Positions 1 through 64,000 of a DNA stretch of 64,000 bases are shown here, one piece after another. This stretch comes from Dehalococcoidia bacterium (GTDB lineage Bacteria; Chloroflexota; Dehalococcoidia; Dehalococcoidales; Fen-1064), in NCBI GenBank assembly GCA_011170375.1, contig DUEV01000004.1, positions 1 through 64,000 of the forward strand, given 5' to 3'. The translations under genes and the position numbers were made by a program. Every line of letters starts with the position of its first letter. Within the stretch, counting starts at the first letter, position 1. A model generated the notes under the pieces. That model made no database searches. It had not been told where the DNA came from and saw only the letters and a program-made list of their open reading frames with translations.

Positions 1-217
1 GCTTGTCCCAATATCCCTCCGGCTGCTGTGCCGCCAGGATTACCGGCACCGGTCCGCTTGCCATGATAGCCGCTTTAGCAGCTTTGACTTCTTTATCGTT
101 CTCGTCCCGGCCGAGGATATCACGCAGGGTATAATAGCGGATAGCTGGCTGGGTCTTATCGGCCTCCAGCAGCCATGGAACAGGGTCTCCATTCAGCTTG
201 TCTTTCCAATTAGCCAT
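1..217 (-). CDS. Partial conserved protein, N-terminal part (squalene-cyclase/prenyltransferase-repeat-like)
   Basis: This gene runs off the left edge of the window; only the first 72 codons are present, starting at the ATG that reads leftward from 217. The peptide begins MANWKDKLNGDPVPWLLEAD and continues with a segment reading RYYTLRDILGRDEND and GPVPVILAAQQPEGYW. That pattern (a short 'P-WLLE' opening, 'R-x-TLRD-L', then 'IL-AQ-PEGYW') resembles the N-terminus of soluble proteins with terpene-cyclase/prenyltransferase-type alpha-alpha repeats that are common in Dehalococcoidia. The family assignment is recalled from pattern and is moderate at best, and the substrate is unknown. There is no good Shine-Dalgarno in the 20 bases before the ATG. 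It is followed upstream by the dCMP deaminase gene on the same strand, about 87 bases away. Confidence 0.55.
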   Translation of the reverse strand, partial: MANWKDKLNGDPVPWLLEADKTQPAIRYYTLRDILGRDENDKEVKAAKAAIMASGPVPVILAAQQPEGYWDK

Positions 218-304
218 TATCTAACAATTCCTAACTATTTGATATAAGGTTGATATTCGGATGATCCTTCAGTATATTGGTGAATCTTAAGAAGGGAGCT
301 TGGA

Positions 305-796
305 TTAGTACTCTTGTCGCCCATCATATTTGTATACTAACTCAATGCCGGCTTCCGCTAGTAGCTGTTCACTCTCTTCGGCAAGCTGATATTTGCGTTC
401 ACAAACTATTTTTTTAATCCCACAATTGATCAGCAGCATGGCACAAGTCCGGCAAGGAGTCATTCTCTGATAGATAGTGGCACCTTCAATAGAAATCCCT
501 CTTTTGGCGGCTTGGCAGATAGCGTTCTGTTCAGCGTGCACTGTCCGTACACAGTGCTCGCTTATCTCGCCGTTTTCTTGAATCACTTTCTTCATCAAAT
601 GTCCTACTTCATCACAATGAGGTAGCCCGGCGGGAGATCCAACATATCCTGTCGCCAACACCTGTTTATCCCGGACAATCACACAACCACTCTTTCCACG
701 GTCGCAGGTGGCTCTTCTAGAAGCTGCGTCTGCCAGTTCCAAAAAGTAGTCATCCCACGACGGGCGAACGCTGTTCGCTCCATTATCTTTTGCCAT
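305..796 (-). CDS. comEB: dCMP/cytidine deaminase family protein (ComEB-like)
   Basis: This is predicted to be a zinc-dependent deoxycytidylate deaminase making dUMP for thymidylate synthesis. It has 163 residues, typical for the family. The zinc-site signature is visible: HAE at about residues 87-89 (His ligand and proton-shuttling Glu) followed by PCRTC at about 114-118 (two Cys ligands). The segment with GYVGSPAGLPHCDEVGH is characteristic of the dCMP deaminase branch rather than of free-base deaminases. I chose the ATG at 796 because GGAG lies six bases upstream; the frame can be extended to a TTG at 808, but that codon sits on top of the Shine-Dalgarno. The gene is on the same strand as the upstream methyltransferase and NUDIX genes but separated from them by about 270 bases holding only an ORF remnant. 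Family assignment is secure; activity on dCMP versus another cytosine nucleotide is inferred. Confidence 0.9.
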   Translation of the reverse strand: MAKDNGANSVRPSWDDYFLELADAASRRATCDRGKSGCVIVRDKQVLATGYVGSPAGLPHCDEVGHLMKKVIQENGEISEHCVRTVHAEQNAICQAAKRGISIEGATIYQRMTPCRTCAMLLINCGIKKIVCERKYQLAEESEQLLAEAGIELVYKYDGRQEY

Positions 797-843
797 GTTT
801 TTCTCCAAGTATCTATTTTCTTATAGGTCGCTCGTTAAACCGA

Positions 844-1086
844 CTACTTGCTGCCTTTCTTGAGTGCAGTATATTCAAGTATCTTGCCGATTTCAATACA
901 GTGCTGGAAGATATATTCGTCTCCAGTTAATAACGCAGTCGGAAAACAATTCGCTACTTTGCTTAGTTCGTCCCGGAAATCAAAGGCATCATAGACATGC
1001 TCACAATAAAATTCATATTCTTCCCGGATAGAGAGATGGGATAAGACTCTTGTCGCCCAATTGTTACATTTTCTTTCCTGAGATGA
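844..1086 (-). pseudogene. Possible gene remnant: open frame of about 80 codons without a start codon
   Basis: The minus-strand frame ending at the TAG at 844-846 stays open back to a TAA at 1087-1089, but contains no ATG, GTG or TTG in frame. It therefore cannot be a simple intact gene. The peptide is protein-like in composition (for example REEYEFYCEHVYDAFDFRDE and CIEIGKILEYTALKKGSK), with no low-complexity bias. Its 5' part overlaps the end of the methyltransferase gene in another frame. I do not recognise the family. Possible readings are a 5'-truncated pseudogene, a gene joined to something upstream by a frameshift, or chance. Confidence 0.3.
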
Positions 1087-1837
1087 TTACTATATAAGGG
1101 TCATCGGCCCCATTTCGTTCTAAAGCATAATCGCCGAATGATTCAACATCGCTGAAGCCACAACTGGATAACAAATTTTGAACTTCATCATCGTAAAATA
1201 TTCTCACATCTTCTTCTGCGGATATCCTATGAACTCTGCCCTCACTATCAGTAATCTCGTACTCGAAGTCCAAATGTTTCACTCCTCTTTTTTTATCTAG
1301 TGACCATTTGTCATGTTGCCTAATCGTGGCGTCCTCATGTTGATAGGTAAATTCGTCTTTATCAAAATCTTTACTTAATGAAATTCCGTTTATGAAATCA
1401 AATAAAAAGAGCCCCCCGGGCAATAAGGCATCCCTTATAGCTTTAAAGAATCTTCGGACATCTGGGTCTGTCGTCATGTAAAGAAACGTGTAGCCGAGAC
1501 AGTAAGCAACCTCGAACTTCTCTTTGATTCCCAAACCAAAGATATCCCTGCAGATAAAATCAATGGGAAGGCCTGATTTCGTTGCTTTATCGACCGCAAT
1601 AGCCAGCATATCCTGAGATTGGTCAACTCCCGTTACCTCGTAACCAAAACGTGCCATTCTGATGGCGTGCTCTCCGGTTCCGCAGCAAATATCCAAGCCT
1701 CTCTTTGCTGTAGGGATATCTCTTTTAATGAGATTATCGATAAAACTGCATTCCCTGTCGTAATCTCGGTATTGACGCATTATGTCATAATACTTTGCCA
1801 GTTCATCCTCAAACATATTCTTTGAGAAAGGTTTCAT
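1064..1837 (-). CDS. Class I SAM-dependent methyltransferase
   Basis: A 257-residue cytoplasmic methyltransferase with the Rossmann-type SAM-binding motif I at about residues 46-53 (GLDICCGTGEH) and the acidic end of strand 2 in GYEVTGVDQS, followed by a typical post-motif region (GGLFLFDFINGISLS). This places it in the Methyltransf_25/11 group of small-molecule methyltransferases; the substrate cannot be read from sequence. The start ATG at 1837 has an AGAGAAG stretch just upstream. The NUDIX gene controlled by a SAM riboswitch lies 131 bases upstream on the same strand with no obvious terminator between them, so the two may be co-transcribed. If so, a SAM-using enzyme would sit under SAM control. 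Base composition is visibly more AT-rich than in the metabolic operons further right. Confidence 0.88.
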   Translation of the reverse strand: MKPFSKNMFEDELAKYYDIMRQYRDYDRECSFIDNLIKRDIPTAKRGLDICCGTGEHAIRMARFGYEVTGVDQSQDMLAIAVDKATKSGLPIDFICRDIFGLGIKEKFEVAYCLGYTFLYMTTDPDVRRFFKAIRDALLPGGLFLFDFINGISLSKDFDKDEFTYQHEDATIRQHDKWSLDKKRGVKHLDFEYEITDSEGRVHRISAEEDVRIFYDDEVQNLLSSCGFSDVESFGDYALERNGADDPYIVIISGKKM

Positions 1838-1968
1838 TTGCTTCTCTTGAGTTAATCAATAATGGAATTTGAGTTTAAATCCATACCAAATATATGTCAA
1901 TCAAAATGATTGCACCCTCTCGGAGTATCGCAATGGACAAGCTGCAGGACCCGGTATGTTATAAAGCG

Positions 1969-2595
1969 TTAGATACTGTTAACACAGCTAAGAATGTGAG
2001 CCAAAGCCCTTGCTGTGCCTAAGGGATACAACCGTATTCGACGGTCAAGGTGCTCTCCCCCTGCTACTAATAAAGCTCCATCATCCAACAGTTCTGCCAG
2101 TGTTGGCTTATTATCTAAGCTTTGTATTACTTGTTCAGTCGTCAGCGCAATAACTCCCTGTAACTCATCCAGTTCTAAATCTCCAGGCACGCCTTCTAGA
2201 CGCGCTTTGTATATCACGATATGGTAGTGCCCCCCAGCCCGTGGAGTGCCAGGTGGATGAACCATATCATAGAGTGCAAATGGACAGGGTTTATCACTTA
2301 ATTCTACTTGTTCAACCAAGCCATTATGAGGAACATACCAGGTAACGGAAGAGGAGAGGACATCGATATCTGTTCCGATTTCCTCTTTCGCTTCCCGATG
2401 TGCACACATTAGCCAGTCCTCACCTTCCTCCAGGTGACCACCAATGCCTGCGTAAAAGAGTTCCCCTGGAGGATGGGTCGCCATATAGCGTAAGCCTGGA
2501 ATAAAAAAGAGAAAACGCCCATTTTTATCCTGTACGGCAAGTCCGACTCCACACTCACTACCTTCAGGCGCAAAATCTGCAATGCAATTAATCAT
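1969..2595 (-). CDS. NUDIX hydrolase
   Basis: A 208-residue NUDIX-superfamily pyrophosphohydrolase. The Nudix box is clear: GGHLEEGEDWLMCAHREAKE followed by EIG, fitting G-x5-E-x7-R-E-U-x-E-E-x-G-U with the metal-binding Glu residues intact. The flanking regions are longer than in the minimal MutT fold (about 130 residues), so it has extra N- and C-terminal segments. The substrate (nucleotide, dinucleotide or other X-linked diphosphate) is unknown. The ATG at 2595 has a strong AAGGAG Shine-Dalgarno. What makes it notable is its leader: a sigma70-type promoter, a SAM-I riboswitch and two hairpins lie directly upstream on the same strand (2641-2914). Expression is therefore probably repressed when SAM is high. 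The gene may form a unit with the methyltransferase at 1064-1837. Confidence 0.9.
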   Translation of the reverse strand: MINCIADFAPEGSECGVGLAVQDKNGRFLFFIPGLRYMATHPPGELFYAGIGGHLEEGEDWLMCAHREAKEEIGTDIDVLSSSVTWYVPHNGLVEQVELSDKPCPFALYDMVHPPGTPRAGGHYHIVIYKARLEGVPGDLELDELQGVIALTTEQVIQSLDNKPTLAELLDDGALLVAGGEHLDRRIRLYPLGTARALAHILSCVNSI

Positions 2596-2634
2596 TCTAT
2601 TTCTCCTTTAATTTTGTTTCGCTGATTTAACACA

Positions 2635-2682
2635 AATAATAAAAACGCCACCTCCTTTAAGCGAATCTATCACGGAGGTGGC
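2635..2682 (-). terminator. Intrinsic terminator / expression platform between SAM riboswitch and NUDIX gene
   Basis: On the minus strand GCCACCTCC (complement of 2674-2682) pairs with GGAGGTGGC (complement of 2647-2655), a perfect 9-bp stem, followed immediately by GTTTTTATTATTTG. This is a textbook rho-independent terminator 40 to 50 bases before the NUDIX start codon. Its 5' arm can instead pair (ACCTCC with GGAGGT) with the 3' arm of the hairpin at 2697-2716, so the two hairpins are mutually exclusive. That arrangement is expected of a riboswitch-controlled attenuator. Confidence 0.82.
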
Positions 2683-2696
2683 TTGATATTAATTGA

Positions 2697-2716
2697 AAAC
2701 CTCCCGAAGGAGGTTT
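2697..2716 (-). promoter_or_regulatory. Small perfect hairpin in the riboswitch expression platform
   Basis: AAACCTCC and GGAGGTTT form an 8-bp stem around a 4-base loop (TTCG when read on the minus strand, an exceptionally stable tetraloop). It lies between the SAM-I aptamer and the terminator. Its GGAGGT arm is complementary to the 5' arm of the terminator, so it may act as the switching helix. The assignment as anti-terminator component is inference. Confidence 0.6.
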
Positions 2717-2745
2717 CTACCTTCGTTTTCACGGGTTTACCGTGC

Positions 2746-2844
2746 CTATCGGTTCCTTCCGGTTGGCTTTGGCACCTTTAAGAAGGCCTTAAAAGGTTGC
2801 CGTGTGGGTCACAGGGCCAATTCCCTCGCCACATCTCTCGATAG
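2746..2844 (-). promoter_or_regulatory. SAM-I (S-box) riboswitch aptamer
   Basis: Read on the minus strand, the region opens with CTATCG and closes with CGATAG, forming P1 (2839-2844 with 2746-2751). Between them are, in order, the conserved S-box blocks AGAGA, GAGGGA, TGGCCC, TGTGACCCACACGGCAACC and AAGGTGCCAAAGCC. P2 is supported by TGGC pairing with GCCA. The length of 99 bases is normal for the class. The aptamer starts about 35 bases after the predicted transcription start and is followed by the hairpins at 2697-2716 and 2641-2682, then the NUDIX gene. In known S-box systems SAM binding stabilises the terminator and shuts off expression. The downstream gene is unusual, since S-box switches normally precede methionine or SAM biosynthesis and transport genes. 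Confidence 0.92.
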
Positions 2845-2885
2845 ATTACGTATTATACTGTTAAGCTGCTGTTCCTTATGGGAGG

Positions 2886-2914
2886 ATAATATGGCAAAAA
2901 AGATGTGATGTCAA
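2886..2914 (-). promoter_or_regulatory. Sigma70-type promoter for the riboswitch-NUDIX transcript
   Basis: On the minus strand TTGACA (complement of 2909-2914) is followed after exactly 17 bases by TATTAT (complement of 2886-2891). This is a near-consensus promoter placed about 40 bases upstream of the SAM-I aptamer and lying between it and the 3' end of the neighbouring phosphodiesterase gene. Confidence 0.8.
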
Positions 2915-2974
2915 GTCGATAAAAGTGATTTGACAATCTGCCCTATTGTTCAGTGTGCTGAATCGACTGCTGAA

Positions 2975-4264
2975 TTATTGCAAATCACTTATCCTGGCTG
3001 CTGCTAAAGGCACCAGCATTTCATCTGGGCTCAAGCCCCCGTGCATACCCAACATACTGAACTCTTTACGGTGTGGTCGCTCGTACCAGAGTGTCAGATT
3101 CCCCTCTGGCAGCAGAAGGATGTCACCAAGTCTACTCTCGAACCTGGTGTGCAGGCCTCCGTGCCCAAACATACCGTCTCTTAACGCCTCGTCTGTCTTG
3201 AGTACCCTCACTTTGCCTTCCAAAACCTCCGTCAGAAAAGTAATCGTCTCGTCCAGTCTGCCTTCTTCAACAGCAAGGAAAACGTCCCGGGCGCTTCCCC
3301 ATGGCAGAATCTTCTCTCCGTCAGGCCCGGTACGCAGGTTCGCTACCAGTTTCGGGAACTTGTTCAAATAGATAGTTTCCTTTGGGTCGACGCTAATTTG
3401 CCCGTGGTCGGCGAACACCAGCAGCACAGTCTCTTCGGCTACCTTGCCGGGCAACCTCTCTATAAATTCCTTCTGAAGCAAAGGCAGTAGCAGTTCGAGC
3501 TCAGCGATATATGGCTCGGAGTGTACCCCGTAACTATGGGCCACCCCATCGATTTCACCCCAGTACGCAAGGAAGTAGGCGGGCGACGCAACTTCTGTCA
3601 GCTTGGAACACAACGCCTTCACCAGCCCGGAAGCCCCCACGAAAGGCACCATTGTGCTGTCTTTCAGAACGACTGAACTGTAGGCGCTGTTCTTGAATGC
3701 ATCATTGATGAGATTGAAGGCAGGAATCCCGGATTCACCCAGTGCTCCATACCAGGTATCGCCATCGAATAGAATCCTGGGACTTACCCCTGACTCCAAC
3801 AACTGGTCCACTCTGTCTCCGTCAAGCGGCCTGAAAAGCAGCGTTATGATAATCTGCTGCAGTTCCTCGAAGTAGACCCACCATTCCGGCAGTCCATGTT
3901 CCTGCGGGGTGAGTCCACTGTGGATTGTGGTCACGGCTGACGAGGTCGTGGACGGGAAGACAGACGTAACAGGAGCAAGAACGCCCCTCTCAGTAAAGCG
4001 CTTCAGGAACTCGTAGCGGTCTGCATATCTTAGCCATTGACTCCAACCAAAGCCGTCCAGAAGCAACGCGACGACCTTCTGGCGCCTTGTCGGCACAATG
4101 CCAGCCTTATCGAGTATCGGCGACAGGGAATTGGTTGTCCTGAGTCCGAACAGGTATTGCACGGCAGACGGAATATTCGAGAGGCAGTAGCCCTCGTATT
4201 GAGGGTATACAGAACCATCTCGCTGCTGCTCTAATATGTGTTGTTCAATATCTCTGAGAATCAT
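2975..4264 (-). CDS. Alkaline phosphatase superfamily protein (type I phosphodiesterase/nucleotide pyrophosphatase-like)
   Basis: A 429-residue metal-dependent hydrolase of the nucleotide pyrophosphatase/phosphodiesterase group. The fold's landmarks are present: the first metal-binding aspartate in VVALLLDGFGW (about residue 69), the nucleophile-bearing segment SVFPSTTSSAVTTIHSG (about residues 101-117, with Thr/Ser as nucleophile), the second metal site VFADHGQ, and late His residues in MFGHGGLHTR and GMHGG. No signal peptide is visible, so it is probably cytoplasmic. Substrate is unknown; relatives cleave phosphodiesters or phosphonates. The ATG at 4264 was kept although its Shine-Dalgarno is weak. 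It is transcribed toward the riboswitch region, with about 60 bases between its stop and the next gene's promoter. tRNA-Pro lies just upstream on the same strand. Confidence 0.82.
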   Translation of the reverse strand: MILRDIEQHILEQQRDGSVYPQYEGYCLSNIPSAVQYLFGLRTTNSLSPILDKAGIVPTRRQKVVALLLDGFGWSQWLRYADRYEFLKRFTERGVLAPVTSVFPSTTSSAVTTIHSGLTPQEHGLPEWWVYFEELQQIIITLLFRPLDGDRVDQLLESGVSPRILFDGDTWYGALGESGIPAFNLINDAFKNSAYSSVVLKDSTMVPFVGASGLVKALCSKLTEVASPAYFLAYWGEIDGVAHSYGVHSEPYIAELELLLPLLQKEFIERLPGKVAEETVLLVFADHGQISVDPKETIYLNKFPKLVANLRTGPDGEKILPWGSARDVFLAVEEGRLDETITFLTEVLEGKVRVLKTDEALRDGMFGHGGLHTRFESRLGDILLLPEGNLTLWYERPHRKEFSMLGMHGGLSPDEMLVPLAAARISDLQ

Positions 4265-4379
4265 AGTCCGAATTATTACATACCCAATTTGATAGAGTTT
4301 TCGCTACTTTACTCGATCTGTGAAATTAAAGCACTTCATGAATAGAGACATGCTTCACGGGTTGAAAGATAAACCAGTC

Positions 4380-4456
4380 TGGTCGGGGTGAGAGGACTCG
4401 AACCTCCGGCCTCAGCGTCCCAAACGCTGCGCGCTAACCAACTGCGCTACACCCCG
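4380..4456 (-). tRNA. tRNA-Pro (anticodon TGG), CCA encoded
   Basis: The minus strand reads as a complete cloverleaf: acceptor CGGGGTG pairing with CACCCCG, D arm GCGCAGTTGGTTAGCGC, anticodon arm CAGCG-TTTGGGA-CGCTG giving TGG, and a T arm GGAGG-TTCGAGT-CCTCT. The discriminator A at 4383 is followed by a genomically encoded CCA (4380-4382). Confidence 0.96.
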
Positions 4457-4576
4457 TCGTCGTGAACATCAATAGTATAGCAGGTGTCGGCCGTCCAGCC
4501 TAGTCCCTGTGCTCGTTTATATGCTAGTGACACCCTGACATTCTGTTATTCGCGTACACACCCTGTTGGGTAGTGG

Positions 4577-4930
4577 TGGCCCCATCCCCTTAATCCCCTT
4601 CCCCAGAGGGGAAGGGGAAGAGAAGAGAAAGAGGGGCTCCGCCCCTCTTTGACTCCCTTTTGCATATGAAGCTCACTTGTCCGGCTACTACCCTACACCT
4701 TGGTTTAACCTACTCTATGAGGTGCGAACGACTCCTGCCTGAATTCTGCCCCCACACCGTTTTGGGGTGCTCGAGGGGTGGAACCCCTCGAAACGGGGGA
4801 TTCCAAGGGGTGTCCCCCTTGGAAAACGCTTGTAATCATTTCGCCTGTGAGAAAGGCAGTGTCCCCCCTTAGAAAACGTCTGTAACCGTTTTGTTTGTGA
4901 GAAAAGGGGCGTCCCTCAGGTCTTCATCAC
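4577..4930. repeat. Intergenic palindromic repeat, copy 1 (long form)
   Basis: This fills most of the 546-base gap between tRNA-Pro and the HoxU-like gene. It has two parts. The left part (4577-4650) has a run of GGCCCC, CTTCCCCAGAGGGGAAGGGG and a strong hairpin AAAGAGGGG...CCCCTCTTT at 4628-4650. The right core (about 4719-4826) runs from GGTGCGAACGAC through CCGTTTTGGGGTG, GAGGGGTGGAACCCCT and TTCCAAGGGG...CCCCTTGG. Both parts recur at 36905-37360, and the right core recurs at 12779-12892, always in the same orientation in the window. No convincing gene is present in the gap; short open frames there are by-products of the G-rich palindromes. Confidence 0.8.
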
Positions 4931-5002
4931 TCGCGAGGAGAGGCAGAGTAAGAGCCAGACGAAGGTTACTGAAATCAGTGCCACCAATCTGTCTGAAGTA
5001 GC

Positions 5003-5728
5003 CTAGTCCCGGCAGTTGGTACAGACGTCGAAGAACTCAGGCTCAATACCGGTCGTCCTAAATATGTAGTCTACCTGCTTGCGTGGCATCCAGTAATTGC
5101 CGCAGACCTTGCATTGAACCATCTCGAATTCGGTCACATTATTGGGCATCCGTATCGTCCGGATACCACCTGAGTCTTCCATAGTTATCGCATTTGTGGG
5201 GCAGATGAAAGAGCAGGAGCCACAGGCAATACAGGCAGTGGAATCGTCAAAGAACGGGATGGCCATCTCGCGCTCGACACCGCGGTTGACCAGGCTGATA
5301 GCACTGACACCAACGACCTCCTGGCAAACACGGACACATAGCGCACATAGGATGCAATTCCCATGGTCTTCCGCTTTATAGGAGCTCTTCTCGACACCCA
5401 GCTTCTTAGCCATACCCTGAATAACAGTCGATTCCGGACAGCGGGCCAGCAGCAGGTCGATGATTGTCTGCCGGTTACGTAAAATCCTCTCGGAGTTTGT
5501 TATTACTTCCAGCCCCTCTTCCACCGGATAGAGACAGGAGGTCACCAGACGCTCCCTCCCGCTTGCGGTCTTAACTTCAACAAGGCAAAGACGGCAGGCA
5601 CCGTAAGGAGTTACCGATTCATGAGCACATAGACTTGGGACATAAATGCCATGCTCGGTGGCAACATCCAGCACCATGGCCCCTTCCTCAGCCTGTACCG
5701 TCTTGCCGTCAATCGTCAGTGTTACCAT
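5003..5728 (-). CDS. HoxU/NuoG-like Fe-S subunit of an NAD(P)H-linked oxidoreductase, with zinc-ribbon-like tail
   Basis: Predicted electron-transfer subunit, about 241 residues. N-terminus: a plant-type [2Fe-2S] ferredoxin domain (CAHESVTPYGACRLCLVEV, then a fourth Cys in TSCLYPVEEG). Middle: the region where NuoG/HoxU carry a His/Cys cluster, here RCPESTVIQGMAKKLG. Then two [4Fe-4S] motifs, CILCALCVRVCQE (about residues 132-144) and CIACGSCSFICP (about 167-178). C-terminus: CKVCGN...CTNC, a zinc-ribbon or rubredoxin-like CxxC pair not found in ordinary HoxU. There is no H-cluster domain, so it is not itself a hydrogenase. It is the last gene of the por-nuoE-nuoF operon. A GTG at 5746 overlaps the upstream stop, but the ATG at 5728 fits the family N-terminus and has AGGG upstream, so I used it. 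Confidence 0.85.
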   Translation of the reverse strand: MVTLTIDGKTVQAEEGAMVLDVATEHGIYVPSLCAHESVTPYGACRLCLVEVKTASGRERLVTSCLYPVEEGLEVITNSERILRNRQTIIDLLLARCPESTVIQGMAKKLGVEKSSYKAEDHGNCILCALCVRVCQEVVGVSAISLVNRGVEREMAIPFFDDSTACIACGSCSFICPTNAITMEDSGGIRTIRMPNNVTEFEMVQCKVCGNYWMPRKQVDYIFRTTGIEPEFFDVCTNCRD

Positions 5729-5742
5729 GCTTGCTTCGCCCT

Positions 5743-7623
5743 TCACTTTATTACCACGGCGTCCAGATTACAGACATCATAACAGGCACCGCACTTGATA
5801 CACTTCTCCTGGTCCAGCTTCACCGGCTTCTTCTTCTCAACGAGGGTAATGGCACCCTGCGGACACGCCTTCACACACAGACCACAACCGGGACACTTTT
5901 CGGATATATTATAGGTTATCAGTGCCTTGCAGACTCCAGCCGGGCACCGCTTGTCTCTGACATGAGCCTCATATTCGTCTCGGAAATAACGCATCGCCGT
6001 CAGGACCGGGTTAGGGGCAGTATTACCCAGACCACACAGAGCACTGTCCAGCAAAGTCTCCGACAACCGTTCGAGGCGTTCCAGGTCCTCTTCTTTTCCC
6101 CTGCCCTCGGTAATATCTTCGAGTATCTCCCGCATCCTCTTCAGTCCCTCACGACAGGGCACACACTTGCCACAGGACTCACCCTCGAGGAAGGAAATGA
6201 AATACTTGGCGATATCCACCATACAGTTGGTCTCGTCCATGACTATCATGCCACCGGAGCCCATCATCGAGCCGACCTTGTCAAGTTCGTCAAAATCGAC
6301 CGGGATATCCAGCATGCTCTCAGGAATACAGCCGCCAGACGGCCCACCGGTCTGGACTGCCTTGAGCTTCTTATTTTTGGGGACACCACCGCCGATATCC
6401 ATGACGATTTGCCTCAGGGTCATTCCCATCGGCACTTCTACCAGGCCGGTATTATTCACCTTACCCACCAGAGAGAATATCTTGGTACCTTTACTCCCCT
6501 CGGTACCGATGCCCCGATACCAGTCGGCACCACGGTTTATTATTAATGGCACGTTCGCCCAGGTCTCGACATTGTTGAGGTTTGTGGGCTTTTCCCAGAG
6601 TCCCTTCTCCGAGGTATGCACATATTTCGCCCTCGGCTCACCAACCTTTCCCTCCAGAGAGGCCATCAGTGCCGTAGACTCACCGCAGACAAAGGCACCA
6701 CCACCCCGGTTTATCCTGACTTTGAAATTAAACCCTGAGCCCAGGATGTTTTCACCGAGCAGGCCAGCCTCCTCAGCCTGGTCAATGGCAATCTGGGCAT
6801 GCATTACCGCCAGCGGATACTCATTACGTACATAGATGTATCCCTCATGGGACCCAATGGCATAGGCACCAATTATCATCCCCTCAAGCACAGAATGAGG
6901 ATTACCCTCCATCAAGCTCCGGTCCATAAAAGCGCCGGGGTCACCCTCGTCGCAGTTGCAGATAACGTATTTCGGCTCGCCCTCGGCATTCCGGGTTGTT
7001 TCCCATTTCCGGCCTGCAGGAAAACCTCCACCACCACGACCACGCAAATTGGACTTTTTCACCTCTTCGAGGACTTCATCCGGTGACATCTTGAACAGGG
7101 CTTTGCTCAATGCAGAATAACCACCGATAGCCAGGTAATCTTGAAGGCTATCCGGGGCTATCTTGGCATTGTTATCGAGAAGGAGACGCTCTTGTTGACT
7201 GTAAAAGGGGACTTCACTCTCGTGAACGACCTTCTGTTTTGTCATCGGGTCAACATATAGAAGGCGGTCTATTATCTTACCACCGGCTACTGTCTCCGAC
7301 ACTATCTCGGCAACATCTTTAGTCTTGACCCGCTGGTAGAGGATGCCCTCTGGCAATACAACTACATGCGGGCCCCTCTCACAAAACCCCCGGCAGCCGG
7401 TTACCCTGAGGTCGACGGTAGCATCAATCCCCTGCCCCTTCATTTCCTCTTTGAAAGCAGCAATGACGTCATTACTCAACAGGGCAACGCAGCCAGTACC
7501 GCCGCAGATGACCACGCACCGTTTATCAGGGTCTCGACCCCTGATAATTGATTCTCTCAGTCTCTCTAACTCTTCTGGGGAACTTAGCCTGTTCAATCTC
7601 TCGTTCCTCTCTCGCATTTCCAC
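5743..7623 (-). CDS. NuoF/HydB-like NADH-binding flavoprotein subunit with C-terminal diferredoxin domain
   Basis: Predicted FMN- and NAD(H)-binding diaphorase subunit, 626 residues. Order of parts: an N-terminal thioredoxin-like [2Fe-2S] domain (CGGTGC, then [12 protein letters not shown]), the FMN/NADH Rossmann-like domain with the glycine-rich [15 protein letters not shown] (about residue 195) and [13 protein letters not shown], an SLBB domain, the N3-type [4Fe-4S] site [12 protein letters not shown] (about residue 480) and a C-terminal pair of [4Fe-4S] motifs ([23 protein letters not shown]). The extra C-terminal ferredoxin is the form seen in electron-bifurcating HydB-like proteins, known for that family; bifurcation here is inference. 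It overlaps the downstream HoxU-like gene (GTGA region) and follows the NuoE-like gene by six bases. Start taken as GTG at 7623; an ATG two codons later is an alternative. Confidence 0.92.
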
Positions 7624-7629
7624 AGCAGG

Positions 7630-8100
7630 CTACTCATAATTCGCCAGCAAGGGTTTTACCCTGTCTATCTTCATTTCGCCCTCGTATTTCCCGTCAACAA
7701 TCACAATAGGCCCCAGGGCACAAGCACCAACACAATTTACAGTGTCAAGGCTGAACCTCATGTCTTCAGACGTATCTCCCGACTTGATACCTGCCTCCCG
7801 TTCAATTGCTTCCAGAATACCAACAGCCCCCCGAACGTGACAGGCCGTCCCGAGACAGACATCTATCAGGTGCCGACCCCGCGGCTTCAGGCTGAACGCC
7901 CGAAAGAAGCTGGCAACACTGTACACCCGGCTCAGTGGCACCTCCAGACCAGCACTGACCTCAAGCAGGGCTTCCCTGGCAAGATAGCCCAGTGCTGCCT
8001 GCGTATCCTGCAGGATTGATACCAGCATGCCTTTATCACGCTGGTACTTGTCCAGTATTGAGCCTACCTTGTCGCGTACCTGTTCAGCATCCATCGTCAT
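7630..8100 (-). CDS. NuoE-like [2Fe-2S] thioredoxin-fold subunit
   Basis: A 156-residue subunit of the NuoE/HoxE/HydC group, which passes electrons to or from the NuoF flavin. The four cluster cysteines are in the two expected blocks: [10 protein letters not shown] (about residues 82-91) and [11 protein letters not shown] (about 119-129). The preceding helical N-terminus with [28 protein letters not shown]-type sequence is typical. The ATG at 8100 overlaps the porB stop (ATGA), indicating translational coupling with pyruvate oxidoreductase. Cytoplasmic. Normal length for the family and no missing ligands. Confidence 0.93.
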
Positions 8101-9017
8101 CTGGCCTTCTCCTTGATTCGCTCGTACTCTTTAATCACCCGCTCCTGAATCTCTTTGATATTATCCTCAGACAGGTGCCGGAACCTCCCCTGCAGATTCA
8201 GGTAGTCCTCCACGGGCCTCAGTTTAGGTGGCTCTAGGCTCATCTTGTATTTACCGTCCTCAATTTCGTACAGAGGAAACACGCCTGTCTCCACAGCCAG
8301 GCGCCCCAGCCTAATCGATAAATCTGGAGCGGAACGCCAGCCGGTAGGGCAGACAGAAAGCACATGTATATAAGCGGGACCAGGGACAGCTATCCCCTTA
8401 GCCACCTTGGCCATCAGGTCTTGCGGGTAACTATGACTGGCCGTGGCCACATAAGGGATATCATGGGCAGCAGCAATTGCCGCCATGTTCTTTTTCCACG
8501 TCTTCTGCCCGATGCTCTTCCGACCAGCAGGAGAGGTAGTCGTCGATGCTCCAAACGGGGTTGCCGAAGACCTCTGGATGCCGGTATTCATATAGGCCTC
8601 ATTATCAAAGCAGACATAGAGTAAATCGTGTCCACGCTCCATAGCCCCGGACAGCGCCTGCAGACCGATATCGCTGGTACCACCATCACCACCCATAGCC
8701 ACCACCTTGGTACCATCATCCGGGCGCAGTTCCTTCCTTGTCATCGCTTTCAGGGCAGCCTCAATACCGGAAGCCACCGCCGCCGCATTTTCGAAAAGAA
8801 CATGTACCCAGGGTACTCGCCATGAGGTCATCGGATACTGTGACGAGACAACCTCCATGCAACCAGTGGCATTGGCTACTATTGTATTAGGTGGAAACGC
8901 CTTGCAGACCAGCCTGACAGCCAATGCTTCACCACAACCCACACAGGCCCGGTGCCCCGGGGCAAACGGTTCCTTCTTCGGTGCTAGGCGGGGAACATAA
9001 ACAGTGTAGTTCTGCAT
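8097..9017 (-). CDS. porB: Pyruvate:ferredoxin oxidoreductase, beta subunit (TPP-binding)
   Basis: A 306-residue catalytic subunit that binds thiamine diphosphate and one [4Fe-4S] cluster. Cluster cysteines appear in [10 protein letters not shown] (about residues 23-32), with NATGCMEV and a late Cys in [10 protein letters not shown]. The TPP/Mg motif is [10 protein letters not shown] (about 109-118), followed by [13 protein letters not shown], diagnostic of pyruvate/ketoacid oxidoreductase beta subunits. Together with porA, porD and porG it should catalyse reversible pyruvate + CoA to acetyl-CoA + CO2 + reduced ferredoxin. The gene overlaps porA (TAATG) upstream and the NuoE-like gene downstream. 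A general 2-oxoacid rather than pyruvate substrate is possible, but subunit sizes and order fit POR. Confidence 0.93.
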
Positions 9018-10192
9018 TATTCTCTCACCCCATAAGTCTCTAGTACCTCCCCGCCTCCCTTCTCGGCAATCTCCATCCCCCGACGAACCATCGTCTCGAA
9101 TCCCACCACTGGTATATCCCTTCCTCCTAATCCAGCGACGAAACCGATTATCTTGGGCCTCTTGTCCTGATTGTATAATGCCGCCTTCACCTCCGAACAG
9201 AACGGCCCCGCCGGTCCGCCGAAGGAAATAGCCCTGTCTACCACAACCAGCAAGTCAGCCTCGTTAACTGTCTCCTGCAGTTCTTCAAAGGGGAAGGGGC
9301 GCCAGAGTCTCAATTTCAGCAACCCCACATCCATCCCTTCGTTTCTCATTTTGTCGACAGCATCCATGGCTGTTTCACTGGTGCTGCCCATCGTCATTAG
9401 CAACGTTTTGGCATCTTCGGTGCGGTATTTTTCAACTGGGTGGTATTCACGCCCAAAAGCCTTGCCAAATTTATCCCAGTACTCCAGAACGACTTTCTTG
9501 GCCGCCCTCAACTCTACATCCTGTCTCTTCTTTATCTCCGGGTAGATTACCGGCGGCCCGAAGGCCCCCATTGTTACTGGTCGAGATGGGTCTAGAGGTA
9601 ACGGATACTGGTTCGGCGGGATAAATTTATCGACGTCTGCCTGGTCGGGGAGCTCTATCGGCTCAATTACATGGGTCAGGTGGAATCCATCGATGTGTAC
9701 CATCACCGGCAGCAACACCCTTTTATCTTCACCAATGCAGAAGGCACAAAGTACGTTGTCTACCGCCTCCTGCCCGTTCTCAACCACAATCTGTATCCAG
9801 CCGGTATCCCTTACCGCCATCAGGTCCGAATGGTCACCCCAAACGTTGATTGGTGACGACAGTGCGCGGTTGGCAACCACCATTATTACTGGCAGCTGCA
9901 TCGATGAAGCGACGTACAGGACCTCGTGCATCAGTTCCAGACCCTGGCCAGCGGTGGCGGTAAAGGCACGCGCCCCGGCGGCCGCCGCTCCCAGGCAGGC
10001 ACTCATCGCCGAGTGCTCCGACTCCACCGGAATATACTCGGCATCAAGTTCACCACTAGCTACCAGTTCTGCCAGGTGCTCTACGATATGTGTCTGCGGG
10101 GTAATTGGATAAGCGGCGACAACATCAGCATTGGCCAGCTTGACAGCTTCGGATATTGCTATTGAGACTTCAATGCCTACCCTTTTACCCAT
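9017..10192 (-). CDS. porA: Pyruvate:ferredoxin oxidoreductase, alpha subunit
   Basis: A 391-residue alpha subunit carrying the pyrimidine-binding and transketolase C-terminal-like domains of the 2-oxoacid oxidoreductase family. Landmarks: GNEAVAxA-equivalent region [20 protein letters not shown] with the catalytic YPITPQT motif, [31 protein letters not shown], and the C-terminal [13 protein letters not shown] and [10 protein letters not shown] moved the start from the longer frame (10264) to the ATG at 10192. It overlaps the porD stop as TGATG, has GAGGAG eight bases upstream, and gives the normal family N-terminus ([10 protein letters not shown]). The upstream extension would lie entirely inside porD. 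Confidence 0.93.
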
Positions 10193-10479
10193 CACTCTGT
10201 CTCCTCTACCATAGTAATTACAGCGGTTGGGCACTCTCTGGCACAGATACCGCACCCCTTGCACCAGTACAGATCAGCGACAAAATAGCCGTCTTCATTT
10301 TGCTCAACACAGCCCTCGGGACAGTAGAGCTGACAGATGCCGCACTTGATACATCTATCGAAATTATAGGTTGGTGCCTGAGAGCGCCAATCACCGGTCT
10401 TATACTCAGCGGTGCTACCCGGCGTGGTGAATATCGCGCCGACCTCGATATCCTTCCAGCTCAGTTCTTCTTTACTCAA
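10192..10479 (-). CDS. porD: Pyruvate:ferredoxin oxidoreductase, delta subunit (2[4Fe-4S] ferredoxin)
   Basis: A 95-residue ferredoxin-type subunit with two complete CxxCxxCxxxC(P) motifs, CIKCGICQLYCPEGC and CKGCGICARECPTAV, and the family's N-terminal ELSWKDIEVG segment. It mediates electron transfer out of the PorAB core. There is no ATG in frame; a TTG at 10479 preceded by AAGGGG ten bases upstream is the likely start, one base after the porG stop. The stop overlaps the porA start. Confidence 0.92.
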   Translation of the reverse strand: MSKEELSWKDIEVGAIFTTPGSTAEYKTGDWRSQAPTYNFDRCIKCGICQLYCPEGCVEQNEDGYFVADLYWCKGCGICARECPTAVITMVEETE

Positions 10480-10480
10480 A

Positions 10481-11068
10481 TTAGCTTAACCCCTTTACTA
10501 CGGTCTCCTCATATGCCCGTTTCATTGCGTTGATATTACGCTCGGCCAGTCGTTCAAACCTCTGCTCGAGAGGTTCCTCCATCGACTCTATTTTGACTAC
10601 TTCGGTCGCCCGAAGCAACGCTCCAAGCATGGTAGTATTGACAATAGGTACACCCAGCAACTCACGGGCAATCCTGGTGGCATCGACCGAGGCCATCTGC
10701 CACTTAGTCCCAAACTCTGCCTCAAAGTCCTCGATATTCTTACTGGTATTTAATATCAGTATCCCATCTTCCTTAAGCCCGGAAGCAACGTTAACAATAC
10801 CCAACAGGGTCGGGTCTAGGACAATAACCACATCAGGTTCGGCAACATCAGCCCTCACTCGGATAGGTTTAGTGGGATTAATTCTATCAAAGGCCATCAC
10901 CGGTGCTCCCCTCCGCTCCGGTCCAAAGCTGGGAAAAGACTGAGCATATTTGCCCTCGCTGATTGCCGCCCGTGCCAGAATCTCGGAAGCCATGACGGCT
11001 CCCTGGCCGCCACGGCCATGCCACCTGATTTCGACCAATCGGGTTGTATCTATCAACTTCTCCTCCAT
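10481..11068 (-). CDS. porG: Pyruvate:ferredoxin oxidoreductase, gamma subunit
   Basis: A 195-residue gamma subunit, first gene of the por-diaphorase operon. It shows the characteristic glycine-rich RWHGRGGQGAVMASEILA (about residues 14-31), SFPSFGPERRGAPV and a C-terminal VNTTMLGALLRAT. The gamma subunit supports CoA binding and interdomain contacts in the heterotetramer. The ATG at 11068 has no clear Shine-Dalgarno and lies only about 44 bases downstream of the end of tRNA-Arg on the same strand. The operon may therefore be read from a promoter upstream of or within the tRNA region. Confidence 0.92.
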   Translation of the reverse strand: MEEKLIDTTRLVEIRWHGRGGQGAVMASEILARAAISEGKYAQSFPSFGPERRGAPVMAFDRINPTKPIRVRADVAEPDVVIVLDPTLLGIVNVASGLKEDGILILNTSKNIEDFEAEFGTKWQMASVDATRIARELLGVPIVNTTMLGALLRATEVVKIESMEEPLEQRFERLAERNINAMKRAYEETVVKGLS

Positions 11069-11111
11069 GTATATACGTAAAGCAGAGATTTATTACTTTT
11101 TCTCATGGGAG

Positions 11112-11184
11112 TACCCCTGGCGCGACTCGAACGCGCGCACCCAGCTCCGGAGGCTGGTGCTCTATCCACCTGAGCTACAGGGGC
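11112..11184 (-). tRNA. tRNA-Arg (anticodon CCG)
   Basis: On the minus strand: acceptor GCCCCTG with CAGGGGT (one G-T pair), D arm GCTCAGGTGGATAGAGC, anticodon arm CCAGC-CTCCGGA-GCTGG giving CCG, T arm GCGCG-TTCGAGT-CGCGC. Discriminator A at 11112. CCA is not encoded in the genome here. Confidence 0.95.
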
Positions 11185-11288
11185 GTGCGAGTTACGAGTA
11201 CTAATAAGATGCCTCACCCCAACTATAATACCTTATTGTACGATAGTGACGCAATTGCTATGTTGTTGTATTTCGTCCTGGTTCTGGT

Positions 11289-12659
11289 CTAGGTGTATCG
11301 CACCACCAGATACAGCCAGCAAAGGCCAACCACCATGATCATCGCTGGTATGGCATATTTGCAGAATCTCGCCCAGCTTATGCGGTAGCCCTCTCTCTGG
11401 GCAACCGCCGTACCAACCACGTTAGCAGAAGCGCCGATTGGGGTAGCATTTCCCCCAATATCGGTGCCTAGTGCCAGTGTCCAGGCTAGCGTCCTTTGAT
11501 CAAAACCAGCCGTCCCAGCAGCAAGCTCTCTCAGTACCGGTATCATCGTAGCCGCAAAAGGTATATTGTCTACTATCCCCGAAGCAATGGCCGATATCCA
11601 CAGGATAATAGGTATCACCACCGTGATATTTCCACCAGAAATATCAGCAATGAAATCGGCTAGAATCACCAATATCCCGGTCACTTCGAGCCCACCGACA
11701 CAGATAAACAACCCGATGAAGAAAAGCAGTGTCCGCCAATCTACCCTCCTGAGGATATGCCCGGCACTACCAAATCCGGCACCCAGGGTAAGACCGGCAG
11801 CAATTACCCCTATCAGTGCTACCGATATCCCTGTCTGAGCATGGGTGACCAATAGCACCACTATCAGAAGAAAGATGGCGGTGTTTATCCGGAAGAGATT
11901 CATATTGGTAATAGCTTCACGCGGCTCAGGATAAGTACTGGGGTCAATTCTGTTATCGCCCTGGGAAGTCGTGAGTACTTTACGGAAAGCGAAGTAGAAG
12001 AATGCCAGGGTAGCAAACATCCCTATCCAGGCAATGGGACCGGTATTGGTGGCAAAGTCAAAGAAAGAGTATCCGTAGGCGGTACCAATAATAACATTGG
12101 GTGGGTCACCGCACATTGTGGCGCTTCCACCAACATTGGACGCGAATATCTCAGCAATAATGATTGGAACGGGGTCAAACTTAAGCAGGCGGGCCAGCTC
12201 AATCGTGACCGTAGCCAGGAAGAGCAATACCGTGATGCTGTCGATAAACATTGCCAGGAAGCCAGAAAGGAGCATGAAGACAATCAGTATGGGGACAACC
12301 TTGTAGTTGACCAGCTTGGCCAGACGAAGGCACAGCCAGCGGAAGAAACCGACCTCTCCCAGGCCCTCGACCATCACCATCATCCCACCGATGAAGATAA
12401 TGGTCTGCCAGTTCACGCCCTGGTGGGACTCCACCGGCTCTCCGCCAGGCGGCACCCACCAGAATGCTTGCTCGGTAAGCTGCCCTAGGCTGAGCGTATC
12501 GAGGACAGCCTGAGGGCTTCTCATGATAATAAGAAAGACAACGATAACAGTGAGGCCGGCACCAACCAGAGCTGGAATGTAGCGGTGCCACTTGTCACTA
12601 ACAACGGCGATAAACATCCCCACGAAGATGACAAGGGCAAAGATTTGACTTAGTTCCAT
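11289..12659 (-). CDS. ArsB/NhaD-type ion transporter (IT superfamily membrane protein)
   Basis: A 456-residue polytopic inner-membrane protein with about 11-12 hydrophobic segments and little soluble sequence. The paired signature regions of the IT superfamily are visible: FIGGMMVMVEGLGEVGFF and FASNVGGSATMCGDPPNVII in the first half, then FIGLFICVGGLEVTG and GTDIGGNATPIGASANVVG in the second. The NVGGSAT-GDPPN and DIGGNATPIGASANV hairpins are the substrate- and ion-binding loops in this superfamily. Relatives are Na+/H+ antiporters (NhaD), arsenite pumps (ArsB) and dicarboxylate carriers. There is no arsenic resistance gene nearby, so NhaD-like antiport is as likely as anything else. Start ATG at 12659. 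Followed in the window by repeat copy 2. Confidence 0.87.
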   Translation of the reverse strand: MELSQIFALVIFVGMFIAVVSDKWHRYIPALVGAGLTVIVVFLIIMRSPQAVLDTLSLGQLTEQAFWWVPPGGEPVESHQGVNWQTIIFIGGMMVMVEGLGEVGFFRWLCLRLAKLVNYKVVPILIVFMLLSGFLAMFIDSITVLLFLATVTIELARLLKFDPVPIIIAEIFASNVGGSATMCGDPPNVIIGTAYGYSFFDFATNTGPIAWIGMFATLAFFYFAFRKVLTTSQGDNRIDPSTYPEPREAITNMNLFRINTAIFLLIVVLLVTHAQTGISVALIGVIAAGLTLGAGFGSAGHILRRVDWRTLLFFIGLFICVGGLEVTGILVILADFIADISGGNITVVIPIILWISAIASGIVDNIPFAATMIPVLRELAAGTAGFDQRTLAWTLALGTDIGGNATPIGASANVVGTAVAQREGYRISWARFCKYAIPAMIMVVGLCWLYLVVRYT

Positions 12660-12778
12660 TCGATAATGCTACTTCCTATCTAGTCGACACGCTGGCGTCG
12701 CGAAGCCAGAACTATTATAGCAGAATCAGCCAACATTAAGAAGATATTTATTCGTTCATATTATTAGCGGCACCCTCT

Positions 12779-12892
12779 AAGGTGCAAACGACCCCAGCCA
12801 GAAAACTACCTTCACACCGTTTTGGGGTGTCCAGAGGGGTGTAACTCCTTTGGAAGGGGGATTCCAAGGGGACACCCCCTTGGTCTTTCTCA
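12779..12892. repeat. Intergenic palindromic repeat, copy 2 (core only)
   Basis: This copy sits in the 260-base gap between the two transporter genes and contains only the core module: GGTGCAAACGACC, CACCGTTTTGGGGTGTCCAG, AGGGGTGTAACTCCTTTGGAA and ATTCCAAGGGGACACCCCCTTGG, ending near TTTCTCACTCGTG. It has the same orientation as copies 1 and 3. The G-rich left module and its strong hairpin are absent. Confidence 0.75.
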
Positions 12893-12919
12893 CTCGTGTA
12901 GATACGGAGCAGTTCCTGC

Positions 12920-13936
12920 CTACCCCACCCCCGAGGTATAAAGAGCATAAGCCCCGTATATGTAGAGAGCGACCAAAATGACTCCGTACCAACTGATGAC
13001 AAAAAAGGTCTTGCGGCGCTGGCGGAATCGGAGGGCGATAAGTACCACCAGGCTCATTCCGATAGCCACAAGAGCGGTGGTTATTTGAGACTTCGATACC
13101 GCAGAAAGAATAGAACCATCGGTGTAGAAGATATCTATTATAAAGATTTTGGCGATATTTATCATATTGGCACCGACCACATCTGCTACCGCCAGGTCTA
13201 TGGCACCAATACGTAACGCTGCGGTTGTTAGTGCCAACTCCGGCATTGAGGTCGAAACAGCCAGAAAGAGCGAGCCCACAAAGCCGGCACCCAGACCCGT
13301 GGTATCAGAAATCTCCTCGCCAATCAAGGCCAACCAGATTCCACTACCGATAACAGCCCCCGCAGCCAGTATGAACTTGACCCACACCTCCCGCATCCCC
13401 ATATCCTGATACTGCTCACGAGAAGCCTGTGGTGATGCAGACTGCATGTCTCGGGCAGAGTGAAGCGTCCATCGAACTCCTATCAAGTACACTACTATTA
13501 CAACAATACTGGGAAGGCCCAACCACCCCAGAGCTAATCCGGCAATCTTCTCACCGCCAAAGATACTCAGTGCCGCCAGACCAATCAGGACAATACCCAC
13601 TAAAGCCGATATCATATGGTTCGAACTGGCCCTGCTCAGAATGGGCTCTCGACGATGTATCACGTCCAGCCAGGCAACAATAAGAACATTAAAAATACAG
13701 CTTCCCATGATAGTGCCAATCGCCAGGTCAGGGGCAAGCTCTTTGTCACTGACCAGGGTCACAGCACCTATACCGGTAGAAAGCTCGGGCACGGAGGTAA
13801 TGAAAGCCAGCAGGAGGAGTCCAATCCATATCTGGCCGAGACGTGTTTTTTCAGCAAGTGCATCACCATACCGGGCCAGTTTTGTCCCGGCAAACAGAAT
13901 TATGGCAAGGCTCGCGACGAATTTCACCCAGACCAA
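12920..13936 (-). CDS. Sodium/calcium exchanger family protein (CaCA superfamily)
   Basis: A 338-residue membrane antiporter with about ten hydrophobic segments arranged as two homologous halves. The alpha-repeats that form the ion path are visible: FITSVPELSTGI followed by IGTIMGSCIFNVL in the first half, and VSTSMPELALTTAA followed by VADVVGANMINIAK in the second. The key Glu of each PEL is conserved. A polar linker (about residues 155-185) separates the halves, as usual. The start is a TTG at 13936 with GGAGG eight bases upstream. The last codons abut repeat copy 2. Confidence 0.88.
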   Translation of the reverse strand: MVWVKFVASLAIILFAGTKLARYGDALAEKTRLGQIWIGLLLLAFITSVPELSTGIGAVTLVSDKELAPDLAIGTIMGSCIFNVLIVAWLDVIHRREPILSRASSNHMISALVGIVLIGLAALSIFGGEKIAGLALGWLGLPSIVVIVVYLIGVRWTLHSARDMQSASPQASREQYQDMGMREVWVKFILAAGAVIGSGIWLALIGEEISDTTGLGAGFVGSLFLAVSTSMPELALTTAALRIGAIDLAVADVVGANMINIAKIFIIDIFYTDGSILSAVSKSQITTALVAIGMSLVVLIALRFRQRRKTFFVISWYGVILVALYIYGAYALYTSGVG

Positions 13937-14153
13937 ATATCAGACCTCCCAGGTGGAGTCGTATACGCTCTGAGACACGAAAAAATTATCTGATAGCAGG
14001 CGAGCAATACACAGTGCAAGAACATACGTCAATCATTATAGCCTATTTGGCTCCGAAATACCTGCGCTTCCATTAAACTTTGGTTTAGGCTAGAATAGTA
14101 CACAACCATTCAGTCCTGACTTTAATTAGATATTTTATGTAAAGGAGGAAGCT

Positions 14154-14969
14154 ATGCAGAAGGTTACAGATAACGTTTATGCTGAGACCGAGTTTGCTGG
14201 CTGCAATCCCGGATTCGTGGTAACCAGTGAAGGTGTCGTCATGATAGACACCCCGCAGATGCCAGTGGACGCAATCAAGTGGCGGGATGAGATTGCCAAA
14301 CACGGACATGTCCGTTACATCATGATAACCGAACCCCACGGCGACCACTTCAGCGGTATCCACTTTTTCGAAGGCACTGTCATCGCCCACGAGGGCACCA
14401 GGGAGGCGATTCTGGCTGCTGATGTCGAGCAATTAAAAGAGCGCCTCCAACAAACTGCTCCTGAAAACCTGCCCTTAATCGATGGGTTCAGTTACCACCC
14501 GCCCACCATCACCCTGAATGACCGGGCAACTATCTATGTCGGAGAGCATACCTTCCGGTTAACAAACCACCCCGGCCACACCCCCTACCAGGTAGCCGTA
14601 TATATCCCCGAAGAAAAGGTCGTTTTCACCTCGGACAATATCTTCTACGAGACACATCCTTTCCTCCATCAGGCCGTTCCTTATGAGTGGCTCGATTCGC
14701 TGGACCGACTTCAAGAATTGGGGGCAGAGTTTATGGTACCAGGCCACGGAGAGGTCTGCCGCCCCAGCTACATTCCAAAGATGAAGGCCGCAATTCAGGA
14801 ATGGATAGACGCTGTCAGTGATGCCATCAACAAAGGGATGAGCCTGGAAGAGGCCCAGGATGCTATCTCATTCCTCGACCGCTATCCCCTCGATGAACGT
14901 ATGGCGGCAATGGGGCCCATGCTGCAACGAATGAATGTTGCCCGCCTCTACGAGGTACTAAAAAAGTAA
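14154..14969 (+). CDS. MBL-fold metallo-hydrolase with altered first metal ligand
   Basis: A 271-residue metallo-beta-lactamase-fold hydrolase. The canonical HxHxDH motif appears as E60-P-H62-G-D64-H65: the first histidine is replaced by glutamate, while the other ligands are present. Later metal ligands follow in NHPGHTPYQV and VPGHGEVC. Start and finish (MQKVTDNVYAETEFAGCNPG; a helical C-terminus with QEWIDAVSDAI) are typical of glyoxalase-II/alkylsulfatase-like MBL proteins. An excellent Shine-Dalgarno (AAAGGAGG) precedes the ATG at 14154. The enoyl-CoA hydratase homologue starts 39 bases downstream, so the two may be co-transcribed and act on related acyl or thioester substrates (inference). 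Cytoplasmic. Confidence 0.88.
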   Translation: MQKVTDNVYAETEFAGCNPGFVVTSEGVVMIDTPQMPVDAIKWRDEIAKHGHVRYIMITEPHGDHFSGIHFFEGTVIAHEGTREAILAADVEQLKERLQQTAPENLPLIDGFSYHPPTITLNDRATIYVGEHTFRLTNHPGHTPYQVAVYIPEEKVVFTSDNIFYETHPFLHQAVPYEWLDSLDRLQELGAEFMVPGHGEVCRPSYIPKMKAAIQEWIDAVSDAINKGMSLEEAQDAISFLDRYPLDERMAAMGPMLQRMNVARLYEVLKK

Positions 14970-15008
14970 TACCAAGGTAGTAAGAAAAACTTTTGGGAGA
15001 GAGATACT

Positions 15009-15815
15009 ATGGCAGAAGACAAAATTCTTTACAGCAAAGAGGATGGTATTGGTACTATCACATTCAACCGCCCGGAAAAGATGAATGCTGTCACTAATGA
15101 TATGCTCATTGATATCCGCCGTATCGTTGGTGAAACCATCAGGGATGACGAGGTAAGGGCAGTGATTGTTACCGGGAACGGTCGTGCCTTCTGTGGCGGG
15201 ACTGACGTCTCTAACCTGGGCCGGAGCGAGGAAGAATCTGCCGCGGCGAGCCAGAGACGCGCCGAGGCCGCCAGTCTTCCCGAGAGCGTGCTTCCACCCT
15301 GGACCTTCGCCCGAATTCCCAAGCCCACTATCGCTGCCGTCAATGGTGCCGCCGTCGGTATGGCAGCCGAGTGGACTGCCGAGTGTGACATCCGTATCGC
15401 CTCGGAGAACGCCCGTTTCGGCTGGGTCTTCAGTCAGAGGGGCCTTTGCCCGGATATCGGCACCGGGCCATACCTGCTCCCCTACATTGTTGGTTTAGGC
15501 AGAGCCCTCGAGATGATGTACTCTGGCGAGATAATTGATGCCCGTGAAGCGGAGAGAATTGGTCTGGTGAGCAAGGTGGTGCCAGCCGAGGAGTTAATAC
15601 CAGCTGCCAGAGAGATGGCAATGAAGTTAATACGTGGCGCACCACTGGCACTCAAGGCGATTAAGGAGCTGACCTACGGCTCGCTGGAGTGGCCACCCAC
15701 CGTCCACCGCGTTGAAACTGGCAAACGCTTCCGCAGCACAAATGCCACCGAGGACTGCAAAGAAGGTATCAGGTCTTTTCTGGAGAAAAGACCACCTGTC
15801 TGGAAAGGAAAATAG
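15009..15815 (+). CDS. Enoyl-CoA hydratase/isomerase (crotonase) family protein
   Basis: A 268-residue crotonase-fold protein. The CoA-binding and oxyanion-hole segments are clear: GNGRAFCGGTDVSNL (about residues 57-71) and AAVNGAAVGMAAEWTAECD (about 115-133). The segment that normally carries the two catalytic glutamates reads RFGWVFSQRGLCPDIGTG; I see no Glu at the first position, and an Asp near the second. It may therefore be an isomerase, hydrolase or other crotonase variant rather than a standard hydratase. Start ATG at 15009 after GGGAGAGAG. Same strand as the MBL gene just upstream; the HtrA gene converges from the right. Confidence 0.88.
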   Translation: MAEDKILYSKEDGIGTITFNRPEKMNAVTNDMLIDIRRIVGETIRDDEVRAVIVTGNGRAFCGGTDVSNLGRSEEESAAASQRRAEAASLPESVLPPWTFARIPKPTIAAVNGAAVGMAAEWTAECDIRIASENARFGWVFSQRGLCPDIGTGPYLLPYIVGLGRALEMMYSGEIIDAREAERIGLVSKVVPAEELIPAAREMAMKLIRGAPLALKAIKELTYGSLEWPPTVHRVETGKRFRSTNATEDCKEGIRSFLEKRPPVWKGK

Positions 15816-15861
15816 AGCCAAGGCGCTGAACCAAGTACATAAACTAAGGACAAGGTGAGAG

Positions 15862-17106
15862 TTACCTGGTACCCAGCGTGACAGTCAGTTCTATCTCGGA
15901 ATCATCCCGGACTACAGTTACGACAGATGAGTCCCCCGGGCTGCCATGCTCTCCGAGGTAGGACACGAGGTCAGCTACCTCAGTAACGACTACACTATTG
16001 ATGGCAATAATTATGTCATCAGCTTGAATACCGGCATCTTCTGCTGGACCACCAGGGGTAACAAAGCCGACAAACGCTCCATCAACCGTCTCCCGTCCGA
16101 CCATCTCCGCCAGAATTGGCGTAAAATCAGAGGCCTCCACACCAAGCCAGGGATAGTTGAAAGAACCTTGCTCAATAATGGCGTCAGCAACCCTCCTGAC
16201 CTTGTTTGCCGATACCGCATAGGAAATTCCATCTCCTATCTCAGGTTCGACCCGGGCCACAACCAGCCCAATAACCTCCCCAGCAGCATTAAACAAGGGA
16301 CAACCCGAATTCCCGTAATTCGCCGGGGCATCAAACTGGAGCAGGTTTGCTATCCAGTTACTCCCTGCTTCATCACCAATCTCCTCGAACCTGCCAACCT
16401 GACTGATAATCCCCGCTGTCACGGTTCCTCTCTGGTCGAATGGACTGCCGATGGTGATAGCCGGTTCCCCAATCTTGACCGCGGACGAATCCGCCAGCGT
16501 CAAAGGTACGATGTCAAACTGTCGCTCAGGGGCAAGAACCGCTACATCGCTAAGCGGACAGGTACCGACCACACTGGCCGGGGAGGTCCTACCATCAGCC
16601 AGGACCACGTGTATTGTGGTCAGTTCCTCGACCACGTGGTTGGCGGTTACGACATGACCATCATCATCATAGATAAACCCTGAACCAATCGTCCGCTCCC
16701 CATCACTCACCTCGACCACCGCCGGACTGACAGCCTGATAGACCTCGTCAGCCTCCAATCCCGGCTCAATCGCGGCGAGTTCACTTGTAATACCATTAAT
16801 TTCTGTTTCCAAATTTTCTGCTAGCTCTATAATCCTGTCTCCGACCTGTATCAGCTCCTCGTCCACCTTGTCTCCGAGAGCATCAATGCCAACTTGGTTC
16901 GACTGCATCCCTTCTTCCACGGCATCCAAGCGAACCTCTGCCTGCTTACTGAGGACCGTCACTTCATCACCCAAAGCGTTTACCTGGTCCGCCAACTGCT
17001 CACTCAAGGTATCGATATCCCTGTTGAGCAGGTAGGCATAAACACCAATAGCACCGTTTATCAATACCAGCAATATCAGTATCGCAATAAGCACCCTATT
17101 AACCAT
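15862..17106 (-). CDS. Membrane-anchored HtrA/DegS-like serine protease with PDZ domain
   Basis: A 414-residue envelope protease. Residues 5-28 are a hydrophobic signal-anchor. Residues about 30-115 form a heptad-rich coiled coil (DTLSEQL, LGDEVTVL, AEVRLDAVEE), an unusual spacer for this family. The trypsin-like domain has the catalytic triad H157 (VTANHVV), D187 (LSDVAVL) and S267 (YGNSGCPLF). A PDZ domain follows at about 320-410 (GFVTPGGPAEDAGIQADDII). It should act outside the membrane in protein quality control. The ATG at 17106 is preceded by AGGGGAGGGG. It is monocistronic as far as can be seen, convergent with the crotonase gene. Confidence 0.92.
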   Translation of the reverse strand: MVNRVLIAILILLVLINGAIGVYAYLLNRDIDTLSEQLADQVNALGDEVTVLSKQAEVRLDAVEEGMQSNQVGIDALGDKVDEELIQVGDRIIELAENLETEINGITSELAAIEPGLEADEVYQAVSPAVVEVSDGERTIGSGFIYDDDGHVVTANHVVEELTTIHVVLADGRTSPASVVGTCPLSDVAVLAPERQFDIVPLTLADSSAVKIGEPAITIGSPFDQRGTVTAGIISQVGRFEEIGDEAGSNWIANLLQFDAPANYGNSGCPLFNAAGEVIGLVVARVEPEIGDGISYAVSANKVRRVADAIIEQGSFNYPWLGVEASDFTPILAEMVGRETVDGAFVGFVTPGGPAEDAGIQADDIIIAINSVVVTEVADLVSYLGEHGSPGDSSVVTVVRDDSEIELTVTLGTR

Positions 17107-17319
17107 TTCACCCCTCCCCTTTCATTTTTTCAGTCATGGACGTCCGCTCGGGAGCGGATATGACAGCCGCGTACACCCGGCTCATTATAGCGCACTACCC
17201 GTCGATTGTAACAGCCAGTGCTCCATCAGAGGTCAGGACTGTCACAATACACTTACCAATTCGTAACCTCCTTGTTACCTGAAAATGGGTAACTTTACCT
17301 TTCCTTAACCTCAGCACAA

Positions 17320-17415
17320 TATAATATTATTACTACATTTACTACTTACCACCACACCTTTTTTCTTCATCTTCCTAATAAGCAAACCCGAAGGGCAACC
17401 TCGGGTTTGCTTATT
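17320..17415 (+). terminator. Isolated promoter-like element and strong intrinsic terminator (possible short transcript)
   Basis: A TATAAT at 17320-17325 is followed 50 bases later by a 15-bp perfect stem, AATAAGCAAACCCGA (17377-17391) with TCGGGTTTGCTTATT (17401-17415), and a TTTTC tail. No gene ends here on the plus strand: the HtrA gene at 17106 reads away. The element could terminate a short RNA, or insulate the downstream promoter. On the minus strand the same hairpin lies upstream of the HtrA gene. The rest of the 528-base gap between 17107 and 17634 shows no gene that I can support. Confidence 0.5.
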
Positions 17416-17537
17416 TTCAGACGGAGTCAATATCATGGCAATACCTTTATCCACAATGCCCGTATCACACGAGCTAACACCTCCACACAAACAGGTATTA
17501 ATAGACTCAACATTATATTCTTCAGCCTCATCTGCAC

Positions 17538-17567
17538 TTGACAGCCAGTACCATTGAATCCTATTAT
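17538..17567 (+). promoter_or_regulatory. Sigma70-type promoter for the NuoF/HoxU-like pair
   Basis: TTGACA at 17538-17543 and TATTAT at 17562-17567 are separated by 18 bases. The expected transcription start is near 17574, about 60 bases before the ATG at 17635. Confidence 0.65.
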
Positions 17568-17634
17568 CTATAACATATACTGGCCCCCGGGAAAGCAAGC
17601 GCTATTACCCCAAGTCTGTCCAGAGAGAGAGCAT

Positions 17635-19260
17635 ATGTCTGATAGCCAACATGAAATTATTGTATGCCAAGGAACAGGTTGTGTATCCGGGGGAGCTGAG
17701 CAATTATATTCACTGCTACAAAAAGAGCTGGCCGAACTTAATCTTAGTGATAGCGTCCAGGTAAAAGGCACCGGTTGTCACGGTTTCTGCCAGAGAGGGC
17801 CGCTGGTCGTCGTTGAACCAGAGGGCCTCTTTTATTCCAAGGTCGGTCCCGATGACATCCCAGACATCGCCCGGTCATTCCTGCCAGATGGTAGGCCTGT
17901 CGACCGTCTCTTCTACTACGACTCTACTATCGGTAGAACGTTGCCCTGTTACCATGACATACCTTTCTACTACAAGCAGCAACGGCTGGTACTACGGAAT
18001 TGCGGCCACATCAATCCCGAGAGTATCGATGACTACATTGAATCCGGTGGCTACCAGGCAATACATAAGGCCGTGTTTGAAATGACCCCGGAGCAAATAA
18101 TCGATGAGGTAAAGCAGTCGGGACTCCGTGGGCTTGGTGGCGCTGGGTTCTCTGCCGGGCAAAAATGGGAAGCCTGTTATGTTGAGGAGGCAGACCAAAA
18201 ATACGTTATCTGTAATGCCGACGAGGGCGACCCAGGCGCTTTCCAGGACAGGTCAGTTCTCGAGGGAGACCCACATTCTGTCCTTGAAGGGATGATAATC
18301 GCCGCTTGGGCCGTCGGTGCCAGCCAGGGATATGTTTACGTCCGTGCGGAGTACCCCCTCGCCGTAAGACGCCTGAAGATAGCGATAACACAGGCAAGGG
18401 AACGAGGCTTTCTCGGCAAAGGTATCCTGGGGAGCGGTTTCGACTTCGACATAGAAATCTTTCAGGGTGCCGGGGCTTTTGTTTGCGGCGAGTCAACCGC
18501 CCTTGTCCTTTCCATTGAAGGGAAACGAGGTCTACCCAAACTTTCGCCACGTCCCCGCACCACCCAATATGGACTCTGGGGAAAACCAACTGTGCTTAAC
18601 AACGTCAAGACCCTTGCTAATATCCCTTTAATCATCAATCATGGCTCCAGTTGGTTTGCCAGCCGGGGAACGGAGCATAGCAAAGGCACAGCCATTTTTT
18701 CACTGACCGGTAATGTGGTCAACAGTGGTCTGGTAGAGGTGCCCATGGGCACCCGACTCCGTGACATTATCTTCGACATCGGCGGTGGTATCCCCAACGG
18801 CCGTGCCTTCAAAGCCGTCCAGACAGGCGGCCCATCGGGCGGCTGTCTCCCAGCCGAGCTACTCAACCTGCCAGTAGATTTCGACTCGCTTACGGAGGCT
18901 GGCTCGATGATGGGCTCGGGTGGCATGGTCGTTATGGACCAAGACACCTGCATGGTAGACGTCGCTCGATACTTCCTTGATTTCACACGGCGCGAGTCGT
19001 GCGGACAGTGTATCCCCTGTCGTGTGGGAACAAAACAGATGTTTGACATCCTCGACCATATCTGCCGAGGACAGGGCCGACCCGAAGACATTGACCTGCT
19101 TGAGGAACTGGGTAAGTCAATCGCCGAGACATCCCTGTGTGCCCTGGGACAGAGCGCCCCGAACCCGGTACTCACCACCATCCGCTACTTCCGTGATGAG
19201 TACGAGGCACACATCAAAGAGGGCTACTGCCCAGCCGGCGTATGTTTCTTCTACCAGTAA
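17635..19260 (+). CDS. NuoF-like NADH-binding flavoprotein subunit (second copy)
   Basis: A 541-residue paralogue of the flavoprotein at 5743-7623. It has an N-terminal [2Fe-2S] thioredoxin-like domain (CQGTGCVSGG, TGCHGFCQRGP), the FMN/NADH domain ([28 protein letters not shown]), SLBB domain and the N3-type [4Fe-4S] site ESCGQCIPCRVG. Unlike the first copy it ends right after the CPAGVC motif, so the C-terminal diferredoxin domain is absent. I placed the start at the ATG at 17635, which gives the family N-terminus (MSDSQHEIIVCQGTGC) and sits after GAGAGAG; the frame remains open further upstream to 17554, but that would cover the promoter. It is followed nine bases later by a HoxU-like subunit; no NuoE-like gene is adjacent. 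The electron partner is unknown. Confidence 0.9.
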   Translation: MSDSQHEIIVCQGTGCVSGGAEQLYSLLQKELAELNLSDSVQVKGTGCHGFCQRGPLVVVEPEGLFYSKVGPDDIPDIARSFLPDGRPVDRLFYYDSTIGRTLPCYHDIPFYYKQQRLVLRNCGHINPESIDDYIESGGYQAIHKAVFEMTPEQIIDEVKQSGLRGLGGAGFSAGQKWEACYVEEADQKYVICNADEGDPGAFQDRSVLEGDPHSVLEGMIIAAWAVGASQGYVYVRAEYPLAVRRLKIAITQARERGFLGKGILGSGFDFDIEIFQGAGAFVCGESTALVLSIEGKRGLPKLSPRPRTTQYGLWGKPTVLNNVKTLANIPLIINHGSSWFASRGTEHSKGTAIFSLTGNVVNSGLVEVPMGTRLRDIIFDIGGGIPNGRAFKAVQTGGPSGGCLPAELLNLPVDFDSLTEAGSMMGSGGMVVMDQDTCMVDVARYFLDFTRRESCGQCIPCRVGTKQMFDILDHICRGQGRPEDIDLLEELGKSIAETSLCALGQSAPNPVLTTIRYFRDEYEAHIKEGYCPAGVCFFYQ

Positions 19261-19269
19261 GACAGAAAG

Positions 19270-19908
19270 ATGGAAAAAGTTAAATTAATTATTGATGATC
19301 TAGCTCTAGAGGTTGATGAAGGGACTTCTGTCCTGGCAGCCGCCCTCCAGAATGATATCTATATCCCCCACCTCTGCTATCACCCGGCACTGGAAGGCCG
19401 TGGTGCCTGCCGACTCTGTATAGTTGAGATTGATGGTAGCCTGGCCACCGCTTGTCGTGTAGAGGTAGAACCCGGCATGGTGGTCAGGACAAAGTCCCCG
19501 GAGATTGACCAGGCCATTCGGCCTGTGGTTGAGCTACTCATCGCCAACCACCATATTACCTGCCGCGGCTGCCCCAGCAGCGGTAAATGCCAGCTCCAGA
19601 AACTAATGGCACAGCTTCGCATCGACCGCCGACGAGTACGGCGCCTGCGAGTGCCAGATGAGGAGCTCCCTCTCGATACCTCCCCACCCTGCTTCGACTA
19701 CGACCCTAACAAGTGCGTCCTCTGCGGGATATGTGTCCAGACCTGCGAAGACCTCCACGGGACCAGCTCCCTGTACTTCCTCAACCGTGGTAATGAAACC
19801 AGAATAGCCTTCTACGGTGACGAGTCGCGTTGCGCCTCCTGCATGGAATGCATCAAGCGATGCCCCGTCGGCGTCCTGATGCCCAAGCAGACCAGAAGTA
19901 CCGACTGA
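19270..19908 (+). CDS. HoxU/NuoG-like Fe-S subunit (second copy)
   Basis: A 212-residue electron-transfer subunit. N-terminal [2Fe-2S] domain (CYHPALEGRGACRLCIVEI, then TACRVEVEPG), the His/Cys [4Fe-4S] motif of NuoG written as HHITCRGCPSSGKC (about residues 97-110), and two further [4Fe-4S] motifs, CVLCGICVQTCED (about 155-167) and CASCMECIKRCP (about 187-198). The His-Cys site is more canonical than in the first locus, and the zinc-ribbon tail is missing. It forms a two-gene unit with the NuoF-like gene (9-base spacing). No catalytic hydrogenase or dehydrogenase subunit is encoded next to it, so it may plug into an enzyme encoded elsewhere. Confidence 0.9.
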   Translation: MEKVKLIIDDLALEVDEGTSVLAAALQNDIYIPHLCYHPALEGRGACRLCIVEIDGSLATACRVEVEPGMVVRTKSPEIDQAIRPVVELLIANHHITCRGCPSSGKCQLQKLMAQLRIDRRRVRRLRVPDEELPLDTSPPCFDYDPNKCVLCGICVQTCEDLHGTSSLYFLNRGNETRIAFYGDESRCASCMECIKRCPVGVLMPKQTRSTD

Positions 19909-20005
19909 TTATTCTCTTGTTATTCTACCGTAATCTGTGCTTGCTATTAAGTTCGCCAGCTAGTAAGATAGTGTCGCTGTACCTGCAAGCACAGGAGGAT
20001 GATAA

Positions 20006-21151
20006 ATGCAGTACCGGAAACTGGGAAGAAAAGGGATCGATGTCAGCATCATAGGGCTCGGAGCTGAATACCTGGAGCACGCTCCGCTGGATACGATTGT
20101 CTCTGTCGTCAATACCGCCCTTGATGAAGGCGTTAACTATATCGACCTTTTCATGGCCTCCCCCGATGTCCGGGACAACTTCGGCATCGCCCTGAAGGAC
20201 CGACGGCACCGGGTAATGATTGCCGGTCACCTGGGCTCCACCCTGAAAAATGGTCAGCCTGACCGCACCCGGGACAAAGCTGCCTGTGAGCATTACTTCA
20301 ACGACCTGCTAGCCAGGTTGCAGACAGACTACATTGACGTCCTCATGCTGTTCTTCGTCGACAAAGCGGACGATTATGATAAGGTATTCAGTCCCGGTGG
20401 ACTCCTGGAACTGGCACTCAGGCTAAAAAAAGAAGGTAAGGCACGCATTATCGGGATGAGCAGTCATCGTGTACCGATTGCCCTCAAGGCAGTTGACAGT
20501 GGATACATCGATGTATTGATGTTTCCCATAAACCCGGCGATAGACACTCTGCCAGGTGACATCGAAGTCGAAGCCGTATGGCAGGCAAGTACCTACCGCC
20601 AATCACGGCCCGAAACGGACTCGACAACTAGCAGAAGAGAGCTTTATCATGCCTGTGCTGCCCGTGGTGTCGCCGTCGTGGCGATGAAACCCTACGCCGC
20701 CGGCTGGCTCTTCAACAAGAAGAACCCAAGTGGTATCATCCTGACTCCAGTCCAGTGCCTGAGCTACGCCCTGTCTCAGCCAGGAGTGTGCACCACAGTC
20801 CCGGGCTGCCGTACCGTAAATGAGATGAGGGCAGCACTGGCCTACCTGGAAGCCACCAGCGAGGAAAAGGACTACAGCGCCATCGATACCAACAGTATCT
20901 GGAAGTTGCAAGGTAGCTGCATGTACTGTAACCACTGCCTGCCCTGCCCGGTCAGTATTGACATTGGAACGGTAACACGTCTCACCGATACCGCCCGATA
21001 TGCCGGGAACAGCCTGGCCGCCACCCAGTACGAATCATTACCGGTCACGGCTTCCGCCTGCACGGAATGCGGCGTATGTGTTGAGCGCTGCCCGTTTAAT
21101 GTAGATGTAATCACCAACATAAAGCAAGCAGTCACAATTTTCGGCAGGTAG
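20006..21151 (+). CDS. Aldo/keto reductase family protein with C-terminal ferredoxin domain
   Basis: A 381-residue two-domain protein. Residues 1-285 form an aldo/keto reductase TIM barrel (MQYRKLGRKGIDVSIIGLGA; DYIDVLMLFFVDK; KEGKARIIGMSSH; VAVVAMKPYAAG). Residues about 295-381 carry CMYCNHCLPCPVSI and CTECGVCVERCPFNV, a ferredoxin-like [4Fe-4S] pair. Such Fe-S aldo/keto reductases are widespread in strict anaerobes. In the region where classical enzymes have the catalytic tyrosine (DTAxxYG) this protein reads NYIDLFMASPDVRD, so the tyrosine may be absent, and the chemistry need not be NADPH-dependent carbonyl reduction. The ATG at 20006 has AGGAGG upstream. The HoxU-like gene ends 97 bases before, suggesting possible electron supply from it (inference). 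Confidence 0.87.
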   Translation: MQYRKLGRKGIDVSIIGLGAEYLEHAPLDTIVSVVNTALDEGVNYIDLFMASPDVRDNFGIALKDRRHRVMIAGHLGSTLKNGQPDRTRDKAACEHYFNDLLARLQTDYIDVLMLFFVDKADDYDKVFSPGGLLELALRLKKEGKARIIGMSSHRVPIALKAVDSGYIDVLMFPINPAIDTLPGDIEVEAVWQASTYRQSRPETDSTTSRRELYHACAARGVAVVAMKPYAAGWLFNKKNPSGIILTPVQCLSYALSQPGVCTTVPGCRTVNEMRAALAYLEATSEEKDYSAIDTNSIWKLQGSCMYCNHCLPCPVSIDIGTVTRLTDTARYAGNSLAATQYESLPVTASACTECGVCVERCPFNVDVITNIKQAVTIFGR

Positions 21152-21199
21152 TTTATTAGCAGGTTGCCAAGTGCCGAAACACGGTACAAGGAGGTATGA

Positions 21200-22237
21200 T
21201 TGAAAATCATTGACCTGCGCAGCGATACCGTAACATTACCCACCGAGGAGATGCGCCTCGCCATGTATCAGGCTGAGGTCGGTGATGATGTTTACCAGGA
21301 AGACCCGACAATAGATTCCCTGGAGCAACTGGCAGCGCAGATGCTGGGAAAGGAGGCGGCTCTCTTCACCACCAGCGGAACGATGAGCAACCTGCTGGCC
21401 ATTCTTGTCCAAACACATCATGGTGACGAAGTCCTCCTCGGTGATGAATCTCACACTTTCTGGTATGAGGTGGGAGGCGCTTCTGCCCTGGGCGGAGTGG
21501 TAATGCACACCGTACCAAACAGCCAGGATGGGCAGATGGACCTCAACATGATTGAGAGTTCCATCCGCAGTCAGAACATCCACTTCCCTCAGACCACCCT
21601 GCTGTGCCTGGAAAATACCCATAACCGCTGTGGTGGCTCTGTCCTCACCGCCGACTACACATCGGCTGCCGCTGAAATAGCACACCGGCACGGCCTCCGG
21701 GTCCACCTTGATGGGGCCCGGATTTTCAACGCCGCCATCGCTCTATACGTGCCTGCCAGCGAGCTAGCTGCCGATGTTGATTCTGTCTGCTTTTGCCTCT
21801 CCAAAGGGCTCAGCGCTCCTGTCGGCTCCCTTCTTTGCGGAACAGAGGAACTTATCGAGAGTGCCCGCAAATGGCGCAAGATGCTTGGAGGAGGGATGAG
21901 GCAGGCAGGAGTTATCGCTGCTGCCGGCATCGTCGCCCTGCAAACAATGGTGGCACGGCTGGCCGAAGACCATGATAATGCCCGCCGTCTTGCCAGGGGA
22001 CTATCCAATATCCCCGGCATAATAGTCCCCCACGAAGTCCAGACGAACATCGTAAACTTCGAATTATCCCTGAAGGTTTCCAGCTCCGAATTCATACAGA
22101 TGCTGAATACACGGGGTGTCAAGGTCGGCTATCGTGGTGATAATAAGTGCCGGGCCGTAACAAACCGCATGGTCAACGGTGAGGACATAGATGAGGCCCT
22201 GAACCATATTGACCTTGGTCTGAGAGAACTCCATTAG
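21200..22237 (+). CDS. ltaE: Low-specificity L-threonine aldolase
   Basis: A 345-residue PLP-dependent fold-type I enzyme, predicted to split threonine or allo-threonine to glycine and acetaldehyde. Recognisable segments: DLRSDTVTLPTEEMRLAM at the N-terminus, GDDVYQEDPTIDSLE, SGTMSNLLAI, ENTHNRCGG, and the PLP lysine K202 in CLSKGLSAPVGSLLCG. Length and motif order are normal. The start is TTG at 21200, five bases after AAGGAGG; a nearby ATG at 21196 is out of frame. It follows the aldo/keto reductase by 48 bases on the same strand and may be co-transcribed. Confidence 0.92.
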   Translation: MKIIDLRSDTVTLPTEEMRLAMYQAEVGDDVYQEDPTIDSLEQLAAQMLGKEAALFTTSGTMSNLLAILVQTHHGDEVLLGDESHTFWYEVGGASALGGVVMHTVPNSQDGQMDLNMIESSIRSQNIHFPQTTLLCLENTHNRCGGSVLTADYTSAAAEIAHRHGLRVHLDGARIFNAAIALYVPASELAADVDSVCFCLSKGLSAPVGSLLCGTEELIESARKWRKMLGGGMRQAGVIAAAGIVALQTMVARLAEDHDNARRLARGLSNIPGIIVPHEVQTNIVNFELSLKVSSSEFIQMLNTRGVKVGYRGDNKCRAVTNRMVNGEDIDEALNHIDLGLRELH

Positions 22238-22303
22238 CAGGACGTAGTCGGGGAGAAAAAGCGTATATAGTATGCCTAGGTGAAACGCGGAGGACCGAGC
22301 TCC

Positions 22304-22995
22304 TCAGCCCGTCCTCATTGCCTGTTGCATCAATTTCAAAGCCTTTTCGGCATCGCCAAGAAACTGCTTTACCGTCTCGCGGCTGTACTTGTGGTCTGCC
22401 ATCTTGTATAGAAACGGCGGGGGGATTGTGACAATATGGGCACCAGCCATAACCGCATTCAGGACATCACCCACTGACCTGATACTGCCAACAACCACTT
22501 TACTCTTAAATCTCCAGCGCCCCAGCCACTCTACCGCCATCCTGATGACCTCCGGGGCATTATACCACCCTCGTCAGCTACCCTGCCGGCAAATAAGCTG
22601 ATGTAGGTTGCCCCCGCCTTGGCCGCCAGTATTACCTGTCCCAGGGACATCGCAGCCGTAGCGTTTACTCTTATCCCCTCAGCTTCCAAGTCTTTGATGA
22701 CTCCATAGCAGGGAACGCCGTCAGTAGTAATGTGGGGTATCTTGACGACCACATTGGATGCCCACGAAGCGAACAGACGTGCCTGTACTGCCATATCATC
22801 CGGCTCGTCAGTGGTAACCTCGACACATACCGGTAGAGGGTCTACCAAGGCAGAGATTGTCCTGATTCCAGCTTCAGCGTCATAAACGCCATCCTCAAAC
22901 ATTATGGTGGGATTAGTCGTTACACCATCAATCACACCCATCCCAAGCCATTTTACAATCTCACTAACACTCGCCGAGTCAATAAAAATCTGCAT
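22304..22995 (-). pseudogene. Transaldolase / fructose-6-phosphate aldolase-like gene, interrupted by a frameshift
   Basis: Two minus-strand frames together make one complete small transaldolase. The upstream part (22531-22995) starts MQIFIDSASVSEIVKWL and carries GVTTNPTI, the Schiff-base lysine in VVVKIPH, and ISLFAGRVADEGGI, then runs out of register. The downstream part (22304-22540) continues with MAVEWLGRW, VVVGSIRSVGDV and GAHIVTIPP to the normal end. Restoring one missing base near 22559-22562 (a GAT codon after GGTATA) would read GGIDAPEVIRMAVEW without interruption. The gene is therefore either a very recent pseudogene or carries a sequencing or assembly error. All other family features are intact and no other mutation is seen. 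Role if intact: sugar-phosphate C3 transfer. Confidence 0.85.
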
Positions 22996-23252
22996 GCCGG
23001 TCCCTCCAAGTTATTACAACACCGGACTACCGCTAGCTGCTTCGAGAACGCAATCTTGCTAAATTATAAACACAGGCAGGATATGAGTCAATAATATGTA
23101 CTACCCCCCTACGAATTTAGGACTATTCACCTAGAGGTATCAGTACTATCGTGGGATATTCTCCCGGATAACCCATGCCCTATACTGGAACTAGCACATA
23201 TATCGGCTAAAGTTGTGTACTGGCACAACAGCAAACGCTAGGAGGTAGAAAA

Positions 23253-24434
23253 GTGAAATTACTGGTTATTGGTCTGGGTCAGTGCGGCTCCAACATTGCT
23301 GACGGGTTCGCCCGGATAAACAGCAGGGCTAAAGCACGACGCAGAACCGAGATAGTCACCGGTGTCTTCGCCGTCAATACTGACCTCGCCGACCTCGGTG
23401 GGCTGTCTCATATCAAGTCCGATTACCGCCACAGAATCCTTATTGGAGGACGAAAGTCAGGGGGTCACGGAGTTGGCAAGATAAACGAACTGGCCGCCGA
23501 AATCGCCAGAGAGGACGCCGACAAGGTCATCGACGCCATCAGGTCAACACCCCACTTCTTCGAGTCAGACGCCTTTATGCTATGCGCTGGTGCCGCCGGA
23601 GGTACTGGCTCCGGGTCAATCTCAATCATGACCCAGATACTCAAGGAACGCTATATCGACAAACCAATTTATAACCTCATTATCCTCCCCTTCGAGCACG
23701 AAGAGCATACTGAGGAAAGGACTATATACAATACAGCGACATGTCTCAAGTCTGCCGACGCAGTAGCGGATGCCATCTTCCTGGTCGACAACCAGAGGTA
23801 CGTCAAAAAGACCGACACGCTGAGGAACAACCTTGCTGGCATCAATCACCTCATCGTCGAACCATTCTATAACATACTTTGCGCCGGCGAGGAGAAGAAG
23901 GCCAAGTATGTTGGCGCCAGACTACTCGATGCCGGAGACATCATCCAGAGTATAGCCGGGTGGACAGTCATCGGCTACGGGCAGGCACAATTGCCCCCCT
24001 TCCGGCTCCCCTTCCGGACATCAAAGAACTTCCGTGACAAGAGCACGGAAATCCACCGTGGCATCGAGGCGATGGACGCCGCCATCAGCGAGCTGTCTTT
24101 CAAGTGCAACCCCGAGGATGCTTCACGAGCGCTGTACCTCGTTTCTGCACCCAGCAAGGAGATGAACCTCACCGTCATCAAAGAGCTTGGCGAATACCTC
24201 AAGGGGCTTGCCCCGGAAGCCATTATCAGAAATGGCGACTACCCCCGGAACAGCGGCGCTCTTGATGTCTCGGTGATCCTGTCCGAACTCAAGAATGTCG
24301 AGAAAATCCGAAGGTACTATGCCGAAACCGCCCAGATTGTCACGACAATAGAAGAGAGAAAGAAACAGACAGATGCCAAGCTCAGGGAGATGGATGAGGT
24401 CTCCAGAGACGTACCATCGTTGATTTTCAACTAG
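23253..24434 (+). CDS. Tubulin/FtsZ-superfamily GTPase-like protein
   Basis: A 393-residue cytoplasmic protein of the tubulin/FtsZ superfamily. The N-terminal nucleotide-binding loop is GLGQCGSNIADGF (residues 7-19), closer to the GQCG loop of eukaryotic tubulin and the GQAG loop of CetZ-like proteins than to the GVGGAGGNA of FtsZ. The tubulin signature is AGAAGGTGSGS (about residues 112-122). A later segment (GINHLIVEPFYNIL) sits where FtsZ has its T7/synergy loop; it contains one acidic residue rather than the usual pair. The C-terminus is a charged helix (EERKKQTDAKLREMDEVSRD) ending SLIFN, not the FtsZ C-terminal peptide. It is a single gene: GTG start with GGAGG seven bases upstream, own terminator, no dcw neighbours. 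Function in cell shape or division is inference. Confidence 0.85.
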   Translation: MKLLVIGLGQCGSNIADGFARINSRAKARRRTEIVTGVFAVNTDLADLGGLSHIKSDYRHRILIGGRKSGGHGVGKINELAAEIAREDADKVIDAIRSTPHFFESDAFMLCAGAAGGTGSGSISIMTQILKERYIDKPIYNLIILPFEHEEHTEERTIYNTATCLKSADAVADAIFLVDNQRYVKKTDTLRNNLAGINHLIVEPFYNILCAGEEKKAKYVGARLLDAGDIIQSIAGWTVIGYGQAQLPPFRLPFRTSKNFRDKSTEIHRGIEAMDAAISELSFKCNPEDASRALYLVSAPSKEMNLTVIKELGEYLKGLAPEAIIRNGDYPRNSGALDVSVILSELKNVEKIRRYYAETAQIVTTIEERKKQTDAKLREMDEVSRDVPSLIFN

Positions 24435-24496
24435 TCAGGCTTAATCGGTCAACCTGAAGCAATCCCTGTACCGAACACAAAAAAGACAATAGAAGA

Positions 24497-24530
24497 CAGG
24501 CCAACCTTTTTATAGGTTGGCCTGACCTTA
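24497..24530 (+). terminator. Intrinsic terminator of the tubulin-like gene
   Basis: CAGGCCAACCT (24497-24507) pairs with AGGTTGGCCTG (24514-24524), an 11-bp perfect stem with a 6-base T-rich loop, 62 bases after the stop codon. The tail ACCTTATTATTC is only moderately T-rich. Confidence 0.78.
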
Positions 24531-24614
24531 TTATTCTCCCCTTACCTTCCCCTATCCGGATATTAATGTTGAAGCAAATACACCCGAACGTGCTTCACAA
24601 ATTATCAACTTAGA

Positions 24615-24785
24615 TTATGGTGAATTCTCAAATTGTCCCCATAGCTTAACAGGAATTCTCAGCTCCCCCGAGGAGACCTGCAATATGTTCATGAGAGAAT
24701 GCTCTACCCCTTCATCCGCATACCGGTTTCTTATGATTCCGACCACCAGCTCGACTGCCTGGGCTTCAACATGCGGACAACGGTA
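24615..24785 (-). other. Short protein-like open frame of unknown nature
   Basis: This minus-strand frame is open for 56 codons between a TAA (24786-24788) and the stop at 24615-24617. Its translation is protein-like (for example QAVELVVGIIRNRYADEG and LRIPVKLWGQ). The only possible starts are an internal GTG or ATG, and no Shine-Dalgarno is evident. It lies in the 361-base gap downstream of the acyl-CoA synthetase gene on the same strand. I do not recognise it. It may be a degraded gene end. The rest of the gap contains the terminator at 24497-24530 and nothing else I can support. Confidence 0.25.
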
Positions 24786-24795
24786 TTAACGAGTG

Positions 24796-26223
24796 CTAAT
24801 TATCGGGGTGAGCCAGACAGTAACTGACATACTTGCTAATTGCCCGGCTGGCTGACTCAACGCCAGTAAAAACGGGTATGCCGGCCTGGGTAAGCTTCTC
24901 CCGAGCAGCCACCACCGCCATTATAGTGTCGGCATGCCCGCCGGTAAAGAGAGCCGCCGCTAGAGGCTTTTTCAGTGTCTTAGCCCTTTCACACAGGGCA
25001 TCAGCGGCAGCGGTGACCGTTTTTGGTAAATCCGGAGTATGCCCACCGTAGACATCAATTGCCATGTGGACAAGGATAACGTCGGTTGTCAGGTCATCAT
25101 CCACAATTGGAAGACCCCGACGGTAGAAGTCAACAGCACCACCCATACCATAGGTGGTCTCTACCGGGTTCCTCACACCAGCGCCAGCCTCAGGAATAAT
25201 CTGCAGCAGTTTATTCTGGGTCTCTGGAATAAAAGCCGGTACATTTAGTCCAGCGCGCTCACAGATATCAGCCGCAATGACTCCAATGCCTCCACCCCTA
25301 CCAACTACCGCCACCCTTCTGCCTTTCGGTTTTACCATTCGCTGTATAGCTTGGACAATGTCGGCGACCTCATCCATTGTGCTGGCTGGGATAGCGCCGG
25401 TCTGCTTGAAAAAAGCGTCCCAGACAGCTTTTGACCCGGCCAGTGAGGCGGTGTGCGAAGCTGCTGCCCCGGCGCCACTCTCTGTCAGCCCCGCCTTCAA
25501 GACCACCACCGGCTTCTTTTTCAGGCACTCCTTAATAGCAGATACAAACCTCGGCCCTTGACGAAGACCTTCAATATAACAGGCAATGACCTCCGTATCA
25601 TCATCCTCCGCCAGATAATCTAGAAAGTCGTGGGCATCAAGGTCGATAGCATTCCCGTAGCTGATGACTTTGCTGAAATATATATCTAAACCCTGGGCAA
25701 GGAAGACTAGGCGCATCGACTCCGCCCCCGATTGCGAAACGAAGGCAACTTTGCCCTTTTCCTTCGGGAAGTCCGGGTTAAAGGTCATGCCGGAGGCTGG
25801 GCAGTAGATGCCCATACAATTAGGCCCTAATACCCGCACACCGCCCTCTTCAGCAATTTGCTTGAGACGAGCTTCCATCTGCTTCCCCTCATCAGTGCCG
25901 GTCTCACTGAAACCAGCTGCGAAGACATGGACATACTTGACCCCTTTGGCAACACAATCAGCCATAATCTGGGGAGCTAGACGTGCCGGTATGTTGAAGA
26001 TGGTATACTCTACTGAACCAGGAACATCTCTAACACTAGGGTAAGCCTTGAGACCATCTATCTCAGTTACCCTGGGATTGATAGGATAAATCTGACCGGT
26101 GTAGCCGAAATCGATTAATCTCCTGACCCAGCCCCCTTCTAGATTAGTGGAGGAAGCACCGACAATAGCGATTGATTCAGGGTGAAACATCCTGTCCAGT
26201 GGACTAACAGTATCTGCAGGCAT
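24796..26223 (-). CDS. NDP-forming acyl-CoA synthetase, alpha-type subunit (CoA-binding and ligase domains)
   Basis: A 475-residue protein of the acetyl-CoA synthetase (ADP-forming)/succinyl-CoA ligase alpha group. Residues about 10-140 form the CoA-binding Rossmann domain (IAIVGASSTNLEGGWVRRL; GVRVLGPNCMGIYCP). The ligase-CoA region follows (VAFVSQSGAESMRLVF; ISYGNAIDLDAHDFLDYLA). The phosphorylated catalytic histidine is in AAASHTASLAGS (about residue 262). The ATP-grasp beta subunit is neither fused nor adjacent, so a partner must be encoded elsewhere, or the protein has another role. In anaerobes such enzymes conserve energy by making ATP from acyl-CoA. The ATG at 26223 has AGGGAGGG upstream. 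The gene stands alone, divergent from the malic enzyme. Confidence 0.87.
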   Translation of the reverse strand: MPADTVSPLDRMFHPESIAIVGASSTNLEGGWVRRLIDFGYTGQIYPINPRVTEIDGLKAYPSVRDVPGSVEYTIFNIPARLAPQIMADCVAKGVKYVHVFAAGFSETGTDEGKQMEARLKQIAEEGGVRVLGPNCMGIYCPASGMTFNPDFPKEKGKVAFVSQSGAESMRLVFLAQGLDIYFSKVISYGNAIDLDAHDFLDYLAEDDDTEVIACYIEGLRQGPRFVSAIKECLKKKPVVVLKAGLTESGAGAAASHTASLAGSKAVWDAFFKQTGAIPASTMDEVADIVQAIQRMVKPKGRRVAVVGRGGGIGVIAADICERAGLNVPAFIPETQNKLLQIIPEAGAGVRNPVETTYGMGGAVDFYRRGLPIVDDDLTTDVILVHMAIDVYGGHTPDLPKTVTAAADALCERAKTLKKPLAAALFTGGHADTIMAVVAAREKLTQAGIPVFTGVESASRAISKYVSYCLAHPDN

Positions 26224-26419
26224 ACGTTTCCCTCCCTATTTCAATCAATATTGCGCTAGGCGGTAGAGTATCTAACCCGTGCGCCCGGGCATGACAGCGG
26301 CCCTACAAGAGAATTCATAACACCAGCTATTCTACAACGATATGTGCGCTAATTCAACGTCTTACAAGACTAGAGATATCTTTTCCAACAGCCATATATA
26401 CCACTTCATTTTCCTGTGC

Positions 26420-26425
26420 TATAAT
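26420..26425 (+). promoter_or_regulatory. Possible -10 element of the malic enzyme gene
   Basis: TATAAT at 26420-26425 lies 54 bases before the GTG start; no good -35 hexamer is visible at the right spacing. Confidence 0.35.
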
Positions 26426-26478
26426 TTTTATATCCGCGCCCAACTGAAGAAATACAGTAGCTAAAGGGAGATGAAGCT

Positions 26479-27873
26479 GTGAGTGATAATCATTACAGGA
26501 TTGTCAGAACGTTGCGCTGCAAGAATTTAAATGTTCCCGGCACTCTCGGGCTATTAACAACTGCCATCGGTCGGGCTGGCGCCGAGATTGGCAACATTGA
26601 GACTATACACTTAGGACACCACTATACTATCAGAGATATCGAGGTCATCGTTCAGGGTGAAGATTACCTGAGACAAATGATCAAGGAAATATCGAAGCTT
26701 GAGGAAGTTACAGTTCTCCAGGTGAGAGATGATGTGCTTGAGCTACACAAGGGCGGTAAGATTAAAATGATCAACACCGTCCCCGCCGACTCCCAGGAGA
26801 GCCTCAGCAAGGTCTACACACCGGGCGTGGCCGAAGTATGCCGCCTTATTCTCAATGAACCACACTGGAAAGACACTTATACCAGTATTACCCACTCAGT
26901 TGCTATTGTAACCGATGGTACCGCAGTGCTTGGGCTGGGTAATATCGGTCCAGTGGCGGGAATGCCAGTAATGGAAGGTAAGGCAGCACTCCTTTACCAG
27001 CTTGTCGGCGTCAGTGGCATACCAATACTACTGGCTACAACCGACACGGACGAAATCGTGGCGACGATAAAGAACATTGCGCCCACCTTCGGCGGGATTC
27101 ACCTAGAAGACATCGCCTCACCAAGGTGTTTCACAATTTTGGACAGGCTTCAGAGCGAGCTTGATAGGCCGGTGTTTCATGATGACCAGCAGGGAACCGC
27201 TGTGGTGACACTGGCTGCCCTGCTCAATGCCTGTAAACGCACCGGGGTCGTCCTTCAAGAAATGAAGATAGGCTTAATCGGTCTTGGTGCTGCCGGTCTA
27301 TCTATCGGAAAATTTCTCCTCCGTTACACCGGTAATCCAGCACTGGGCACGGCTAGGACTGAAGCCAGTGCGATGCGCCACGCTGAGCATGGCGGCATTC
27401 CCTCTAATATTGACGAGATTATGGAAACAGCGGATGTTGTTATTGCCACTACCGGCCAGAGCGGCCTGATAAAGCCAAGTATGGTGAGAAAAGGACAGAT
27501 AATCTTCGCCCTGTCCAACCCATACCCTGAGATTACATCGGAGCGTGCTATTTCGGCAGGTGCATCCCTGGCAGCCGATGGTAAGACAGTAAACAACCTG
27601 ATTGGATACCCCGGTATTTGGCGAGGAATACTGGACACCAAAGCACGGGAAATCAATTATGAGATGTATTACGCCGCCAGTCAGGCTATTGCCAGCGCCA
27701 CAAGCGAGGGGGAACTTCTCCCCAGTTCTATCGACCAGAAGGTCCATTTGGCAGTGGCTCACGCCGTCGCCAGGGCAGCCATGAGTACTGGCGTCGCCCA
27801 GAGGCAGCTTGATGACGATTATTTCGAAGACGCCAACCTCGAAGCACTCCCAGATGGCACCTTCAATTTATAG
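26479..27873 (+). CDS. NAD(P)-dependent malic enzyme with N-terminal ACT domain
   Basis: A 464-residue enzyme converting malate to pyruvate and CO2 with NAD(P). Residues about 7-90 form an ACT-type regulatory domain (RTLRCKNLNVPGTLGLLTTA), which in relatives responds to small ligands. The catalytic part follows: YTPGVAEVCRLI (about residue 114), the malic signature TDGTAVLGLGNIGPVAG, GIHLEDIASPRC, FHDDQQGTAVV (about residue 236) and a Rossmann NAD-binding motif GLIGLGAAGLSIG (about 268). The GTG start at 26479 has AAGGGAG upstream. It connects the C4 pool (see the fumarate reductase genes just right) to pyruvate (see the por operon). Confidence 0.93.
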   Translation: MSDNHYRIVRTLRCKNLNVPGTLGLLTTAIGRAGAEIGNIETIHLGHHYTIRDIEVIVQGEDYLRQMIKEISKLEEVTVLQVRDDVLELHKGGKIKMINTVPADSQESLSKVYTPGVAEVCRLILNEPHWKDTYTSITHSVAIVTDGTAVLGLGNIGPVAGMPVMEGKAALLYQLVGVSGIPILLATTDTDEIVATIKNIAPTFGGIHLEDIASPRCFTILDRLQSELDRPVFHDDQQGTAVVTLAALLNACKRTGVVLQEMKIGLIGLGAAGLSIGKFLLRYTGNPALGTARTEASAMRHAEHGGIPSNIDEIMETADVVIATTGQSGLIKPSMVRKGQIIFALSNPYPEITSERAISAGASLAADGKTVNNLIGYPGIWRGILDTKAREINYEMYYAASQAIASATSEGELLPSSIDQKVHLAVAHAVARAAMSTGVAQRQLDDDYFEDANLEALPDGTFNL

Positions 27874-27969
27874 ATATATTCGACATGGCTTAAGCAGCCA
27901 GTCTGCTCGTCTAACAGTCCTACTGGTACCGCACGATTGCACTGACGGTCAGAACAGTGCCATACTCCC

Positions 27970-29640
27970 CTACCGTAATGTACCTTGATAATGGCTGGTA
28001 AGCTGTCTTTTTCTGAGCTCAGGGTCAGTATAATCCGGCAGTATCATCGGTGCCACCTTGTCAGTAGAAACACCAGCCGTTTCCAGTTCTTTATGGTAGG
28101 CCCGGACATGGTCAAGAGTAAGTCTGCCTTCTCGGCTGTTCTCCTTGGCATAGCTGGCCGCACTTCGTCCGGCAATCCTTCCAAAGACCATCACATCGAG
28201 TAGTGAATTGCCCATGAGACGGTTCTCACCATGAACCCCACCCGTCACTTCACCGGCCGCGAAGAGACCGGGTATTGAGGTCCTACCACTGGAATCCATC
28301 TTAAGCCCGCCATTCTGATAGTGGAGGGTTGGGTAGACCAGCATCGGCTCTTTGGCAATATCAATCCCGTGACGCTCAAATAAGATATGCTTACCAGGAA
28401 ACTCCCTCTTGACGGTACCCTCCCCGGACAGCATGTCTATCATTGGTGAATCCAACCAGATTCCGACGCGTCCCGCGGGTGTTGGTACCCCCAGCTCCCT
28501 GTCAAGACACTCACGAATACAGGCCGCCGACTCGACATCTCGGGGTTCACGCTCATTAACAAACTGCTCACCATTTATGTTAACCAGATTGGCACCAGCC
28601 CCCCGAAACTTTTCCGTAATTAGAAGTCCCTCAACCTGCTCTGGATAAACGGCACCGGTGGGATGGTACTGAACAGTGTGCAGGAAATTGACCTCAACAC
28701 CTGCCCGGTAACCGAGGACAAGACCATCGGCGGTGGCCCCATAATGGTTGGTAGTCATGAACCCTTGGATGTGGAGACGACCGGCCCCTCCTGATGCCAA
28801 AATGGTTGCCTTTGCCCGGACTACTATATATTCTTCCGTCTCCAGGTTATACAACAATGCCCCGGCACAGTCCCCATGCTCGTTCAGAAGAAATTCTACC
28901 GCTGGGGCGAACTCGACAACCGTGATGTTAGACCGGTTCCGCGCCTCATCGCGGATAGTACGCATAATCTCCATACCAGTAACGTCACCGCAGTAGTGCA
29001 TCCGCTTCCGACTGGTACCACCACCATGTATAGACAGCAGCCTTCCTTCTGGATACTTAGTGAACATGACGCCGAGACTTTCCAGCCACTGGAGAACATC
29101 CGGTGCCTGCGTAACCAGCGTATATACCAGTTCCGGGTCACACTTGAAATGGCCACCCCCCATAACGTCCAGATAATGGTAATAAGGCGAGTCTTTCTCC
29201 GTCTTGGTGGCCGCCTGGATGCCCCCCTCCGCCATCATCGTATTGGCATCACCGTGACGGAGCTTGGTGGCAATCACCACCCTGTCACCCTGCTCTTCAG
29301 CAAGAATGGCGGCAGCCGTTCCGGCCCCACCCCCACCAATTATCAGCACATCCGTCTCTATATCCGGCACTGAGAGGTCAACCTTGTCCGGCTCAACCCG
29401 GCTCCAGGCCTCCAGTATATCGGCAAACTCTTCGGGTATAACATAACCTTTATTAGGCCCAACCTTAAGTGCCCGGCGTCCTTCCTGACGATAATCTGGA
29501 TGGTACTTCTTCAGAATATCGTCACGCTCCTCGAGTGACATCATGGGGAAATCCTCACCACGCTTCTTCCGGGCTACTCGTTCCGGTCTGGTCCTTTCTA
29601 CTACCTTAATCAGCTCTTTGAGTTCTGATGTATACGGCAT
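27970..29640 (-). CDS. frdA: Fumarate reductase/succinate dehydrogenase-type flavoprotein subunit
   Basis: A 556-residue FAD-binding catalytic subunit, predicted to interconvert fumarate and succinate. About 85 extra residues precede the FAD fold (TDVLIIGGGGAGTAAAILAE). Active-site segments are conserved: QYHPTGAVYP, the proton-shuttle Arg in ITEKFRGAGANLVN, the HYQNGGL motif and FAAGEVTGGVHGENRLMGNSLL. Where FrdA/SdhA carry the histidine that binds FAD covalently (HTVAAEGG), this protein reads NTMMAEGG, so FAD should be non-covalent. It also lacks the usual long C-terminal domain extension. It is the last gene of the operon hdrC-hdrB-hdrA-hdrA-frdB-frdA, 12 bases after frdB, with GGGGGG as ribosome site. 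No membrane anchor gene (frdC/D) is present, so the enzyme is probably soluble and tied to the Hdr proteins. Confidence 0.88.
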   Translation of the reverse strand: MPYTSELKELIKVVERTRPERVARKKRGEDFPMMSLEERDDILKKYHPDYRQEGRRALKVGPNKGYVIPEEFADILEAWSRVEPDKVDLSVPDIETDVLIIGGGGAGTAAAILAEEQGDRVVIATKLRHGDANTMMAEGGIQAATKTEKDSPYYHYLDVMGGGHFKCDPELVYTLVTQAPDVLQWLESLGVMFTKYPEGRLLSIHGGGTSRKRMHYCGDVTGMEIMRTIRDEARNRSNITVVEFAPAVEFLLNEHGDCAGALLYNLETEEYIVVRAKATILASGGAGRLHIQGFMTTNHYGATADGLVLGYRAGVEVNFLHTVQYHPTGAVYPEQVEGLLITEKFRGAGANLVNINGEQFVNEREPRDVESAACIRECLDRELGVPTPAGRVGIWLDSPMIDMLSGEGTVKREFPGKHILFERHGIDIAKEPMLVYPTLHYQNGGLKMDSSGRTSIPGLFAAGEVTGGVHGENRLMGNSLLDVMVFGRIAGRSAASYAKENSREGRLTLDHVRAYHKELETAGVSTDKVAPMILPDYTDPELRKRQLTSHYQGTLR

Positions 29641-29652
29641 TGGTCTTCCCCC

Positions 29653-30426
29653 CTAGAGATACTGGGTATCGTTTGGTACCCAGTCCTCAGTAGCTATCTC
29701 TGGCTCCATCTCGCGTTCCCGGTACAGCCGACGCAAATCCTCTTCACTCATCTTCATCAACGTTTCCAGACAGGCATCATACTTGCCGCTGTTGCTGGCC
29801 GCCGCAGCCCCTGCCAGATGCTCAGCCCGCGGAACAATCTTGCTCCCGTATATTCGCCTTGCTAGCTGCGCGATATGATACTGCGGCAACTCTCCCATGC
29901 AACGGCTGGCACACAGTCCACATTGGATGCAGTTAAAAGACAGCTCGGCTGCTCTAGCGATGTTCCCCTGTTTCAGGGCAGCGATATAGTCCATCACCTC
30001 GACATCCATCGGGCAGGCCTTGGTACAGAGATTGCAGGCAATACAGCGAAAAAGCTCTGGATAGAGCTTGAATATCTCTTCCGGATTGGACGTGAGCTGA
30101 GAGAAATCACAAGTTGCCCGGTTGGCCGGATAGAAGGGTATCTGTGTCAGGTACATATTTGGTTCGACCACTGTCTGGCATGCAAGCCCAACACGCAGCC
30201 GGTAATCGCCCGCCTTCCGGTAGACCGTGGCACATGCCCCGCAGATACCGCCCCGGCAACCACAGCCCCGGATAAATTTAAACCCGGCATATTCCATGGC
30301 CTTCATGATGGTCAGGCTCTCCGGGACCTCATACCTCTTGCCCATTACATACACCGGAATAAGCTTGCCGGTATTTCCCGAAGCTTCAACAGTATCCTTA
30401 TTCTGCTTTCCTTCCGTCGCACTCAT
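29653..30426 (-). CDS. frdB: Fumarate reductase/succinate dehydrogenase-type iron-sulfur subunit
   Basis: A 257-residue Fe-S subunit with an N-terminal plant-type [2Fe-2S] site (RGCGCRGGICGACA, about residues 53-66, fourth Cys in GLACQT) and two CxxCxxCxxxC motifs, CIACNLCTKACPM (about 133-145) and CIQCGLCASRCMG (about 166-178). It differs from classical FrdB, where the last motifs build a [4Fe-4S] plus [3Fe-4S] pair with different spacing; here both look like [4Fe-4S]. The C-terminal about 60 residues are charged and variable. It should wire the flavoprotein to the HdrA proteins encoded upstream. The ATG at 30426 follows AAGGGGAA. Confidence 0.87.
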   Translation of the reverse strand: MSATEGKQNKDTVEASGNTGKLIPVYVMGKRYEVPESLTIMKAMEYAGFKFIRGCGCRGGICGACATVYRKAGDYRLRVGLACQTVVEPNMYLTQIPFYPANRATCDFSQLTSNPEEIFKLYPELFRCIACNLCTKACPMDVEVMDYIAALKQGNIARAAELSFNCIQCGLCASRCMGELPQYHIAQLARRIYGSKIVPRAEHLAGAAAASNSGKYDACLETLMKMSEEDLRRLYREREMEPEIATEDWVPNDTQYL

Positions 30427-30458
30427 TCGTGATTCCCCTTCATCCCTCCGGCCACGCT

Positions 30459-32414
30459 TTACCCCGTAGCCACGTTAATAATCTCAAAAAACTGCCGTGG
30501 TGTCGAGTTTTTTAGCTGAATTGCGTTGGAGGGGCATATCATCGCACAGGCGCCACAACCCTCACACAGCGCCTCGTTGACCCGTGCCACATTACTTCTC
30601 TTATCAATTTCTATTGCCTTATAGGCACAGTTGACCACGCACAATTCACAACCGGAGCAGACTTCTTCGCCCACCGAGGCAATCGTTGGCTCATGAAGAA
30701 GCTCCTCCCGCGAGAAGAGCGAAAGGACCTTGCTGGCGGCTGCTTCTGCCGACGCAATCGTATCGGGCAGGTCCCTGGGCCACTGGGCCGTACCCGCCAG
30801 ATATATACCGGACGTCAGGCTCTCCACTGGTCTCAGCTTGATATGGGCCTCGGTGAGGAAACCATGTTCATCAGAAGCAATATTAAGCCTGCGTGCCAGC
30901 TCTCGTGTTGTCGGACGCGGCACCATTGCGCGGGCGAGTACTACCAGGTCAGCTGATATCTCAATGTTCCTCCCGATAATCGTGTCCACCCCCCAGACCT
31001 TAATCTTATCGCCATCGCGGAACATCCGTGAGACCTCCCCCCTTAAGTAAAGGATACCGCCTTCATCCATTACGCTCTGGACAAACTCTTCAAATCCCTT
31101 GGCATCGGAGCGGATGTCCATATAGAAGATATACACCTGACCGTCAGGGACGGCACGACGGTAGAGCAGGGCTTGCTTGGCGATATACATGCAGCAAACG
31201 CGTGAGCAGTACGGGACACCGTGCTCCGGGTCACGCGAGCCTACACAGGAGATAAAAACCACTTCACGCGGCACCATACCATCGGAAGGCCTCCTGATTT
31301 CGCCATTGGTAGGGCCGGTAGCTGACAGGATTCTCTCAAATTGCAGTCCGTCGATAATATCGGGGTCTTCGGGATATGCCTCGGGCTGACCGACCGGCAG
31401 AAGGTCATAGCCCGGGGCAGCTACGATTACCCCCACCTTCTCTTCGACAAATGTGTCCTCCCCGGAAAAATCAATTGCTCCTTCAGGACACACCTCCCGG
31501 CAGACCTCACACTGGCCATCGTTAAAATGGAGGCAGTGCTCAGCATCTATCACCGGATGGAAGGGCACCGTGTTTGAGGATGGTATACGTACCGCTTTTC
31601 GTTGTGAAAGTCCACAGTCATATTCAGAGGAAACCACCACCGGACACTTTTCCAGGCAAAGCCCGCACGCATCGCAGCGCTCTTTGTCAATATATCCAGC
31701 CTTCTTTTGGATTTTCACATCGAAGTTACCGACATACCCAGAGACCTCTTCCACCTCTGAATATGTATAGAGCTTTATCAGGGGGTGAGAAGCAACCTCA
31801 GCCAGTCTGGTAGCCATCAGCGAGTCCGGCTTCTCCAGGTTAGGAAACGTTCCCGCCAGTTGCATAGCATGCCCGCCAATACAGGTATCTTTCTCCACGA
31901 GGACCACCTCGTAACCCCCGCTAGCAATGTCCAGAGCTGCCTGAATACCTGCAACGCCGGCACCGATTATTAGCGCCCGCTTTGTCAACGGTGTAACTGT
32001 TGGTGTCAGTGCCATGTTCAGACGCAGTTTTTCAACAGTGGCCTTGATAATGGCTATCGCCTTCCGGGTGGCGGTCTCCTTGTCATCGGCATGCGGCCAG
32101 CTACACTGCTCCCGGATATTGGCAATCTCAACACGGTAAGGGTTCAGTCCTTCAGCCTCGGCCAGCCTGCGAAAGGTCCGCTGGTGCAGTGTTGGGGAGC
32201 AGTTAGCATTGACGACACCGGTAAGAGCCTTCTCCTGTATCGCCTTGCGCATCAGTTCCTGCCCTGGGTCGGAGCACATGTACATATAGTCCTCAACATG
32301 GACAACACCGGGGTAATGACTGAGCTCTTCCACCACCCGCTTAACATCTACGGTTCCAGCAATATTGTTACCGCAGTGACAGACAAAGACGCCAATTCTC
32401 TCCTGCCTGGCCAT
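30459..32414 (-). CDS. hdrA: HdrA-like FAD/Fe-S protein (full-length type)
   Basis: A 651-residue homologue of heterodisulfide reductase subunit A, the FAD protein at which electron bifurcation occurs in methanogens. Order of parts: an N-terminal HdrA domain (VFVCHCGNNIAGTVD; NANCSPTLHQRTFR), an FAD-binding Rossmann motif (IIGAGVAGIQAALDIASGG, about residues 149-167), an inserted ferredoxin (CDACGLCLEKCP and CEVCREVCPEGA), the second half of the FAD domain with CVGSRDPEHGVPYCSRVCC, and a C-terminal diferredoxin (CSGCELCVVNCAYKA; CEGCGACAMICP). It is encoded one base after the shorter HdrA and before frdB. It shares the SRDPEHGVP-CSRVCCMYIAKQA block with its neighbour, so the two arose by duplication. 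Confidence 0.9.
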   Translation of the reverse strand: MARQERIGVFVCHCGNNIAGTVDVKRVVEELSHYPGVVHVEDYMYMCSDPGQELMRKAIQEKALTGVVNANCSPTLHQRTFRRLAEAEGLNPYRVEIANIREQCSWPHADDKETATRKAIAIIKATVEKLRLNMALTPTVTPLTKRALIIGAGVAGIQAALDIASGGYEVVLVEKDTCIGGHAMQLAGTFPNLEKPDSLMATRLAEVASHPLIKLYTYSEVEEVSGYVGNFDVKIQKKAGYIDKERCDACGLCLEKCPVVVSSEYDCGLSQRKAVRIPSSNTVPFHPVIDAEHCLHFNDGQCEVCREVCPEGAIDFSGEDTFVEEKVGVIVAAPGYDLLPVGQPEAYPEDPDIIDGLQFERILSATGPTNGEIRRPSDGMVPREVVFISCVGSRDPEHGVPYCSRVCCMYIAKQALLYRRAVPDGQVYIFYMDIRSDAKGFEEFVQSVMDEGGILYLRGEVSRMFRDGDKIKVWGVDTIIGRNIEISADLVVLARAMVPRPTTRELARRLNIASDEHGFLTEAHIKLRPVESLTSGIYLAGTAQWPRDLPDTIASAEAAASKVLSLFSREELLHEPTIASVGEEVCSGCELCVVNCAYKAIEIDKRSNVARVNEALCEGCGACAMICPSNAIQLKNSTPRQFFEIINVATG

Positions 32415-32415
32415 C

Positions 32416-33774
32416 TCAACTCACCGTCAGTCCCTCAGGTGTCTTCTCGCTGCGGGCAAACAGACCCAAGACCTTGCTTGCAGCACCGCTACCCTGGGCA
32501 ACAGAATCAGGAATGTCTTTGGGGCCCTGTGCCGCACCAGCCAGATATATCCCCGGGCAGGTCGACTCCAGAGGGTCAATCTTTATGTGGTTCTCGGTGA
32601 AGAACCCCTGTTCGTTAGTAGTAATACCCAGCCTGTCTGCCAGTTCTTGCGAACCGATGCTGGGCAGCATTGCCATCCCCAGCACCACCAAATCAGCCGA
32701 GACCTCCACCTGCTTACCCGACAGCGTATCCACCCCCATCACCTTTATCTTGTCTCCGTCACGGTAAATGCGTGAGACCTTTCCCCTGAGGTATACTGTC
32801 CCTTCGGCCATAGTGCGCTGTAAGAATTCCTCGTAGCCTTTACCCGTAGTCCGTGTATCAATGTAAAAAATGTGGGTTTGGCCGTCATGAACAGCATGCT
32901 TGAAAAGCATCGCCTGCTTCGCCAGGTACATACAGCATACACGTGAGCAGTGAGGCACACCATGCTCAGGGTCACGCGAACCAGCACACGATACGAAGAC
33001 CACTTCTTTTGGTGTTTTACCATCGGACGGCCTGTGTACTACCCCGGCTGTCGGACCTCCCGGACACAGTATCCTCTCGAACTGAATACCATCAATCACG
33101 TCGGGGTCATCGGCATACTCCGGCAGTCTTTCTACCGGCATGAGGTCGAATCCGGTAGCGACAACGATAGCACCGACCTGCTCGGTGATAATTTCGTCTT
33201 CCTGCTCCCAGTATATCGCCCCCGCCGGGCAGAGTCGTTCGCATATGCGACACTGCGGTGGTTTCTTGCCCTCCGCTCCGCTTTCCATGAAATCCAGATA
33301 CTTGATGTAGCGACAGTGCTCCGTATCTATCACTGCCTTGGCAGGGACTGCCTGGGCGAAGGGTATATAAATTGCCGCACGGTCTGCGACACCGGCATCG
33401 TACTCCGATGGTATTTTCTCCGGGCACTTCTGCCAGCAAGTCCCGCAACCGGTACACTTGGTATGGTCAACCTTCCGCGCCTTCTGGAGAATCTCGACCT
33501 GAAAGTTTCCAACCTCACCGCTGACTTTTTGTACTTCGGCATACGTAAGCAGTGTGATGTTGGGGTGCTGTCCGACATCCACCATCTTCGGCGTCAGGAT
33601 ACACTGCGGACAATCAAGGGTCGGGAAGACCTCGGCGTACTGTGCCATGTGGCCACCGATACTCGGCGTCTTTTCAACCAGTATTACCTGGTAACCGCCA
33701 TCGGCAATATCAAGCGCCGCCTGGATTCCAGCAACACCACCACCAATTACCAACGCCTTCTTTACTACTCTCAC
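32416..33774 (-). CDS. hdrA: HdrA-like FAD/Fe-S protein (short type)
   Basis: A 452-residue HdrA homologue that starts directly at the FAD-binding motif (VVKKALVIGGGVAGIQAALD) and ends without the C-terminal diferredoxin. It keeps the inserted ferredoxin (CTGCGTCWQKCP and CRICERLCPAGA) and CAGSRDPEHGVPHCSRVCC. Together with the longer copy it resembles the QmoA/QmoB-type arrangement of two unequal HdrA proteins in sulfate reducers; that comparison is inference. The frame opens with TTG codons overlapping the hdrB stop, but a GTG at 33774 lies six bases after GAGG and gives the tightest family N-terminus, so I used it. Confidence 0.9.
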   Translation of the reverse strand: MRVVKKALVIGGGVAGIQAALDIADGGYQVILVEKTPSIGGHMAQYAEVFPTLDCPQCILTPKMVDVGQHPNITLLTYAEVQKVSGEVGNFQVEILQKARKVDHTKCTGCGTCWQKCPEKIPSEYDAGVADRAAIYIPFAQAVPAKAVIDTEHCRYIKYLDFMESGAEGKKPPQCRICERLCPAGAIYWEQEDEIITEQVGAIVVATGFDLMPVERLPEYADDPDVIDGIQFERILCPGGPTAGVVHRPSDGKTPKEVVFVSCAGSRDPEHGVPHCSRVCCMYLAKQAMLFKHAVHDGQTHIFYIDTRTTGKGYEEFLQRTMAEGTVYLRGKVSRIYRDGDKIKVMGVDTLSGKQVEVSADLVVLGMAMLPSIGSQELADRLGITTNEQGFFTENHIKIDPLESTCPGIYLAGAAQGPKDIPDSVAQGSGAASKVLGLFARSEKTPEGLTVS

Positions 33775-33782
33775 ACTCAACC

Positions 33783-34670
33783 TCAAACACGCTGCGGAAT
33801 CAAGCCCCGCTCCCGCAGTAGAGCCTCCACCCCACCAAAACTAAGGTCAAACCGGCATACCTCGGGACTGACCCCGACCGCCAGGGCCAGGAGCTGGGTG
33901 AAATAGACAAGTGGCATCCCAGTAAAATCGCTGTATTTATCTGCTACCTCAGCCTGTTTCTGACCAAGGTTATGCGCACATAACGGACAGCTAAGCACGA
34001 TTGCGTCGGCCCCTTTTCTCTGTGCCATACCAAGAATTGCATAAGCTCGCTCTACCACGGCATCGGGGTCGCTCACTATCTCGAACGAGCCGCAGCACTC
34101 GGTGGCCAGAGGAAAGTCGAGGGCTGTCGCCCCCAGCACCTTCATCAGGTCCTGAAGCACCGTCGGGTTTTCAACACTATCAATCGCCACTCCCTGCGGT
34201 CTCGTCAGCGTGCACCCGTAGTAAGGGACTACCTTAAGCCCCTCAAGGGGTGCCTTTACTGTCCGACCAATAGCCTCCCACCCCACGTCATCCCGTAATA
34301 CCTCGAGCAGATGGACCACCTCTACCTGGCCGTCATAGTCTATCTCGTCGTCCATGAAGCTGTTGATGGTATCGCGTTTCTCCTGACTGTTTCTCATCAG
34401 CAGGTCGGCCCGCTTCAGGGTGTTGTAGCAGAACGAGCACAGCGTGACCACCCGGTCGCTCCCCTGTTCGGCAACACGCACCAGGTTTCGGACCGGTGCG
34501 ATATGATGGGCCAGATCATCGTCCGCCATTGAATAGACCGTGCCACAGCAGTTCCAGCGGGGAAGCTCTACAAGGTTTACACCCAGGACAGCCATGGCAG
34601 CGATGGCAGAATCCTCAAAGTTCAGGGCTTTTGTCTTGAGGGTACACCCGGGATAATAGCTCAAGTCCAT
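33783..34670 (-). CDS. hdrB: HdrB-like protein with two CCG domains
   Basis: A 295-residue homologue of heterodisulfide reductase subunit B. Two cysteine-rich CCG domains are visible: YPGCTL... WNCCGTVYS ... CSFCYN (residues about 7-85) and YYGCTL... TECCGSFE ... LSCPLCAHN (about 152-235). In methanogen HdrB these sites bind noncubane [4Fe-4S] clusters that reduce a disulfide. The substrate in a bacterium without coenzyme M/B is not known; a disulfide, or direct transfer to HdrA, are options. It lies four bases downstream of hdrC. Confidence 0.92.
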   Translation of the reverse strand: MDLSYYPGCTLKTKALNFEDSAIAAMAVLGVNLVELPRWNCCGTVYSMADDDLAHHIAPVRNLVRVAEQGSDRVVTLCSFCYNTLKRADLLMRNSQEKRDTINSFMDDEIDYDGQVEVVHLLEVLRDDVGWEAIGRTVKAPLEGLKVVPYYGCTLTRPQGVAIDSVENPTVLQDLMKVLGATALDFPLATECCGSFEIVSDPDAVVERAYAILGMAQRKGADAIVLSCPLCAHNLGQKQAEVADKYSDFTGMPLVYFTQLLALAVGVSPEVCRFDLSFGGVEALLRERGLIPQRV

Positions 34671-34674
34671 TCCG

Positions 34675-35082
34675 CTATCCTGTCAGCTTCCTGAAACCAC
34701 TGACCAGAGCTATTGCAGGCAGTTCAGCCACGGTATCCCGTTCAAGCCCGGCCGGGTCGATAAAGTCTTCACGTCTCCTCAGGGCAATTTGCCTCACAGC
34801 CTCCATAACACAGGCAATATCAATCCCCTTGGGGCAACGTACCGTACAGACCAGACATGAGGCACACAACCAAGGAGTCCGTGATTTCGCAATGTCATCC
34901 GCGAGACCCAGCTGGACCGAACGAATAATCTGGTTGGGCAGCAGGTCCATAACAAATGACATGGGGCAACCGGCGGAACACTTACCGCACTGATAACAGA
35001 GGTTTATATCCTGTCCGCTGAGCTCGATAACTTTCGCTACGAACTCATTCCGTAGCCTGTTCGAGGAAATCTCAAGCCGCAT
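34675..35082 (-). CDS. hdrC: HdrC-like 2[4Fe-4S] protein
   Basis: A 135-residue homologue of heterodisulfide reductase subunit C with CYQCGKCSAGCPM (about residues 29-41) and CASCLVCTVRCPK (about 72-84), the two [4Fe-4S] sites that feed HdrB. It is the first gene of the six-gene Hdr-fumarate reductase operon. The ATG at 35082 follows GTGTGGGAAG. The 190 bases upstream, before the tRNA-Ser genes, show no additional gene. Confidence 0.9.
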   Translation of the reverse strand: MRLEISSNRLRNEFVAKVIELSGQDINLCYQCGKCSAGCPMSFVMDLLPNQIIRSVQLGLADDIAKSRTPWLCASCLVCTVRCPKGIDIACVMEAVRQIALRRREDFIDPAGLERDTVAELPAIALVSGFRKLTG

Positions 35083-35273
35083 CTTCCCACACCTGAGAGT
35101 TTTAGGAAGTATCTTACTACCTTGACTAACGGATACCGAAGCTGCCTTCCACCTTTAGGATAACACATTTTACGCTCACTTATAAAGAGATAACATGACT
35201 GGAACATACCAGGTGAGGATTAAAATGTAGCAAACTTGCCCTATAACACCATTTCAAGGTAGAATCTGAAGCT

Positions 35274-35363
35274 GGAGAGGTGTCCGAGAGGCTTATGGTG
35301 CCGCTCTCGAAAAGCGGTCTCTGCGTAAGCGGAGCGTGGGTTCGAATCCCACCCTCTCCGCCA
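35274..35363 (+). tRNA. tRNA-Ser (anticodon CGA), CCA encoded
   Basis: Acceptor GGAGAGG with CCTCTCC, anticodon arm CCGCT-CTCGAAA-AGCGG giving CGA, a long variable arm (TCTCTGCGTAAGCGGAG) as required for serine, and T arm GTGGG-TTCGAAT-CCCAC. Discriminator G at 35360 is followed by an encoded CCA. Confidence 0.95.
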
Positions 35364-35375
35364 TCTCGACAATGC

Positions 35376-35461
35376 GGAGAGGTGCTGGAGTGGACTATCA
35401 GGCGCGCCTGGAGAGCGCGTGTAGCCTTTGGCTACCGTGGGTTCGAATCCCACCCTCTCCG
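35376..35461 (+). tRNA. tRNA-Ser (anticodon GGA)
   Basis: The second serine tRNA starts 12 bases after the first: acceptor GGAGAGG with CCTCTCC, anticodon arm CGCGC-CTGGAGA-GCGCG giving GGA, long variable arm TGTAGCCTTTGGCTACC and T arm GTGGG-TTCGAAT-CCCAC. CCA is not encoded. It has identical acceptor and T arms to its neighbour, so the pair likely arose by tandem duplication. Confidence 0.95.
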
Positions 35462-35663
35462 CTTTTATCCTGAGCGAATGAAATGGGCCGAAGGGCCACC
35501 ACTTCCCTATACGAGTCAGACCAGGAAACATGTGCTACAATGGTACGGTATTTAACCGGACAACCCACGAAATCACATCGAAAGGAAAGCCACCATAGGC
35601 ACATCTGACCGTTCGCCCTTTTCACAACTGGTATCACGTCTCCGTTCCTTTTTCACCGGACTG

Positions 35664-36815
35664 GTGCCTCTATTTGTGCTGGCACACTTCAGCCATCACC
35701 TGATGGGGTCTTTGCTAACACCTTTATTGCCCTTTATTCGCAGCAGCTTTAACCTTAATAAAACACAGGTGGGTGTCCTCGGTTCCGCCTATAATCTACC
35801 CTACGGTCTGGCACAGTTGCCCGGCGGATGGCTGGCCGACCGTATCGGCCCACGAAAGCTGATTCTGGTTGGCATCTCCGGTGTTGCCGCCGCCGGTCTG
35901 CTGGTGGGTATCTCACCGAACTATCTGGTCATGGCCGTCTTCCTGGTCATACTCGGGCTTGCCGGAGGGGGCTATCATCCGGCTGCCTCCCCACTGGTCT
36001 CGGCCTCAGTTACAGAACAGAACCGGGGCCGGACGCTGGGCCTGCATCAGATAGGCGGCACTGCCAGCTTCTTCCTCACCCCCCTCATCGCTGCCGGTAT
36101 TGCCGCCGCCCTTGGATGGCGTGGCTCGTTTATCTCGTTGGCTATTCCCACATTCGCCTTTGGTATTGCCCTATACTTTATTCTGGGACGACGGGGCTAT
36201 ACCGAAAAGCCCCAATCCGATACCGCCACAGATGACACCGAGGTGCCAGTCATTTCGGGCAGCCGTCGCCGACTCACAGTATTCACCCTCCTCGGAGTCG
36301 TCCTCCAGGTGCTGGTCTTCTCATCGCTATCCTTTGTGCCGCTTTATGTCAATGAAATCTATGGGACAAGCGAGGCCGCAGCCGCCAGCCTGCTGGCTAT
36401 CGCCCACTTCGCCGGACTATGGGCAGGCCCCCTTGGTGGATACCTATCTGACCGCCTCGGAAAGGTGCCCATAATGCTCACGGTAAGCCTGCTCGCCGGC
36501 CCAGCCATCTACTTCATTAATCAGGTATCTCCTGGCTGGAGTATCTGGCTTATATTGCTCGTCATGGGTTCCTGTCAATATGCCGGCATGCCGGTCTTGG
36601 AGTCCTACATCATTAGCCACACCCAGATAAGAAACCGCTCGACTGTGCTCGGTGTCTACTACTTCACCAGCCGGGGAGGCCCCGGTATCATTATGCCCGC
36701 TCTGGGCTACCTTATCGACAACTACAGCTACGAGACCTGTTTCACCATAACCGGGGCCACTATGGCCTTGGTCGCCATCTTATGCACCTTACTCGTATGG
36801 GGAAAGCGGGATTAG
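35664..36815 (+). CDS. Major facilitator superfamily transporter
   Basis: A membrane transporter of at least 383 residues with about 12 hydrophobic segments. The MFS loop 2-3 motif is GGWLADRIGPRKLI (about residues 54-67) and its second-half counterpart is GGYLSDRLGKVPI (about 257-269). A central hydrophilic stretch (GYTEKPQSDTATDDTEVP) separates the two six-helix bundles. Substrate cannot be predicted. Start is uncertain: a GTG at 35664 is the only canonical start, but the frame is open upstream to an ATA at 35595, with an AAAGGAAAG ribosome site at the right distance, adding a plausible 23-residue N-terminus (TSDRSPFSQLVSRLRSFF). Confidence 0.85.
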   Translation: MPLFVLAHFSHHLMGSLLTPLLPFIRSSFNLNKTQVGVLGSAYNLPYGLAQLPGGWLADRIGPRKLILVGISGVAAAGLLVGISPNYLVMAVFLVILGLAGGGYHPAASPLVSASVTEQNRGRTLGLHQIGGTASFFLTPLIAAGIAAALGWRGSFISLAIPTFAFGIALYFILGRRGYTEKPQSDTATDDTEVPVISGSRRRLTVFTLLGVVLQVLVFSSLSFVPLYVNEIYGTSEAAAASLLAIAHFAGLWAGPLGGYLSDRLGKVPIMLTVSLLAGPAIYFINQVSPGWSIWLILLVMGSCQYAGMPVLESYIISHTQIRNRSTVLGVYYFTSRGGPGIIMPALGYLIDNYSYETCFTITGATMALVAILCTLLVWGKRD

Positions 36816-36904
36816 CAACGACTGTTTAGACCTTCCTCCCTCTTCGGGAAGAGAGATAATCTACAAATAAACATTCCCTCGTTTATCTCATTCCTCTATT
36901 TAGT

Positions 36905-37360
36905 AGTGATGGCCCCATCCCCCGCCTGCCAAAGCCTTGTGCGGCCTGCTTGCGCTAAAGCTTCAGCGAAGGCAAGCGGGCAGGCCTGTATCCCCTTCAG
37001 GGAGAATCCTTCAGGGTGAACCCTTCCCCTCTGGGGAAGGGGAAGATAAATAAAAGAGGGGCTGCGCCCCTCTTTGACTTCCTGTATTAGCCCACAGCCA
37101 AAGTGAAGAATACCACACCTGACAAGAAGACATGTCCATAAGGTGCAAACAGCCCCTGCCGGAAGTCTGCCCACTCGCCGTTTTGGGGTGTCCAGAGGGG
37201 TGTAACCCCTTTGGAACGGGGGTACAAGGGGGTGTCCCCCTTGAAATAGGCATGTGCCCTAGTAGTTCGCGTAGAGGGAAGTGTCCCCCTTGGGAAACAC
37301 CTGTACCATTTGCTCGAGAGAAAGGAAGCGTTCTCTTTGATTTTCCCCACTCGCAGATAT
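36905..37360. repeat. Intergenic palindromic repeat, copy 3 (long form)
   Basis: Occupies most of the 634-base gap between the MFS gene and dprA. Left module: GGCCCCATCCCC at 36911 on, an additional inverted repeat GCCTGCTTGCGCT...AGGCAAGCGGGCAGGC (about 36947-36988), CCTTCCCCTCTGGGGAAGGG, then the hairpin AAAGAGGGG...CCCCTCTTT at 37053-37075. Core module 37141-37250: AGGTGCAAACAGC, CGCCGTTTTGGGGTGTCCAG, AGGGGTGTAACCCCTTTGGAA, GGTACAAGGGGGTGTCCCCC. A further CTTGGGAAAC segment and a GAGAGAAAGG...CCCCACTCGC end match copy 1. No gene is supported in the gap. Confidence 0.8.
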
Positions 37361-37449
37361 CAATTGGAGCAAAAATATCTAGAGACTTTGCTAATTACAA
37401 ATGAGGCCCGATTGTCTCCCGCTAATCCCTATGCTAGAATGGCTATGTC

Positions 37450-38577
37450 ATGGACATTCAAAGAAAAGACATCCCCTATTGGGTAGGTTTCAGCTTTATC
37501 CCCAGCATCGGACGTGTCCGGCTAAACCGCCTCGAAGCGCATTTCGGCAACCTAGCCGATGCCTGGAAGGCCGAGCCTACCGAGCTGGTGCGGGCCGGTC
37601 TGGACAGTACCGTCGTGCGTTCGATTATTTCCTGGCGACCGAGAATCGACCTCGACACGGAGATGGAAAAGCTGGAGCAGTTCGGCGTGCAGGTCCTTAC
37701 CTGGCATGATGCCGGTTATCCCCCCCGACTCAAGGAAATCTACGACTATCCCCCGCTTCTCTACGTTAAGGGTTCCCTGCTCCCCGAAGACGAGTGGTGC
37801 CTGGCGGTGGTCGGTACCCGGCGTGCCACTGCCTACGGGAGGCAGGTTGCCGAAGAAATTGTCTCTGATTTAGCTCGTAGCAAGATAACCACGGCCAGTG
37901 GACTGGCCCGGGGGATTGATTCTATCGCTCACCACGCCGCCCTGGATGCTGGTGGCAGGACTATTGCTGCCTTTGCCTGCGGGTTGGACATTGTTTATCC
38001 TGTTGAAAACACGACCCTGGCCCGACGCATCGCCCAGCAGGGAGCGCTGATAAGTGAATATCCTCTGGCTACTAAACCCAGAGCAGAGCACTTCCCCCGC
38101 CGTAACCGAATCCTCAGTGGCATAAGCCTTGGGGTGCTGGTAGTCGAAGCTGGAACCACCAGCGGTGCCCTGATTACGGCCAACCTGGCACTGGAGCAGA
38201 ACCGGGAGGTGCTGGCTGTTCCCGGCAGCATCCTTTCCCCGGCAAGCAAGGGTACCAACCACCTCATTCAGGAGAGTGCCAGACTCGTCGGTGATTACCG
38301 CGACATCCTCGAGGAGCTGAACCTCGGTGCGGTCGCCCAACAGATAGAAATGAAAGAAGTACTCCCCGCCTCCGATACCGAGTCGCGACTACTGAAGCAG
38401 CTATCCACCGAACCCACTCATGTCGACGAGGTCTGTCGCGGCAGCGGTCTGCCCGTATCAACGGTCAGCAGTACGCTGGCCATGATGGAACTCAAGGGCA
38501 TGGTGAAAAGTATGGGTAACATGAAATACGTCCTCGCTCGTGAAGCCAGGCAGGAATACAGGGTGAAAGTTGACTAG
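37450..38577 (+). CDS. dprA: DNA-processing protein DprA
   Basis: A 375-residue DprA/Smf protein, which loads RecA on single-stranded DNA in natural transformation and is also kept in many non-competent bacteria. The N-terminal helical region (SFIPSIGRVRLNRLEAHFG) is HhH-like. The Rossmann-type domain has VVGTRRATAYGRQVAEEIV, SGLARGIDSIAHHAAL, GCGLDIVYP and FPRRNRILSGISLGVLVVEA with GSLIT-like SGALITANLALE. A C-terminal winged-helix (about residues 305-365, TEPTHVDEVCRGSGLPVSTVSSTLAMMELKG) completes the long form. Start ATG at 37450. First gene of the dprA-topA-xer unit, overlapping topA. Confidence 0.94.
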   Translation: MDIQRKDIPYWVGFSFIPSIGRVRLNRLEAHFGNLADAWKAEPTELVRAGLDSTVVRSIISWRPRIDLDTEMEKLEQFGVQVLTWHDAGYPPRLKEIYDYPPLLYVKGSLLPEDEWCLAVVGTRRATAYGRQVAEEIVSDLARSKITTASGLARGIDSIAHHAALDAGGRTIAAFACGLDIVYPVENTTLARRIAQQGALISEYPLATKPRAEHFPRRNRILSGISLGVLVVEAGTTSGALITANLALEQNREVLAVPGSILSPASKGTNHLIQESARLVGDYRDILEELNLGAVAQQIEMKEVLPASDTESRLLKQLSTEPTHVDEVCRGSGLPVSTVSSTLAMMELKGMVKSMGNMKYVLAREARQEYRVKVD

Positions 38578-40714
38578 CAGGAAAAAGAAAAAGAACCTGG
38601 TAATAGTAGAATCGCCGGCCAAGGCGCGGACCCTCAGCAAAATCCTCGGCAGCGAGTACGACCTCAAGGCATCACTCGGCCATGTCCGTGACCTGCCTAA
38701 GAGCAACTTGGGTGTGGACATAGAACACGGCTTCACTCCTAAGTATGTTGTTCCCCGGGCGAAAAGCAAAACGGTCAGAGAGCTTAAAGAGGCCTCCAAG
38801 AACGTTTCTGCAATCTACCTGGCAACTGACCCCGACCGCGAAGGTGAGGCCATCTCGTGGCACCTGGCATCGGTGATAAAGCAAAATGACAACCGGTTCC
38901 GCCGCGTTGTCTTCCACGAAATCACCGAGGAGGCCATTCAATATGCCTTCAAACACCCCCGTGCCATTGATATGCAACTGGTCAATGCCCAGCAGGCACG
39001 TCGCATCCTTGACCGCCTGGTGGGATACAAGCTCAGTCCCTTACTCTGGAAGAAGGTGCGGAGAGGGCTGTCGGCTGGCCGCGTACAGTCGGCAGCACTG
39101 CGGATTATTGTCGACCGTGAACGGGAAATTGAGAACTTCGTCCCGGTCGAATACTGGATAATTGAGGCCGAGCTTGCCAAGAAGGAAGCCCCTAAGGAAG
39201 ACGCCTTCAGGGCAGCACTGGTCGGCTTCCTCGACGGCACCAGAATCGACCTGGGCAGTGAAGAGGATACTACCAGGCTTACCAGCAGATTGGAGCATGC
39301 CGATTACCTCGTCCACAGCACCAAGACCAAGAAAGCCACCAGACAACCGGCCCCGCCCTTTATCACCAGCACCCTGCAGCAGGAGGCCTACTACAAACTC
39401 CGCTTCAGTGCCAGGCAAACGATGGCCCTCGCCCAGCAGCTCTATGAAGGATTACCGCTGGGCAAAGAGGGAAGCGTCGGTCTTATTACCTATATGCGTA
39501 CCGATTCCACACAGGTAGCCCGGGCCGCCGTTGTCGAGGCCAGAAAATACATCAACGAGAAGTATGGCGCCGACTACGTTCCACCACACGCCCGCTCCTT
39601 TACCCGAAGGGTCAAGGGAGCACAGGAGGCACATGAGGCAATTCGTCCTACCCGCATTCGGCGAGAACCATCGCAGGTCAAGCCCTACCTCACTTCTAAC
39701 CAGTTCAAACTCTACGAGCTTATCTGGAAACGAATGGTCGCCAGCCAGATGGCGGCAGCCATATACGATAACACCACGGTTGACATCGAGGCCGAGAGTA
39801 AGGAATACCGGACCAGCTACCTCCTCAGGGCCTCCTGTTCTCTGAACCGCTTCCCCGGCTTTACTGTCCTCTACACCGCCGAGAGGGATAAAGATGAAGA
39901 AGAAGCCGTCAAGAGCTCGCCGCTGCCCGGCCTGAAAAAGGGTGATGACCTCAAATTGTTGGACCTGTTCCCCGAGCAACGTTTTACCCAGCCACCACCG
40001 CGCTATACCGAGGCCAGCCTTATCAGGACGCTGGAGCAGTACGGCATTGGCCGCCCCAGCACTTACGCCCCGATTTTATCGACCATCCAGCAGCGGGAGT
40101 ACGTTACCAAGAGTCGGAGTATCTTACAGCCTACTGAACTCGGCATTGTCGTCAACGACCTGATGAGCCAGCACTTCCCCGACATCGTCGATACCGAGTT
40201 CACCGCACGCCTCGAGGATGAGCTGGACGGCATCGCCAATAGCAAGGGCAACTGGGTGGATATCGTTCAGGACTTCTATACTCCCCTCGAGAAGAACTTG
40301 GCGAAGGCCACCGAGCAAATCGAGAAGGTGAAGCTGCCCGACGAATTGACCGATGAGACCTGTCCCAACTGTGGCCGGCCGCTGGCCATCAAGACAGGGC
40401 GCTTCGGCAAGTTCCTCGCCTGCACCGGTTACCCGGACTGCAAATATACCAAGTCCTTCCAGAAAAAGACCGGCGCCATCTGCCCGCAGTGCGGTGGTGA
40501 ACTGGTGGAGCGACGCAGCAAGAAAGGACGAACCTTTTACGGCTGCAGTAACTATCCCAGCTGCAATTTTGCCGTCTTTTCCCGACCACTACAGGAGGCC
40601 TGCCCCCGCTGTGGAGCACTCATGACCGAGTACCGGGGTAACAAGGCAAAGTGCACCAAGTGCAGCTACCGGGGGAGAATCCCCCAGGAACCAGTCCATG
40701 CAACAAGCTCTTGA
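38570..40714 (+). CDS. topA: DNA topoisomerase I (type IA)
   Basis: A 714-residue type IA topoisomerase relaxing negative supercoils. The TOPRIM domain has VIVESPAKARTLSKIL at the N-terminus and the metal-binding ATDPDREGEAISWH (D87, D89, E91 region). The catalytic tyrosine is Y308 in GLITYMRTDST. Three zinc-ribbon modules close the protein: CPNCGRPL...CTGYPDC, CPQCGGEL...CSNYPSC and CPRCGALM...CTKC. The start is a TTG at 38570 overlapping the dprA stop, with GGGTGAAAG before it; an alternative start is not obvious. Same operon as dprA and the Xer recombinase. Confidence 0.95.
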   Translation: MTSRKKKKNLVIVESPAKARTLSKILGSEYDLKASLGHVRDLPKSNLGVDIEHGFTPKYVVPRAKSKTVRELKEASKNVSAIYLATDPDREGEAISWHLASVIKQNDNRFRRVVFHEITEEAIQYAFKHPRAIDMQLVNAQQARRILDRLVGYKLSPLLWKKVRRGLSAGRVQSAALRIIVDREREIENFVPVEYWIIEAELAKKEAPKEDAFRAALVGFLDGTRIDLGSEEDTTRLTSRLEHADYLVHSTKTKKATRQPAPPFITSTLQQEAYYKLRFSARQTMALAQQLYEGLPLGKEGSVGLITYMRTDSTQVARAAVVEARKYINEKYGADYVPPHARSFTRRVKGAQEAHEAIRPTRIRREPSQVKPYLTSNQFKLYELIWKRMVASQMAAAIYDNTTVDIEAESKEYRTSYLLRASCSLNRFPGFTVLYTAERDKDEEEAVKSSPLPGLKKGDDLKLLDLFPEQRFTQPPPRYTEASLIRTLEQYGIGRPSTYAPILSTIQQREYVTKSRSILQPTELGIVVNDLMSQHFPDIVDTEFTARLEDELDGIANSKGNWVDIVQDFYTPLEKNLAKATEQIEKVKLPDELTDETCPNCGRPLAIKTGRFGKFLACTGYPDCKYTKSFQKKTGAICPQCGGELVERRSKKGRTFYGCSNYPSCNFAVFSRPLQEACPRCGALMTEYRGNKAKCTKCSYRGRIPQEPVHATSS

Positions 40715-41642
40715 TAGATACGCAAATTACCTGAAGGCTGAGAAAAACGCCTCCGAATATACGGTGCGCAACTATCTGCACGATCTGCTCGGGGGCCAGA
40801 AGCCCGATTCCCAGAAAGGCTTCTTTCAGTTTCTCAGGCAAAAGAAGATAAAGTCACTGGAGGATGTTGACCGGCAGGTCATTCGTGACTACATCGCCTG
40901 GCTGATGGAGCACGGCGTCGTCAAGAGCAGCATCGCCCGCAAGCTATCGGCCATCCGTTCTTTCTGCCGCTTCCTTGTCCGCGAGGAGATATTACCCCAC
41001 AACCCCCTGGAGAAGGCGGCCTCTCCCAAGCAGGATAGACGGCTCCCCTCTTTCCTGAGCACCACCGAGGTAACCAGGCTGCTGGACACACCCGACCCGA
41101 CAACACCGGTAGGACTGCGTGACCGCGCCCTGCTGGAACTGCTCTACGCCTCCGGGCTCAGGGTCAGTGAACTGGTGAGCCTGAACTTCGGGCAGGTAGA
41201 CCTCGACTCCAACGAGATTCGGGTTGTCGGGAAGGGCTCCAAAGAAAGAGTGGTGCTCATGGGCAAGCCGGCCGCCAGGGCACTGACTGCCTATCTAAAG
41301 GAGGGCCGTCCCCAACTCCTCGGCGAAAAGAGGAGTAATGCCATATTTATCAGCCGGCAGGGTGAGCGCCTGATTGAGCGCCGGGTGCAGAAGATACTGG
41401 AGAAATACGCCCGGATTGCTGGTATCGAGCGGAGGGTATACCCCCACATGCTGCGGCACACCTTTGCCACCCATATGCTTGACGGCGGGGCCGACCTGAG
41501 GGTGGTACAGGAACTCCTGGGGCATGCTGACCTGTCGTCAACTCAGGTCTACACCCACGTCAGCAAGAGCCAGGCAAGGAAAGTCTACATGTCAGCACAC
41601 CCGCTAGCACAAACGAAGAAAGATGATAACGAAAATGAATAA
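40698..41642 (+). CDS. Tyrosine recombinase, XerC/XerD type
   Basis: A 314-residue site-specific recombinase of the Xer type, acting in chromosome dimer resolution. An N-terminal SAM-like core-binding domain (about residues 1-95, YANYLKAEKNASEYTVRNYL) precedes the catalytic domain with Arg in LLYASGLRVSELV, Lys in VVGKGSKERVV, the HxxR pair in PHMLRHTFATHML, His in LLGHADLSS and the nucleophile in TQVYTHV. A slightly long segment (LLGGQKPDSQKGFFQFLR) in the N-terminal domain recalls the XerA/archaeal-type spacing. It overlaps topA by 17 bases and the next gene by 20, so the cluster is tightly coupled. There are no integrase-type neighbours or attachment sites, so a housekeeping role is most likely. 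Confidence 0.92.
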   Translation: MQQALDRYANYLKAEKNASEYTVRNYLHDLLGGQKPDSQKGFFQFLRQKKIKSLEDVDRQVIRDYIAWLMEHGVVKSSIARKLSAIRSFCRFLVREEILPHNPLEKAASPKQDRRLPSFLSTTEVTRLLDTPDPTTPVGLRDRALLELLYASGLRVSELVSLNFGQVDLDSNEIRVVGKGSKERVVLMGKPAARALTAYLKEGRPQLLGEKRSNAIFISRQGERLIERRVQKILEKYARIAGIERRVYPHMLRHTFATHMLDGGADLRVVQELLGHADLSSTQVYTHVSKSQARKVYMSAHPLAQTKKDDNENE

Positions 41643-42720
41643 TCGAATCAACCGCCTGCGCCAGGAACTAACCCGGCGAGAGCTTGACGCCATCCTCATC
41701 TCACAGCCGCAGAACCGACGCTACCTGTCCGGTTTTAGCGGCTCAGCCGGTTTTTTGCTTATAAGCAAGCAGGAGGCAGTCCTGGCTACCGACTTTCGCT
41801 ACACGGAGCAGGCCACCTCCCAGGCCCCTGATTATAAAATCTTTCAGATAAGCGGCAGCCTTGCCGCCTGGCTACCGGAACTGATAGCCAATCTCGGTGG
41901 TAGCAACCTCGGGTTCGAGGACGGACATGTTACTTTTGCCCTGCACCAGCAACTATCCAATACACTGAAAGAGACTAAATCTGGCCTCAGCCTCACGCCG
42001 GTGGGCGGTCTGGTAGAATCACTTCGTGCTATCAAAGAGCCCGAAGAAATTGAGCTTATCGCGAAGTCAGCCGAAATCACAGACGCTGCTTTTGAAGAAG
42101 TTACCGACAGAGTACAACCCGGAACGACTGAGAAACAGCTTGCCTGGGAACTGGAAAAATCTCTCCGTGAGCACGGCAGCGAAGCGATGGCCTTCGAGGT
42201 AATCGTCGCTTCCGGACCAAACGCCGCCCTGCCCCACGCCAGACCCTCGGAGCATCAGATACAGCCCGGCGAGCCGGTCGTTATCGACATGGGGGCCCGG
42301 GTTGGGGGCTATTGCAGCGACCTCAGCCGTACCATCTGCCTCGGCACGCCCGATGATAAGTTCAGGCAGGTATATAGTACCGTCTTCAAGGCGCAGTCAG
42401 CCGCTATCGCCGGAATCAACGAAGGCATGAGCGGCCATGATGCGGACGCTCTCGCCCGTGCTGTCATCGAGGAGGCAAACTACGGCCAGGCGTTCGGACA
42501 TGCCCTCGGTCACGGTGTTGGTCTGGCAGCGCACGAAGAGCCGCGCCTTGGCCCCAACTCAGAAGACACATTGAGAAACAATATGGTTTTCTCCATAGAG
42601 CCCGGTATCTACCTCAGCGGCTGGGGAGGGGTGAGAATCGAGGACCTGGCAGTGATGGACAGCGGCAGGCCCAGGCTTCTCTCAAATGCAAAAAAATGGA
42701 AACCGGAGGTTAGTTCCTGA
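41623..42720 (+). CDS. Xaa-Pro aminopeptidase family protein (M24)
   Basis: A 365-residue M24 'pita-bread' metallopeptidase. The N-terminal creatinase-like domain (ELDAILISQPQNRRYLSGF) precedes the catalytic domain, whose five metal ligands are visible: Asp in VVIDMGARVGG and YCSDLSRTIC, His in GHALGHGVGLAAHE, Glu in SIEPGIYL and Glu in VRIEDLAV. It should release N-terminal residues preceding proline from peptides in the cytoplasm. Two starts are possible: ATG at 41623 (inside the Xer gene) or ATG at 41635; neither has a strong ribosome site. It lies directly before efp, a very common arrangement. Confidence 0.93.
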   Translation: MITKMNNRINRLRQELTRRELDAILISQPQNRRYLSGFSGSAGFLLISKQEAVLATDFRYTEQATSQAPDYKIFQISGSLAAWLPELIANLGGSNLGFEDGHVTFALHQQLSNTLKETKSGLSLTPVGGLVESLRAIKEPEEIELIAKSAEITDAAFEEVTDRVQPGTTEKQLAWELEKSLREHGSEAMAFEVIVASGPNAALPHARPSEHQIQPGEPVVIDMGARVGGYCSDLSRTICLGTPDDKFRQVYSTVFKAQSAAIAGINEGMSGHDADALARAVIEEANYGQAFGHALGHGVGLAAHEEPRLGPNSEDTLRNNMVFSIEPGIYLSGWGGVRIEDLAVMDSGRPRLLSNAKKWKPEVSS

Positions 42721-42721
42721 C

Positions 42722-43279
42722 ATGATAAATGCTACCGAACTCCGAAAGGGAGTAGTCATCGAGCTGGACGGCAAGCTGTACCAGGTACTCGATTACCAGC
42801 ACATCAAGCAAAAACGGACTGCCTTGGCCAGGGTGAAACTACGTGACATTCAGGCCGGCCATGCCTTCGAGCGTACCTTTCAATCGAGTGAGAAATTTGT
42901 CCGGGCACGTCTCGAGTTCCGGAACATGCAGTACCTCTACAACGATGGCCACCTGTATTACTTCATGGATGAGGTAAACTTCGAGCAGCTTTCGCTCAAT
43001 CTCGACCAGCTTGGCGACGCTATTAACTACATGAAGGAAGGCATGTCCCTGCAGATATCAAGCTACAAGGGAGAGGTGATAGGCGTCGAATTGCCGGTCG
43101 CGGTTGAGCTCCATGTAACCGCCACCGAAACGGGAGTCAAGGGAGACACCGTCACCGCTGGAACGAAACCGGCCACGTTAGAGACCGGTATCACTGTCCA
43201 GGTGCCTCTATTTGTTAATGAGGGAGACATTATCAAGGTTGACACCCGCACGGGCACCTACCTGGAAAGGGCCGGGTAA
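42722..43279 (+). CDS. efp: Elongation factor P
   Basis: A 185-residue EF-P that relieves ribosome stalling at proline runs. Three beta domains are covered by MINATELRKGVVIELDGKL, FERTFQSSEKF/YLYNDGHLYYFMD and the C-terminal signature VKGDTVTAGTKPATLETG. The ATG at 42722 gives the family N-terminus, with GGAGG in the end of the upstream peptidase gene. The loop that normally carries the modified residue (VKPGKG in many bacteria) reads HIKQKRTALARVKL here, lacking Pro-Gly and appearing one residue shorter. No known modification gene (epmA, ymfI, earP) is in the window. Confidence 0.95.
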   Translation: MINATELRKGVVIELDGKLYQVLDYQHIKQKRTALARVKLRDIQAGHAFERTFQSSEKFVRARLEFRNMQYLYNDGHLYYFMDEVNFEQLSLNLDQLGDAINYMKEGMSLQISSYKGEVIGVELPVAVELHVTATETGVKGDTVTAGTKPATLETGITVQVPLFVNEGDIIKVDTRTGTYLERAG

Positions 43280-43280
43280 G

Positions 43281-43925
43281 TTGTTAAAAGCCGACCTCCA
43301 CATACACACCAGGTACTCCATGGACTGTGATATGCCTCTGGAAAAGATAGTAGAGCGTTGCACCAAGCTGGGGATAAATTGCATCGCCATCGCCGACCAC
43401 GGCACGATTGAGGGAGCGCTGCGGATACAGGACATCGCACCCTTTACGGTAATTGTTGCTGAGGAAATCCTGACTCCAGTCGGAGAGATAATGGGCGTCT
43501 TTCTCAAGCAGGGTATACCCAGCGGCTCATCTGTTAGGGAGACGATTGCCCGTATTAAAGAGCAGGATGCCCTCGTCTGCCTCCCCCACCCCTTCGATAC
43601 CCTGCGAAGACTCCGCCTCAGCGAATCAGAAATGGATGAGTTGGCAGCAGATATTGATATTATAGAAGTATTCAATGCCAGAAGTCCGTTCCCCCAGTCT
43701 TCTCGTAAAGCGCGGGCATTTGCTGACAAACACGGCCTGGCCGGGTGCGCTGGTAGCGATGCTCACTCACCGATTGAGATTGGTCGGGCCTATATAGATA
43801 TGCCGGAATTCGAGGGTAAGGACGGTTACCTGCAATCACTGAGAGCTGGTACGATTACAGGCAAAAGAAGCAACCCCCTTGTCCACTTTCTAAGTATCTG
43901 GGCAAAGATAAAGAAAGCGTTCTGA
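43281..43925 (+). CDS. PHP-domain metal-dependent phosphoesterase
   Basis: A 214-residue protein made almost wholly of a PHP domain. Metal-binding segments: ADLHIHTRYSMDC (HxH motif, near the N-terminus), IAIADHGTI, CLPHPFD and AGSDAHSPIEIG. Such small PHP proteins act on phosphoesters such as nucleoside bisphosphates or histidinol phosphate; the substrate here is unknown. The start is a TTG at 43281, one base after the efp stop and 9 bases after AAAGGG; a longer frame overlapping efp is unlikely. The formyltransferase-like gene follows after 12 bases. Confidence 0.88.
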   Translation: MLKADLHIHTRYSMDCDMPLEKIVERCTKLGINCIAIADHGTIEGALRIQDIAPFTVIVAEEILTPVGEIMGVFLKQGIPSGSSVRETIARIKEQDALVCLPHPFDTLRRLRLSESEMDELAADIDIIEVFNARSPFPQSSRKARAFADKHGLAGCAGSDAHSPIEIGRAYIDMPEFEGKDGYLQSLRAGTITGKRSNPLVHFLSIWAKIKKAF

Positions 43926-43937
43926 AGGAGGGGAACA

Positions 43938-44762
43938 ATGTACAGGCTCGGCTGGTTCTCGACAGGTAGGAGCGAGGGCTCCCAGAGGCTCCTCAGGTCG
44001 ATTCACGATAGTATCGAGGCGGGTGAAATCGACGCAGCCATTGATTTTGTCTTCTGCAGTCGTGAACCCGGCGAGGCCGAACTGACCGATGTTTATCTCA
44101 AAATGGTCGAAGACTATGACATTCCTCTGGTCTACTTCTCCTACCAGAAGTATCGTCGCACCAGAGGAGAACGCACACCACCACCGGGAACGCCGATGCC
44201 ACAGTGGCGTATCGACTACGACCGGGAAGTGATGTCCCGTATCAAGGATTTTCAACCCGACCTGTGTATTCTGGCCGGCTTCATGCTGATTTTCGGCGAG
44301 GAGATGTGCCAGAAGTACAACATCATCAACCTCCACCCCGCCTCCCCCCACGGCCCGACTGGGATCTGGCAGAAAGTAATCTGGGAACTGATTGAGAGCG
44401 ATGCCCGTGAAAGCGGCGTGATGATGCACCTCGTTATCCCAGAGCTGGACAGGGGACCGGTGGTGACCTACTGCACCTACCCGATACGGGGAGAATCGTT
44501 CGACCCCCTCTGGGAAGCGTGGTCAAAACTGCCACCGGACAGCCCGGAGAAACACAGCGAAGAAAATCCTTTGTTTAAGACAATTCGACAGCATGGCTTT
44601 ATCAGGGAAATCCCGCTGATAATCACCACCATCCGGGCTTTCAGCGAAGGTAGAGTTAAGGTCAACCCGAACAAGGAAATAACGGACGCTGCTGACAGAC
44701 CTATCAGCGGCTACGACCTGACCGCCGATATCGAAGAGTACCTGACAAAGAAACCCGCCTAG
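43938..44762 (+). CDS. Formyltransferase-family protein (GART/Fmt catalytic domain)
   Basis: A 274-residue protein with the folate-dependent formyltransferase fold. The catalytic Asn-His-Asp set can be placed as IINLHPASPHGPTG (Asn and His, about residues 131-144) and MMHLVIPELDRGPVV (Asp, about 160-174). The N-terminus (RLGWFSTGRSEGSQRLLRSI) corresponds to the Rossmann-like start of PurN. It lacks the C-terminal tRNA-binding domain of Fmt and is longer than PurN. It is therefore neither clearly a glycinamide ribonucleotide transformylase nor a methionyl-tRNA formyltransferase; a sugar-nucleotide or other formyltransferase is possible. The ATG has an AAGGAGGGG site. Last gene of the plus-strand run; clpP converges. 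Confidence 0.8.
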   Translation: MYRLGWFSTGRSEGSQRLLRSIHDSIEAGEIDAAIDFVFCSREPGEAELTDVYLKMVEDYDIPLVYFSYQKYRRTRGERTPPPGTPMPQWRIDYDREVMSRIKDFQPDLCILAGFMLIFGEEMCQKYNIINLHPASPHGPTGIWQKVIWELIESDARESGVMMHLVIPELDRGPVVTYCTYPIRGESFDPLWEAWSKLPPDSPEKHSEENPLFKTIRQHGFIREIPLIITTIRAFSEGRVKVNPNKEITDAADRPISGYDLTADIEEYLTKKPA

Positions 44763-44771
44763 TCAATCAAC

Positions 44772-45389
44772 CTATTTCTTGTCTTTTTCCTCGCTTGGCT
44801 TGGTGAGGATTTCGTCCACCAGGCCGTACTCCACCGCCTGCTGTGGGTCGAGGTAGAAATCGCGGTCGATATCATGGGTTATCTTGTCCATAGGTTGGCC
44901 GGTGTGCTCAACGAGGATGTTGCGGAGGATTTCCTGAAGCCTCATTATCTCTCGGGCAGCTATCTCGATATCGGCCGCCTGCCCCTGAGCACCACCGGCC
45001 GCCTGGTGCAGGTGAACGGTGGCATGGGGTAAAGCATAACGCTTCCCTTTGGCTCCGGCACACAGCAGAATCGTTCCCATGCTAGCCGCCAGCCCAACAC
45101 AGGTAGTGGAGACATCGGGACGTATCATCTGCATGGTATCATAGATAGCCAGTCCGGCACTGATAATGCCGCCGGGACAATGAATGTAAAGGCTGATATC
45201 TTTGTCGGGATCCTCCCTTTCCAGGTAGAGCAACTGGGCCATAACCACGTTGGCCACCTGGTCGTTTATCGGCATGCCCAGTATAACGATACGCTCTCGC
45301 AGTAAGAGTGAGTATATATCAAAGGCACGCTCCCCCCTGGCCCCACTCTCAATCACCATCGGGATTACATTCATCGGATAGTCGTTCAT
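44772..45389 (-). CDS. clpP: ATP-dependent Clp protease proteolytic subunit
   Basis: A 205-residue ClpP. The catalytic serine is S103 in [15 protein letters not shown] and the histidine H128 in [13 protein letters not shown]; the hydrophobic N-terminus and [17 protein letters not shown] are standard. It forms the proteolytic tetradecamer that works with ClpX or ClpC ATPases. The ATG overlaps the tig stop (ATGA) and has a GGAGG ribosome site, so it is translated with trigger factor, the usual tig-clpP order. No clpX follows within the window. Confidence 0.95.
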
Positions 45390-46705
45390 TTCTCTTCCTC
45401 CTTAAGTGGTGTTTCGGCTTCCGCCGAACCCTTAGCTATTTCTACAATCCGCTGCACCGTCTTCCGGGAAAGTAGCGGTCGCTGAAACGATTCGCGAGCC
45501 TGTGGAGTGTTCAAGACTTTTCCCAGCTCTTCTCTCCTGTCCTCAGCGGCACCCTCAACCATAGCAGCAATCTCGGTATCAATATCGCTATCGCTAACCT
45601 CTATCTTCTCCTCCTCAGAAACCTTGCCAAGTATCAGGCCCCGTGTGACCCTCTTCTCCGCTATCGGACGCACCTCCTCACGTACTTCCTCTTCTGTCTT
45701 GTTCATAGCCCTGAGATACTGCTCCATGGTCAACCCCTGCATCTGCAAGCGCCGCGCCTGCTCATCGAGCAGCTCCTGTATCTCTACTTCCACCATAATT
45801 GGAGGGTACTCCACTTCACTGATGCTCGTCACGACCTCAATTGCCCGCTCTTCAAAATCCTGCCTCGCCCGGTCTTCAGCCCTGGTTTTAAGGTCAGTAT
45901 CGGTTTTCTCACGAAGAGCCTTGACATCCTTAAACTCGGCATCAACCTGAGCAGCAAACTCATCGGTTACCTCAGGAAGGTTCTCCTGCTTTATTTCGGT
46001 GACCATCACCTTGAACGAAGCTTCTTTGCCGACAACCTCTTCCCTTGAATAATCGGCAGGAAATTGTATCTGGAATTCCTTCTCCTCGTCCTTATTCATC
46101 CCCACCAGCTGTTCGGCAAAGCCCGGAGCCGGAGATGCCGACTCCCCGATGACCTGGTACTGCGCCCCGTTTTGGTTGATTAATGGCTCGCCTTCAATTG
46201 TGCTCTCTACATTCAGGGTCACCATGTCACCCAGCTCTACGGGGCGCTCCACCGGCTCCCAGGTGGCATGCTGATGACGCAGCTGTTCCACAACGGCGTC
46301 GACCATCTCCTCGGTAACCCCCACCGGTTCCGGCTCAAGACGTATTTGATGATAGTCGCCCAGCTTGACCACCGGTCTTAGCGGAACCACCGCCTTGAAG
46401 ATTACCGGCTCGGTCTGCACAACTTCTATCCGTGGTCGGGCGATAGCCTCAATCGCCTGCTCCTCCAGGGCCTTTTCATACGCCTGAGGGACCAGCTCCT
46501 CAAGCATGTCATTGAACAACGTCTCTTTACCTACATGGCGCTCCAGTACCGCACGTGAGGCTTTCCCCTTACGGAAACCGGGGACATTCACCCGTTTCAC
46601 CAGCTTCTTATAGGCCTTCTCTGTGGACTCCTCAACCTCGGACAGGTCCATCTCAATCGTCAGAAAGGCCTGACCGTTCTCGGTTTTTTCATGGGTAACT
46701 TTCAC
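45386..46705 (-). CDS. tig: Trigger factor
   Basis: A 439-residue ribosome-associated chaperone. The ribosome-docking signature is [21 protein letters not shown] (residues about 39-59; the last positions show the conserved FRKGK). A PPIase FKBP-like domain lies at about 155-245 ([36 protein letters not shown]), followed by the long helical C-terminal chaperone arms. It is in the cluster aspS-tig-clpP, 20 bases downstream of aspS. Confidence 0.94.
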
Positions 46706-46724
46706 TATTCAACCATCCAAGACT

Positions 46725-48518
46725 TTATTCATCACGCAATCGCAGGTGCAGTTCTGCAAGTTGCTTTTCATCCACAGGCGAGGGTGCATCCAGCATCAGG
46801 TCGACCGCACTCTGGTTCTTGGGAAAGGCAATAACCTCCCGGATGGTCTCCTCCCCGGCAAGCAGCATCACAATACGGTCAATGCCCGGGGCAATACCCC
46901 CATGGGGTGGTGGCCCGTAGTGGAAAGCCTCGAGTATCGTGCCGAACCGCTGCTGTATCTCCTCATCACTGTAGCCCAGCAGACTGAATATCTTGTGCTG
47001 TAACTCACTGTCATGAATCCTGATGCTGCCGCTCGCTAGCTCATAGCCATTACAAACGATATCGTAGTGCTTTGAGCGCACCTTCTCCGGAGCAGTATCC
47101 AGCAGTGGGATATACTCGTCCTTCGGGGCCGTGAACGGGTGGTGTTCCGAGTCCCACCTCCCTAGCTCCTCATCCCATCTTAGCAACGGGAAGTCCTGTA
47201 TAAAAGCAAACGCAAGCGTGTTTGGGTCAGCCAGTTCAAGTCTTTTTGCCATCTCGAACCGCAGTTCACTGAGTACCCTGTTAACCACCTTCGGTTCAGC
47301 AGCAACAATGAGTAAAAGGTCGCCCATGCTGGCACCGAAGCGTTCCGCAATCTCCTTGACCTGTTCCAGTGTCAAATACTTGGCAGCCACTGACTTCACC
47401 ATATCCAGCGTCAGGCCATCCAGACTGCCCGGCGTATCACCAAGAGCGACTGTCAGCAGACCTCGAGCACCGAGCGCCTGCGCCATTTTATTCAGCTCAT
47501 CAAGCTGGTGCCTGCTATAGCCGGCACAGCCGGGAACACAAATACCTTTGACCTTGCCTCCAGAAGCAACCGTGTCGCGGAAAACAGCAAACTCCGATTC
47601 AGCTACGATATCAGACAGGTCTCCGAGTTCCATGCCAAAACGCAGGTCCACATGGTCGGTGCCAAACCGTGCCATGGCATCGTCATAGGTAACACGCGGG
47701 AAAGGTGTTATCACCTTCATTTCAGGCTTGACCGCCACGACCAGCACCGTGAAAAGCTCCTCCATCAAGTCGAAGATATCGTCCTCGGTGACGAAGCTCA
47801 TCTCCAGGTCTAGCTGGGTATGCTCCGGCTGACGGTCTGCCCTGGTATCCTCATCACGAAAACAGTGAGCTATCTGAAAATACTTCTCGACACCGGCCAC
47901 CATCAGGAGCTGTTTTAGCTGCTGTGGTGATTGAGGTAAAGCATAGAACTTCCCAGGGTGAACCCGGCTGGGCACCAGGTAGTCGCGGGCACCCTCCGGT
48001 GTGCTCTTAATCATGACCGGGGTCTCTATCTCAAGGAAACCCCGGGCATCAAGGAAATCCCGAATAAACTTGACCACACGGTGCCGGAGGGTCAGGTTCC
48101 TCAGCATCCGGGGGCGGCGCAGGTCGAGGTAGCGGTACCTGAGACGCAGGCTTTCTTCTACTTCGACCTCCTGGTTAATATAGAAGGGGGGTGTCTCCGA
48201 GATGCTCAGTATCGTACATTCTTCAGCGATGACTTCAATCTCGCCGGTAGCCAATTGCAGGTTCTCCGTTCCAGGTGGACGAAGTGCCACTTCGCCGCTT
48301 ACGTTAAGCACATACTCGCTCCGCACCTGACTGGCCGTCTCGTGGCAGGACGGTGCTACCTCAGGATTGAAGACCACCTGTGATACACCTTCACGGTCAC
48401 GAAGGTCGATAAATATCAGCCCGCCGTGGTCACGACGGCGGTCTACCCAACCGGCCAGTGTCACCCTCTTCCCGACATCACCCTTCCGGAGCTCGCCACA
48501 ACTATGACTCTTCAGCAA
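46725..48518 (-). CDS. aspS: Aspartyl-tRNA synthetase
   Basis: A 597-residue class IIb synthetase of bacterial type. An N-terminal OB-fold anticodon-binding domain (VTLAGWVDRRRDHGGLIFIDLRD) precedes the catalytic core with motif 1 (RHRVVKFIRDFLDARGFLEIETP), motif 2 (FRDEDTRADRQPEHTQLDLE) and motif 3 (GGIAPGIDRIVMLLAG); the bacterial GAD insertion lies at about 290-420. Whether it also charges tRNA-Asn cannot be told here. The start is TTG at 48518, seven bases after GGAGG. Confidence 0.95.
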   Translation of the reverse strand: MLKSHSCGELRKGDVGKRVTLAGWVDRRRDHGGLIFIDLRDREGVSQVVFNPEVAPSCHETASQVRSEYVLNVSGEVALRPPGTENLQLATGEIEVIAEECTILSISETPPFYINQEVEVEESLRLRYRYLDLRRPRMLRNLTLRHRVVKFIRDFLDARGFLEIETPVMIKSTPEGARDYLVPSRVHPGKFYALPQSPQQLKQLLMVAGVEKYFQIAHCFRDEDTRADRQPEHTQLDLEMSFVTEDDIFDLMEELFTVLVVAVKPEMKVITPFPRVTYDDAMARFGTDHVDLRFGMELGDLSDIVAESEFAVFRDTVASGGKVKGICVPGCAGYSRHQLDELNKMAQALGARGLLTVALGDTPGSLDGLTLDMVKSVAAKYLTLEQVKEIAERFGASMGDLLLIVAAEPKVVNRVLSELRFEMAKRLELADPNTLAFAFIQDFPLLRWDEELGRWDSEHHPFTAPKDEYIPLLDTAPEKVRSKHYDIVCNGYELASGSIRIHDSELQHKIFSLLGYSDEEIQQRFGTILEAFHYGPPPHGGIAPGIDRIVMLLAGEETIREVIAFPKNQSAVDLMLDAPSPVDEKQLAELHLRLRDE

Positions 48519-48604
48519 TAAATCCCCTCCTGCACAACGTACGTACTCAAGCTAAGTATAGCTTAGGCAGTAGGTACCCTTCAACCTAAACTGGACAGCA
48601 GCGA

Positions 48605-48645
48605 TACTACCAGTACAGCCGACTCTTCCGGTCGGCTGCGCTCAT
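48605..48645 (-). other. Hairpin between the DAHP synthase and aspS genes
   Basis: CAGCCGAC (from 48612) pairs with GGTCGGCTG (to about 48640) around a short loop in the 155-base gap between two genes on the same strand. There is no T-run, so it is not a clear terminator; it may be a processing site or weak pause structure. Confidence 0.4.
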
Positions 48646-48673
48646 CTGCCCGGTCCAGAGTTTTATCACTATG

Positions 48674-49690
48674 CTAGATGTACCTGCCTACCGAACTGGC
48701 GACTACCCGCAACTCGTCCATTAACGAGGTAAAGTGGGTTGGCGTCAACGACTGTAGGCCGTCCACCAGGGCTTCCTCTGGATTGGGATGGACCTCAATC
48801 AGCAGCCCATCGGCACCGGCAGCGATTGCTGCCCGGGCTATCGCCGGCACCAGAGCGTAGTGACCGGCGGCATGGCTGGGGTCAACAATCACCGGCAGAT
48901 GGCTGGACCTCTTAAGGACCGGAATCGCGGAGATGTCCAGTGAAAAACGGGTACTGTCTTCAAACGTCCTGATGCCCCGCTCGCAGAGAATAACCTTGTC
49001 GTTACCCTCAGCCAGTACATAATCGGCCGCCGTGAGCCACTCGGTAATCGTACAGGAGAATCCCCGTTTCAGCACAGTCGGCCGATGGCTCTTGCCAACC
49101 TCCGTCAGCAGAGCGTAGTTCTGCATATTGCGGGAGCCAACTTGGAGAATGTCCGCCGAGCCAGCCACCAAATCTACCTCGTGAGGGTCAACCACCTCGG
49201 TGACAACCGGCAGACCCAACTTCTCCCTCGCCTTCGCCAGTAACTCCAGTCCGGCTTCCTCTAGTCCCTGAAAGCTGAATGGAGAAGTCCGCGGTTTGAA
49301 GGCCCCGCCACGCAAGATGCTGGCCCCGGCCTTCTTCACCGCCTTTGCTGCCTCCATAAGCTGCTCCTCGCTCTCCACAGCACAAGGCCCGGCCATAACG
49401 ACAACACGCTTACCCCCTACCTCCACCCCATCAATTGAGACAATGCTGTCTCTCTCCCTAAATTCGCGGGATGCCAGCTTGTAGGGCTTCATGATTCGGG
49501 TAACGCTCTCCACCTCTGGAAGCACAGCGAATACATCAGTTGATAGCTGCCCGGTATTGCCTCCCAAAATAGCCACCACTGTCTTATCGGTGCCAAGGTT
49601 CAACTGGACATCAAATCCCAGTGACCTTGCCCTTTCGACAACAGTGTCTACCGCCTCTTTACCCGCACCTGTTTTCATCTCAACAATCAT
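48674..49690 (-). CDS. aroF: 3-deoxy-7-phosphoheptulonate synthase (DAHP synthase, type I-beta)
   Basis: A 338-residue first enzyme of the shikimate pathway, condensing phosphoenolpyruvate and erythrose 4-phosphate. Residues 1-70 form the ferredoxin-like regulatory domain of the Thermotoga-type enzymes (MIVEMKTGAGKEAVDTVVER). The barrel then shows VVMAGPCAVESEEQL, RGGAFKPRTSPFSFQG (the PEP-binding KPRTS), LQVGSRNMQNYALL, VLKRGF, CERGIRTFE and VIVDPSHAAGHY. Metal and substrate residues are conserved. Start ATG 49690. It is divergent from the GGCT-like gene. Confidence 0.94.
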   Translation of the reverse strand: MIVEMKTGAGKEAVDTVVERARSLGFDVQLNLGTDKTVVAILGGNTGQLSTDVFAVLPEVESVTRIMKPYKLASREFRERDSIVSIDGVEVGGKRVVVMAGPCAVESEEQLMEAAKAVKKAGASILRGGAFKPRTSPFSFQGLEEAGLELLAKAREKLGLPVVTEVVDPHEVDLVAGSADILQVGSRNMQNYALLTEVGKSHRPTVLKRGFSCTITEWLTAADYVLAEGNDKVILCERGIRTFEDSTRFSLDISAIPVLKRSSHLPVIVDPSHAAGHYALVPAIARAAIAAGADGLLIEVHPNPEEALVDGLQSLTPTHFTSLMDELRVVASSVGRYI

Positions 49691-49815
49691 CGTACCTTAT
49701 CCCGCCTCTTGAACAAGAAATCCGGCAACCTAGAGGCTGCCAATCAGATTATGACACACTACCCCTCTTTTCTCAATCCTGTTTTAAGGGGGCCATATTT
49801 CGCCGTCGATTGGTG

Positions 49816-49821
49816 TATAAT
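49816..49821 (+). promoter_or_regulatory. Possible -10 element of the GGCT-GDPD unit
   Basis: TATAAT at 49816-49821 is 27 bases before the ATG at 49848; no consensus -35 is visible, and the start has a good AGAGGAGAG ribosome site. Confidence 0.4.
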
Positions 49822-49847
49822 ACCTACAGATGTAAGAAGAGGAGAGT

Positions 49848-50249
49848 ATGTACTACTTCGCCTACGCCAGTAATCTGAGTCGGAAACAGATGAAGGAACG
49901 CTGCCCCGACAGCAAACCTCTATTCCGGGCCGTACTGCCCAATTACAGGCTGATATTCACCGGCTGGTCCAGGCAGTGGCGTGGCGGCTATGCCAGTATC
50001 AAGCCTTTCCAGGGTGAGAAGGTCGTCGGGGCAGTCTACGATGTCTCTGAGCAGTGTCTCCAGCGACTTGACCGATACGAAAACGCTCCTGCAGTCTATA
50101 ACCGAGTAAACGTGCTGGTAATCAACGAGGACGGGGAAGCGGTCAGGGCAATCGCCTATGCCAAACGGGAGCAGTCCGAAGAGACCCCACCCTCACGTGA
50201 GTACCTAGCAACAATACAGCAGGGTTATAGGGACTGGGAAATCACCTAA
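49848..50249 (+). CDS. Gamma-glutamylcyclotransferase-like (AIG2/GGCT fold) protein
   Basis: A 133-residue GGCT-fold protein. The family opening YYFAYASNLS (equivalent to YGSNL) and the segment VVGAVYDVSEQCLQRLDRYEN...YNRVNV are clear; the catalytic acidic residue should be the Glu in DVSEQ or DRYEN. Family members cyclise gamma-glutamyl amides to 5-oxoproline, but many bacterial homologues have unknown substrates. It forms a two-gene unit with the GDPD gene 16 bases downstream. Confidence 0.86.
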   Translation: MYYFAYASNLSRKQMKERCPDSKPLFRAVLPNYRLIFTGWSRQWRGGYASIKPFQGEKVVGAVYDVSEQCLQRLDRYENAPAVYNRVNVLVINEDGEAVRAIAYAKREQSEETPPSREYLATIQQGYRDWEIT

Positions 50250-50265
50250 CGAGGCTGAGTATCTC

Positions 50266-50952
50266 ATGAAACGCGTCCTCAATATCGCCCACCGGGGCTT
50301 TACCAGGCAGTTTCCGGATAATACACTGGAAGCCTTTGAAGCCGCCATCGGCATACCCGTCGACGGTATCGAGTGCGACATCCATGAAACAGCCGACAAC
50401 GGGTTCATCGTATTCCATGACAACGCAATACTTGGCCGTGACATCAGCCAGATGACACTTAGTGAGGTCCAAGATATCAAACTGGAAGGGAAGTACCTCA
50501 TACCGACGCTGGAGCAGACCCTGGAACTATGTCAGGGGAAGACACTGCTGAATATAGAGGTAAAAAGGGTATCATCACTGGACAGGTTCCTGAGTTCAGT
50601 CCGAGCTTATCTTCAGCCAGAGGAGGTTGTCCTGACCTCCTTCAATCAGGACATCGTTATCGAACTGGCCCGCCTTGTCCCTGAGATTCAGAGGGGTATC
50701 CTCACTGCCTTCGAAATCAAAGAACCAGTAGAATTGGCACGGTCAGTTAGCTCTGACATGGTAGTAGCAAGATTCCCGCATGTAAATACTGAGCTATTGG
50801 AGCAGACCCGCAACGCAGGCCTTCTGGTATTCATCTGGGGCTGTGTTGACATGAATCAAGTACGTACTGCCCTAGCGATGGACGTTGACGGTGTTATTAC
50901 CGATTTCCCGGACGAGGTACACGAAGAACTGGCCCGCCTAACTGGTGACTAG
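50266..50952 (+). CDS. Glycerophosphodiester phosphodiesterase
   Basis: A 228-residue GDPD-family TIM-barrel enzyme. The catalytic segment is at the N-terminus, NIAHRGFTRQFPDNTLEAFE, with IECDIHETADNGFIVFHD supplying the Glu/Asp ligands and second histidine, and NIEVKR and FIWGCV further on. It should hydrolyse glycerophosphodiesters to glycerol 3-phosphate and an alcohol. No signal peptide, so cytoplasmic. It ends 24 bases before the stop of the convergent rarA fusion. Confidence 0.92.
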   Translation: MKRVLNIAHRGFTRQFPDNTLEAFEAAIGIPVDGIECDIHETADNGFIVFHDNAILGRDISQMTLSEVQDIKLEGKYLIPTLEQTLELCQGKTLLNIEVKRVSSLDRFLSSVRAYLQPEEVVLTSFNQDIVIELARLVPEIQRGILTAFEIKEPVELARSVSSDMVVARFPHVNTELLEQTRNAGLLVFIWGCVDMNQVRTALAMDVDGVITDFPDEVHEELARLTGD

Positions 50953-50976
50953 ACAACTCTAAAGGCATCCACCATC

Positions 50977-52965
50977 CTACCTGCACACAGCCGCAAAGAA
51001 ATCGGCCACCTTCTGAGTCAGCTCCGCCTCAAATCCCCACCAGAAATGGTCAGCTCCGATTACCGTCTGGTACTCTTCAGAATTACGGGCTGCCTTGGCG
51101 AGCTGCTGAAACTGCTCCAGCCGTATTACCGAGTCACTACCACCCACGATGACGAGCTTCGGCTGCGAGTATTTCTCCAGTTGCTGCCAGCCCGACTCCG
51201 TCAGGGCCGGTGACACCAGCGTCAGGTAACGAACGCGCTCGTCTTCCAGGGCAACCGGTAGGGCAACACTACCACCGAAGGAATAGCCTGCCAGCCCGAC
51301 CTTTTCAGGATTTATGTTCTCCGCTGATGCCACAAAGTCCAGAGCCGCTTTAACATCATCTCGCTCGGCAACCCCACCACCGAACTGACCACCACTCCCC
51401 TCCACACCACGGAAGTTGAACCGAAGCGCCGCTATTCCCTGCCTCCCAAGCACTTCACAGATAGCCACCACGACGTTATTATGCATATTCCCGCCATAGA
51501 GAGAGTGCGGGTGGCAGACAACCACCACTGGGAAAGGCCCATCACCCTGGGGCAGGTGCCACTCACCTTCTAGGGTAATCTCTCCACAGCGGAACTCGAC
51601 ACGGCTACTATTCACTTTATTACTCGCTTTCCTGACTCGTTGTTTCTTACCCGGCCTCCATGTGTTGAGTCGGGCCACAACCTGTTTCTCATACCCCTGG
51701 TCGCCGGGCTGATAGAACTTCTTTCCCTGAAGTGAATCAGGCAGGTTCTGCTGCCCGACGAAATGCCCTTCATAATCGTGGGCATACTTGTACCCCTTGC
51801 CGTAGCCGACCTGTCTCATCAATGGTGTTACCGCATTGCGCAGGTGCAGCGGTACCGGGTCATTGGAGCCTTCTTTTACCTCAGCCTGCACCTCAGAGTA
51901 GGCCCGGTACAGGGAGTTACTCTTGGGAGATGTCGCCAGATAGACCGCCGCCTCGGCCAGAGCCAGGTTTCCCTCAGGCAAACCAATAAAGTGGACAGCC
52001 TGTTGAGCAGCCATGGCCACCACCAGTGCCTGCGGGTCGGCCATACCAACATCCTCCGAGGCAAAACGTACCAGACGACGGGCCACATAGAGAGGGTCCT
52101 CCCCCGCCTCCAGCATCCTCCCCAGCCAGTACAGAGCGGCGTCCGGGTCAGAGCCGCGCATCGACTTATGCAACGCCGATATCAGGTCGAAATGCTCCTC
52201 GCCGGCCTTGTCATAGCGCAGCATCCGTTTCTGGGCGGCGTCCTCGACAATCGGCAGGGTAACATGGCGCTTACCGCTGCGGTCAGGCGGAGCTGTCAGT
52301 ACAGCCAGCTCCACTGTGTTGAGTGCAATTCGGGCATCGTGGCTCGACATCATTATCAGGTGGGCCATTGCCTCATCGTCAACCTCGACATCCAGTTGAC
52401 CAAGCCCGCGGTCGCTATCACCCAGAGCCTTTAGAATGATGATACGTATCTCATCGTCAGTCAGCGGATTCAGTACCAGCACCCGGCACCGCGACAACAA
52501 AGGGGCATTGACCTCGAAGGAGGGGTTCTCAGTGGTGGCACCAATCAGGGTAACCGTGCCATCCTCGACAAAAGGCAGGACAGCGTCCTGCTGGGCCTTG
52601 TTGAAGCGGTGTATCTCATCGATAAACAGGATAGTCTTCTGCTGGTGGAGACTGAGGCGCTCCCTGGCCTCCTGTATTATGCGCCGTAAATCAGCCACCC
52701 CAGCACTAACGGCACTCACCGAACTGAAGTGTGAATCGGTGGTATTGGCGATGACGAAGGCCAGCGTCGTTTTGCCACTGCCCGGTGGCCCCCACAGGAT
52801 GACCGACGGAATCTGCCCGCTTTCGATGGCATTTCTGATGACATGCCCCTCCCCCACGAGGTGCTCCTGCCCAACAAAGGCATCGAGGGTAGCCGGCCTC
52901 ATCCGGGCCGCCAGGGGTGCCCCTTTGCTCATCTGTTCTTCGCGCTGACGGTCAAACATATCCAT
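50977..52965 (-). CDS. rarA: RarA/MgsA-type AAA+ ATPase fused to a C-terminal alpha/beta hydrolase
   Basis: One uninterrupted frame of 662 codons encodes two proteins' worth of domains. Residues 1 to about 445 are a complete RarA (replication-associated recombination protein): Walker A GPPGSGKTTLAF, Walker B ILFIDEIHRFNKAQQD, sensor 1 GATTENPSFEV and the C-terminal KSMRGSDPDAALYWLGRML and YKYAHDYEGHFVGQQNLPD regions. After a basic linker (RKASNKVNSSR) residues about 455-662 are a dienelactone-hydrolase-like serine hydrolase: VVVVCHPHSLYGGN, nucleophile S562 in LAGYSFGGS, Asp in GGSDSVI (about 611) and His in GADHFWWG (about 640). RarA alone is about 430-450 residues, so this is a true fusion unless the assembly lost a stop. 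The 3' end sits 24 bases from gdpd. Why a fork-remodelling ATPase carries a hydrolase is unknown. Confidence 0.9.
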   Translation of the reverse strand: MDMFDRQREEQMSKGAPLAARMRPATLDAFVGQEHLVGEGHVIRNAIESGQIPSVILWGPPGSGKTTLAFVIANTTDSHFSSVSAVSAGVADLRRIIQEARERLSLHQQKTILFIDEIHRFNKAQQDAVLPFVEDGTVTLIGATTENPSFEVNAPLLSRCRVLVLNPLTDDEIRIIILKALGDSDRGLGQLDVEVDDEAMAHLIMMSSHDARIALNTVELAVLTAPPDRSGKRHVTLPIVEDAAQKRMLRYDKAGEEHFDLISALHKSMRGSDPDAALYWLGRMLEAGEDPLYVARRLVRFASEDVGMADPQALVVAMAAQQAVHFIGLPEGNLALAEAAVYLATSPKSNSLYRAYSEVQAEVKEGSNDPVPLHLRNAVTPLMRQVGYGKGYKYAHDYEGHFVGQQNLPDSLQGKKFYQPGDQGYEKQVVARLNTWRPGKKQRVRKASNKVNSSRVEFRCGEITLEGEWHLPQGDGPFPVVVVCHPHSLYGGNMHNNVVVAICEVLGRQGIAALRFNFRGVEGSGGQFGGGVAERDDVKAALDFVASAENINPEKVGLAGYSFGGSVALPVALEDERVRYLTLVSPALTESGWQQLEKYSQPKLVIVGGSDSVIRLEQFQQLAKAARNSEEYQTVIGADHFWWGFEAELTQKVADFFAAVCR

Positions 52966-53093
52966 GATACTGTATCTACCTGCCCCCCGTATCCCTCTGT
53001 GGAACAGATAATCGGACTCCTATTATACCATTCTTGACAGAGTTGGCCACATGACTTGGTGCATCATAATATGTGATAACAGAACAGGATTTC

Positions 53094-53122
53094 TTGACAG
53101 GAGTAGCCCGCCTAGATAAATA
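53094..53122 (+). promoter_or_regulatory. Possible promoter of the CaiB pair
   Basis: TTGACA at 53094-53099 is followed after 17 bases by TAAATA (53117-53122), about 60 bases before the first CoA-transferase gene. The decamer TTCTTGACAG is present twice (53031-53040 and 53091-53100), 60 bases apart. Confidence 0.45.
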
Positions 53123-53182
53123 TGTAATAATGGCAAGATAAGTAAATCGTGGAAAAAGACCTGGATTGGAAGTACTGAGACT

Positions 53183-54382
53183 ATGGAACAGGCGTTATCC
53201 GGAATAAAGGTACTCGAATACTGTAGCTTTGTTAGTGGCCCCTACTGCAGCAAGCTCCTCGCCGACCTCGGTGCGGAGGTGATAAAGGTTGAAGAACCCG
53301 GTACCGGCGATGCAGCACGTCATAGAGGCCCCTTCCCCAATGACAGCCCCGACCCCGAACAAAGCAGCTTATTTCTCTACCTCAACACCAGCAAGCTGGG
53401 CATTACCCTGAATCTGAGAAGTCCCGCTGCTAAAAAGGTCTTTAAGGAACTGGTGAAAAACACTGATGCCCTGATAGAAGATACTTCCCCTAGCACCATG
53501 AAAGACCTCGGACTGGGCTACGATGTTCTGAAGGAGGTCAACCCCTCACTTGTCATGACCTCGATAACGCCCTACGGGCAAACAGGCCCGTATCGGGGAT
53601 ACAGGGCTCACCATCTCAATATCTACCATTCTAGCGGGCAGGCCCGGTTCTCTTATAGCATGAGTCAAGATTCCGCTCTGCCTCCGGTTAAGGGTGGTGG
53701 CTTCCTGGGTGACTATGACGCCGGGCTCAGTGGGGCTGTGGCCACACTGGCAGCACTCTTCAAACACATCCTCGGCGGCCCTGGCCAGCACATAGACGTA
53801 TCAAGGCAGGAAGCACTCATCTCACTGGACAGGATAGACATCGGTAGCTTCACCAACGACATCTCAATGGTCGAGCGGCGAAGAGGCATGCTCGGTGGCC
53901 TTATGCGATGTAAAGACGGCTATGTAGTTGTCCTCGCCCCCCAGCAGCACCAGTGGGAAGCCATGATGAACATGATGGGTAACCCGGAGTGGTCTAAGGG
54001 TGAGAAGTGCAAGGACGAGTTTGCCCGCAGTGAGCACGCCAGCGAGCTTCAACCACTCATCAATGAGTGGATGCTCCAGCGCACCAAGAAGGAGATATAC
54101 CACCTCGGTCAGAGCTTTGGCTGCCCGGCAGCACCGGTCAATTCAACCGCCGATGTCTTCAAATCGCCACAGATGAAAGAGCGGGGGTTCTTTGCTGACA
54201 TTGTCCACTCTAGAGCAGGTAGGCTCAGCTACCCATCGGCTTCGTATAAACTTTCGGAGACCCCCTGGCAGGCAAACCGTGCCGCCCCACTCTTGGGTGA
54301 GCATAATCAAGAAATCTATTGCGGGCGACTGGGTCTCTCCGACCAAGAACTGGCGGAAATGAAAGCATCAGGCGTTATCTAG
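53183..54382 (+). CDS. CaiB/BaiF family CoA-transferase (first of a pair)
   Basis: A 399-residue family III CoA-transferase, moving CoA between carboxylic acids by an aspartyl-thioester mechanism. Family segments: IKVLEYCSFVSGPYCSKLLADLGAEVIKVE at the N-terminus, GYDVLKEVNPSLVMTSITPYGQTGP, the probable catalytic Asp in GDYDAGLSG (about residue 177) and PAAPVNSTADVFKSPQMKERGFF near the end. The start ATG is at 53183. The second CaiB-type gene follows after 12 bases, so the two products may form a heteromer. Substrate unknown; no acyl-CoA dehydrogenase gene is adjacent. Confidence 0.9.
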   Translation: MEQALSGIKVLEYCSFVSGPYCSKLLADLGAEVIKVEEPGTGDAARHRGPFPNDSPDPEQSSLFLYLNTSKLGITLNLRSPAAKKVFKELVKNTDALIEDTSPSTMKDLGLGYDVLKEVNPSLVMTSITPYGQTGPYRGYRAHHLNIYHSSGQARFSYSMSQDSALPPVKGGGFLGDYDAGLSGAVATLAALFKHILGGPGQHIDVSRQEALISLDRIDIGSFTNDISMVERRRGMLGGLMRCKDGYVVVLAPQQHQWEAMMNMMGNPEWSKGEKCKDEFARSEHASELQPLINEWMLQRTKKEIYHLGQSFGCPAAPVNSTADVFKSPQMKERGFFADIVHSRAGRLSYPSASYKLSETPWQANRAAPLLGEHNQEIYCGRLGLSDQELAEMKASGVI

Positions 54383-54394
54383 GACAGAAAGGTC

Positions 54395-55615
54395 ATGAAT
54401 ATGGAAGAGTACCCTCTTGATGGAATAAGAATAGTCGACTTTACCTGGGCATGGGCCGGGCCCTACGCCAACCTCTTACTGGCACTCCTGGGGGCCGAGG
54501 TTATAAAAGTGGAGAGCCTTAAACGACTCGACCACACCCGGCTCCGCTCCCTGATGACCGGACCTACCATGGGCAGCCCGGACCAGTCGACTGTTTTCAA
54601 CGACATTAACCTGAACAAGCTCAGCCTTACCCTCAACCTGACCAAGCCCAGGGCCATCGAAGTTGCGAAGGAACTGGTCAAAAAGGCCGATGTAGTAATC
54701 CAGAACATGCGTCCCGGGGTGATGGACAGGCTGGGTCTCGGCTACGAAGCCCTTAGAGAAATCAAGCCTGACATTATCATGCTGTCATCGTCAGCGCTGG
54801 GCTCAACCGGGCCGGAGGGAAACTATTCCGGTTATGCCCCGACCTTTGCCGCCATGGGCGGAATGGCCTATATTTCAGGTTACCCCGATAAGGAACCCAG
54901 TACGCTCAGCGGCGCTATCGATACCAGGGTGGGAACAACCTCAGCCTTCGCCATACTGGCCGCCCTGATTTACCGCCAGCGTACCGGTAAGGGACAGAAC
55001 ATCGACCTTTCGTCGTCAGAGGCTATCAGTTGCCTCATGGGCGAGGCGTTCCTTGACTACTCCATGAATCAAAGAGTCAAGGAACGCGATGGTAACGATG
55101 ATGACGTTATGGCCCCGCACGGCTGCTATCCATGCCAGGGTGAAAACTGCTGGGTAACTATCGCGGTATCGACCGAGGACGAATGGCAGGCATTCTGTAA
55201 AGCCCTTGGCTCTCCCGACTGGACCGAGGATAGCCGGTTTGCCGATGCCCCGAGTCGCCAGCAGAACCGCGACGAATTACACCGGTTACTCTCCGGGTGG
55301 ACGATAAAACATACCGACTACGAGGTGACTGAAGTCCTGCAAGGCGCCGGCGTGGCTGCCATCCCCACCCTCAGAGGCGATATGGTCTCCAAAGACCCCC
55401 ACATCAAAGAACGGGGCCTGTTCGAAGAGATAGAGCACCCTGAGCTGGGAAAGAGGTTGGTGGTAGGCCCACCCTGGAGATTGTCCACCACCCCGGCAAA
55501 AGCCCCCCGCCCGGCACCGCTGATAGGTGAGCATAACCAGTATGTGCTCGGCGAGCTATTGGGCATGGCACAGAGCGAAATCGACCGGCTAATCGAAGAG
55601 CAGGTGGTATATTAA
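54395..55615 (+). CDS. CaiB/BaiF family CoA-transferase (second of a pair)
   Basis: A 406-residue family III CoA-transferase, distinct in sequence from its neighbour (IRIVDFTWAWAGPYANLLLALLGAEVIKVE; GYEALREIKPDIIMLSSSALG; catalytic Asp probably D176 in GAIDTRVGTTSA; GVAAIPTLRGDMVSKDPHIKERGLF). The FTWAWAGP motif is typical of the L-carnitine/succinyl-type transferases of anaerobic Chloroflexota. ATG at 54395, with AAAGG upstream; ATG at 54401 is an alternative. Its stop overlaps the end of the converging nuclease gene by four bases. Confidence 0.9.
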   Translation: MNMEEYPLDGIRIVDFTWAWAGPYANLLLALLGAEVIKVESLKRLDHTRLRSLMTGPTMGSPDQSTVFNDINLNKLSLTLNLTKPRAIEVAKELVKKADVVIQNMRPGVMDRLGLGYEALREIKPDIIMLSSSALGSTGPEGNYSGYAPTFAAMGGMAYISGYPDKEPSTLSGAIDTRVGTTSAFAILAALIYRQRTGKGQNIDLSSSEAISCLMGEAFLDYSMNQRVKERDGNDDDVMAPHGCYPCQGENCWVTIAVSTEDEWQAFCKALGSPDWTEDSRFADAPSRQQNRDELHRLLSGWTIKHTDYEVTEVLQGAGVAAIPTLRGDMVSKDPHIKERGLFEEIEHPELGKRLVVGPPWRLSTTPAKAPRPAPLIGEHNQYVLGELLGMAQSEIDRLIEEQVVY

Positions 55616-57108
55616 GCTATATCATCCAGCCGCTGGTGCAGCCTGACCATCGCCAGCGTGTCCAGCTTACAGTACTCGAGCAGGTTCCTCTTCGTGGTTT
55701 CCGGGTCCGGGTCTTTACCCAGGGCCATGTAGGCAAAGGCCGCTGAAGCCGAGTCGCCATCACCTATGGCTAGGTCATCGTAGGACATCTCCGGTACAAG
55801 AACAGGAATCAAATCAATATCCGTTATCTCAAAGATATCGCTGGTCATCTCTGAAGCCATAACAGGGTAAGTCCGCTTCACCGAAGTGCTACCACAAAAG
55901 TCCGGGTGGTAATAATTCCGCCTGATAATTGCCTCCAGGTCCACAATACGGTCTGTCAAATCTAATAATCTGTCGGAAAGGTCGGGGAACAGCCTCGCCA
56001 GGCTATTAATAACAGCCTTTTCAAAATTGGAGTATGCGATAATGCTGCCCTCTTCTCCCAGGTCGCTGATGAGGTTTTGCGCAAGTTCCTCCCGGCAGTC
56101 CCTGACCGGGTCAGCCAGGTATTCAAAGTGACCGTCAATAACACCGACCTCAGGGCACCTGTGTATCGAGTATTGAGTAGGAATCTGGGTATAGGGCGCG
56201 ATATCAGGGTACAGTGGAATCGCCGTCATCACCGTCTCGAAATCGAGATAGTACGCCGGCCACTTTATTGTTGATAGCTCGTCTCTCAGTCCTTCACCGA
56301 TGAAGGTCTCATTTCTCCGCACGCAGTCGGTCACCCTGGCCTGGTATTCAGTCAGGGAGAATCCCTCGGGTATATCCTCGACACGGTTGATTCCGAGCGC
56401 CAACAGCGCATCAAACCTCGCCTCATTCAGCCGCGGCAGGTTAAAGAGGTGGTTTTTAATATCCTTCCCCACACACTCCCCGAAAAGCTCACACTGGCGG
56501 CAGTCGTAGATTAGTTGTGGTTCCGGCATTATCGGTGCCCTGGTAATCTCCTCGATTTCCTGCCAGACTGGCTCTAGCTCCTCGACCCTTTGCAGCACCT
56601 CGTCGGTATGGTCTATCTCTACGAAAAGCTTTTCGTCCGGCATTCCCAGCCGATAGTCACGTGACACGAGCAGCAGTGAGACGCGGCAGATATTGAGGCC
56701 ACACTTAGATGTGACCATCGTTGTATAGGCCATGTCATCAATGAAGTCATCCCTGTCGTTGGTAGCTGATTTCACCTCGACCAGGTGCCACCCCTCGTCT
56801 GTCCTTTCGAGCACATCCGCCCTGGCCGCGAAGCCATCGATAAGAAAAGCACCCTCAAAGACTACTGGCACAGAGGCATCGGCCAGTGCCCTTTTCGTCT
56901 CCTCCAGGGCCACCGACATATTAGGGGACGTTAATCGCCCACCGGGGTAGAGACTCCTTGCCCGCCGCCCGACCTCCACCCCCTGCTCCATACGGAACCT
57001 CTCACCCAGGGTTAGTTCGGCCCGGAAGTTTTCATCGCACCGTGATACCCATCCCAGTACAGGACAGGACAGGGCATTCAGGAATATCTGCTTTGATACG
57101 TTCCTCAT
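55612..57108 (-). CDS. Cas4/RecB-like nuclease with C-terminal DEDD-type exonuclease region (DUF2779-like)
   Basis: A 498-residue protein of two nuclease-like halves. N-terminal half: SKQIFLNALSCPVLGW (first Fe-S cysteine), PD-(D/E)xK core FAARADVLER...WHLVEVKSATND, and the late cysteine triad YDCRQCELFGECVG, i.e. the layout of Cas4/AddB-type Fe-S nucleases. C-terminal half: YYLDFETVMTAIP, IAYSNFEKAVI and YCKLDTLAMVRL, which look like the DxE...D motifs of a DEDD (DnaQ-like) 3'-5' exonuclease fold. The start at 57108 overlaps the stop of the upstream AlbA_2 gene as ATGA and gives the family N-terminus; a longer frame would lie inside the neighbour. The gene pair is therefore translationally coupled. 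Role in DNA/RNA degradation is likely; a defence role is inference. Confidence 0.85.
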   Translation of the reverse strand: MRNVSKQIFLNALSCPVLGWVSRCDENFRAELTLGERFRMEQGVEVGRRARSLYPGGRLTSPNMSVALEETKRALADASVPVVFEGAFLIDGFAARADVLERTDEGWHLVEVKSATNDRDDFIDDMAYTTMVTSKCGLNICRVSLLLVSRDYRLGMPDEKLFVEIDHTDEVLQRVEELEPVWQEIEEITRAPIMPEPQLIYDCRQCELFGECVGKDIKNHLFNLPRLNEARFDALLALGINRVEDIPEGFSLTEYQARVTDCVRRNETFIGEGLRDELSTIKWPAYYLDFETVMTAIPLYPDIAPYTQIPTQYSIHRCPEVGVIDGHFEYLADPVRDCREELAQNLISDLGEEGSIIAYSNFEKAVINSLARLFPDLSDRLLDLTDRIVDLEAIIRRNYYHPDFCGSTSVKRTYPVMASEMTSDIFEITDIDLIPVLVPEMSYDDLAIGDGDSASAAFAYMALGKDPDPETTKRNLLEYCKLDTLAMVRLHQRLDDIA

Positions 57109-57722
57109 AATCTCAGTGTTCTCCGAGTCATTGCTATTTGATTTATTAACTGTTTCCATTCTGGAAGCGCATTGATATCGACCTTCACACAACAAATGGT
57201 TTCCGCACTTTCAGTTCTTATATATACATCGCCTTTAGTGAGAATAAAGTCTCCTTTTTTAGATTGAGATTCCCAATCATCAGTACAAACAAACGGATGC
57301 TCCTGAAACGGATATACACGAATTATTGGATACTTAATCCCTGCATATTCCTTTTTGTATATCTTGACCTTGACTCTATCTTGGCCCCTTAGGTATTTTC
57401 TCATGTGGTTGCAAAACTTCGTTTGTTCATATGATGCGACGATTTCCTCTGTAAGTCCCGGATCAGGGGCATAGCTTTTATCTGACTGCTCTGCATAACC
57501 TATAACTATATGCCCTCCACCTGAATTTGCATACCCCAGAACATGCTTAACTAATTTAGCAGTAAAATCTGTTCCTTTATCAAACTTGACAGCAGACTTA
57601 TATTCCACCTCTTTACACTCTGTTGTGCACTCCAGTATTTCCTTTAAGTACCCACTATCTTCCCACTGGAGGCGTTCATCTTCTTTCTGTAGGATTTCGT
57701 CTTCTCTTTCGAGCATGCGCAC
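57105..57722 (-). CDS. Schlafen/AlbA_2-domain putative nucleic-acid-binding protein
   Basis: A 205-residue protein whose centre matches the AlbA_2 (divergent AAA_4, Schlafen-type) domain: ECKEVEYKSAVKF (conserved E-x-K) followed by HVLGYANSGGGHIVIGYAE, the NSGGG-x-I-x-x-G signature. The first about 30 residues are a charged helix (EREDEILQKEDERLQWEDS) and the C-terminus carries DVYIRTESAETICC. AlbA_2 domains bind nucleic acid and occur in transcription regulators and in antiviral proteins. Local base composition is clearly more AT-rich than in the flanking metabolic genes, a possible sign of transfer. Start is GTG at 57722 (ATG at 57716 possible). Its stop overlaps the start of the nuclease gene, so both should be made together. 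Confidence 0.82.
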   Translation of the reverse strand: MRMLEREDEILQKEDERLQWEDSGYLKEILECTTECKEVEYKSAVKFDKGTDFTAKLVKHVLGYANSGGGHIVIGYAEQSDKSYAPDPGLTEEIVASYEQTKFCNHMRKYLRGQDRVKVKIYKKEYAGIKYPIIRVYPFQEHPFVCTDDWESQSKKGDFILTKGDVYIRTESAETICCVKVDINALPEWKQLINQIAMTRRTLRL

Positions 57723-57795
57723 ATTACCTTAATGAAGACTATAAGATTCGTCGATAACATCTATTTAGGTGAATGTTGAATTACCTTAACTACAT

Positions 57796-58365
57796 CTACC
57801 CAATGATTATGTCATCTAACCGCCGCTTGGGCACGTGATGGACGCTCTCAGCATCACGCCAGTAGCGGACATCACCCCCCAGCTCGAGTTCTTCAAGCAC
57901 TACCTCTTCCTTGGGCTTGCCCAACGCCAGCACCAGTAGTATCTCATATCGCTCCGGGATATCGAGTGACTTCTGTAGTTCGTCCCTCTCTATCGAGGAG
58001 ATGATGCAGCCTCCCAGACCCCTATCGACAGCACCCAGCATGATACTCTGGGCCGCTATCCCGTGGTCGACGCCAAAGGAATCACTTATGGCCCTATCAC
58101 CAAGAATAATAATGTAAGCTGAAGGACGCTCCCCCTGAGGTGGGCCAGGCCAGGTCATGAGAGCGCCTGCCCAGGCCAGCGTGGAGAACACCTTGGCATT
58201 GCTCTCCGGAGTACAGGACAATAAGTATTTCAGCGGCTGGCGGTTCGACCCTGATGCCGAACAACGCGCCAGGTCAACCAGCTCCCTCAGGGTTTCACGC
58301 TCTAATACAACATCCTCGTGGAACCTCCGATAGCTCCGGTTTTTCAATATCAAGTCTTTTATCAT
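57796..58365 (-). CDS. Nitroreductase family protein
   Basis: A 189-residue FMN-dependent oxidoreductase of the nitroreductase fold: the FMN-phosphate arginine motif NRSYRRF at residues about 9-15, SASGSNRQPLKYLL (about 37-50), the central DHGIAAQSIMLGAVDRGLGGCII and LVLALGKPKEE at the C-terminus. Substrate unknown. ATG at 58365 with GGCGGAAGG upstream. A lone gene between the nuclease pair and the MEMO locus. Confidence 0.9.
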   Translation of the reverse strand: MIKDLILKNRSYRRFHEDVVLERETLRELVDLARCSASGSNRQPLKYLLSCTPESNAKVFSTLAWAGALMTWPGPPQGERPSAYIIILGDRAISDSFGVDHGIAAQSIMLGAVDRGLGGCIISSIERDELQKSLDIPERYEILLVLALGKPKEEVVLEELELGGDVRYWRDAESVHHVPKRRLDDIIIG

Positions 58366-58495
58366 CCTTCCGCCCTCTCAAATACCTTTTCACCACAAAC
58401 AGGTTAACATAACCAGAAGAACGAATCAAAGCTAACCACGAGTGATTCGTTTCCCAAAATTTCACTTAATCGTCTTCCCGTTTTTTCAATTCCCC

Positions 58496-59815
58496 TCACT
58501 TATGCCTCTTCACCTCGAAGCGGTACAGGTTGACCGGTTCATTCGGGGCAATTCCTGCCTTCTGGCGGCAGATATCAATCTGCTCGTCAACACTGTCGAC
58601 GCCTTCAAGGTCAGGAAGAAGGAGACCCCGCCGCCACCCAGCCTCAACAATAACCCCGTACCTTTTCGGGTCAAGCTGGTCTTTGCTGTCAATCGGCTCG
58701 GGAGTTGTCAGGACATCGACACTGTAATCGAGGTCTTTAAGCTCATCAACGGTAATCGGCAGGAAACGCGGGTCCCTGGTGGCTGAACTGATAGCATTGG
58801 AGACAATTTCCTCGGCAATGTTACTCTCCACCGGCTCAAAAGTACCGATGCAGCCACGCAACGCTTCATTCTTGTGAATAGAGACGAAGACCCCCGCCCT
58901 TCCTCTCATTTCGGGCGTCAGGACTTCTGGCCGGGGCCTCTCACCCTCACGAACGTATTTCTCAACGACATCCTTTGCCAGCTTAGCGATGGGAGACATT
59001 TCGCCTTTTTTGATAATTATGCCGGCATAGCCAACCACCGCTGAATAGTCACCGGTGGTGTCACCACTCGTCTGATACTTGACTAGCTCCGCCCCTCCGG
59101 CTCCAAGCTCCTTAGCAGCCACAATCATGCTAGCTGCTGGAGCATAGGCACACATCGATATATCCTGCTCCTGGACTCTTTTCAACAACTCAACCTCATC
59201 CAGGCTCAGTATCGCCTCTACCCCCTGCCGGTCCTTCTGCTCAGCAACCTTCTGCGGCTCATAATGGGTCATATCACCGGAGGCAATTATCACCACCTCC
59301 CTACCAATCTCCCTGATTGCCCCGGCCAGCGCCTGGCCGATTTCCTGGTAGACAGTGACATCAGCGTGGGCAAGGACAATTGGCACCATCCTGACATCCG
59401 GCTTAAAGTACTGTAAAAAGGGAAGTTGCACCTCAACAGCGTGCTCCTGAAGATGGGCTACGTAGTCCTCCTTGAGGAATCGTGATGAAGCTAGTATCTT
59501 CTTACCAAGCTCTTCATCAATCGCCACCTCGCCCAACGGCGTTTTCCAGACACCCTCCGTCATAATACTGAAGGGCCCCCCCAGACCGGGACGATGACCC
59601 GGCCCCATAATTACGAATGTATCTGTGAACTTGACCCGTGATATGGTCGCCCCGGCTACCCCACCCGAGTACTCGTATCCGGCGTGTGGCATGAGCGCAC
59701 CAACCACATCCTCCTTAACCGCCTTCTCTTCTACCAGTTGTTCTAACACTGATTTAAGTCGGTCAGCCGTTCCCGGATAAAATCCCCCAGCAACAACAGG
59801 CTCTCTAATCATCAT
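58496..59815 (-). CDS. AmmeMemoRadiSam proteins B and A fused (MEMO domain + AMMECR1 domain)
   Basis: A 439-residue fusion. Residues about 1-260 are a MEMO-family domain (class III extradiol dioxygenase-like fold) with [27 protein letters not shown] and [11 protein letters not shown]. Residues about 270-439 are an AMMECR1 domain with [21 protein letters not shown] and [15 protein letters not shown]. Together with the radical SAM gene just upstream this is the AmmeMemoRadiSam system, whose three parts co-occur in many anaerobes and archaea. I placed the start at the ATG at 59815, five bases after GGAGG that lies within the end of the radical SAM gene; the frame opens earlier at 59833. Its chemistry is not established from sequence. 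Confidence 0.9.
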
Positions 59816-60848
59816 ACCCACCTCCTCTATCACTCATCCTGAAATTAAGCTCCGCCCCACAGAACCGACATTTTGACCCCGTTAGCCCCACTATTCGAGT
59901 CTGATAGCCAGACCGAGCTACGTTGAGGTTGCCACAGGAGTAACAGACGGTGTTCTCCGCCTCGTGCCCGGGAACGTTGCCCAGGTAAACGAATTTAAGA
60001 CCGGCAGCCCGCCCGATATCATAGGCATGCTCAAGCGTATTAAGGGGGGTCGCCGGTAAGTCCATCATCTGGTACTGGGGATGGAACCGGGTTACGTGCC
60101 ATGGCGTCAGTTCGCCCAGCCTATCATGTATCCAGCCGGCAATACCCCCAAGCTGTTCGTCGTCATCGTTCAAGGTTGGAATAACGTTAGTAACAACCTC
60201 GACATGCATGTTCCACTTTTGCCTAGCCCGCTCCGCCACCTCGAGGATCCCCCTCCAGTGAGTAATCTTCGCCAGTCTATGGTACAAAGAATCGGAAAAC
60301 CCCTTGACATCCACCCGCCAGGCATCCAGATATGGCCCAATGGTGTCCAGCGCCTCGGGAGTCAGGTAGCCGTTGGTAACATAGACGGTATACAGTCCCT
60401 TCTCCTTGGCCAAACGCGCTGAATCCAGAGTATACTCAAACCAGATACTCGGCTCGTTATACGTCCAAGAGATACCCTGACAGTCATAATTTTGTGCCAG
60501 TTCCACTGCCGCCTCTGGCAATACTTCGCGCGAACCATACCACCTTTCCCTATCACGAACAGCCGAAATCTGCCAGTTCTGACAGCCCTCACAGTGAAAA
60601 TTACAGCCCCAGCCGCCCAGCGAAAAGCAAAGACTCCCAGGATAGAAATGGAACAGCGGCTTCTTCTCAATCGGGTCTGCGGCCATTGAAGAGACCTGAG
60701 CGTAGTTGAGGTTATATAGTTGCCCGTCTTTGTTCTGGTACATCCGACAGAAGCCAGACCTGCCCGGACCGATAGTGCACCGCCACTGGCAGGTACCACA
60801 CCGGACATAGGAGGACGGTCGTTTCTCAGAAAGCAGTGCCTCGTGCAT
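59805..60848 (-). CDS. AmmeMemoRadiSam system radical SAM enzyme
   Basis: A 347-residue radical SAM protein. N-terminal cysteines ([19 protein letters not shown]) precede the radical SAM CxxxCxxC in [15 protein letters not shown] (about residues 82-96), then [15 protein letters not shown] and [12 protein letters not shown], all typical of the AmmeMemoRadiSam/PflA-like group. The C-terminus has CYSCGN...CRFCGAEL, a rubredoxin-like or zinc-ribbon pair. The ATG at 60848 is five bases after AGGGG; a GTG two codons earlier is possible. Stop overlaps the start region of the MEMO-AMMECR1 gene. Divergent from the methyltransferase at 60991. Confidence 0.92.
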
Positions 60849-60972
60849 TTCCACCCCTGCAGGTTACTCACCAGCCCAATTATATCACTCAGGCTCCGCC
60901 ATATTATACTCCTAATAAGCACAAACCAGAAACAACGAGAGGCTTCATTGCGCTTTGCCACGATAAAGGTGA

Positions 60973-60978
60973 TATAAT
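60973..60978 (+). promoter_or_regulatory. Possible -10 element of the methyltransferase gene
   Basis: TATAAT at 60973-60978, 13 bases before the ATG at 60991, within the 142-base divergent gap. A -35 element at correct spacing is not obvious. The short distance would leave almost no leader. Confidence 0.35.
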
Positions 60979-60990
60979 CCAGAGCAAGAA

Positions 60991-61734
60991 ATGAGCATCG
61001 ACTATACAGATATTTCACAGACATACGACGACTATCGCGCGTTCTCAAAGCACCGAGCCGAAGAGCTGGGCGATTTTGGTGGGATTCGGGAAGGAATGAG
61101 AGTCCTGGATGTGGGCTGTGGTACCGGAAACCTGGCCACTCAACTGCTTGACTTGATGAATCTGGATGTAGTCGGTATTGATATCTCCTTACCCATGCTA
61201 GCAGTAGCCAGGGGAAAATCACTGGAGGTAATATGCACCGATGCAGCCAGTAACAGACTGCCTTTCCGTGACAGCTGCTTTGATATCATAACATCAACCT
61301 ATGTCATTCACCAGATAAGCAACCTTAAACTCATGTTTTCTGAGTGCCATCGGGTCTTAAGGGACGGAGCACTGGTCCTTCTGACATCCAGTCACGAGCA
61401 AATCGAAAACTACCATCCGGTCTTTAAACGGTTTTTCCCCGGTGCTATTGATATCGACAAGGCCAGATTCCCGGACATACCCGTGATATGCGACCTGCTG
61501 GTCACTACCGGATTCCAGGATATTAAACACAAGCAAGTACTCGGCGATAGCATCGTAATAGATGAGGAATACCTGCGCAAGGTAAAAGGCAAATATGTTT
61601 CCACCTATCGTCTTCTGCCCCAGAGTGAGTTCGAGCGCGGGGTTACTGAACTGGAAACCTATATCAGGAGCCTGAGCCAGCCTGAATCCGCAATATGGCG
61701 GGGTACACTGATATGCGGACGAAAGAAGGGTTGA
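60991..61734 (+). CDS. Class I SAM-dependent methyltransferase
   Basis: A 247-residue methyltransferase with motif I VLDVGCGTGNLATQLL (about residues 31-46), motif post-I VVGIDISLPML, CTDAASNRLPFRDSCFDII and a typical LVLLTSSHEQI region. It belongs to the UbiE/Methyltransf_11 group of small-molecule or lipid methyltransferases. The substrate is unknown. It is not clearly related to the methyltransferase at 1064-1837 beyond the common fold. ATG at 60991; monocistronic. Confidence 0.9.
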   Translation: MSIDYTDISQTYDDYRAFSKHRAEELGDFGGIREGMRVLDVGCGTGNLATQLLDLMNLDVVGIDISLPMLAVARGKSLEVICTDAASNRLPFRDSCFDIITSTYVIHQISNLKLMFSECHRVLRDGALVLLTSSHEQIENYHPVFKRFFPGAIDIDKARFPDIPVICDLLVTTGFQDIKHKQVLGDSIVIDEEYLRKVKGKYVSTYRLLPQSEFERGVTELETYIRSLSQPESAIWRGTLICGRKKG

Positions 61735-61765
61735 AGCAGAGATAGAACTCTCTCGAATACAACTA

Positions 61766-62377
61766 TTAGTCTCCTGCCATTTTCCCAGCCCTCGGCAGGT
61801 AGCCCTTTGAAACGCTTTCTTCAATCATTGCCAGAACAAACTTCCACAATTCTTGAGAGCTTTCCTGAATAATCTGGTTTACTTCCAATACCTGTTCGTA
61901 GGTAATGCCATCCTCCAACCACCGTTTCCCCTGGGTATAGTAGTTGTGTAATAGTGGCATGAGGCGGTCGAGTACCCTGGCAAACTTCGCTTCCGGAGTC
62001 GTGCCCCCTTCAAATTCGTCCCACAATTCTCGAATTTCCTGAGCCTGCCCGGCAGGTAGCAGCCCAAAGATACGCCCAGCCGCCCGGTCTTCCCGCTCAG
62101 CCTTGTCTATAGCGCCGATTCTATCGTAAATACCAGTATCCCCGGCATCTATCTCAACAATATCGTGGACGAGCAGCATTTTAATAACCCGGAGCAGCTC
62201 AATCTCTTCCTGACAGTGCTCAGCCAGGAGCAGTGCCGTGGTTGCCACATGCCAGCTATGCTCGGCTGAGTTTTCCCGTCGACTGGCATCTGCGATGTAT
62301 GCCCTTCGAAAAACAGTTTTCAGCCTGTCAATCTCCATTAAGAACTCAATCTGTTTTGATAGACGCTCTTCAGACAT
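61766..62377 (-). CDS. HD-domain phosphohydrolase (YfbR/HDDC2-like)
   Basis: A 203-residue HD hydrolase. Metal ligands: H in NSAEHSWHVATTALLLAEH (about residues 36-54), the HD pair in MLLVHDIVEIDAGD (about 68-81) and a later Asp in FARVLDRLMPLLHNY. This arrangement is that of the YfbR/HDDC2 5'-deoxynucleotidase group, acting on dNMPs. ATG at 62377, with AGAGGGG upstream. It converges with the methyltransferase gene (31-base gap). Confidence 0.88.
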   Translation of the reverse strand: MSEERLSKQIEFLMEIDRLKTVFRRAYIADASRRENSAEHSWHVATTALLLAEHCQEEIELLRVIKMLLVHDIVEIDAGDTGIYDRIGAIDKAEREDRAAGRIFGLLPAGQAQEIRELWDEFEGGTTPEAKFARVLDRLMPLLHNYYTQGKRWLEDGITYEQVLEVNQIIQESSQELWKFVLAMIEESVSKGYLPRAGKMAGD

Positions 62378-62492
62378 TACTCTTGCCCCTCTAAAGTACT
62401 AATCATCGTAAAATACCCTGATTGCCCTCGTGAATTGCAGCATTATAGCATAAATAGGCGTCACTACGTAGCCTAAAACAGAGCTGGTGCTA

Positions 62493-62521
62493 TTGACAAA
62501 TCCGCCTGCACCTGATAGTAT
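62493..62521 (+). promoter_or_regulatory. Sigma70-type promoter of the pantothenate operon
   Basis: TTGACA at 62493-62498, then exactly 17 bases, then TAGTAT at 62516-62521. The expected start near 62528 gives a 175-base leader before the first gene. Confidence 0.75.
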
Positions 62522-62527
62522 TCAAGT

Positions 62528-62643
62528 ACCGGTGAGAACAAGGCCACCAACCGGGCAGGTGGTGAGCCGCCGGGGTGTTTAACAACAGATGGTCGCTTGG
62601 ATCGGATACGACCGAGACGGCAAAAATAAGAAACGTTTTGATG
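62528..62643 (+). promoter_or_regulatory. Structured 5' leader of the pan operon (possible cis-regulatory RNA)
   Basis: The leader contains several inverted repeats before the terminator: CCGGTG...CACCAACCGG (starting 62529, with bulged AA), GGTGG-TGAG-CCGCC, and TCGGATACGACCGA. It does not match SAM, TPP, FMN, glycine or T-box conserved blocks that I could check by eye. Because the genes encode pantothenate synthesis and the 'pan' RNA motif (hairpins with two bulged adenosines, reported upstream of panB/C/D genes, including in Chloroflexi) is a precedent, a member of that class is worth testing. That identification is inference. Confidence 0.45.
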
Positions 62644-62677
62644 CCCTCTCTGGTAGTACCTGAGAGGGTATTTTTAT
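62644..62677 (+). terminator. Intrinsic terminator within the pan leader (attenuator)
   Basis: CCCTCTC (62644-62650) pairs with GAGAGGG (62662-62668), extended inward by GGTA/TACC, and is followed by TATTTTTATT. It lies 26 bases upstream of the first start codon and downstream of the only visible promoter, so it must be read through or prevented from forming for the operon to be expressed. Confidence 0.8.
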
Positions 62678-62702
62678 TCCGGGCTTTGGAGTGAGGTGCG
62701 AA

Positions 62703-63593
62703 ATGCCAAAGCTGGGATTTATCGGAGCTGGAACAGTAGGAACGGCACTGGCAATCAGGCTGAGTGAACGTGGCCAATCAGTGGTCGCAGTCTCCAGTCG
62801 AAGCCAGACATCAGCCGAGAAGCTGGCGCAGGCTATTGACGGCTGTCGTGCCCTTGACAGTAGCCAGGCAGTGGCTGATGTCGCCGAGCTGGTCTTCATC
62901 ACCACCCCAGATGACGCTATCGCCACCGTAGTATCCACCGTAAACTGGCACTCCGGCCAGAGCGTCGTTCACTGCAGCGGCGCTGATTCGGTTGATACCC
63001 TTGAGCCAGCCAGAAAGCAGGGTGCCAGCGTTGGCGCCATTCACCCTCTTCAGACCTTTGCCAGCGTTGAGCAGGCAATCAACAATATCTCCGGCTCGAC
63101 CTTTGCGCTTGAAGCCCAGGAACCTCTGCTGAGTACCCTAAAAGAAATAGCCACCACCCTTGATGGAACCTGGATAGAACTGACAGCCGATGACAAGGTG
63201 CTCTACCACGCCGCCGCCGTTATCGCCTGTAACTACCTCGTTACTCTGGTCAAACTGGCCACCGACCTGTGGCAGACCTTCGACGTCCCACCAGAGCGAG
63301 CTACTCAAGCATTACTCCCGTTGCTGCGTGGGACGATTGCCAATATCGAAAGAGTGGGCATACCAAAATGCCTCACCGGCCCGATTGCCCGAGGTGACAC
63401 CGGCACCATCAGGAAACACATTGATGCCATGAAGAAAGCAGCCCCAGACCTGCTCCCCACCTATCTTGACCTGGGCCGACAGACTATTCCGATTGCTCTG
63501 GCCAAGGGGAGAATTGACCAGCACCAGGCGGAGGAACTGCAAAAGTTACTTACGAATTCTACAGAAAAGGTTAAAATAACGGAACGAACATGA
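62703..63593 (+). CDS. Rossmann-like NADP oxidoreductase, DUF2520 type
   Basis: A 296-residue protein with an N-terminal NAD(P)-binding domain ([22 protein letters not shown], residues 3-24, resembling ProC/F420-dependent oxidoreductases) and a C-terminal helical DUF2520 domain ([35 protein letters not shown]). Members often lie next to panB/panC/panD and are suspected to act in pantothenate synthesis, possibly as a ketopantoate-reductase-like enzyme; that role is inference. I used the ATG at 62703, six bases after GAGG, rather than the GTG at 62691. panD follows after 16 bases. Confidence 0.88.
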
Positions 63594-63609
63594 CACGAGG
63601 GGAGATACG

Positions 63610-63981
63610 ATGAGAATTATGCTGAAGAGTAAAATCCACCGGGCCCATGTCACTGACTGTAACATCGACTACGAGGGTAGCATAACCATCGACCGAAAGC
63701 TCATGGAGGAAGCCGACATCCTGCCCTACGAACAGGTGCAGGTGCTCGACATCAACAACGGCTCCCGCTTCACCACTTATGCTATCGAGGGGGGCCCGGG
63801 TGAGATTTGCATCAACGGTGCCGCTGCCAGGTTGGTCTCCGTCGGAGACTTAGTCATTATTCTCTCCTACTGCCATCTAAGAGACGACGAAGCCCGCCGT
63901 TTCAAACCGACACTGGTCCACGTCGACGCTAATAACATCAGCACCTCGGTACGACGAACCATCGAAACCGCTCCAGTCTAA
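63610..63981 (+). CDS. panD: Aspartate 1-decarboxylase
   Basis: A 123-residue pyruvoyl-dependent decarboxylase making beta-alanine for pantothenate. The self-cleavage site is the Gly-Ser in DYEGSITID (about residues 22-30; family consensus YxGS). Other conserved segments are [27 protein letters not shown] and [17 protein letters not shown]. Normal length. The gene follows the DUF2520 gene closely and is followed by another start with a strong ribosome site, consistent with a pan operon. Confidence 0.95.
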
Positions 63982-63992
63982 GGAGGGGGACA

Positions 63993-64000
63993 ATGCGTAC
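63993..64000 (+). CDS. Start of the next pan-operon gene (cut by window end)
   Basis: An ATG at 63993 is preceded by AGGAGGGGG and follows the panD stop by 11 bases. Only two codons and part of a third (MRT or similar) are in the window, so the product cannot be identified; panB or panC would fit the context. Confidence 0.5.

What the first reader, a model, noticed from the sequence alone, without database searches (positions are those of the whole stretch)
55612..57722. Coupled AlbA_2 (Schlafen-type) protein and Cas4-like/DEDD nuclease: candidate defence module
The two genes overlap by ATGA. One has an AlbA_2 nucleic-acid-binding domain; the other combines an Fe-S PD-(D/E)xK nuclease and a DEDD-type exonuclease region. 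The first gene is noticeably AT-rich against its neighbours, suggesting transfer. Pairing a Schlafen-family sensor with a nuclease is a pattern used in antiviral systems, but I know of no named system with this pair.
Basis: partly seen in the sequence, partly recalled or inferred. Interest (0 to 1): 0.75.

Follow-up and report, generated by a model that had tools for sequence, protein, structure and literature searches.

The report
Schlafen-like gene paired with two-domain nuclease
A small Schlafen-like nucleic-acid-binding protein and a nuclease with two cutting domains are encoded as an overlapping gene pair that recurs in an unrelated stretch of another bacterium's genome; relatives of the nuclease often sit inside known anti-virus operons, so the pair is probably a rare, untested defence module.

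Summary
Observation confirmed. AlbA_2 (57716/57722-57105, -) and DUF2779 (57108-55612, -) overlap by ATGA. Models (pLDDT 89) show a Schlafen/SAMD9-type lobe with a Schlafen-spaced E-E-E triad, and a Cas4-like Fe-S domain plus a proofreading-type exonuclease with intact active sites. The nuclease architecture was already described (RNase H-like family F.17).

Interpretation partly supported. For: the same pair (58%/63% identity) recurs in a Dehalococcoidia MAG (L098) with no shared flanking genes; one genome has a DUF2779-AlbA_2 fusion, and another a different AlbA_2 gene just downstream; nuclease relatives sit against SIR2-HerA, Lamassu, type IIG and Qat genes or WYL regulators.

Against a fixed two-part system: 122 of 126 non-redundant DUF2779 loci lack an adjacent AlbA_2. 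In the window's own clade the nuclease is a syntenic resident, and AlbA_2 is absent from two of three genus members (one keeps a 3' relic). AlbA_2 has GC3 0.345 against the nuclease's 0.639, so it arrived later or has ameliorated less. This locus is not in a defence island.

Best reading: an auxiliary defence-type nuclease with an optional Schlafen-like partner. Antiviral activity is inferred, not shown.

The parts
57105..57716 (-). AlbA_2 / Schlafen-core-like protein, 203 aa (ATG 57716; GTG 57722 possible). Putative carboxylate triad E33-E38-E76.
   Evidence: Pfam SLFN_AlbA_2 1.5e-7; 58% identical to L098 AlbA_2; model pLDDT 89 matching SLFN13/SAMD9; triad
55612..57108 (-). DUF2779 nuclease, 498 aa: Cas4-like Fe-S PD-(D/E)XK domain (1-221) plus DEDDy-type RNase H-fold exonuclease (282-498)
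   Evidence: Pfam DUF2779 1.1e-36, Cas_Cas4 6.5e-5; structure; invariant catalytic residues
57105..57108 (-). ATGA start/stop overlap. The last few AlbA_2 codons are read from the nuclease leader (ACTGAGNNNATG, shared with G010 and G002), so the overlap looks like the product of a joining event.
57717..57776 (-). 60 bp upstream of AlbA_2, 36/60 identical to the same stretch in L098: the conserved unit includes its leader and Shine-Dalgarno sequence
   Evidence: binomial P 2e-7
57796..58365 (-). Nitroreductase: conserved left neighbour of the nuclease in genera g1 and g3 (flank, not part of the module)
50977..52965 (-). RarA-type AAA ATPase fused to an alpha/beta hydrolase: conserved right neighbour block (flank)

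Best explanation
The DUF2779 gene encodes an auxiliary, horizontally spread nuclease of the defence-island kind. A Cas4-like Fe-S domain would process DNA ends or single strands, and a DEDDy 3'-5' exonuclease would trim or degrade the product. The small AlbA_2 protein is an optional, add-on Schlafen-type partner translated just ahead of it. It most likely binds (or, as a metal-dependent RNase, cuts) RNA or DNA of an invader and so triggers or restricts the nuclease. SHOWN: both folds, intact catalytic residues, recurrence of the pair in an unrelated context, independent AlbA_2-DUF2779 linkages, defence-gene neighbours of relatives, loss or absence of AlbA_2 in close relatives. INFERRED: physical partnership, substrates, antiviral role, and that the copy in this window is active.
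For: Same pair with 58%/63% identity in L098, where no other gene matches the window's flanks; 36/60 identity of the upstream leader. DUF2779-AlbA_2 fusion in G138 and a different AlbA_2 directly downstream of DUF2779 in G010. Relatives of the nuclease beside a type IIG RM gene (4-bp overlap, E 1e-266), HerA (2-bp gap, E 9e-252), SIR2+HerA twice, Cap4+LmuB, QatC with a TatD-family gene between it and DUF2779, a NACHT gene, and WYL regulators. Patchy distribution: 61/393 class genomes, archaea to Planctomycetota, and plasmids. AlbA_2 matches the SAMD9 tRNase domain and SLFN13 (Z 9.4 and 8.0; unrelated folds at most 4.5), with the E205/E210/D248 spacing of SLFN13 (5 and 38).
Against: AlbA_2 is next to or fused with DUF2779 in only 4 of 126 non-redundant loci. 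In the window's clade the nuclease persists without it, with all catalytic residues intact. This locus is not in a defence island: its neighbours are Memo/AMMECR1, nitroreductase and RarA, and the other window genes hit few PADLOC models. The near-versus-far PADLOC comparison did not separate immediate neighbours from genes 4.5 kb or more away. PADLOC has no model for AlbA_2 of this type, and only weak Cas4 hits for the nuclease.
Confidence: 0.5

Rival explanations
1. Independent neighbours: the nuclease is a self-sufficient resident gene, and the AlbA_2 gene (a travelling accessory gene that usually has a different partner) landed next to it. The ATGA overlap is an accident of the joining deletion.
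For: AlbA_2 relatives elsewhere are either fused to a ~230-aa domain or followed by a separate 213-240 aa gene with start/stop overlap; that partner is missing here. GC3 0.345 against 0.639. The AlbA_2 reading frame ends inside the ancestral nuclease leader. Same-genus G001 and G002 lack the gene.
Against: The same short AlbA_2 without its usual partner stands directly before the same nuclease subfamily in L098, with a shared leader. Two coincidences of that kind are unlikely, and fusion and adjacency also occur with other AlbA_2 types (G138, G010).
Confidence: 0.27
2. A DNA-repair or end-processing module of ordinary cell metabolism rather than immunity: the nuclease acts like RecB/Dna2/AddB-type resection enzymes, with the AlbA_2 protein as nucleic-acid-binding helper.
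For: Exonuclease-type active sites; location near RarA in g1 and g3; SbcD/SMC-like genes downstream in L098; vertical retention in g1 and g3. A DUF2779 transposon mutant of Mycoplasma bovis is listed with other nucleic-acid-metabolism mutants in a screen for survival in cell culture (PMC7373297).
Against: Patchy presence even within the family and class, horizontal spread across phyla and domains, plasmid copies, and linkage to restriction, SIR2-HerA, Lamassu and Qat genes.
Confidence: 0.15
3. A decaying leftover: AlbA_2 here is the truncated front half of a longer AlbA_2 protein on its way out, as in G002 where only about 50 bp remain.
For: The nearest long relative (G036, about 49% identical) continues about 230 aa further; relic in G002.
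Against: The frame is intact over 203 aa with the triad kept, and the equally short L098 version has its own stop codon. Codon positions 1 and 2 are more conserved than position 3 between the two (0.70/0.72/0.52), as in a protein under selection.
Confidence: 0.08

Closest known systems
DUF2779 / family F.17 of the RNase H-like superfamily (PF11074; Mollicute UU173 family)
   Same: Same C-terminal exonuclease domain and same N-terminal DUF83/Cas4-like domain, a combination described in PMC3985635
   Different: No partner gene or defence context was described there; here the gene follows an AlbA_2 gene
Solo-Cas4 and Cas4 of CRISPR adaptation modules
   Same: Fe-S PD-(D/E)XK fold, four Cys, Z 13 to 7mi5
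   Different: No cas1/cas2 alongside in this window; carries an extra DEDDy exonuclease domain
Schlafen / SAMD9 tRNase domain and bacterial Schlafen RNases of defence loci
   Same: AlbA_2 lobe, Z 8.0-9.4, three carboxylates at Schlafen spacing
   Different: Single small lobe, third acid is Glu instead of Asp; no HATPase/wHTH tail such as described for BREX-linked Schlafens (PMC12839542)
AlbA_2 plus ~236-aa gene pairs (e.g. G021 beside Shedu SduA, G118, G582, G521)
   Same: Same AlbA_2 family, short form, operon with start/stop overlap
   Different: The second gene there is an unrelated 213-240 aa protein (the one scanned has no Pfam hit); here it is the DUF2779 nuclease
Known defence operons that include a DUF2779 gene next door (SIR2-HerA, Lamassu, Qat, type IIG RM)
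   Same: Same nuclease family directly beside them
   Different: None of their core genes is present at the window locus

Membership tests
Pfam SLFN_AlbA_2 (PF04326) | score above the curated cut-off | tested here: met
   32.3 bits against cut-off 25.3
Schlafen-type RNase | Schlafen-core fold | tested here: met
   SLFN13 Z 8.0, SAMD9 tRNase Z 9.4, unrelated folds 4.5 or lower
Schlafen-type RNase | three catalytic carboxylates (E205/E210/D248 of rat SLFN13) | tested here: met
   E33, E38, E76 with the same spacing 5 and 38; third position is Glu
Schlafen-type RNase | RNA cleavage | not testable with these tools
   needs purified protein
DUF2779 (PF11074) | score above the curated cut-off | tested here: met
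   126 bits against 23.3
Cas4 (CRISPR adaptation) | Cas4 fold, DEK triad and four Cys | tested here: met
Cas4 (CRISPR adaptation) | cas1/cas2 next to the gene | tested here: not met
   neighbours are nitroreductase, Memo/AMMECR1, CoA-transferases and RarA
Known anti-phage system in PADLOC-DB 2.0.0 | both proteins hit models of one system | tested here: not met
   AlbA_2: no hit; nuclease: Cas4 models only, E 2.4e-6 at best
Conserved two-gene AlbA_2-DUF2779 unit | same pair in an unrelated genomic context | tested here: met
   L098
Conserved two-gene AlbA_2-DUF2779 unit | pair kept together in most relatives | tested here: not met
   4 of 126 non-redundant DUF2779 loci; absent in G001, relic in G002

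The most novel reading that the evidence does not exclude
DUF2779 nucleases are a general-purpose immune nuclease that is plugged into many defence operons, and AlbA_2-DUF2779 is a minimal two-protein system in which a Schlafen-like RNase or sensor senses or cuts invader RNA and licenses a Cas4/DEDD DNase.
Probability: 0.25. Interest if true: 0.75.

Novelty: new variant of a known kind. Interest (0 to 1): 0.52.

Why it matters
DUF2779 is a widely spread nuclease family without an assigned function, and a search of 5.39 million open papers for its name gave six hits; the passages read said nothing of a role in immunity. Its repeated position against SIR2-HerA, Lamassu, Qat, type IIG RM and WYL genes gives a concrete role to test. 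The rare AlbA_2 pairing and fusion point to a possible regulator or co-effector with the fold of animal antiviral Schlafens and SAMD9.

Tried and rejected
(1) Exclusively chance adjacency: rejected as the sole reading because of L098, G138 and G010. (2) CRISPR Cas4: rejected, no cas1/cas2 nearby. (3) AlbA_2 as a broken front half of a long protein: considered, but the same short form with its own stop codon is in L098. (4) Near-versus-far PADLOC test on 88 adjacent and 88 distant genes: both sets hold defence genes (111 and 161 families hit) against 8 families for 52 window genes. This suggests islands but does not single out immediate neighbours, and family counts are inflated by overlapping models. 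(5) Viral contigs: the AlbA_2 subfamily was not found; DUF2779 was found in 10 contigs, one at 45% (L167); no phage GenBank record. (6) Plasmid 'ATP-binding' proteins upstream of DUF2779 turned out to be NACHT, HATPase and AAA proteins, not AlbA_2. (9) PDB sequence searches gave no meaningful hit for either protein.

Full report
What is there. AlbA_2 ends at 57105, the nuclease begins at ATG 57108, and they share ATGA. The better AlbA_2 start is ATG 57716, 10 bases after AAGG; L098 has the same start and leader. Pfam gives SLFN_AlbA_2 (1.5e-7) for the first, and DUF2779 (1.1e-36) plus Cas_Cas4 (6.5e-5) for the second. PADLOC has no model for the first and only weak Cas4 hits for the second.

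Structures. An AlphaFold model of the nuclease from 18 homologues (pLDDT 89) matches Cas4 (7mi5_A, Z 13.0, residues 1-221), and family B polymerase, ExoI and Pol III epsilon exonuclease domains (Z 12-15, residues 282-498). Catalytic residues of both domains and the Fe-S cysteines are present (C15 nearly invariant, the rest invariant). This architecture is already described as family F.17 of the RNase H-like superfamily, with a DUF83 domain (PMC3985635). The AlbA_2 model (pLDDT 89) matches the SAMD9 tRNase domain (Z 9.4), SLFN13 (8.0) and other Schlafens, with unrelated folds at 4.5 or below. E33, E38 and E76 have the same spacing as E205, E210 and D248 of rat SLFN13, where mutating any of the three diminished activity (PMC5862951).

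Is the pair real? In the genus, G001 and G002 carry the same block (Memo/AMMECR1, nitroreductase, DUF2779, RarA) without AlbA_2, and so does the sister genus g3. In G002 about 50 bp ahead of the nuclease match the 3' end of the window's AlbA_2 gene, and a pyrophosphatase gene takes the rest of its place. So in this lineage the nuclease is resident and AlbA_2 is optional. Elsewhere, L098 (WJOY01000012.1, a Dehalococcoidia MAG) has a 200-aa AlbA_2 (58% identical) five bases ahead of a DUF2779 gene (63%), sharing 36 of 60 bases upstream and no other gene with the window's flanks. The L098 nuclease is sister to the g1+g3 clade (support 88/95). G138 has DUF2779 and AlbA_2 fused in one 667-aa protein, and G010 has another AlbA_2 type directly downstream. 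Among 28 within-genome AlbA_2-DUF2779 pairs, 3 are adjacent or fused against 0.030 expected; leaving the window out, 2 against 0.029, P about 4e-4. Clustering of both families in defence islands would by itself raise the expectation, so this is not proof of partnership. Only 4 of 126 non-redundant DUF2779 loci have an AlbA_2.

How the overlap arose. AlbA_2 relatives usually continue into, or are followed with a start/stop overlap by, a second ~213-240 aa part. Here and in L098 that part is missing and DUF2779 stands in its place. The last codons of the window's AlbA_2 run through the leader ACTGAGNNNATG that also precedes the nuclease in G010 and G002. With GC3 of 0.345 against 0.639 (both AT-rich in L098: 0.288 and 0.371), the simplest reading is that AlbA_2 came later to a resident nuclease, or was re-acquired. 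The tree alone would also allow an old pair with repeated loss.

Defence context of the nuclease family. Relatives at 39-63% identity sit beside a type IIG RM gene (L071, 4-bp overlap), HerA (L096, 2-bp gap), SIR2 and HerA (L097, L106), Cap4 nuclease and LmuB (L116), SbcD-like and SMC-like genes (L098), Mrr_cat/TPR (L094) and NOV_C (L101). On plasmids the family follows an operon with QatC and a TatD-family gene, follows a NACHT gene, or neighbours WYL regulators, which are also the most recurrent neighbour overall (9 of 126 loci). Half of the loci (60 of 116) have no close same-strand neighbour at all. The near-versus-far PADLOC test did not single out immediate neighbours, and the window itself is not an island.

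Mechanism. Most likely the nuclease is an auxiliary DNA-degrading enzyme of immune type, with Cas4-like end or ssDNA processing and 3'-5' trimming, and the Schlafen-like protein is a nucleic-acid-binding or RNA-cutting partner made just before it. Physical contact, substrate and antiviral effect are inferred. The novelty is the pairing and the breadth of defence linkage, not the domains.

Noticed in passing
L067:7233-9236 (G138): Natural fusion of a DUF2779 nuclease with a C-terminal AlbA_2 domain in one 667-aa protein.
   Followed up: partly
L040:8259-9443 (G010 = L087, JADHXC010000007.1): A different, 394-aa AlbA_2 protein directly downstream of the syntenic DUF2779 nuclease.
   Followed up: partly
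L043:5791-8511 (G021), L191, L193, L190, L059, L061: AlbA_2 genes (~205-240 aa) followed with start/stop overlap by a separate 213-240 aa gene; elsewhere fused as one 437-451 aa protein; the G021 second gene has no Pfam hit. In G021 the pair lies next to a Shedu (SduA) gene.
   Followed up: partly
L180:3943-10282 (Aliarcobacter pACRY43158): QatC gene, TatD-family gene, DUF2779 nuclease and SF1-like helicase in one tight row, as if the nuclease were an add-on to Qat.
   Followed up: no
L119, L148, L174, L179, L181 and others: WYL-domain regulator genes are the most recurrent neighbour of DUF2779 nucleases across phyla (9 of 126 loci).
   Followed up: partly
L036:6073-6594 (G002): An inorganic pyrophosphatase-like gene stands where the window has AlbA_2, between its Shine-Dalgarno-like stretch and its 3' relic.
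   Followed up: partly
window 53183-55615: Two tandem family III CoA-transferase genes, absent from the same place in G001, G002 and g3, are inserted between DUF2779 and RarA: both flanks of the nuclease vary between close relatives.
   Followed up: partly
window 50977-52965: RarA/MgsA-type AAA ATPase with a C-terminal alpha/beta-hydrolase-like extension (662 aa), conserved in the family.
   Followed up: no
window 1064-1837: Second most AT-rich gene of the window (GC 0.404), methyltransferase-like; possibly another recent arrival.
   Followed up: no
L167 (IMGVR_UViG_3300002988_000063): A 45%-identical DUF2779 nuclease lies on a contig classed as viral.
   Followed up: no
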